A DNA stretch of 23,982 bases from IMG/VR virus record IMGVR_UViG_3300027881_000078, positions 1 to 23,982 of that record. One strand, 5' to 3'. The notes under the pieces were generated by a model. That model was given only the letters and a program-made list of their open reading frames with translations. It was not told where the DNA came from and did not search any database. This DNA comes from a virus. The translations under genes were made by a program, and so were the position numbers. Below are positions 1 through 23,982 of this stretch, in pieces (the stretch's first letter is position 1; every line of letters starts with the position of its first letter).

Positions 1-64
1 CCCGACCCCGGACCCAGGTCTCCGCATCTCCATCGAGGATCAGGAACCAGTCTTCCCAGCTCAT
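1..64 (-). CDS. Start of an unidentified small protein, cut by the left edge
   Basis: Reading leftwards, an ATG at 64-62 overlaps the TGA of the six-cysteine gene (63-61) in an ATGA junction. It is preceded by a good ribosome site GGAGGTG (77-71) six bases before the ATG. The 21 residues visible begin MSWEDWFLILDGDAETWV and the frame stays open to the edge. The N-terminus is acidic and tryptophan-rich, with no obvious signal or motif. The coupling and ribosome site argue that it is a real third gene of the minus-strand cluster. Function unknown; it cannot be classified from 21 residues. Confidence 0.6.
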   Translation of the reverse strand, partial: MSWEDWFLILDGDAETWVRGR

Positions 65-270
65 CCCGAGCACCTCCCCGTGACCTTCCCCCACGGAATC
101 GCATACGAGCAGTTCGACGGACACTGTGCGTCGGTTCCGCAGAAGATCGGCACGCACCAGTTGCAGTCGGCGGGTTTGGCATCGACGATCAGAAGAAACG
201 CAGCCAGCAAAATCGAGCCGATGAGCACGACAATCCAAGCGTTGCGAAGTTCACCGGGCGCAGCAGACAT
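61..270 (-). CDS. Membrane-anchored six-cysteine mini-protein (69 aa)
   Basis: The 69-aa product has one hydrophobic helix at residues 12-29, followed by a short tail with six cysteines at 36, 39, 44, 50, 54 and 67. The tail contains CGTDAQCPSNC and ends GRCSG. This layout suggests an N-terminal signal anchor displaying a disulfide-bonded domain outside the cytoplasm. The spacing is reminiscent of small knottin-type folds, but that is my inference. The ribosome site AAGGAG lies inside the last two codons of the upstream gene, seven bases before the ATG, so translation of the two is probably coupled. Its stop overlaps the ATG of the next gene. I do not recognise the family. Possible roles include a lysis or envelope protein or a superinfection-exclusion factor; none is shown. 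The opposite-strand reading frame here has no comparable ribosome site. Confidence 0.75.
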   Translation of the reverse strand: MSAAPGELRNAWIVVLIGSILLAAFLLIVDAKPADCNWCVPIFCGTDAQCPSNCSYAIPWGKVTGRCSG

Positions 271-272
271 GG

Positions 273-398
273 CTACTCCTTTCCAAAAGCCTGATCAATA
301 CGACCCTGCCGGTAGGCTCTCGTTTTCATTCGATACAGAATTTCGGATGCGGAAACGATGAAGATCACGGCGCCGATTAACAGCAGATCAGCCAGCAT
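273..398 (-). CDS. 41-aa single-helix membrane protein
   Basis: A short gene reading leftwards from ATG 398-396 to TAG 275-273. The product starts MLADLLLIGAVIFIVSASE and is one hydrophobic helix (residues about 2-18). A charged, basic tail follows (RMKTRAYRQGR), giving an N-out/C-in or N-in orientation that cannot be fixed by eye. A strong ribosome site, AAGGAGGGA (413-405), sits six bases before the ATG. The last codons AAG GAG TAG double as the ribosome site of the following gene. It is first in the minus-strand cluster. Small single-helix phage proteins of this kind can be holin-like, spanin-related or inner-membrane regulators; I cannot tell which. Confidence that it is a gene is good, function unknown. 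Confidence 0.7.
   Translation of the reverse strand: MLADLLLIGAVIFIVSASEILYRMKTRAYRQGRIDQAFGKE
276..281 (-). promoter_or_regulatory. Ribosome binding site embedded in the end of the upstream gene
   Basis: AAGGAG on the minus strand is formed by the final Lys and Glu codons of the 41-aa membrane protein, directly before its TAG. It lies seven bases from the ATG of the six-cysteine protein. A ribosome terminating on the first gene is positioned to restart on the second, so the two products are probably made together. Confidence 0.7.
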
Positions 399-492
399 GG
401 AATCTCCCTCCTTGCCCTCCATCGTAGCACCGATCGCCCGATTTAAGACACCCCGGTTGGCAAGATCCGAGATTTAGGGTAGTGAAGTCCCT
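399..492. promoter_or_regulatory. Divergent intergenic region between the minus-strand cluster and the terminase operon
   Basis: These 94 bases separate genes transcribed away from each other, so they should hold the start signals for at least the leftward set. I see the leftward ribosome site (405-413). I also see TTG-type hexamers in both directions (TTGGCA at 457-462 plus; TTGCCA at 463-458 minus), but neither has a convincing -10 box at 16-18 bp. A short repeat of ATCGG flanks a CGATCG palindrome near 432-437. No sigma70 promoter can be claimed with confidence; a phage- or host-activated late promoter is possible. Confidence 0.35.
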
Positions 493-1341
493 GTGAAGCA
501 CGGAAAACGCGTCACCTTCACCGACCGCGAGCGCGAGATCTACGATCTCCGGCACTCCAAGACCCCTCCGGTCCCCTTCGAGGCGATGGGAAAAGCCCTC
601 GGAATCACCAAGGGCTCCGCCCACAGCATGTACCGCGCCATCTGCCGCAAGATGGAGCGGGCACAGATGAACCCCGAAGAGGTGGTCGAGAAGCGCCGGC
701 TCAAAAAGGCCCGCAACGGCAAGCGCGCCCGCTTGAAATTCGACGACCCCGACAAGTCTCCGCCCGAGGCCCAAAATACCGGTACCCCCTCGTTCGAGAA
801 GCGCGACCCACAAACTGCTGCCGCAGTTTTGGATGAAGTATCCCACGCCCTGCGCCCCTCCATGGCCGCCATCGGGCGCAAGTACGGGGTGCCCATAGAC
901 CTACTGAATCGCTTCATGGAACGAGTCGACCGCCAGTACCGGGCACTGGTCGAGGAGGTGAAAGCGCCGCGGCTGCAAGAGCTGGTGGACCTGACCGGAG
1001 CGCGGGCCCGCGCCGTGCTCCAGTCAATCACGCCCGAGGACATCGAATCCGCCTCGCTGCGCGACAAGGCCGTGGCGATTTCTATCCTGGTGGAGAAGCA
1101 CCTGCTGCTCGAGGGCCGTCCCACCCAGATCATCGAGAACCGCGAGGATGACCAGAATCTCGACCGCGTGATCGGGTTCGTGTTGGAGGAAGCCAATCGC
1201 CGCGGCATCACCTTCGACCTGGACCCCACGACCGGCGCTATCAACCCCATCCGCGACGACCCCAGCCAGTCCTACGGCCCCGGCGCAGGGAAGTTCCATC
1301 AGCTCAACGCCAAGCTGAACAAGGAAAATCCCGGTGGCTAA
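493..1341 (+). CDS. terS: Terminase small subunit (DNA recognition)
   Basis: Probable TerS, which binds phage DNA at the packaging start and hands it to TerL. The 282-aa product has a helix-turn-helix-like stretch at residues 8-55 (DREREIYDLR then AMGKALGITKGSAHSMYRAI), which resembles sigma-region-4/LuxR-type DNA readers. A basic patch follows (67-82), then a second helical segment with LRPSMAAIGRKYGVP (120-134). The C-terminal part (188-220) with LRDKAVAISILVEKHLLLEGRPTQ is typical of TerS C-terminal regions I know from phages. It lies directly before TerL and overlaps it by 8 nt. The start is GTG 493, the only start codon after the in-frame TAG at 475-477; it has no clear Shine-Dalgarno, unlike its neighbours. 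Length is at the high end for TerS. Assignment rests on motifs and position. Confidence 0.8.
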   Translation: MKHGKRVTFTDREREIYDLRHSKTPPVPFEAMGKALGITKGSAHSMYRAICRKMERAQMNPEEVVEKRRLKKARNGKRARLKFDDPDKSPPEAQNTGTPSFEKRDPQTAAAVLDEVSHALRPSMAAIGRKYGVPIDLLNRFMERVDRQYRALVEEVKAPRLQELVDLTGARARAVLQSITPEDIESASLRDKAVAISILVEKHLLLEGRPTQIIENREDDQNLDRVIGFVLEEANRRGITFDLDPTTGAINPIRDDPSQSYGPGAGKFHQLNAKLNKENPGG

Positions 1342-3049
1342 GCCGCGCCCCATCTCGGTGCCCGAGGACCTGTCGGAGGTGGGTCGCCAGCACCTGATCC
1401 CCATGAGCCAGGCGCAGTTCTACACCTACGCCTCCGACTTGATGCGCAAGCAACAAACCAAGCGCAAGAACCAGCAGATCCTCTACTACCAGCCCGTGAC
1501 GAAAGAGGCGATGAAGATCCACACCGCGACAGAAAGATATGTAGGTGTGGGAGGTGGGAATGGCAGCTCCAAGACTGAGACCTGCCTCGTGGACATGGTG
1601 GCCGAGGCCACCGGGATCATCCCGTACTCTCTTCGCGACGTGGGCATCGACTGGGCCGAGCGGTTTCGCGGCCCCACGCAGAATCGCGTCATCGTCGAGA
1701 GCCTCACGACGACGCTCGAGAACATCATCCTGCCCAAGCTCCAGTACTGGCACTGGACCGGGATCGACCGCCCGGGCGGCCAGCGCGGACACTGGGGCTG
1801 GATCCCGCGCTCGTCTCTCATACAGGGCTCGTGGGACAAGAGCTACTCTCAGAAGCTCCGCACCTTGCGCATGTACTGCCGCGACCCGGAGCAGCCCGAA
1901 AAAGTGCTGGGGGAGTCGACGATCCAGTTCATGGCACACACGCAAGATCCCTCCGACTTCGCGTCGGGTGACTTCGACCGGGTGCTGTTCGACGAGCCGA
2001 GTCGTTATGCGATCTTTCGTGAGAACGAGGCGCGGACCATGCGCGTCAACGGCCGCATCTTCCTCGCCATGACCTGGCCCGATGACCCTGAGATTCCGAT
2101 GGACTGGCTCTTCGATGAGTTCTACGACAAGGCGCAGCCGGGCGACGCCAAGCACAAGAACTACACCTGGATCAATCTCTATACGACTGACAATCCGCAC
2201 CTGAACCAAACGGCTGTCAGCGAGCAAGCTGATAGTTGGAGTGAGCAGACGAAGCTGGTGCGAATCTACGGGCAGCCGATTCGCTTCAGCAAGCGCGTGC
2301 ATCCACTGTTTACGGATCAGGAGCAGTGGTGGTGCTTCGATTGCCAGAAGGTGATCGCGCCCACAGACGGCCGCTGCCGTTGCGGCACGCAGAACATCAC
2401 GCAGTTCAACCACGTCGAGGATTTCGAGGCGTCGGGCTCGTGGCCCACGATCTTCTTGCTGGACCCGCATCCAAGGAAGCCGCACATGGGGATCTGGGTG
2501 CAGGTGACCCCCAACGACGACTACGACCAGATTGACGAGATCCTGTGCGACGGCTCAGCGGAAGACCTGGCAGCGCAGGTCTATGCGCAGGAGCAGGAAT
2601 TGGATCTGAACGTGGTGATGCGGTTCATGGATCCGAACATGGGAGCCACGGGAGCCCGCGCTGCGCTCGACCGCGAGATCACCTGGCAGGACGAGTTCGA
2701 TCGGGCCGGGCTACCACTAGCCCTGGCCGACGACTCCGGCGTGGGGCGCAAGCGCATCAACGACTCGCTCAAGCCCGACCCTCACACGCTGCGTCCCCGG
2801 ATGCGGATTCACTGGCGTTGCTCGAAGACCATCCATCAGTTCAAGCGGTTCGTGTGGGATGACTACCGGCTGAACCTCGAGAAGGATCAGAAGCAGATTC
2901 CCAAGAACAAGGACGACGATTTCCCGGCGCTGTGGCGGTACTTCCACAATGAGGATGTGACGTTCCAGCAGGCCAATTACGGGGCGCCGATCATGCGCCA
3001 CGGCCGGGAGGACACCGCCGCCTCTCGGGTCCGTCGCGCTGTGGGTTGA
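1334..3049 (+). CDS. terL: Terminase large subunit (packaging ATPase and nuclease)
   Basis: The 571-aa motor protein drives DNA into the procapsid and cuts it. The ATPase half shows a Walker A at residues 73-81 (GGGNGSSKT) and a Walker B ending in DE (VLFDE, 217-221). A coupling-type motif follows at about 244-250 (LAMTWPD). The C-terminal half has the acidic residues expected of the RNase H-like nuclease: D377 in FLLDPH, D433 in FMDPN and the DDD at 527-529. Between them lies a cysteine cluster, C334, C337, C348 and C350, which looks like a small zinc ribbon and is not part of the core fold. It starts at GTG 1334 with AAGGA upstream inside terS, overlapping terS by 8 nt, so the two are coupled. 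Identification is secure; nuclease residues are assigned by eye. Confidence 0.95.
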   Translation: MAKPRPISVPEDLSEVGRQHLIPMSQAQFYTYASDLMRKQQTKRKNQQILYYQPVTKEAMKIHTATERYVGVGGGNGSSKTETCLVDMVAEATGIIPYSLRDVGIDWAERFRGPTQNRVIVESLTTTLENIILPKLQYWHWTGIDRPGGQRGHWGWIPRSSLIQGSWDKSYSQKLRTLRMYCRDPEQPEKVLGESTIQFMAHTQDPSDFASGDFDRVLFDEPSRYAIFRENEARTMRVNGRIFLAMTWPDDPEIPMDWLFDEFYDKAQPGDAKHKNYTWINLYTTDNPHLNQTAVSEQADSWSEQTKLVRIYGQPIRFSKRVHPLFTDQEQWWCFDCQKVIAPTDGRCRCGTQNITQFNHVEDFEASGSWPTIFLLDPHPRKPHMGIWVQVTPNDDYDQIDEILCDGSAEDLAAQVYAQEQELDLNVVMRFMDPNMGATGARAALDREITWQDEFDRAGLPLALADDSGVGRKRINDSLKPDPHTLRPRMRIHWRCSKTIHQFKRFVWDDYRLNLEKDQKQIPKNKDDDFPALWRYFHNEDVTFQQANYGAPIMRHGREDTAASRVRRAVG

Positions 3050-3056
3050 GGGCGAC

Positions 3057-3242
3057 ATGGAAGGACATCGACTGAGCGTTCCGTTGGATCTGTTGCGTCG
3101 GCTGGCGCTTTCCAGCCGGGAGGCGGCCAAGCTGCTCGACCATGCCGGGCAGTGGAAGCAGGCCGGAGAAGCGGAGCAAGCGGCGATGGAGGCCGACGAG
3201 GTAGCTCTGCAAGAGATTTGCAGCGACCACCTCGACAACTAG
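3057..3242 (+). CDS. 61-aa helical protein of unknown function
   Basis: A small gene in the gap between terL and the first zinc-ribbon gene. The ATG at 3057 follows GAGGG at five bases. The product is predicted almost wholly helical: LSVPLDLLRRLALSSREAAKLL, then an acidic, alanine-rich second helix ending EICSDHLDN. Such short helical hairpins are common between terminase and portal genes in phages, but I do not recognise a family. The composition matches the neighbours. The next gene starts nine bases later behind a very strong AGGAGGAG that overlaps this gene's stop. Confidence is moderate because of its size. Confidence 0.65.
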   Translation: MEGHRLSVPLDLLRRLALSSREAAKLLDHAGQWKQAGEAEQAAMEADEVALQEICSDHLDN

Positions 3243-3250
3243 GAGGAGCG

Positions 3251-3505
3251 ATGTCCCAGGTCACCTCGTGCGACGGCTGCGGACAGGTTCAGGGCGAGGA
3301 AGAGACGTTCTTTGCCTATGGAGTTACGGAGACGCTCGAATACTGTGTGGAGTGCTGCGGGTTGGTGGATTCCTATCTGTGCGAGCGAGACGAGCTGCAC
3401 ACCCGGCTGGCCGAGGAGTTTCAGGACGACGTGCAGGCTTTGATCCATGCATGGCTCGCGGATCGCCCCAATGGGAAGCTGCCCGACTTTCGGAGAACCA
3501 AATGA
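3251..3505 (+). CDS. Small CxxC zinc-ribbon-like protein (84 aa)
   Basis: The start ATG 3251 is chosen because AGGAGGAGCG lies directly before it; a longer in-frame reading to 3152 would run through the preceding gene. The product begins MSQVTSCDGCGQ and has two cysteine pairs, C7/C10 and C32/C35 (with C36), plus C44. This fits a four-cysteine zinc ribbon, followed by an acidic helical tail (RDELHTRLAEEFQDDVQALI). Zinc ribbons of this size usually bind nucleic acid or protein partners. Its stop overlaps the next ATG (ATGA). No family name can be given. It is one of five small CxxC proteins in this window. Confidence 0.75.
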   Translation: MSQVTSCDGCGQVQGEEETFFAYGVTETLEYCVECCGLVDSYLCERDELHTRLAEEFQDDVQALIHAWLADRPNGKLPDFRRTK

Positions 3506-3768
3506 GCAAAGTACGAAAAGTTGAACGCCTACCCATATATTACGTTGAGTGGGAAGATTCTGAATCATGGTCCGGTTGGTCTAAGAAAGATAGATTCCCA
3601 GAGTCTAATCTTTGCACGACGGTTGGATTTCTTGTTGCGGAAGAAGAACGATATTTTTTATTCGCTGGTTCCAATGATGGAATAATTAATGGTTATGTAA
3701 GCGAAGTGATGAGAATTCCTAAGGTGGCAATACGAAAGAAGCGAAGAATTCGGTATCCCGATGGTTGA
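3502..3768 (+). CDS. AT-rich 88-aa phage protein of unknown function
   Basis: Starts at ATG 3502 in an ATGA overlap with the previous stop. The product reads as a small beta-rich domain with YYVEWEDSESWSGW, then TTVGFLVAEEERYFLFAGS and a basic end (VAIRKKRRIRYPDG). The order "tryptophan and aspartate near the start, VGFL-hydrophobic strand, basic IR/RR end" resembles short hypothetical proteins I have met beside phage structural genes. I know of no proven role. The gene is strikingly different in composition: about 40% GC by hand count over 267 nt against GC-rich neighbours, with many A- and T-ending codons. This suggests recent acquisition. The coupled overlaps on both sides show it is integrated into the operon. 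Confidence 0.75.
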   Translation: MSKVRKVERLPIYYVEWEDSESWSGWSKKDRFPESNLCTTVGFLVAEEERYFLFAGSNDGIINGYVSEVMRIPKVAIRKKRRIRYPDG

Positions 3769-3955
3769 GCAAGCCAGATTGGAAGCCCGGATCGTATGTC
3801 CCACCTGCAACGTAACCCGGTTTCGCCTCTACTCCACTCCTGCACAGGGCAACGGCTCGGGGATCCGGGCGAACCGACTGGAGCCGACGCCGATCGGCAA
3901 CGATCACAAGCAGTGCTTCCGGTGCGGGACAGCGCTGGAACGGAGGGAGGCGTGA
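3761..3955 (+). CDS. Small CxxC zinc-ribbon-like protein (64 aa)
   Basis: ATG 3761 lies inside the end of the AT-rich gene (8-nt overlap). The 64-aa product carries two knuckles, IVCPTCN (C13/C16) and QCFRCG (C52/C55), 35 residues apart, the classic outline of a rubredoxin-like or ribbon zinc site. There is no other domain. Base composition returns to GC-rich. The family is not recognised. The gene ends GCGTGA, where GTG opens the next gene. Being a stand-alone ribbon, it could bind DNA, RNA or a terminase/portal partner; that is inference. Confidence 0.7.
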   Translation: MVEQARLEARIVCPTCNVTRFRLYSTPAQGNGSGIRANRLEPTPIGNDHKQCFRCGTALERREA

Positions 3956-4284
3956 GGGTCCGCGTCTCCAGCACCTCGACCGGCACCAAGATCGGTCCGC
4001 TGATGCTCACCGATCCGACGCCTGTGGTCGCTGCCTATTCCATGCGGTTCGATGACGAGCTGGTGCTCGCGGATGCAACAGCCGGGGCGTTCACGGTGAC
4101 GCTGCCGGATGTGACGCTCGACGCGCGGCCGTTCTACGTGATCAAGAAGGTCGACGCCGTGGCGACGGTCACGGTAGACGGTAACGGCAGCCAGACGATC
4201 GATGGCGCACTGACCGTGGACCTGGCTTCTCAGTGGGATTCGCTGCTGCTCGTCCACGACAACGCGGCCTGGTACAAGGCATGA
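3952..4284 (+). CDS. Small beta-strand protein resembling a fibre/appendage module (110 aa)
   Basis: GTG 3952 overlaps the previous TGA (GTGA) and sits behind GGAGGGAGG. The product from about residue 28 has repeated short strands: GAFTVTLPDV, FYVIKKVDAVATVTVDG, SQTIDGALTVDL, then LLLVHDNAAWYKA. The chain "FTVTLP - (Y/F)xIKK - ATVTVDG - TIDG - WY" is a recurrent module in phage tail fibre and structural proteins, usually as a domain of a longer protein. Here it stands alone and lies among head genes. It may be a small decoration or fibre-tip protein; this is inference from the pattern. The start chosen avoids an out-of-context extension through the preceding gene. Confidence 0.7.
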   Translation: MRVRVSSTSTGTKIGPLMLTDPTPVVAAYSMRFDDELVLADATAGAFTVTLPDVTLDARPFYVIKKVDAVATVTVDGNGSQTIDGALTVDLASQWDSLLLVHDNAAWYKA

Positions 4285-4643
4285 GAAAACGCGCCGGCTG
4301 CTGCTCGCTTTGCGATGTCGAGGTATTCGAGGTCGGCGATCGGAAGCCTAACGGCGACCCGAAGCAGATTCTGGCTCCTCTCGAAAACGCTCGGCGCTTG
4401 ACGTTGGTTCTTTGGAGTGGCCACACGGCCAATTTGACCCTGTGTGGTGAGTGCCAGCTGACGCCGGATCGGATGTCGGAGATTCACGCGACGATGGTCG
4501 AGGCGCTTCATCGCGGCACTCAGCACCGGACGATTCCGTTGGAGCCCGCGGCGGCGGAGACGGAACGACGGATGCTCTACATGGCAACCCAGGACATTCC
4601 GATGGGAGTCCTCGAAGATCGTCTCTGGACGGAGGTACGCTGA
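4281..4643 (+). CDS. CxxC zinc-ribbon-like protein before the portal (120 aa)
   Basis: ATG 4281 is in an ATGA overlap with the previous stop. The product has AGCCSLCDVEVF (C7/C8 and C11) and LCGEC (C55/C58), again a spaced pair of cysteine knuckles, around a strand TLVLWSGHTANLTL. A helical C-terminal half follows (MSEIHATMVEALH and TERRMLYMATQDIP). The fold is probably a treble-clef or ribbon with a helical extension. It lies directly upstream of the portal, whose ribosome site GGAGGT overlaps the end of this gene. The family is not recognised. A head-assembly or regulatory role is possible, without direct evidence. Confidence 0.7.
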   Translation: MRKRAGCCSLCDVEVFEVGDRKPNGDPKQILAPLENARRLTLVLWSGHTANLTLCGECQLTPDRMSEIHATMVEALHRGTQHRTIPLEPAAAETERRMLYMATQDIPMGVLEDRLWTEVR

Positions 4644-4644
4644 C

Positions 4645-6984
4645 ATGACCGCTCCGCCGATCACTGCCCCGAAGCGTGAGCGGACCCGCCGCAACCGGCT
4701 GCGTAAGAAGAAGCGCGAGCTGGCCGAGCGCGTGATCACGTTTGCCAAGGACGACCGCGACGGCCGCAAGGACACGCGCGAGCGTCGTCTTCAGCTGCAA
4801 GCCAAGCTGCGGATGTGGCAGGAGCGGGTGGAGAACCTGCCCTGGCCCGATGCCAGCAACGTGGCGCTGCCCGACATCGCGACCGCAAGCTTGATTGCTC
4901 AGGACTCCCTTCACAACGCGGTGTTGAGTAGCCGGCCTGCTGTCACTTCCAAGGCCGTGAGCCCGGGGGGTGAGGATTCTCAGGATCTGATCGACGACCT
5001 GCTCGACGCGCAGTTCTTCGTGGAGCACGACGGCGAGAAGACGATCGAGGACATGGCCCAGAACTTCGTCGAGGAGGGCCACACTCAGGTGCTCGTGACG
5101 TGGGTTCGCGAGAAGCGCTCGATCACGGATGTGCGAGTGCTGTCTCGGTTGCCGTTCGAGGTGGAGCCCGCCCAGTGGTTCCTCGAGCAGATCGGCAAGC
5201 ATTTCACCCAGGTTCCGGTACACCGAGAAGATGAGGACGGCTGGGATTGGCGCATAGAGGAGGAAGACGGCCACGTCAGTGTCAAGTTCTATACCCGGCC
5301 CAAGGACGGCAAGATCGAGATGTTGATCAAGCGGGACGTGGTGGTGCATGACGGTCCACTGCCGATTGTCTACGAGTACGACCGCTGTCTGTACCCGCCG
5401 CGCAGCAAGAATCTTCAGCCGCCCACCCCCAAGAACCCGGGCGGGGCGCCGCATGTGATCTTCGTGGATCGCCCCACGGTGGACGAGGTGAAGCGGCTCC
5501 AGCGCAGCGGCTTCTACGATTTGATCGGCCCCAAGGACATCAAGAAGATCGAGAAGGCGGCGATGGACCGCACCGAGGATGACGAGGAGCGGCAGAAGGA
5601 TGCGTTCCAGGGGGTGGATGACGAGACGCCGATCAAGGAGACGAGCCAGACCCGGGTGACCCGGTTCCTGTGCTTCGATCGCTTCGATCTCGATGGCGAT
5701 GGGCTCGACGAGGACGTCTGCTTCTGGGTGCTGAAGGAGGGCGGCTGGCTACTGAAAGCGCGGCCCATGACCGAGCTGTATCCCACCAAGGACGGAAGGC
5801 GGCCAATTGCGGAGGCAGCGTTTTTGCCCGAGGCGGGGCGCCGCGAGGGGATCTCGCTGCCGGAATTTCAGGAGGCGCTCCACGACATCTCCAAAGCGAC
5901 CTTCGACCAGATGGTGGACTCCGGCACCCTGGCGAATACTCCGTTCGGCTTCTATGACCCGACCGGGAACATGAAGCCCGACGTGATCACGATCTATCCG
6001 GGTGACCTCTACCCGATGCGCAACCCGCGGCAGAACGTCCACTACCCGACGTTTGCGGCTCAGAGTCAGACGTTCGGCATCAATTTGATGACGCTGGTCG
6101 ACAAGATGGATCAGCGGCTCACGGTCTTCAGCAACGAGCTGAACACCGGACAAGTGCCCAAGGGCCGGGCCTCTGCTCTGCGAAACGTGGGATCAATTGA
6201 TCGGATCCAGCAAGCGGGCGAGGCCCGTCCCGAGCGTGTGCTGCGCCGCTTCTTCACGGCGCTGAAGCAGATGTTCTCGTTGATGCACGAGTTCAACGGT
6301 TTCCTGATGCCGCCGGAGAAGCAGTTCACGCTGGTGGGCTATACGCGCCCGCATCAGAATCCATATCGCAAGGTGACAGCGTCGCAGGTGAACCGCGGCT
6401 TCGTGTTCGACTTCACGGCCAACGTCAAGAACGCCTCGCGGGGTGCTGCTTTCGAGCAGCTCCAGCAGGCGATGGGCTTGACGATCCAGGCGCTGCCGGT
6501 GGAGATGGGGATCACGCAGCCCGAGAATGTGTACCGGCTGCTGTTCGACGCGCTTCGCAAGATCGGCTTGAACGAGCCGCAGCGCTACATCAGCGAGCCC
6601 ACTCCAGCCAGCAACCTGCCGACGATTCTGGCGGAGGAGGCCATCGCCAACCTGCTGATGGAGCAGGCGCCGTTCGGCGAGCCGTTGGAGGGGGCGCAGC
6701 CGCATCTCGAGAAGCTGATCGAGTTCGAGCGGGATGATGAGCAGTTCGCAGCCATGACCCGGCGCGGCGCGCAGATGTTCAAGATCTACGCAGAGGAGGT
6801 GGCGCGCAAGGCGCAGGAAGAGAAGCAGCTGGCTGCGCAGGCGGCGCAGGCGGATCAGTTCGGAAATCCGGTAGGCCCTTCAGGACCGCGACAGCCGCAG
6901 GCGCCCGCTCCGGTAGATGAGGGCAACCCGCCCGTGCAGGGTGCGGAGCTACTCAACGAAGAGCTTCAGGAGGGTGGCGGATGA
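4645..6984 (+). CDS. Portal protein
   Basis: The 779-aa product matches the large portal class of short-tailed phages, a dodecameric ring at one head vertex through which DNA passes and on which TerL docks. Features by residue: a strongly basic N-terminus (9-30); ENLPWPDASNVALP (63-76), a WP/N-rich start typical of this family; ATASLIAQDSL (80-89); a DxDxDG-type loop at 348-357 that could bind calcium; and a long helical region with TLVDKMDQRLT and VPKGRASALRN (483-513). The wing/crown part ends with a helical, glutamine- and proline-rich tail (715-779). GGAGGT at 4631-4636 precedes ATG 4645. It follows terminase and precedes scaffold and capsid, the expected place. Assignment is strong by length, context and motif style; I did not align it. 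Confidence 0.85.
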   Translation: MTAPPITAPKRERTRRNRLRKKKRELAERVITFAKDDRDGRKDTRERRLQLQAKLRMWQERVENLPWPDASNVALPDIATASLIAQDSLHNAVLSSRPAVTSKAVSPGGEDSQDLIDDLLDAQFFVEHDGEKTIEDMAQNFVEEGHTQVLVTWVREKRSITDVRVLSRLPFEVEPAQWFLEQIGKHFTQVPVHREDEDGWDWRIEEEDGHVSVKFYTRPKDGKIEMLIKRDVVVHDGPLPIVYEYDRCLYPPRSKNLQPPTPKNPGGAPHVIFVDRPTVDEVKRLQRSGFYDLIGPKDIKKIEKAAMDRTEDDEERQKDAFQGVDDETPIKETSQTRVTRFLCFDRFDLDGDGLDEDVCFWVLKEGGWLLKARPMTELYPTKDGRRPIAEAAFLPEAGRREGISLPEFQEALHDISKATFDQMVDSGTLANTPFGFYDPTGNMKPDVITIYPGDLYPMRNPRQNVHYPTFAAQSQTFGINLMTLVDKMDQRLTVFSNELNTGQVPKGRASALRNVGSIDRIQQAGEARPERVLRRFFTALKQMFSLMHEFNGFLMPPEKQFTLVGYTRPHQNPYRKVTASQVNRGFVFDFTANVKNASRGAAFEQLQQAMGLTIQALPVEMGITQPENVYRLLFDALRKIGLNEPQRYISEPTPASNLPTILAEEAIANLLMEQAPFGEPLEGAQPHLEKLIEFERDDEQFAAMTRRGAQMFKIYAEEVARKAQEEKQLAAQAAQADQFGNPVGPSGPRQPQAPAPVDEGNPPVQGAELLNEELQEGGG

Positions 6985-7349
6985 GCTTGAGTCGGGAGGA
7001 GTATCAGGGGCGTGTGGATGCGGCACTCAACGACCATCACCGCCAACAGGCACGGAAGGTCGAGGCGGCTATCTACCAGCTCCGGCAGGCTGAGGTGCCG
7101 ATCACGAAGCTGACGCAGGACCCGAATTGGAACTACTACCTGTCGCTTCTCCAGTCCAAGATCGAGGAGTCCACCATGTCACTGCGCGCAGCGCAGGAGG
7201 ACCGAACGGTGGACTTCAGCCATGCCGTGCTCGCAGAGCGGCGGGCTCAGGTGTTGGCTTGGCAGGCTCGGATCGACACGCTCGAAGAGGTGCTTCATCT
7301 GCCCACAGACATTTTGTCCGGTGCGAAGGCGAATGTTGAAGAGGGTTGA
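6981..7349 (+). CDS. Helical portal-adjacent protein of unknown function (122 aa)
   Basis: ATG 6981 overlaps the portal stop (ATGA). The product is helical throughout: EEYQGRVDAALNDHHRQQ, then a longer pair of helices around AQVLAWQARIDTLEEVLHLP. It has one central segment with aromatic residues (DPNWNYYLSLL, about 47-57). No cysteine or membrane segment is present. Small helical proteins just after the portal often belong to the head-completion set or are non-structural; I do not recognise this one. Its end overlaps the start of the Com-like gene by 17 nt. Confidence 0.75.
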   Translation: MSLSREEYQGRVDAALNDHHRQQARKVEAAIYQLRQAEVPITKLTQDPNWNYYLSLLQSKIEESTMSLRAAQEDRTVDFSHAVLAERRAQVLAWQARIDTLEEVLHLPTDILSGAKANVEEG

Positions 7350-7512
7350 TCTCCGCTGCCCGAAATGCGGCCGACTGCTTTTGCGTTTCGCGCCAAGTGC
7401 GCGAAACGACATAGAAATCCGTTGCCGCGGCTGCAAATCCTGGGTGCTTTTGGAAGGCTTCCACCTGTCGGTGTCCCCGGGTTCGGTTGACATGGCGAAA
7501 AACATGGCGTAA
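7333..7512 (+). CDS. Com-like zinc-ribbon protein (59 aa)
   Basis: The product begins MLKRVDLRCPKCGRLLLRF and continues to IEIRCRGCKSW, with cysteines at 9, 12, 31 and 34. This closely follows the Mu Com family, in which CxxC-x-LLx, a short loop and IEIxCxRC make one zinc ribbon. Mu Com (62 aa) binds a stem-loop in the mom mRNA and opens it for translation. Here no mom-like gene is visible; the next gene is the scaffold, after a 172-nt structured leader. ATG 7333 is the earliest reasonable start and overlaps the preceding gene by 17 nt; its ribosome site GAAGG is only three bases away, so a slightly later start is possible. The assignment to the family is good; the target is inference. Confidence 0.8.
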   Translation: MLKRVDLRCPKCGRLLLRFAPSARNDIEIRCRGCKSWVLLEGFHLSVSPGSVDMAKNMA

Positions 7513-7555
7513 TGGACTGATAGAGCAGCTTTATCGCGCGCCCTTGAGCGCCTAC

Positions 7556-7592
7556 AACAGGCTGTCGGAACTCGCGGTTCCGGCGGTCTGTT
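7556..7592 (+). promoter_or_regulatory. 16-bp RNA hairpin upstream of the scaffold gene
   Basis: Bases 7556-7571 pair with 7577-7592 without a gap around the five-base loop TCGCG. The inner arm is CGGAAC/GTTCCG (6 pairs), the middle is GCTGT/GCGGT (5 pairs, 3 of them G-U) and the outer is AACAG/CTGTT (5 pairs). The G-U pairs exist only in plus-strand RNA; in the minus-strand transcript they would be C-A mismatches, so the structure belongs to the late transcript. A T-rich stretch (TTTGTCGTTT, 7591-7600) follows, so weak termination is possible. Alternatively it is a protein-binding stem, perhaps for the Com-like product encoded just upstream. Confidence 0.6.
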
Positions 7593-7614
7593 TGTCGTTT
7601 GAGGATCGGTGGAA

Positions 7615-7643
7615 GCGGCTCAGGATTCGCCGCCCGAAGCGGC
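7615..7643 (+). promoter_or_regulatory. Alternative stem segments in the scaffold leader
   Basis: Three five-base segments occur in order: GCGGC (7615-7619), GCCGC (7629-7633) and GCGGC (7639-7643). The middle one can pair with either outer one, making two mutually exclusive stems. This resembles attenuator architecture, but the stems are short and high GC content makes chance pairings common. Confidence 0.3.
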
Positions 7644-7684
7644 AGCGCAGTCGTCAACCCGCATCGACAACGGGAGGGAGTCTC

Positions 7685-8449
7685 ATGGGTATCGGTGGTA
7701 CAGAAAATCCGGCAGGTGCTTCTCAGTCCGAGCCGGGAGACTCCCAAGAAAACTCGATCCCGCATTCCCGTGTGGTGGAGATGGTCGGGAAAGCCAAGGA
7801 CGAGATGCGAGCCGAGAACGAGCAGCAGCTCCAGGCTCAAGAGCAACGGCTTCGCGCCGAGGCCGCCCAGATGATGGCGGCCCGGCCCGAGGCCCAGCCT
7901 GCCGTGACTCGCGAGTCGCTCACCCAGATGGTGAACGAGGGCACGATCACGCAGACCCAGATGGACGTCGAGCTGGATCGCCAGCGCGCCGCACAGATCG
8001 AGCAGGACATCGATGCCAAGGTTGAGGCCAAGGTCAGCGAGCGCGAGACGAAGAAGAAGGTTCAATCGGAGTTCGACGCCTACCTTCAGGCTATGCCCTC
8101 CATCAAGGTCCGTACCAGCGACGAGTTTCGTCGGGCGGGTGTTGAGATGAAGAAGCTGATGGATGAAGGCCATCCCAACGATCTGCGCACCGAGGTGCTG
8201 GCGATGAAGCTGGCCTTCGGTCCCGCAGAGGCGCTGACACGCAATCCGAACGATCGCGAGACGCACGAGGATGGCGCAGGTGGGGATGGAGGAGCTGAAA
8301 CGAAGTCCTCGACCGAGGAGCCCGGCGGCCCGCCCAAGGGTCTCGATGCGCGTCGCAAGGCGTACTACGAGAAGGAGATCGCCCGCGGCATCTACACCGG
8401 CTGGGACGATCCGATGGTGGTGAGCCAGATCAAGCGGGTGGGTGCGTGA
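7685..8449 (+). CDS. Scaffold-like head assembly protein
   Basis: Start ATG 7685 follows GGGAGGGAG at five bases. The 254-aa product is highly charged and mostly coiled-coil. A disordered N-terminus (1-27) comes first, then a glutamine/glutamate/arginine-rich helix with EQQLQAQEQRLRAEAAQM. A second long helix region around DRQRAAQIEQDIDAKVEAKV reaches about residue 130, and a disordered acidic linker follows (about 190-220). The C-terminus is basic-aromatic, with ARRKAYYEKEIARGIYTGW. Scaffolds are typically like this, bind capsid protein through the C-terminus and leave the head before or during packaging. Position between portal and capsid protein supports it. Sequence divergence of scaffolds prevents a firmer call. 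Confidence 0.75.
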   Translation: MGIGGTENPAGASQSEPGDSQENSIPHSRVVEMVGKAKDEMRAENEQQLQAQEQRLRAEAAQMMAARPEAQPAVTRESLTQMVNEGTITQTQMDVELDRQRAAQIEQDIDAKVEAKVSERETKKKVQSEFDAYLQAMPSIKVRTSDEFRRAGVEMKKLMDEGHPNDLRTEVLAMKLAFGPAEALTRNPNDRETHEDGAGGDGGAETKSSTEEPGGPPKGLDARRKAYYEKEIARGIYTGWDDPMVVSQIKRVGA

Positions 8450-8847
8450 GTCAGACCCTGATCATCACTCCGCAGCAGTTCAACGAAGCACAGCGCCGGA
8501 TCGGTTCGGCCACGCAGCGCCGGGAGCGTAGGGCCAAGTACATCCACGAGCGACAGCAGCGGGCGAAGCAGGAGCACGAGCGGCTGGCCCACCCGGGTCG
8601 TCCGGCTCGCCGGGCTGAGGGCGGCTGGGTCACCGACATGGCGGAGTGCAAGAGCGGGATTCTGCTCTGCCGCAAGTGCTCTCCTAAGTTCGATCCCGAG
8701 CGGTATCACTACTACCGGACGACTGAATTCCTCGTTCACGGTCCCTGCGATGGCTGCAAGAGCTACTCGCCGCCGGGGCAAACGACTTTTTTCATTCACC
8801 AGAGTTTCGTGGGTCAAAAGCACGGCCAGTGCTGGAAGCCCCGATAA
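8446..8847 (+). CDS. CxxC protein between scaffold and capsid genes (133 aa)
   Basis: GTG 8446 overlaps the scaffold stop (GTGA). The N-terminal 50 residues are a very basic helix (RRERRAKYIHERQQRAKQEH). The C-terminal half holds cysteines 68, 75, 78, 101, 104 and 129 with LCRKCSPKFDP and GPCDGCK, plus aromatic FFIHQSF. This would form a treble-clef- or ribbon-type zinc site with a basic tail suited to nucleic acid. I do not know its family. Its place between scaffold and head genes is unusual for a regulator, so a structural or packaging-related role is possible. Fifth and largest of the small CxxC proteins here. Confidence 0.75.
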   Translation: MSQTLIITPQQFNEAQRRIGSATQRRERRAKYIHERQQRAKQEHERLAHPGRPARRAEGGWVTDMAECKSGILLCRKCSPKFDPERYHYYRTTEFLVHGPCDGCKSYSPPGQTTFFIHQSFVGQKHGQCWKPR

Positions 8848-8857
8848 GGAGAGGATC

Positions 8858-9595
8858 ATGGACATCGCTTTCACGATCGGCGGCGGCGGGCTTCACATGC
8901 GGAATTACCAGATGGAGGCCACAGCCATCAACAACGGAGTTCCGGTGATGTCGGACGGTGACACGCTCAACACGTCGGGATGTCTTCCGGTTTCGACGAC
9001 CAGCGCACTCAACTGCATTGGTCTGTCCGTGGACCAGAATCGCACGGCGTCCACGCTGGCGCAGGTCGCTGCCACGGGCGGGGATCTCAGCGACGGCAAC
9101 AACGCTTCGTTCGTCAAGGTCTGCATCAACCCGGATGCGGTCTTCCGCGCCAAGCTCAGCGGCGGTGCGACCGAGGATACAGCGCTCGGCGTCATTACGC
9201 AGACTACTGCGGATGCGACGGGACTCGCCCTTGCGGTTGGCTCGAGCCCCACGGTGACGGACAAGGCCGTGGTCTGGGGCTACGAGGGTGCCAACGTGGG
9301 CCATTATCGCTGGTCCGATGAGGCGAGTTCGGTGCTGATGGCGTTCCCGAACGACATCGCTGCGGGCGATACGTTTTTGGAGGCTCTGGGCTGCTTCATC
9401 GGTTCCAATGACGAGGCTCCCACGCTGTCGGCGGCCTTCACTCAGATCGCTTCGCAGACTACGGGCGGGACCAACAGCAACTTCATCGTGCTGGATCTCG
9501 AGCTGAGAGATGTCAACGACGACGGGCGCAACAACAGCTTCGCGCTGCTGGTGGCGTCGGATCATGCATTTGGAAACGCCGGTATCGTGGCCTAG
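8858..9595 (+). CDS. Beta-rich head-associated protein, possible decoration protein (245 aa)
   Basis: Start ATG 8858 behind AAGGAGAGGATC; an upstream in-frame ATG/GTG lies inside the preceding gene and has no ribosome site. The product is rich in Ser, Thr, Ala and Gly with alternating strands, for example AFTIGGGGLHMRNYQMEA, then segments around DVNDDGRNNSFALLVA near the end. It has no transmembrane or catalytic motif. The location directly before the major capsid gene, with a separate ribosome site, fits a head-decoration or head-stabilising protein. Many phages have such a protein here, but I cannot match it to a named family. Confidence 0.6.
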   Translation: MDIAFTIGGGGLHMRNYQMEATAINNGVPVMSDGDTLNTSGCLPVSTTSALNCIGLSVDQNRTASTLAQVAATGGDLSDGNNASFVKVCINPDAVFRAKLSGGATEDTALGVITQTTADATGLALAVGSSPTVTDKAVVWGYEGANVGHYRWSDEASSVLMAFPNDIAAGDTFLEALGCFIGSNDEAPTLSAAFTQIASQTTGGTNSNFIVLDLELRDVNDDGRNNSFALLVASDHAFGNAGIVA

Positions 9596-9620
9596 TACGA
9601 GCCGTTCATAGGAGAGCAAC

Positions 9621-10541
9621 ATGACAGTTCCGCACGTTTCAGAGAACTTTGGCGATCTCGTCGATCCGCGCTTCCAGGATGTGTGGAACGATCGGCTCGC
9701 GCAGCTCCAGGACAAGATTCCCGAGCTGTTCAACTTCGAATCGGCAACGAAGACCACCGAAGACATGCGGTTCACGCAGGTCGGTACGCTGGACGACTGG
9801 AACGCCTTCTCGGGCACGGTCGACTACGATTCGGTGTCTCAGGGGTACGACGTCACGACCACCCCGGTGGAGTTCACCAAGGGTGTTCAGGTCAGCCGCA
9901 AGCTGTTCGACGACGGCATGTACCATGTCATGGACCAGAAGCCGAAGGCGATGGCGACGTCCTACATGCGGACGAGGCAGAAGCACGCCGCAAGGCTCTT
10001 CACGATGGCGTTCTCCACGGATCCGTTCTTCTACAGCCATTCTGAGAACGTCGCGCTCTGCTCCAATTCGCACACCACGACCTCCGGTGCGTCGACCACG
10101 AATGGGTTCGACAACCTGGGAACCGCGGCGCTTTCGGCCGTATCGGTGGCGGCGGCTCGGATCCAGATGCGCGGCTACCGAGGAGATCGGGCCGAGCGGA
10201 TCCATGTCATGCCGAACGAGATCTGGCACCCGCCCGATCTCTTCGAAGTGGCTCAGGAGATCAACCAGTCTTCGGGCAAGCTCGACACGGCGAACAACAA
10301 CGTCAACGTCCATCAGGGCCAGTACACCCTCCACGACTGGGAGTACATGAGCAACACCAAGGACTGGTTCATGGCCGACTCCGTGCAGCGGTCGGACAGT
10401 CTCAAGTGGTGGGACCGGGTTCCGGTCGAGTTCGCGCATGTCGAGGACTTCGATACCCTGATCGCCAAGTGGCGCGGGTACGCCCGATACTCGTGGCTCT
10501 ACATCGACTGGCGCTTCATCTTCGGCAGCAACGTCGCGTAG
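9621..10541 (+). CDS. Major capsid protein (HK97-type, inferred)
   Basis: The 306-aa product builds the icosahedral shell. It starts behind GGAGAG (ATG 9621). Its order of motifs is what I expect of this class: an N-terminal helix with VDPRFQDVWNDRL; FTKGVQVSRKLFDDGMYHVM (about 90-110), a conserved E-loop/spine region; RIHVMPNEIWHPPDLF (about 194-209); and a C-terminal LKWWDRVPVEF, then FDTLIAKWRGYARYSWLYIDWRF (about 277-300). The WRF/W-aromatic end and IHVMPN strand are typical of capsid proteins in the Mu gpT-like group and relatives. It is a single polypeptide with no evident propeptide cleavage motif. The capsid call is firm; fold class is by resemblance. Confidence 0.9.
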   Translation: MTVPHVSENFGDLVDPRFQDVWNDRLAQLQDKIPELFNFESATKTTEDMRFTQVGTLDDWNAFSGTVDYDSVSQGYDVTTTPVEFTKGVQVSRKLFDDGMYHVMDQKPKAMATSYMRTRQKHAARLFTMAFSTDPFFYSHSENVALCSNSHTTTSGASTTNGFDNLGTAALSAVSVAAARIQMRGYRGDRAERIHVMPNEIWHPPDLFEVAQEINQSSGKLDTANNNVNVHQGQYTLHDWEYMSNTKDWFMADSVQRSDSLKWWDRVPVEFAHVEDFDTLIAKWRGYARYSWLYIDWRFIFGSNVA

Positions 10542-10545
10542 TCGA

Positions 10546-10740
10546 ATGTCGCAGAAACATTGGACGATTAAGGATCCCGGCCGAAACGAGCGCCGCGCTC
10601 GCAAGGCCGAGATGGCTGAGACGGAAGCGAGGGCTCGCCGTGGCCGCGAAGAAGACAAGCCGTCGCCGGCCCCGGTCGTCATCGAAAAGCCGGCGGCTCG
10701 TGGCCGAAGCGTCCCGAGAGGTGGAACGAAACGAACCTGA
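10546..10740 (+). CDS. Small basic protein overlapping the next gene (64 aa)
   Basis: ATG 10546 follows the capsid stop by five bases. The product starts MSQKHWTIKDPGRNERRARK and is very rich in Arg, Lys and Glu, with a Pro-rich end. It has no clear Shine-Dalgarno, which lowers confidence. Its last 101 bases overlap the following gene in another frame, and both frames have plausible codon use. It may be a DNA- or capsid-binding protein, or a spurious frame favoured by GC composition. Without it, about 98 bases would be left unexplained. Function unknown. Confidence 0.5.
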   Translation: MSQKHWTIKDPGRNERRARKAEMAETEARARRGREEDKPSPAPVVIEKPAARGRSVPRGGTKRT

Positions 10741-10864
10741 GATCGTCGCTCACACGCGGCGAAAGTTCGGGCGGGAGCGCGCCGAGAAGCAGAAAACCGC
10801 CATCAAGCTCGACAAAGCGAGGCGGCGGGGAGCACAGATCCCGAAGCGTCGGAGGAAGCGTTGA
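10640..10864 (+). CDS. Highly basic 74-aa protein
   Basis: GTG 10640, preceded by a modest GCGAGGG, opens a frame whose stop (TGA 10862-10864) shares its last base with the ATG of the next gene, the overlap style seen all over this operon. The product is about one third Arg/Lys: MAAKKTSRRRPRSSSKSRRL, then GRERAEKQKTAIKLDKARRR. It has the look of a nucleic-acid-condensing or head-internal protein, but low complexity prevents identification. It overlaps the preceding small gene by 101 nt in a different frame. Coupling to the next gene is the best evidence for it. Confidence 0.6.
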   Translation: MAAKKTSRRRPRSSSKSRRLVAEASREVERNEPEIVAHTRRKFGRERAEKQKTAIKLDKARRRGAQIPKRRRKR

Positions 10865-11070
10865 TGGCGAATCGACATTTCAATAGCCAAGTCTCTCCCA
10901 AGAAGGCTCCGGGGAAGAACACCCCGTCAGTCAATCACCGGGGTACGGACAGTCAGCCGATGCCCGAGCGCACGGCGAATTGGCCGGGTTTGCCTGGGGG
11001 TACGCAGAAGAAGGATCGCGGGGGCGGTGTCAAGAAGTGCAAGTGCCACCCCTCGAGTGAGGGGATTTAA
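10864..11070 (+). CDS. Small Pro/Gly-rich protein, unknown function (68 aa)
   Basis: ATG 10864 overlaps the previous TGA (TGATG) and follows GGAGGAAG. The product begins MANRHFNSQVSPKK and is polar, rich in Pro, Gly, Lys and Asn, with WPGLPGGTQKKDRGGG and a C-terminal KKCKCHPSSEGI carrying one CxC. It has no domain or membrane segment. It seems intrinsically disordered and may be a minor head or capsid-associated protein. Its 3' end encodes a small hairpin. Function is not recognised. Confidence 0.65.
   Translation: MANRHFNSQVSPKKAPGKNTPSVNHRGTDSQPMPERTANWPGLPGGTQKKDRGGGVKKCKCHPSSEGI
11049..11064 (+). terminator. Weak hairpin at the end of the capsid gene cluster
   Basis: CCCCTC (11049-11054) and GAGGGG (11059-11064) pair around the loop GAGT, followed by ATTTAA. 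It lies within the last codons of the 68-aa gene and before a 70-nt gap. The T-run is too short for a standard intrinsic terminator, so it may only slow or stabilise the mRNA. GC-rich sequence at 11079-11110 may also fold (CCCG with CGGG). Low confidence. Confidence 0.3.
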
Positions 11071-11140
11071 TCAGTCGCTGCCCGGGCCGGGGGCGCGCGG
11101 CTCTCGGGCGATAGCGCAATCGTGCCAGAGGAGATGAAAA

Positions 11141-12091
11141 GTGGGTTACTTGACGAAGTACGGGACTGCGTGGGGAGCAATTCCCCAAACGGCGGGTCGT
11201 GTTATCTGGGTGGCTCCGGCTGCCGACTACACCGTCGAGGGCCGGTCTTACACGGCCAGTGACGAGAACGACGGACTCTCGCCCGAGCGGGCGCTTCGGA
11301 CTATCAACCGGGCGATGGACAACGTCGTCTCTGCCAACGTGGGTGACGTGGTCGTACTGCTTCCGGGCAACCACGTTCCTCAGAACACGGCAGGCACCGC
11401 GACCTCGATTGCGATGGACACAGCGGGTGTGACCCTGATGGGGCTTCCCGGCGGAACTGGGAATTTCACGCGGCAGAAGACGGCGATCGTGGGCACCACG
11501 CTGGCGGGGGATCAGGCGATCAATGTGACCGCAGCCAACTGCGAGATCGCGCATCTCCATTTCGTCCCCGTGACGACGGACAGCGCGATCGACGCTTCGG
11601 CCGATGCCGACTACCTGCACATTCACGACTGTTCGTTCGACATGGCAACGGCAGCCGCGGATACGGGCACCATCGGGATCGACTTCATCGGAGCCGCTTC
11701 CGATGTCTTGATTCAGAACTGCTACTTCCATTCGGATGGCGCGCAGGGCGCGGCGATCGTGGCGGGAGCGACGGTGGGGTGCATCATCCAGGGTTGCATC
11801 TTCCTTGCCTCGGCGGGGACGTGGGTATCTTGCATCACGCAGGCCGCTGCGGGTCGACGCCTCATCGTTCGCGCCAATGAGTTCAACGCAACGTCGGCGA
11901 CGATCACGAACGGATGTCTCGGAACCACGAGTGGTGACGTCGACCAGGCGTATTTCACCATGAATCATAACTCGGTTGGTGTAACGAAGATGGTGGACGG
12001 TTACGACGGCGGAGATGCCGTGATCGCCGTCAACTACATCGGCACCATCGGCACGGGTTCTGGTGGAACGCTTGTCACGGTGACCACGTAA
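11141..12091 (+). CDS. Predicted parallel beta-helix structural protein (316 aa)
   Basis: GTG 11141 follows AGAGGAG at seven bases. The product opens with VIWVAPAADYTVEGRSYT and a DENDGLSPERALRTINRAM block, the usual N-cap of right-handed beta-helix proteins ("xSPxxAlxTIxxA"). Repeating rungs follow, such as NCEIAHLHFVPV, DYLHIHDCSFDMA, DVLIQNCYFHSD and LIVRANEFNA, each with the short-strand N-x-F/C pattern. Beta-helix proteins in phages are tailspikes, head fibres or lyase-like enzymes. This one sits right after the head genes and lacks an obvious catalytic cleft motif, so I favour a structural fibre or decoration role. Fold call is fairly confident, function not. Confidence 0.75.
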   Translation: MGYLTKYGTAWGAIPQTAGRVIWVAPAADYTVEGRSYTASDENDGLSPERALRTINRAMDNVVSANVGDVVVLLPGNHVPQNTAGTATSIAMDTAGVTLMGLPGGTGNFTRQKTAIVGTTLAGDQAINVTAANCEIAHLHFVPVTTDSAIDASADADYLHIHDCSFDMATAAADTGTIGIDFIGAASDVLIQNCYFHSDGAQGAAIVAGATVGCIIQGCIFLASAGTWVSCITQAAAGRRLIVRANEFNATSATITNGCLGTTSGDVDQAYFTMNHNSVGVTKMVDGYDGGDAVIAVNYIGTIGTGSGGTLVTVTT

Positions 12092-12106
12092 TAGGAGTCT
12101 TCCCCC

Positions 12107-12829
12107 ATGCCCGAACTCAGCACGGAACCGAAGCCCGTAGGATACTTGCGGACGCAGCAGATCGAGGAGCTGAAAGAGGACAAGCGCTATCTCGAAGGTC
12201 AGCTCAAGGATCCGAACATCCAGGAGCGCGGTGATGTGATGAAGGCGCTCCGGCGCCTGGATCATCAGGTGGCGACCCAAACAGCTCCGATTCTTTCTCC
12301 GGAAGGTCGAGATGTTGCGGAGAAGGAGCGCAAGGAACTCGAGGCGGTCATCAAGGACAATCTGCTCTCTCACGAAGAGATGCGGAAGAATCCGGCCGGT
12401 GCGGTGGGGCGCTTCAATCGGGGCGAAAACAGCACGCGTATCAAGAACGCCATTCTTCGCTGGAAGGATGTGCAGAAGATGCTCCACCCGGGAGATCCTG
12501 ATCCGGACCTCTGCAACGTGGAGCGCCTGCGTTCGTCGACCTCGCATCTGGGAATGCACGACGCCCAGATTCCGGGGACGGACTACCACTTCGCGCCGCC
12601 TACGGATGCGTGGAAGCAGCGGTGGGACGAGACGTTCGGAGACGCGACGCCGCAGGAGATTCTCAAGCGGCAGGAGAACGTGGAGCTTCGACTCAAGGCA
12701 ATCACCCAGAGGCTCGATGCAGCCGAGGCACTTGGCTCCGAGCCTGCCGCGGGGTCGGGGCAGGAGGCTCCTCGTCGTAGGGGGCGGCGTGCGAAGTCGG
12801 GCCTCGGCCTCGCGGGCTCCAAATCGTAG
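12107..12829 (+). CDS. Conserved-looking helical phage structural protein (240 aa)
   Basis: ATG 12107 follows TAGGAGTC at eight bases. The product is mainly helical and charged. A region with VGYLRTQQIEELKEDKRYLE is followed by long helices, then AGAVGRFNRGENSTRIKNAI. A W/G/P-rich part (LHPGDPDPDLCNVERLR and TDYHFAPPTDAWKQRWDETF) precedes a C-terminal helix with LKRQENVELRLKAITQRL and a basic, low-complexity tail. I recall similar proteins only as uncharacterised virion-associated proteins next to capsid genes. It could be a head-completion or minor capsid protein. Function unknown; the long open frame and ribosome site make the gene certain. Confidence 0.75.
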   Translation: MPELSTEPKPVGYLRTQQIEELKEDKRYLEGQLKDPNIQERGDVMKALRRLDHQVATQTAPILSPEGRDVAEKERKELEAVIKDNLLSHEEMRKNPAGAVGRFNRGENSTRIKNAILRWKDVQKMLHPGDPDPDLCNVERLRSSTSHLGMHDAQIPGTDYHFAPPTDAWKQRWDETFGDATPQEILKRQENVELRLKAITQRLDAAEALGSEPAAGSGQEAPRRRGRRAKSGLGLAGSKS

Positions 12830-12838
12830 GGGGTTTCG

Positions 12839-13891
12839 ATGTCGTTTCCGTACATCTTCGAGAGCAATTTCGAGCTGGGGTCCAACGCAGACTGGGATTC
12901 TCAGAACGCCGCTGTCATCGACTTCCCTCACTTCACGGAGCTGGCTCGGTTTGGAATGGCTCCGTACAAGGGGGCCTACTGCTTCCGCCAGGTAATGGCG
13001 GGAACCGCGGATGATTGGCTGGTGGAGGCGGATCTCGATTCTGCTGCGACGGCTCGCTGTCAGACGCAGTTCTGGCTGTACTTCTCGAACGACTTCACGG
13101 CGACTGCGAACGATACGATCAATCTTTTCGAACTCAAGGCGGCTGGCACGGTCGAGGCGACTTTCGGGTTTCGCGTTGTAGCTGCGACTGACGTCATCAA
13201 CCTGGGGATCGGGGAGACGGCTCCGACTTCGTGGTCAGCGCAACCGCTGGAGCGGGGGCGGTGGCACTTGATCGAGATCGACGCGCTCAATGATCAAGGA
13301 GCGAACGACGGCACTATCGATCTCTACGTGACGCCGGATCGATCTCCTTTCACAGCCAGCTCGGTCCATGCAACTCAGGTCGGCAGTTTGGATCAGGGTG
13401 CGATCACGCAGGGGCTCTTGGGCGTGCAGGGTTCGCTGGACACCACCACCGGCACAATCCTGATCGACGAGTTCAAGTTCGACGGCGACACGGGAAGTCC
13501 GACGCGCACTCAGATGGACCTCGACCGCTGGAATCCGGAGATCCGGATGACCAAGAGCGGTCATGCCTTCGTCGGCCCTGGGGTCATCAACAACGTGACC
13601 CTGGTGGGAAACGGCGCCGCCTCCCAGGAGCTTCGGCTCTGGGACACCGACCGGGCTCGGTTCCCGGCGACCGGCGCGTCCGGGGGCGGTTTCGGGGCTC
13701 CTCGCATCGAGCTGCACACCACGGGTACCAGTGAGATCGTCGACCCGGCCTCGATGCCGCTTCGGGTCAACCAGGGTTGCTACATCGAGCTGGACGACGA
13801 CGTGGATTCCAGCGCTCTGATCCAGGTTTCGTTTGCCTCGGCTTGGGGCTCCGAAGCCAATGTGGTCCGTTACGGACTGTCGAGGTCGTAG
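12839..13891 (+). CDS. Lectin/LamG-like beta-sandwich structural protein (350 aa)
   Basis: The ATG at 12839 comes ten bases after the previous stop, with GGGGGT upstream. The product has the alternating strands and aromatic residues of concanavalin-type jelly-roll domains: YIFESNFELGSNADW near the start, then QFWLYFSNDF (residues about 77-86), RGRWHLIEIDAL (about 140-151), GTIDLYVTP and GTILIDEFKFDGD (about 206-218). In the LamG/concanavalin family the "W-H-x-I-E" and "G-x-L-x-I-D-E-x" strands follow this order. The C-terminal part (about 235-350) is a second beta-rich domain. Such proteins in phages bind carbohydrate or decorate heads and tails. Sugar binding is an inference. Confidence 0.7.
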   Translation: MSFPYIFESNFELGSNADWDSQNAAVIDFPHFTELARFGMAPYKGAYCFRQVMAGTADDWLVEADLDSAATARCQTQFWLYFSNDFTATANDTINLFELKAAGTVEATFGFRVVAATDVINLGIGETAPTSWSAQPLERGRWHLIEIDALNDQGANDGTIDLYVTPDRSPFTASSVHATQVGSLDQGAITQGLLGVQGSLDTTTGTILIDEFKFDGDTGSPTRTQMDLDRWNPEIRMTKSGHAFVGPGVINNVTLVGNGAASQELRLWDTDRARFPATGASGGGFGAPRIELHTTGTSEIVDPASMPLRVNQGCYIELDDDVDSSALIQVSFASAWGSEANVVRYGLSRS

Positions 13892-13893
13892 TT

Positions 13894-14418
13894 ATGGGAA
13901 CGATGGCAAAGATTCCTGCACTGGCTGCGATTACCGACCTGACGTCGTTGCTGGCGATGCTGACGGACCCCAAGAAGTACAAGGATGCTGTCGGTCAGCT
14001 GGAGAAGCTCCGCAACGAGATCAACGATCGGATCGAGCTGGTGGGCAAGGTGAATCAGATCGAGCGTCTGCGGATCGAAGCTGAGAAGATGGCGAACGAG
14101 GCGGCGGCCACGTTGAAGACCGTGACGGAGCAGATCGAGAAGGACAAAGCCTACGCGGAGAAGTCGATTCAGGAAGCCCAGTCTCGGTCGATGGAGAAGG
14201 TTCAGGCAGCTCAGAAGAAGCTGCAAGCGGATCAGGAGTCGGTGAGCCAGCGGGAAGCGGCGGTCAGAGCCCAAGAGACGAATCTCACGGGGCAACTGGC
14301 TCAGGCGGAGTCGGATCGCAATGCAGCGGCATCGGACAAGGCGCGCGTTGACGCTCTGATGTCGGAGTACAAGAACAAGGTGGCGCTCATCGAGGAGACG
14401 CTTGGGCGGGTCGCGTGA
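13894..14418 (+). CDS. Long coiled-coil protein (174 aa)
   Basis: ATG 13894 (MGTMAKIPALAA) is preferred because GAGGT sits seven bases upstream and the previous stop ends at 13891; a second ATG nine bases later is possible. After a hydrophobic N-terminus (residues 4-22) the rest is an uninterrupted charged helix rich in Ala, Gln, Glu and Lys, with heptad-like spacing through QLEKLRNEINDRIELVG and KAYAEKSIQEAQSRSMEKVQ to the end. This is probably a dimeric or trimeric coiled coil. I do not recognise a family. Its location between the lectin-like protein and tail adaptor suggests a neck, stalk or internal protein. Confidence 0.7.
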   Translation: MGTMAKIPALAAITDLTSLLAMLTDPKKYKDAVGQLEKLRNEINDRIELVGKVNQIERLRIEAEKMANEAAATLKTVTEQIEKDKAYAEKSIQEAQSRSMEKVQAAQKKLQADQESVSQREAAVRAQETNLTGQLAQAESDRNAAASDKARVDALMSEYKNKVALIEETLGRVA

Positions 14419-14864
14419 AGTTCTTGGTCGTCAAGGTCAAGGCGAACCGGAGCCGCAAGGGGAGCCGGATGATCTATCCGGAGCCCTTCAACGCGGATGA
14501 GGTTCATCGGTCCATGAAAGGGCCGTTGCTGTACGAGGGAGGGATTACCCAGGGGTTTGGGGACGACAGCGAGGAGTGTTTGATCTTGCTGACGGACGAT
14601 GTAGCGGACAAGTACGACGCCAATTCTCGGAATATGCGGATCCTCACTCGAGTCGAGGCGGAGGCGTGGCTATCCAATGCGCGGAGCATCCAAGCCCAGC
14701 CCCAGGAGAAGGTCACGGACATAGACCGGATGCACTCGATTCAAGCCAAGGTGGCGGCGCGCATTAAGCTCAGCAAGGAAGATCTTAATGCCCTGGATCC
14801 CGATCATCCGGTAGTGGGTATCAATCGCAGGCACAAGACCGTGGCCGCGATCTTCAAGGTGTAG
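14415..14864 (+). CDS. Uncharacterised structural-region protein (149 aa)
   Basis: GTG 14415 overlaps the coiled-coil stop (GTGA). The product starts MKFLVVKVKANRSRKGSRMI with an early strand and a basic loop, then an alpha/beta region (CLILLTDDVADKYDANSRNM). A final helical part follows with RIKLSKEDLNALDPDHPVVG, where the wording "L-D-P-x-H-P-V-x-G-I" may be a short conserved end motif. It has no membrane, zinc or catalytic signature. Probably virion-associated or an assembly helper by location. Not recognised. Confidence 0.65.
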   Translation: MKFLVVKVKANRSRKGSRMIYPEPFNADEVHRSMKGPLLYEGGITQGFGDDSEECLILLTDDVADKYDANSRNMRILTRVEAEAWLSNARSIQAQPQEKVTDIDRMHSIQAKVAARIKLSKEDLNALDPDHPVVGINRRHKTVAAIFKV

Positions 14865-14873
14865 AGAGTAGCG

Positions 14874-15632
14874 ATGGCAATTTCTCAACCCGACGGACTT
14901 GTCATCAACCACGGCTTGCTTTCTGGTGCTTCGTTCGGCGTTGCCTATGACGGTTTTTCAGATGCTGTGCTGGACACGGCTGCGTACAGTACCGGCGTTC
15001 GTTTGGGTGGCGCGTGGGACGGGGAGGATCTACTCACGGTAACTTTTGGGGTGCCTCTGGTTGCGAAGCATTTTGGGTTTGGTCCGCTTGTGGATACTGC
15101 CTTTGTCACGCTCGGATACGACGCTTCTCCCTACGGCATTGATTGGGATGGAACCAATCTCGTGAGCACGGGTCGGGCCAACGGCAATGCGTATCAGCAT
15201 GTTGGGTTTTCCGCGACCATCAACGACACCCTTGCTATCGGCGACGCCACAATCTCGGACTGTTCTTGGAATTCAAAAACGGGGAACTTTTCTGCCACGA
15301 TCGACTCGGCTAGCACATCGACCATCAATCTCTACCAGGGCTTCAGCATCGTGTTGCTGGACACCATGATTCACGGTCAGGCGCTCACCTTCTATATCGC
15401 GCACGGAGATGACGGAACCAACTATTACCAGGCGGGTCTGACTGTCGGCGTGAGTCATATCGCGACGAAGTACGTGGGATTCACTTCCGTGATCGACGAT
15501 CAGTTTGTTCCGCCCGCGACCTACGGTCTGGTTCAGGGATGCTTCTGGTATCCGCCCGTGGAAACATCGGGCACCCGCCGCGAGCGAGCCAGCAAGGCTC
15601 ACTACCGCAGCACGATGCGGAGGCGTCACTAG
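14874..15632 (+). CDS. Repeat-containing propeller-like tail or head-tail protein (252 aa)
   Basis: ATG 14874 follows AGAGAGTAGCG closely. The 252 residues contain five copies of a motif GF-x(4,5)-D[TQ]: GFSDAVLDT (27), GFGPLVDT (68), GFSATINDT (111), GFSIVLLDT (156) and GFTSVIDD (202), spaced 41, 43, 45 and 46 residues. Most units have a second strand WDGxNLxS (48, 91, 132). This reads as a beta-propeller or beta-solenoid with about five blades. Similar repeat proteins occur in phage tail genes, with unknown binding partners. The C-terminus is basic (RASKAHYRSTMRRRH). Base composition is somewhat less GC-rich than the neighbours. The fold is inferred from repeat spacing only. Confidence 0.7.
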   Translation: MAISQPDGLVINHGLLSGASFGVAYDGFSDAVLDTAAYSTGVRLGGAWDGEDLLTVTFGVPLVAKHFGFGPLVDTAFVTLGYDASPYGIDWDGTNLVSTGRANGNAYQHVGFSATINDTLAIGDATISDCSWNSKTGNFSATIDSASTSTINLYQGFSIVLLDTMIHGQALTFYIAHGDDGTNYYQAGLTVGVSHIATKYVGFTSVIDDQFVPPATYGLVQGCFWYPPVETSGTRRERASKAHYRSTMRRRH

Positions 15633-16703
15633 ATGGCCGCCTCGCCGAACGAAAGCCCGATCACCTTTCAGGATCTCTACGTCGACCTGATGGGCCGGCT
15701 GCGTATGGACGCGACCAACACCAAGACGATTGCGAAGGCCAAGCGGGCGATCAACACGGCTCTGATGGACATGCACGTCGGCCAGGGGGAGAAGTTTCCG
15801 TGGGCCGAGCGACAGGCGGTGCTTGTCACGCAATCAGCCTGGACGTTCACCGGGACGGCCACGGCAACTCAGGGCAGTGCCACGCTGACCCTCAACGACG
15901 CCACCGACGACCTGACCGCCGATCGCGACGGCAACGGGATCTACGCCAACGCCGAGCCCGGCACCAAGTTCATCTTGGCTGGCGATACGACCCAGGTCTA
16001 CGAGCACCAGATTGCGGCGGCGGCGCAGACCAGCACGATGAGCTCCGTCTACCTCGGGACTACGAGTGCCACGGCCAGCATCCGCGCCTACCGAGACGAG
16101 TATCCGCTGGCGGCCGATTTTCTGAAGCCGGTCGATATGCGCAACTTCGGGGATCATCTGAACTTGCCCCTGATCGACCGGATCCGGTTTCGGCGGCTCT
16201 ACCCCAATAACACCACACCCGGGACGCCGCGCGCGGCGACGCTGTATGAGCGGTACGTCTATCAGGCGAGCCCTAACGCGGAAGACCAGTACCAAGTCAA
16301 GCGGATTCTGTTCCACCCGCCGCCTAATGCTGTGATGCAAATCCCGTACAGCTACGTGACGAACTATCTGGCCGTAAACAACACGGCGACGGATGGCGGC
16401 GAGGCGCGGATCTCGTTGACCGAGGACGACGATGAGCCGATCATCCCTCGTCAGATTCGGACTGCGATCGTCTACCACGCGCTGGCTGACTGGTACCGCG
16501 ATCGTCGGGATGATCAGCGCTCGGCCGAGGCGCGGCAGCAGTACGTGGAGATCGTGAACCGGGCGATTGCCGATGTGGAGGTGACTTCTCCCCGGCCGCG
16601 CTTCCGTCCGACGCGGGCTTACTCGGTTCGGGCGAAGCGGCCGTGGAGCGGCTCGGGGCGCTTTGATATCGGCGGCCGCTTCGATCGGCTCGAGGATCTG
16701 TAG
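15633..16703 (+). CDS. Head-tail adaptor/connector protein (356 aa)
   Basis: ATG 15633 follows the previous stop directly, with GCGGAGGC upstream. The N-terminus has TFQDLYVDLMGRLRMDATNT and a helical segment KRAINTALMDMHVGQG. A central beta-sandwich-type insertion follows (TQSAWTFTGTATATQGSATL). Helical RIRFRRLYPNNTTPGTPRA and YERYVYQ come next, then ALADWYRDRRDDQRSAEARQ near 287-306. A helical protein with an inserted beta domain lying just before the nozzle gene matches tail-adaptor proteins of podoviruses (P22 gp4 or T7 gp11-type roles), which seal the portal. The evolutionary link is not tested. The position, length and motif style fit well. Confidence 0.7.
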   Translation: MAASPNESPITFQDLYVDLMGRLRMDATNTKTIAKAKRAINTALMDMHVGQGEKFPWAERQAVLVTQSAWTFTGTATATQGSATLTLNDATDDLTADRDGNGIYANAEPGTKFILAGDTTQVYEHQIAAAAQTSTMSSVYLGTTSATASIRAYRDEYPLAADFLKPVDMRNFGDHLNLPLIDRIRFRRLYPNNTTPGTPRAATLYERYVYQASPNAEDQYQVKRILFHPPPNAVMQIPYSYVTNYLAVNNTATDGGEARISLTEDDDEPIIPRQIRTAIVYHALADWYRDRRDDQRSAEARQQYVEIVNRAIADVEVTSPRPRFRPTRAYSVRAKRPWSGSGRFDIGGRFDRLEDL

Positions 16704-18331
16704 TGCCGAGCAATCTCCAGAGCATCCTCCACACCTTCGGTGGGGGCTGGGCGCCGGATTTCACGCCGCTGCTCAACATCGGCCCCAGTCAGGGCGGAGT
16801 GGTGGAGATTCCCTATCTGACCGATGCGGAGAACGTCCAGTTCGCGCTGGGCGGTGGTCCGCGCAAGGTGGGGGGTTGCGAAAAGCTCTACGCGGCGGCT
16901 CTGGAGGGCGGTGCGGCTGTTCGTGGGCTCTTCGATTATTGGAAGATGGGCAGCGGGGGCTCGTCGACCCAGAAGCGAGTGATGCACATCGGCACCAAGA
17001 TCAAGAAGGACGATGCGGATGGGACGTTTGTGGATTTAGGAACCTTCACGACTATGAGCGCAACCTCAATTCCCAGTTACACGGTGTTTGAAGATGCGCT
17101 GATCATTGCCCAGACCGGCACCGACACGCCCAAGTGGTGGGATCAGTCCACAGCACAGGCACTGGCTGGGAGCCCTCCGAACTTCGCTTTCTCGGCGGCG
17201 CACAAGAACCGGGTCTGGGCAGCGGGGGTCGACGCCAATCCGTCCCGACTTTACTACTCGGTGCTTCTCGACGAAGAGGACTGGACTGGCGCAGGCAGCG
17301 GCACCATCGACATCGATCCCAACGACGGCGATCGCATCACGGGGCTCATCAGTCACAAGGATGAGCTGTGGGTCTTCAAGGGGCCGAATCACGGCAGCAT
17401 TCACCGGATTACGGGCTCCGCTCCCACGGGAGATGATGGCTTCGCACGGATCCCCTTCGTCTCCGGTCTGGGTGCTGTGAACCACAACGGCATCTTCCGG
17501 TTCCGGAACGACGTGGGCTTCATTGCACCGCAGGGCCACGTCCACTCGCTGTCGGCTACGGCAGCCTTCGGTGATTTCCTTGTGTCGTCGCTCTCGTTCC
17601 CGCTCAACAACTGGCTGCGGGATCACGTCAACAACTCCGTCATCACCCAGTGCTGGGCAGCGACGGATGAGGTCCGAGGCTGTGTGCGCTTCACGCTACC
17701 GATCAACGGCAGCTCCGCCCCCAACTTCATGGCGTGCATGGACTATCGACGCAGCGGGAGCAACGGCGCTCCCGATCCGTGGTGGACGGCAGAGCCGGCG
17801 CACGACTGGCCGGTGGTGGCGCGTGTACTGGATGCCGGGAACTCGGATCTGCCGATCTTGATGGCGGGCGGCGACGACGGCTTCGTTCGCAAGATGGACA
17901 AGCCCAACCGGACGATTGATGCGGGGTCGGCGATCTCGGCCAAAGTGTTCACGCCGAGCCTGACTTACGGCAGCGGTTTGCACAAGAAGAAAATCTACGT
18001 GCTGACGATGGGGCTGGTCCCCAAGGGTGCCTTTCCCCTGACCGTGGGCTCGAAGCGGGACGATCGCCCGGCGCAGAGCGAGACGATTACGCAGGGGGCG
18101 GGGGGTGACGTACTGGGCACACCGTCTCCGGCCCCGAGCAACATCTTCACGCTGGATACATCGACCTTGGCGGGCGCCAGCGTGGCCCAGAAGAGCATCG
18201 AGCTGGAAGACTGGGGTGAGTTTTCATCGATTCAATATCGCTTTACGCAGAGTGGGAATGATCAGGATATGGAGATTCAGGATTTCTCTACATTGCTGGA
18301 AAAGGGTGTGATTTCGGTGGAGGAGCTGTAA
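16703..18331 (+). CDS. Tail nozzle/hub-type protein (542 aa)
   Basis: GTG 16703 shares its first base with the end of the adaptor stop. The product is beta-rich. An early LHTFGGGWAPDFTPL comes first, then HKNRVWAAGVDANPSRLYYS (167-186), DEEDWTGAG (190-198), IDIDPNDGDRITGLISHKDE (202-221), and LWVFKGPNHGSIHRITG (222-238). This "NRVW..PSRLYYS..DWT..NDGD.ITGL..ELWVFK" order is characteristic of propeller-like tail proteins in short-tailed phages, where they form the nozzle below the adaptor (P22 gp10 / T7 gp12 functional role). The last 45 codons become AT-richer and continue into the lower-GC fibre genes. The 1-nt TAATG overlap couples it to the next gene. The role assignment is strong, the homology inferred. 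Confidence 0.8.
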   Translation: MPSNLQSILHTFGGGWAPDFTPLLNIGPSQGGVVEIPYLTDAENVQFALGGGPRKVGGCEKLYAAALEGGAAVRGLFDYWKMGSGGSSTQKRVMHIGTKIKKDDADGTFVDLGTFTTMSATSIPSYTVFEDALIIAQTGTDTPKWWDQSTAQALAGSPPNFAFSAAHKNRVWAAGVDANPSRLYYSVLLDEEDWTGAGSGTIDIDPNDGDRITGLISHKDELWVFKGPNHGSIHRITGSAPTGDDGFARIPFVSGLGAVNHNGIFRFRNDVGFIAPQGHVHSLSATAAFGDFLVSSLSFPLNNWLRDHVNNSVITQCWAATDEVRGCVRFTLPINGSSAPNFMACMDYRRSGSNGAPDPWWTAEPAHDWPVVARVLDAGNSDLPILMAGGDDGFVRKMDKPNRTIDAGSAISAKVFTPSLTYGSGLHKKKIYVLTMGLVPKGAFPLTVGSKRDDRPAQSETITQGAGGDVLGTPSPAPSNIFTLDTSTLAGASVAQKSIELEDWGEFSSIQYRFTQSGNDQDMEIQDFSTLLEKGVISVEEL

Positions 18332-18726
18332 TGGCGGTTTCCGCATTCAAAACGTTTGTTGCGGGAGAGGTGCTTCCGGCCTCAGATCTCAACAGCTCAA
18401 TTGCTCAGCTGCTGGACAATCAGGACGCACTGGGTTGGCCGCGAACGACTTCGGCGGCGATGGCGGGGTTTGAGCTATTCCTTGATGCAGATAGCGATTC
18501 TTCGATTACTGCGGACACGGATGATGAGATCGACATCAAGCTGGGTGGTGTGGACGTGATGAAAATCACGGGAACAAGACTGACTTTTCTCGGCGAACGT
18601 GTGACCACGGTGCGGACGTTGAATCGTCTCGGTCTAATGGGGATAGCATCCAAGGTGGCGGATCTGGAAGGTCGGCTTATCAACGTGAAGCATGACGGGA
18701 TCTTGGAATACCAAGTCTTTTCGTAA
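18331..18726 (+). CDS. Tail fibre N-terminal-type protein (131 aa)
   Basis: ATG 18331 overlaps the previous TAA and follows GGAGGAGC. The product starts MAVSAFKTFVAGEVLPASDL, a start common to fibre/appendage proteins that attach to podovirus-like tails ("F-x-T-F-x-x-G-E-x-L-x-A-x-D-L-N"). Then FLDADSDSSITADTDDEIDI and KLGGVDVMKITG form the acidic D-A-D-x-D strand motif often found in phage and marine-viral structural proteins. A C-terminal helix/strand follows. Being only 131 aa, it seems to be an anchoring module rather than a full fibre, so the distal parts may come from the next two genes. Recognised by motif resemblance, not alignment. Confidence 0.75.
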   Translation: MAVSAFKTFVAGEVLPASDLNSSIAQLLDNQDALGWPRTTSAAMAGFELFLDADSDSSITADTDDEIDIKLGGVDVMKITGTRLTFLGERVTTVRTLNRLGLMGIASKVADLEGRLINVKHDGILEYQVFS

Positions 18727-18736
18727 GGAGTGAATC

Positions 18737-19099
18737 ATGGCCGGAACCGTAGGCGTTTCCAAGATCCTGTTGTCGGGTAGTACCAGCGGTAAAGGAATCA
18801 AGATCGCAAATACATCGACGACACTGCACACCGCGATTGCTACAGCGGATGGACTCGATGAATGCTGGATCTGGGCATACAATTCCCACACTGCGGATCT
18901 ACTCATCACCGTGGAATTCGGGGGTACGACGGACCCCGACGAGGTGATCGAATACACGGTTCCGTTTGATGACGGACCTCATCTCGTTGTGCCTGGTTTG
19001 ATTCTTGCCGGTGGATTGACTTTGGGGGCGAAGGGTGGCACGACGAACCTGATCGTTTGCTATGGATACGTCAACCGAATCTGGACTGCGACGGCGTAG
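18737..19099 (+). CDS. Small beta-rich appendage protein (120 aa)
   Basis: ATG 18737 has a textbook ribosome site (AAGGAGTG, six bases away). The product contains short strands with SKILLSGSTSGKGIKIANTS and DECWIWAYNSHTADLLITVE, and later LVVPGLILAGGLTLGAKG, which reads like a compact beta-sandwich. No catalytic or membrane signature is present. This type of protein is often found between the fibre module and receptor-binding gene in phages. Stated role: probable small structural appendage, otherwise unknown. Confidence 0.65.
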   Translation: MAGTVGVSKILLSGSTSGKGIKIANTSTTLHTAIATADGLDECWIWAYNSHTADLLITVEFGGTTDPDEVIEYTVPFDDGPHLVVPGLILAGGLTLGAKGGTTNLIVCYGYVNRIWTATA

Positions 19100-19930
19100 A
19101 TGCTGCCGAGAATAGTCGGTAACTGGACGCGTTTGGGTGCTGCTTCTCGGCAGAGAACGACCCCTCTGCCGAGGAGCTACCTAACTGGTCTGGGTCTGAC
19201 CCGAACATCGGCGGATGTCATTACGGCAGCTGTCGGGGTCTGCCGCGATACAGGCGACACGATGAATTTGGTTCGCACGGCTACGCTTGCCAAGGACATC
19301 ACAGCAACGTGGGCTTCGGGCGGCGGGAACGGCGGTATGAACGACGGCGATGCTGAGGGAGCTAGCGAGTTTTTTGCTTTTCATTTGCTGGGGAACCCGG
19401 TGACAGGGACAGTGGACGCTGGGTTTGACACCAATGCGGATGCTTCGCTTTTGCTGGCAGATACAGCTGTGATCGCTGCGGGCTATACCAAGTACCGCCG
19501 AATTGGCTGGGTGCGAACCAACGCAACGCCCGACTTGATTAACTTCATTCAAGATGGGGATCTTGTCCAGTGGTTGGATTTGTCTGCGAACGGAACGGAC
19601 ATCGATAATGCGACTTTGGATGCAGATCCTGCTGTCGACACCGCATTGTCTTTCGTGCCGGCTAACGTGACTGCCATCCTTAATGTTTACCATCGTGGAG
19701 CGGCAAGCACTGGAATTTTGGTGTCAGATCCTGGGGTTACAGCTGAGCTTCCCACAGTTGGCTTTGGCACCGGAGGCCCGATGCCAAATGTGGGAGATGG
19801 AACCCTAGAAGCCAATCAGCTTCATGTGCGAACCGATGGCTCTCGTCAAGTGAAAATAGGCGGGGATGCCAGTATCAATATAGCGATTACTTCTGTGGGC
19901 TGGATAGACCGCCGAGGCCGCGATGACTGA
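19100..19930 (+). CDS. Probable tail receptor-contact protein (276 aa)
   Basis: ATG 19100 follows the TAG of the previous gene at once, with no clear Shine-Dalgarno. The product carries YLTGLGLTRTSADVITAAVG and VCRDTGDTMNLVRTATLAKD (early), then EFFAFHLLGNPVTGTVDAGF, and YRRIGWVRTNATPDLINFIQ (about 132-151). It ends with VGWIDRRGRDD. The order "Y-L-x-G-L-x-L-x-R", "G-x-C-R-D" and "Y-x-R-x-G-W/x-V-R-T" is one I know from phage and prophage fibre/receptor-binding-region proteins. Composition is lower in GC than the rest, as expected for a rapidly exchanged host-contact gene. The function is inferred. It overlaps the next gene by 8 nt. Confidence 0.7.
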   Translation: MLPRIVGNWTRLGAASRQRTTPLPRSYLTGLGLTRTSADVITAAVGVCRDTGDTMNLVRTATLAKDITATWASGGGNGGMNDGDAEGASEFFAFHLLGNPVTGTVDAGFDTNADASLLLADTAVIAAGYTKYRRIGWVRTNATPDLINFIQDGDLVQWLDLSANGTDIDNATLDADPAVDTALSFVPANVTAILNVYHRGAASTGILVSDPGVTAELPTVGFGTGGPMPNVGDGTLEANQLHVRTDGSRQVKIGGDASINIAITSVGWIDRRGRDD

Positions 19931-20342
19931 GTTCAAGATCGACACGCGCCTCGCCCGCAACGACGAGGGGGAGATCGTCAAGGCTCTGGTCGAGACGGCT
20001 GGGTTCAGTTTCAACGACTGGGAGATCGACTGGAGCGAGATCCATCCGCACTGGCTGATGGCGGAGTACCAGGGCAAGGCGGTGGGGGCGATCCAGATCT
20101 GTTACGGGAAGCCCGTCGGAAGGCTCGAGATGCTGGGGATCGATCCTTCGATTCCCAAGCCGCTGCGGGCGGCGGTGGTGTTCCACATCATCACGTTCGG
20201 TTGCCTGACGCTCTACGAGTACGGTGCGCAGGCGGTGTCGGGAATGATCCCGTTCTCGATGCCCGGTTACAAGAAGTTTGCCAAGAAGCACGGGGCCGTC
20301 GTGATCGACAGCGGCAATATCGTGCTGAGGAGAGTGCCATGA
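19923..20342 (+). CDS. GNAT-like (acetyltransferase-fold) protein (139 aa)
   Basis: ATG 19923 overlaps the previous gene and follows CGAGG. The product has an early helix (NDEGEIVKALVETAGFSF), a central strand HWLMAEYQGKAVGAIQICY, then RLEMLGIDPSIPKPLRAAVV and a helix (VFHIITFGCLTLYEYGAQ). An end with PFSMPGYKKFAKKHGAVVI (about 109-127) matches the final "Y-x-K-x-G-x" part of GNAT folds. The canonical Q/RxxGxG/A acetyl-CoA loop is not evident, so catalysis is doubtful. Podovirus-type genomes sometimes place a GNAT-like gene in the tail cluster. It may be an assembly or modification protein, or an inactive fold used structurally. Confidence 0.65.
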   Translation: MTEFKIDTRLARNDEGEIVKALVETAGFSFNDWEIDWSEIHPHWLMAEYQGKAVGAIQICYGKPVGRLEMLGIDPSIPKPLRAAVVFHIITFGCLTLYEYGAQAVSGMIPFSMPGYKKFAKKHGAVVIDSGNIVLRRVP

Positions 20343-21439
20343 CCGTTGCCGGCGGGGGTGCCAGTAAGCAGCAATCCAGTCAGAAGCTGGCGAAGCTGAC
20401 CGGGAGCGAGAAGAAGTTCGCCGCGATCAACTTGGAGGCGTCGAAGGCGTCTTTGCAGGCATTCCTGGGACAAGCCCAGTTCCAACGACTTCAGCAGGGA
20501 CTCGCGTCGGGGTCGATCAGCGAGCTAGGCGACGTGGAAGATTTCTTGAGCGCGATCCCGGCGTCCGAGCGCGCCGAACTGTCCGAGGCGGAATTTGGTC
20601 GAGCCCGTCAGGGGGTCGATCTGCTGGGCACGCTGGCCGGGCAGGAGCAGGCACGGATCGAGGGCGGGATCCCGACGGGACTCACCCCCGAGCAGGATCA
20701 GCGGATCGGAGCCGCAGAAACGGCTGCGATCGAGGCTGGGCTCAACGACATACGATCCTCATCGAGTGATCAGCTCGGAATCTTGCGCGAGGAGTTGGCT
20801 CCGGGGCTGGGTCTTCGCTCGACGGACAGTCCGATCCTCGACCGCGGCGGGCTCATCGCACGGGAGGGGATCCGGGCTTCTCAGAACTTGGTCTCCAACG
20901 TCCGCGCGCAGGGCGCGCAGCAGCGACTCCAGCTGCCCCAGCAGGAGCGCCAGCTGGGACTCTCCGAGCGCGGCTTCTCGGCTGGGCTGGGACAGGCAGC
21001 GGCGAGCACCGCGGAGGCGTTCCGGCAGCGCGCGTTCGAGAACCGACTGGCCCTGACCGGGCAGGCCGGCTCTCAGGGCCTCGGGCTCGCGAGCAGCTTC
21101 AACACCGTGGCGGCGCAGGCGGCGCAGCGTCCGGATGTGCTGACCCAGAGCACGGGCAAGTCGAAGAACGCCGAGATCTCCTCGATCAAGTTCAAGAACC
21201 TGTTCGGCCCGATGCAGACCCAGGCGATCCTGGCTGCGGTCCGCGCCCTGGCTCTGCACGAGTGGCGTTACAAGGGGCACACCACGGACCACGTCGGTCC
21301 CACGGCGGAAGACTTCCAGGCGTCGTTCAAGGTCGGTGATGGCGAGTCGATCGCCTTCATCGACGCGATCGGCGTGCTGTTCGGCGCCGTGAAGGAACTG
21401 GCCGCCGAGGTGTCCGAGCTTCGAGAAGCGGAGGCGTAG
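20339..21439 (+). CDS. Helical virion protein with a C-terminal S74-type chaperone domain (366 aa)
   Basis: Start ATG 20339 (ATGA overlap) is chosen because GAGGAGAG lies upstream. The first 270 residues are helical and Gln/Ala/Gly-rich (for example ASKASLQAFLGQAQFQRLQQ, EELAPGLGLRSTDSP and LPQQERQLGLSERGFSAGLG). From about 280 the sequence shifts to SSIKFKNLF, then ALHEWRYKG, HVGPTAEDF (318-326), GDG (333-335), FIDAIGVLFGAVKEL (340-354) and a coiled-coil end. That is the intramolecular chaperone (peptidase S74) pattern found at the ends of tail spikes and fibres. The usual Ser-Asp cleavage site appears as Ser-Ser, so self-cleavage may be lost or altered. This gene follows the GNAT-like gene and precedes the glycine-zipper gene. 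Confidence 0.75.
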   Translation: MTVAGGGASKQQSSQKLAKLTGSEKKFAAINLEASKASLQAFLGQAQFQRLQQGLASGSISELGDVEDFLSAIPASERAELSEAEFGRARQGVDLLGTLAGQEQARIEGGIPTGLTPEQDQRIGAAETAAIEAGLNDIRSSSSDQLGILREELAPGLGLRSTDSPILDRGGLIAREGIRASQNLVSNVRAQGAQQRLQLPQQERQLGLSERGFSAGLGQAAASTAEAFRQRAFENRLALTGQAGSQGLGLASSFNTVAAQAAQRPDVLTQSTGKSKNAEISSIKFKNLFGPMQTQAILAAVRALALHEWRYKGHTTDHVGPTAEDFQASFKVGDGESIAFIDAIGVLFGAVKELAAEVSELREAEA

Positions 21440-21442
21440 ATC

Positions 21443-21994
21443 ATGGTGCTGTATGCGTGGCTGGGGGCTCTGGCTTCGATCGGCTCTGCGGCGGGTGCCG
21501 TGGGGGGTGCTGTGGGCAGTGCAGCGGGTGCCATTGGCAGTGCAGCGGGTGCTGTGGGTGGCGCGATCGGTAATGCCGCAGGAGCAGTGGGCGGCGCGAT
21601 CGGTGGTGCTGCAGGAGCAGTGGGGAATGCCGTCAGCACTGCCGGCAGCGCGATTGGGAATGCTGCGTCTGAGGGAGCAGGGGGTTTCGTGGACGCGGCT
21701 CAAAGTTCGTTGGACTCGGTTGCGGAAGGCGTCGCCGATGTCAAGCAGTTCGCCACGGAGAAGGTCGCGGAGAGGCTACCGGAGGGCGTAGAAAACGCAC
21801 TCAACACGACCAACGACTTCCTCGAGACTCCGGGTGGACAGCTCCTCACCAGCGGGGAGCCGGTGTCATCCGAGCCGGAGCCTCTTTCCCTGGCTCCGAT
21901 CGCGTCCGCTCCGGGAGGCCAGAATCCGTCGCTGCTGGGTCTGTCTACTACGCCGCCGAAGTTCGTGGAGCCGTTCCGGATCCCGCGGAGGTAG
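21443..21994 (+). CDS. Glycine-zipper protein, candidate ejection/membrane-inserting protein (183 aa)
   Basis: ATG 21443 follows GCGGAGGC. After a short hydrophobic start (residues 2-13), residues 14-75 are tandem glycine-zipper units such as GSAAGAVGGAV, GNAAGAVGGAI and GGAAGAVGNAV, only Gly, Ala, Val, Ile, Ser, Thr and Asn. Glycine-zipper helices pack tightly and insert in membranes. The second part is helical and charged (DVKQFATEKVAERLPEGVEN), and the end is Pro/Ser-rich and disordered. In podovirus genomes, small glycine-rich, membrane-active proteins sit with the internal virion (ejection) proteins that build a channel into the host; that is the likely role here. No direct evidence exists. 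Confidence 0.7.
   Translation: MVLYAWLGALASIGSAAGAVGGAVGSAAGAIGSAAGAVGGAIGNAAGAVGGAIGGAAGAVGNAVSTAGSAIGNAASEGAGGFVDAAQSSLDSVAEGVADVKQFATEKVAERLPEGVENALNTTNDFLETPGGQLLTSGEPVSSEPEPLSLAPIASAPGGQNPSLLGLSTTPPKFVEPFRIPRR
21482..21667 (+). repeat. Imperfect tandem repeats encoding the glycine zipper
   Basis: The stretch coding residues 14-75 is built of units of 33 nt (11 residues) with one 21-nt unit (7 residues). Recurring words are GCAGCGGGTGC, GCAGGAGCAGTGGG and GGCGCGATCGGT. The copies differ mostly at silent or Val/Ile positions, so the repeat is protein-driven but recent enough to be visible in DNA. Unit number could vary by slippage or recombination. Confidence 0.8.
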
Positions 21995-21997
21995 GTC

Positions 21998-23581
21998 ATG
22001 GCGACGCCGGAAGAGCAAAAACGCATCGGGTTGGCGAACGATCCGCCCACGGCCAGCACGATCGCCGGGGATTTGGCAGCTACGAACGCACTGCCTACGA
22101 ACGAGCCCCAGGCGGGCTTGGCTCGGGGGGCTGCGACCGAGGCGACGGCGGCTCAAGCAGAGCAGCCGAGCCGCGGGTCCCGTATCGCGACGCAGCTTCT
22201 CGATCTGCAAGCGCAGCTCCGGGGGCAGCGTCGTCCCACGACGATTACCCGCGAGCGGGAGCGGGATTTCAAGTTGCGGGAGGAAGCGGGGAAGCGAGAC
22301 GCAGCTCGGCTTGACATGATAGAGAAAGCAACGGCCCACAGCCGGATCACGGAAAGCTTGCAGCAAGACGTACTGAAAGGAAAGCTGGATTCGCAGTACG
22401 ACGATTTCTCCTCAGCGTTCGGGGATACCTACAACGAGTCTCTGACGCTGGAAGGTCAGGAAGCCTCGATCACGAAGTTCTACGCTGACGGCAAGGAGCG
22501 CGGATACACGAAAGAGTTGCTGGACGCCAGCGTGGCGCTGGTTCAGTCCAACGACCGAAACATCGAGGCCAATGCTCTGGGCGGGCTCGAGATTCAGGCG
22601 GGGCGGGCTATCCAGTTCTACCAGGACATGTTCCCGGCCAAGTTCAAGAAGATTCAGGAAGGCGGGATCACCATCGCAGAGATCGCTGCGATCAACGACC
22701 AGCTCCCCGACCACATGCTGGACGAGAACGGCCGCCCCGTGGATCTGCGCCTCGACAACAAGAGCCAGTTCCCGATGCTGGTCCGGGCTCTCCAGAAGGG
22801 GTTCCAGATTGCCGGGATCGACAGCACCGCACTGACCAAGGAGCGCGAGCTGGAAGCGATCAAGGGCGGGAGCGCAATCGACGCCGTAGGTGCTCGGATC
22901 GGCAAGCTCAATACAGGGGATTGGGAGCCGGAATCGCTTCAGCGATTCGCAGAGTCGGTGCAGAACGATCCCAATAAGGTCGGGAACTATGAGGAGTTGG
23001 TTCCGATCAAAACAAAGGACGGGAGGCCGGATCCGAAGACGGTACACTCGATTCGGGATAAATTCGGGGATGACTCCAAAACATTCTCAGAGGCTCAGAC
23101 CCAATTCAAGTCCTTCATGAACATATTGCAAACGGGTCCGGGGTCCAGTGGTGCGGGTGACGTGGCAACTACGTACAGCTTCATCAAGTACCTGGATCAG
23201 AACTCAACAGTGATGCCCGCGGAATTGAAGCTGGGGCAGTCGATCGGCAACTTGGCGCAGATGACACTGAACCAGTTCCGTCAGGCTTACTCCGGTGTGC
23301 GACTGGACAATACGCAGCGCGCCGGGATGGAGATGGTGGTAGAGGCAATTTTCCGGGTCCACCTCCAGGATCAGTTCCGGCGCGAGACGTCGTTGACGAA
23401 GTGGGCCAACCATCCCGACATCAGGATGGCCCCGGAACTCATTGTCGACAAGGATCTCATGGATCCCAACATGAGAAAGGCGATGGAGGCACTGGCGGAT
23501 CAGCCTGACATGACTACGGCGGAGCTGCCCGAGGGCTTCGATTTCGATCTGGGTGCGCTGCTTGAATCTGGGAAGCAGTAG
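21998..23581 (+). CDS. Helical internal virion-type protein (527 aa)
   Basis: ATG 21998 follows CGGAGGTAGG. The product is largely helical: a disordered Thr/Ala/Pro-rich N-terminus (1-60), long charged helices with LREEAGKRDAARLDMIEKAT, and a region with LGGLEIQAGRAIQFYQDMFP (about 194-213). A recurrent phage segment follows around 383-400, SGAGDVATTYSFIKYLDQ, with VMPAELKL and YSGVRLDNTQRAGM after it. That "GD-x-A-x-x-Y-S-F-x-K-x-L-D" signature is common in uncharacterised helical virion proteins next to ejection proteins. There is no catalytic motif. Together with the glycine-zipper protein before it and the next gene, it probably belongs to the head-internal ejection set. Inference from context. 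Confidence 0.7.
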   Translation: MATPEEQKRIGLANDPPTASTIAGDLAATNALPTNEPQAGLARGAATEATAAQAEQPSRGSRIATQLLDLQAQLRGQRRPTTITRERERDFKLREEAGKRDAARLDMIEKATAHSRITESLQQDVLKGKLDSQYDDFSSAFGDTYNESLTLEGQEASITKFYADGKERGYTKELLDASVALVQSNDRNIEANALGGLEIQAGRAIQFYQDMFPAKFKKIQEGGITIAEIAAINDQLPDHMLDENGRPVDLRLDNKSQFPMLVRALQKGFQIAGIDSTALTKERELEAIKGGSAIDAVGARIGKLNTGDWEPESLQRFAESVQNDPNKVGNYEELVPIKTKDGRPDPKTVHSIRDKFGDDSKTFSEAQTQFKSFMNILQTGPGSSGAGDVATTYSFIKYLDQNSTVMPAELKLGQSIGNLAQMTLNQFRQAYSGVRLDNTQRAGMEMVVEAIFRVHLQDQFRRETSLTKWANHPDIRMAPELIVDKDLMDPNMRKAMEALADQPDMTTAELPEGFDFDLGALLESGKQ

Positions 23582-23982
23582 TGGGCCAGTCCGAATACAA
23601 AGCAACCACTCCGCTGGGTCAGGCTCTTGAGGGTCAGTCCAAGCTGGACACCTCGACTCAGGGCTCGGTTTCCGATCAAGAGGCTCCCGAGGATCTGGGG
23701 CGCAGCCGCAAGATCGCCAAGGCTGTGGGTCGCGTTGCTCTGGAAACCGGAGCCGGGATTACAGCAGCCTACCTAACAGGCGGTGCTACCGCTCCGCTGA
23801 CGGCGGGTCGCATCGTCAGTGGCGTGAATAGGCTCCGTCAGGTGGTGCAAGCCACTCGCGCCACCCGTCCCGTGGCTGCGGCAGCCGGTGAGGCGGCAGG
23901 CTCCTTGGCCTCGGAAAGCTTTGATCCCAGTGGAAGCGTGGGGGGCGCAGCGCGGTCGGCTCGGAACGCAGCTCTCTTCGGC
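23581..23982 (+). CDS. Start of a probable large internal virion protein, cut by the right edge
   Basis: GTG 23581 overlaps the final base of the previous TAG, with GGGAAG upstream. The 134 visible residues begin MGQSEYKATTPLGQALEG and are disordered to about 42. A basic stretch (RSRKIAKAVGR) follows, then a hydrophobic, glycine/alanine-rich helix around residues 52-82 (TGAGITAAYLTGGATAP). Alanine-rich, Ser/Gly-containing sequence with AAAAGEAAGSLASES follows, open to the edge. A glycine-rich hydrophobic segment close to the N-terminus, in this location, fits an ejection protein with membrane-active parts. Only the first part is seen; a lytic or other enzymatic domain may lie outside the window. 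Confidence 0.65.
   Translation, partial: MGQSEYKATTPLGQALEGQSKLDTSTQGSVSDQEAPEDLGRSRKIAKAVGRVALETGAGITAAYLTGGATAPLTAGRIVSGVNRLRQVVQATRATRPVAAAAGEAAGSLASESFDPSGSVGGAARSARNAALFG

What the first reader, a model, noticed from the sequence alone, without database searches (positions are those of the whole stretch)
7333..7684. Com-like RNA-binding candidate directly upstream of a structured scaffold leader
The 59-aa protein closely resembles Mu Com, known to bind a stem-loop in mom mRNA and expose its translation start. Here no mom gene is visible. Instead a 172-nt untranslated leader with a 16-bp hairpin separates it from the scaffold gene. The simplest testable idea is that this Com relative controls translation of scaffold or later head genes by acting on this leader, a new target for the family.
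Basis: partly seen in the sequence, partly recalled or inferred. Interest (0 to 1): 0.7.

Follow-up and report, generated by a model that had tools for sequence, protein, structure and literature searches.

The report
Com box–terminator leader before head genes
A tiny phage RNA-binding protein, known until now mainly for switching on DNA modification, appears to have its RNA target directly behind its own gene, next to a terminator-like hairpin in front of the capsid-assembly genes, which suggests it decides when the head genes are read.

Summary
The anatomy is as reported: a 59-aa Com-type zinc ribbon (7333-7512), a 172-nt leader, a very stable hairpin (z -6.3), then the putative scaffold gene. 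The idea that Com acts on this leader gains support, but the mechanism shifts from translation towards transcription attenuation. The leader holds one near-perfect Com box (GCGCGCCCTTGAGCGCC, 7536-7552; 13/14 to the bipartite motif; the only such site in 24 kb, both strands), matching the published Com SELEX motif and directly 5' of the hairpin. Of 14 loci with com in this slot (window included), 11 have an intrinsic-terminator-like hairpin in the spacer by rule (shuffles 0.5), a twelfth by eye; 11 have a TTGAC(A/G) -35-like element in the 3' end of com. In unrelated phages com also precedes scaffold, protease or portal genes with a terminator between (15/21; shuffles 0.5), often with a covarying Com box, in some overlapping the terminator's 5' arm. 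A search for the box alone found com upstream in 6 of 122 cases, 0 in every other orientation. Best reading: a Com-controlled terminator/antiterminator switch gating head genes. Binding and read-through are untested; the window's U-tract and -10 are weak, and most close relatives lack the canonical box.

The parts
4645..6984 (+). portal gene (SU10-like), upstream in the same direction
   Evidence: PF23899 E 2e-30
6981..7349 (+). 122-aa conserved gene between portal and com (overlaps both), function unknown
   Evidence: homologues in most relatives, same position
7333..7512 (+). com-like gene, 59-aa zinc ribbon
   Evidence: PHROG 6417 E 1.3e-6 and PHROG 13819 5e-4; same slot in 13 relatives; AF2 model pLDDT 83, all-beta
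7487..7492 (+). TTGACA, -35-like element inside the 3' end of com
   Evidence: TTGAC(A/G) in 11/14 com loci of the clade against 0.54 expected, in two different codon phases
7510..7515 (+). TAATGG, weak -10-like element, 17-bp spacer, overlaps the com stop codon
   Evidence: TA at spacing 16-18 in 7/11 loci, p 0.001; full -10 matrix only p 0.06
7536..7552 (+). Com box GCGCGCCCTTGAGCGCC; hairpin GCGC[CCUUGA]GCGC at 7538-7551
   Evidence: 13/14 to GAGCGCC-N2/3-GAGCGCC, 0/400 shuffles; only site of that quality in the window, both strands; fits published CC(N)2-3GAG loop closed by C-G
7553..7596 (+). strong hairpin, terminator-like but with a poor U-tract (tail TTGTCGTT after 7591)
   Evidence: -26.7 kcal/mol, z -6.3; homologous position holds intrinsic terminators in relatives
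7542..7604 (+). extended pairing: 7542-7550 (Com-box 3' half) with 7596-7604, exclusive with the Com-box hairpin
   Evidence: minimum-energy fold
7672..7679 (+). probable ribosome-binding site GGGAGGGA of the scaffold gene
   Evidence: sequence
7685..8449 (+). putative scaffold gene (254 aa)
   Evidence: position between portal and major capsid, conserved order; no family hit
9621..10541 (+). major capsid protein gene
   Evidence: PF25209 E 3e-8

Best explanation
The Com-like protein is an RNA-binding regulator whose target is the leader directly behind its own gene. RNA reaching the leader, by read-through from the portal operon or from the -35-like element in the 3' end of com, first makes the Com box and then a hairpin that tends to stop transcription. 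Com bound to the box holds it as a small GA-loop hairpin. This prevents or weakens the larger stem, so polymerase reads on into scaffold and capsid genes. Because com lies downstream of portal, head-shell genes would open only after portal transcription has begun. Shown by comparison: gene order, Com box, hairpin, terminator features in relatives, mutually exclusive folds. Inferred: binding, read-through, promoter activity, timing.
For: Com box 13/14 in the leader, unique in the window, matching the SELEX motif of a Mu-like Com (PMC6483171). GA-loop C-G-closed hairpins in 5/12 leaders against 0.66 expected. Terminator-like hairpins in 11/14 com loci of this clade against 0.48, and in 15/21 com loci of other phages against 0.54. 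Downstream genes there include prohead protease, portal and scaffold. Blind search for the box: com within 600 nt upstream in 6/122, 0 in three other orientations; two of the six are com-box-terminator-portal/protease, and com is found in only about 1% of genomes. Compensatory changes in the box stem: covariation 0.414 against 0.218, 0/500. In L136, L170, L196 and L270 the box lies in the terminator's 5' arm, and in the window its 3' half pairs into the extended stem. Small regulator gene and terminator co-occur: 23/26 against 4/43.
Against: Nothing was tested biochemically. The window's own hairpin has a weak U-tract, so it may not terminate. Its -10 is poor. Within the clade only the window and L093 carry the canonical box; L006, L010, L032, L091 and others score no better than shuffles. 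The consensus was fixed after seeing L136/L211, although the core comes from SELEX. Relatives are not independent, so p values are optimistic. Many boxes elsewhere precede methylase or mom genes with no terminator, where Com acts on translation.
Confidence: 0.55

Rival explanations
1. Translation control as in Mu: Com binds the box and remodels the leader so that the scaffold start is exposed; the hairpin is a translation inhibitor, not a terminator.
For: This is the one tested function of Com (PMC6483171). In the window the U-tract is poor, and in the full-leader fold much of the leader is paired. Many other Com boxes sit at com-methylase or com-mom junctions without a terminator.
Against: The hairpin does not include the ribosome-binding site and ends about 90 nt upstream. 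In relatives a U-run typical of intrinsic terminators follows it, far above chance.
Confidence: 0.2
2. Processive antitermination or a lambda Q/pR'-tR'-like switch: Com joins polymerase at a promoter-proximal site and carries it through this and later terminators.
For: Order regulator gene, -35-like element, short leader, terminator, late genes; another small gene with its own covarying hairpin fills the same slot in 12 relatives. L211 has TTGACA-N17-TATGCT before box and terminator.
Against: No sign that Com contacts polymerase. In several loci the box overlaps the terminator arm, which local refolding explains more simply. -10 elements are weak in the clade.
Confidence: 0.12
3. The -35-like element and terminator define a short non-coding RNA (about 80 nt), and Com is a neighbour or is titrated by it.
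For: TTGACA followed about 100 nt later by a terminator in 11 loci.
Against: The leader sequence is not conserved between relatives beyond the motifs; no Rfam match. In several relatives too little space is left between terminator and scaffold for another promoter, so scaffold must be read through it.
Confidence: 0.06
4. Ordinary leaky terminator that sets a ratio between operons; Com unrelated to it.
For: Terminators also follow a non-Com small gene in 12 relatives; most clade leaders lack a canonical box.
Against: Does not explain the box, its covariation, or the blind-search link between box and com.
Confidence: 0.07

Closest known systems
Mu com-mom translational switch
   Same: Small CCCC zinc-ribbon protein encoded upstream of its target; hairpin with CC(N)2-3GAG loop beside an inhibitory structure; box GAATGCCTGCGAGCATC aligns with the box found here
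   Different: Target here is a scaffold/capsid leader with a non-coding spacer and terminator-like hairpin; no mom or methylase gene in the window; com and target do not overlap
RNA-binding antiterminators of the LicT/SacY or TRAP kind
   Same: Inferred logic: protein stabilises one RNA fold and so prevents a mutually exclusive terminator (from general knowledge)
   Different: Unrelated protein family; no ligand; phage head operon; no experiment
Lambda Q - pR' - tR' late-gene control
   Same: Regulator gene directly upstream of promoter-like element, short leader, terminator and late genes
   Different: Q acts on polymerase at the promoter DNA; here an RNA box is present, the promoter is weak and the protein is unrelated
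HK022 put RNA
   Same: Phage leader RNA hairpins that govern termination (PMC9378689)
   Different: put acts without a phage protein

Membership tests
Com family (PF10122 / PHROG gpCom) | CCCC zinc ribbon with profile similarity to Com | tested here: inconclusive
   PHROG 6417 E 1.3e-6, PHROG 13819 5e-4; Pfam 16.6 bits, cut-off 22.9. The genome of orthologue L093/L128 has a match over the cut-off; L136 bridges to Mu Com at 41%
Com family (PF10122 / PHROG gpCom) | Com-type RNA site next to the gene | tested here: met
   Com box 7536-7552, 13/14, 0/400 shuffles; unique in window
Com family (PF10122 / PHROG gpCom) | Sequence-specific RNA binding | not testable with these tools
   needs binding assay
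Mu-type com-mom operon | mom gene overlapping or following com | tested here: not met
   next gene is the putative scaffold; genome incomplete, so mom elsewhere is not excluded
Intrinsic terminator / attenuator (window hairpin) | Stable G+C-rich hairpin followed by a run of U | tested here: inconclusive
   stem very stable; U-tract weak in the window (TTGTCGTT), strong in L006, L010, L032, L093
Lambda Q/pR'-tR'-like switch | Promoter between regulator gene and terminator | tested here: inconclusive
   -35-like TTGAC(A/G) in 11/14, -10 weak

The most novel reading that the evidence does not exclude
Com proteins are a widespread class of phage antiterminators: each is encoded directly upstream of a Com box that competes with an intrinsic terminator, and together they gate portal, protease, scaffold and capsid genes in unrelated tailed phages, with com-mom as a specialised translational offshoot.
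Probability: 0.45. Interest if true: 0.88.

Novelty: new variant of a known kind. Interest (0 to 1): 0.75.

Why it matters
Com is a textbook translational activator with one characterised target, mom. A 2018 review of bacteriocins noted com-like genes in front of bacteriocin, lysis-enzyme and levansucrase genes and said the general role of Com remains to be explored (PMC6240691). The box-terminator module found here gives a testable general role, a concrete RNA site that can be searched for in any genome, and a possible explanation of how phages order portal and shell synthesis. Com hairpins are also used as RNA tags (general knowledge), so new protein-box pairs may be useful.

Tried and rejected
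Leader as an N-terminal extension of scaffold: the frame is open in the window, but a 1-base insertion in near-identical L003 and early stops in several relatives speak against it. Known Rfam element: none. Conserved large hairpin with covariation: stems differ wholly between relatives, only position and kind are kept. Identification of the fold by Foldseek: no match with E below 0.001. Close relatives of the window in phage records: only distant portal hits. GAGNNCC counts alone: high against mononucleotide shuffles but partly ribosome-binding sites, so the structural test was used instead. Counting only box matches within the clade: sum 134 against 127 from shuffles, not significant apart from the window and L093.

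Full report
What is there. The window is a 23,982-bp IMG/VR virus fragment. Around the finding the order is terminase, portal (PF23899), a 122-aa conserved gene, com (7333-7512), a 172-nt spacer, a putative scaffold gene (7685-8449), a 133-aa gene, a decoration-like gene and the major capsid gene. Two near-identical contigs carry the same region. Scaffold is named from position; it has no family hit.

Com. The 59-aa protein is a CCCC zinc ribbon, a member of the Com group by PHROG profile (E 1.3e-6 and 5e-4) but below the Pfam cut-off and only 24% identical to Mu Com. Homologues in the same slot in relatives share the eight residues R8, C9, C12, G13, L16, C31, C34 and K35 among the first five. 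The genome of the L093/L128 relative has a match over the Pfam cut-off, and L136, from an unrelated phage, is 41% identical to Mu Com. The predicted fold is an all-beta ribbon with mean pLDDT 83.

Relatives. Portal and capsid searches gave about 110 loci of the same kind. Com lies between the 122-aa gene and scaffold in 14 of 69 non-redundant loci, window included. In 11 of these 14 the spacer holds a hairpin of -15 kcal/mol or better followed by a T-rich tail; dinucleotide shuffles give 0.48 on average and at most 2. L099 has a weaker but similar hairpin by eye. In 11 of 14 TTGAC(A/G) lies in the last 60 nt of com or the 20 nt after it, against 0.54 expected. It falls in two different codon phases, so coding does not explain it. 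TA follows at spacing 16-18 in 7 of 11 (p 0.001), but a full -10 is weak (p 0.06). The scaffold start lies 18-93 nt after the hairpin, too close in many loci for another promoter, so scaffold must be read through it.

The RNA site. SELEX and footprinting of a Mu-like Com gave GAG(N)2CC, usually bipartite, and CC(N)2-3GAG in a loop closed by C-G with GA essential (PMC6483171). The window leader contains GCGC[CCUUGA]GCGC at 7538-7551, 13/14 to GAGCGCC-N2/3-GAGCGCC, reached by 0/400 shuffles, and no other site in the window reaches 13/14 on either strand. Background in 2.5 Mb of relatives is about 0.002 per 172 nt even when the true sites are counted. C-G-closed GA loops with at least four pairs occur in 5 of 12 leaders against 0.66 expected, and GA is the most frequent loop ending of 16. 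The limit of this result: by sequence score only the window and L093 of the clade stand out; the rest equal shuffles.

Other phages. A wider Com search shows three settings: com-mom, com-adenine methylase, and com before head genes. Outside the clade, 15 of 21 com loci not followed by a modification gene have a terminator-like hairpin before the next gene, against 0.54 in shuffles. Tested downstream genes include prohead protease, portal and scaffold. Summed box scores over 32 other com loci are 332 against 260, shuffle maximum 274. The box stem shows compensatory change (GC/AU and CG/UA; covariation 0.414 against 0.218, 0/500), and slid controls collapse. L211 has the whole series: TTGACA-N17-TATGCT, box, terminator, protease-like gene.

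Reverse test. Six have com within 600 nt upstream on the same strand; none has it downstream or on the other strand. Com occurs in 10 of 754 sampled genomes at E 0.001. Two of the six, L241 and L270, have a terminator after the box and then portal or protease. Prophage com-methylase/mom loci carry the box at the 3' end of com.

Mechanism. In L136, L170, L196 and L270 the box is part of the terminator's 5' arm, so the two hairpins exclude each other. In the window the 3' half of the box pairs with 7596-7604 in the minimum-energy fold, again exclusive with the Com hairpin. The simplest reading is a protein-controlled terminator/antiterminator switch. Translation control as in Mu remains possible, above all for the window, whose U-tract is poor.

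A parallel. In 12 other relatives the slot holds an unrelated 61-aa protein without family hits. In nine of these its gene is followed by its own 17-nt covarying hairpin, and all 12 have a terminator. Small gene and terminator go together in 23/26 against 4/43 loci (Fisher 2.9e-11, phylogeny not controlled). This suggests a slot for exchangeable leader regulators.

Status. Shown here: anatomy, homology, motif, statistics. Taken from papers: Com's RNA specificity. Inferred: binding, read-through, timing. The literature held here has no report of Com on head genes or on terminators; one review notes com in front of other genes and leaves its role open.

Noticed in passing
L011, L013, L019, L028, L077, L080, L096, L100, L109, L114, L118, L123 (between 122-aa gene and scaffold): An unrelated ~61-aa protein (motif RTGNVVLNIKDG) fills the com slot; nine of the genes are followed by a covarying 17-nt hairpin, and all twelve by a terminator, as if it were another leader regulator.
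   Followed up: partly
L011, L013, L019, L028, L077, L080, L109, L114, L118, L123, inside that small gene: TTGAC(A/G) is kept at a Leu/Val-Asp position always written CTTGAC or GTTGAC, hinting at a DNA-level element within the gene.
   Followed up: no
window 3761-3955: A second small zinc-ribbon gene (64 aa) upstream of the portal; similar ORFs lie just downstream of the portal in L026, L027, L029, L030, L031 and L033.
   Followed up: no
L016, L052, L095, L106 (before scaffold): A third kind of small gene (88-96 aa, motif L.RRAV.Q.F) in the slot, without terminator.
   Followed up: no
L003, opposite window 7658: One-base insertion in a C-run of the leader in a near-identical contig.
   Followed up: yes
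L006:5685-6210: The scaffold reading frame appears shifted: N- and C-terminal parts lie in different frames.
   Followed up: no
L091:3617-3895: The com frame runs on through the terminator hairpin, and TTGACA is missing here.
   Followed up: no
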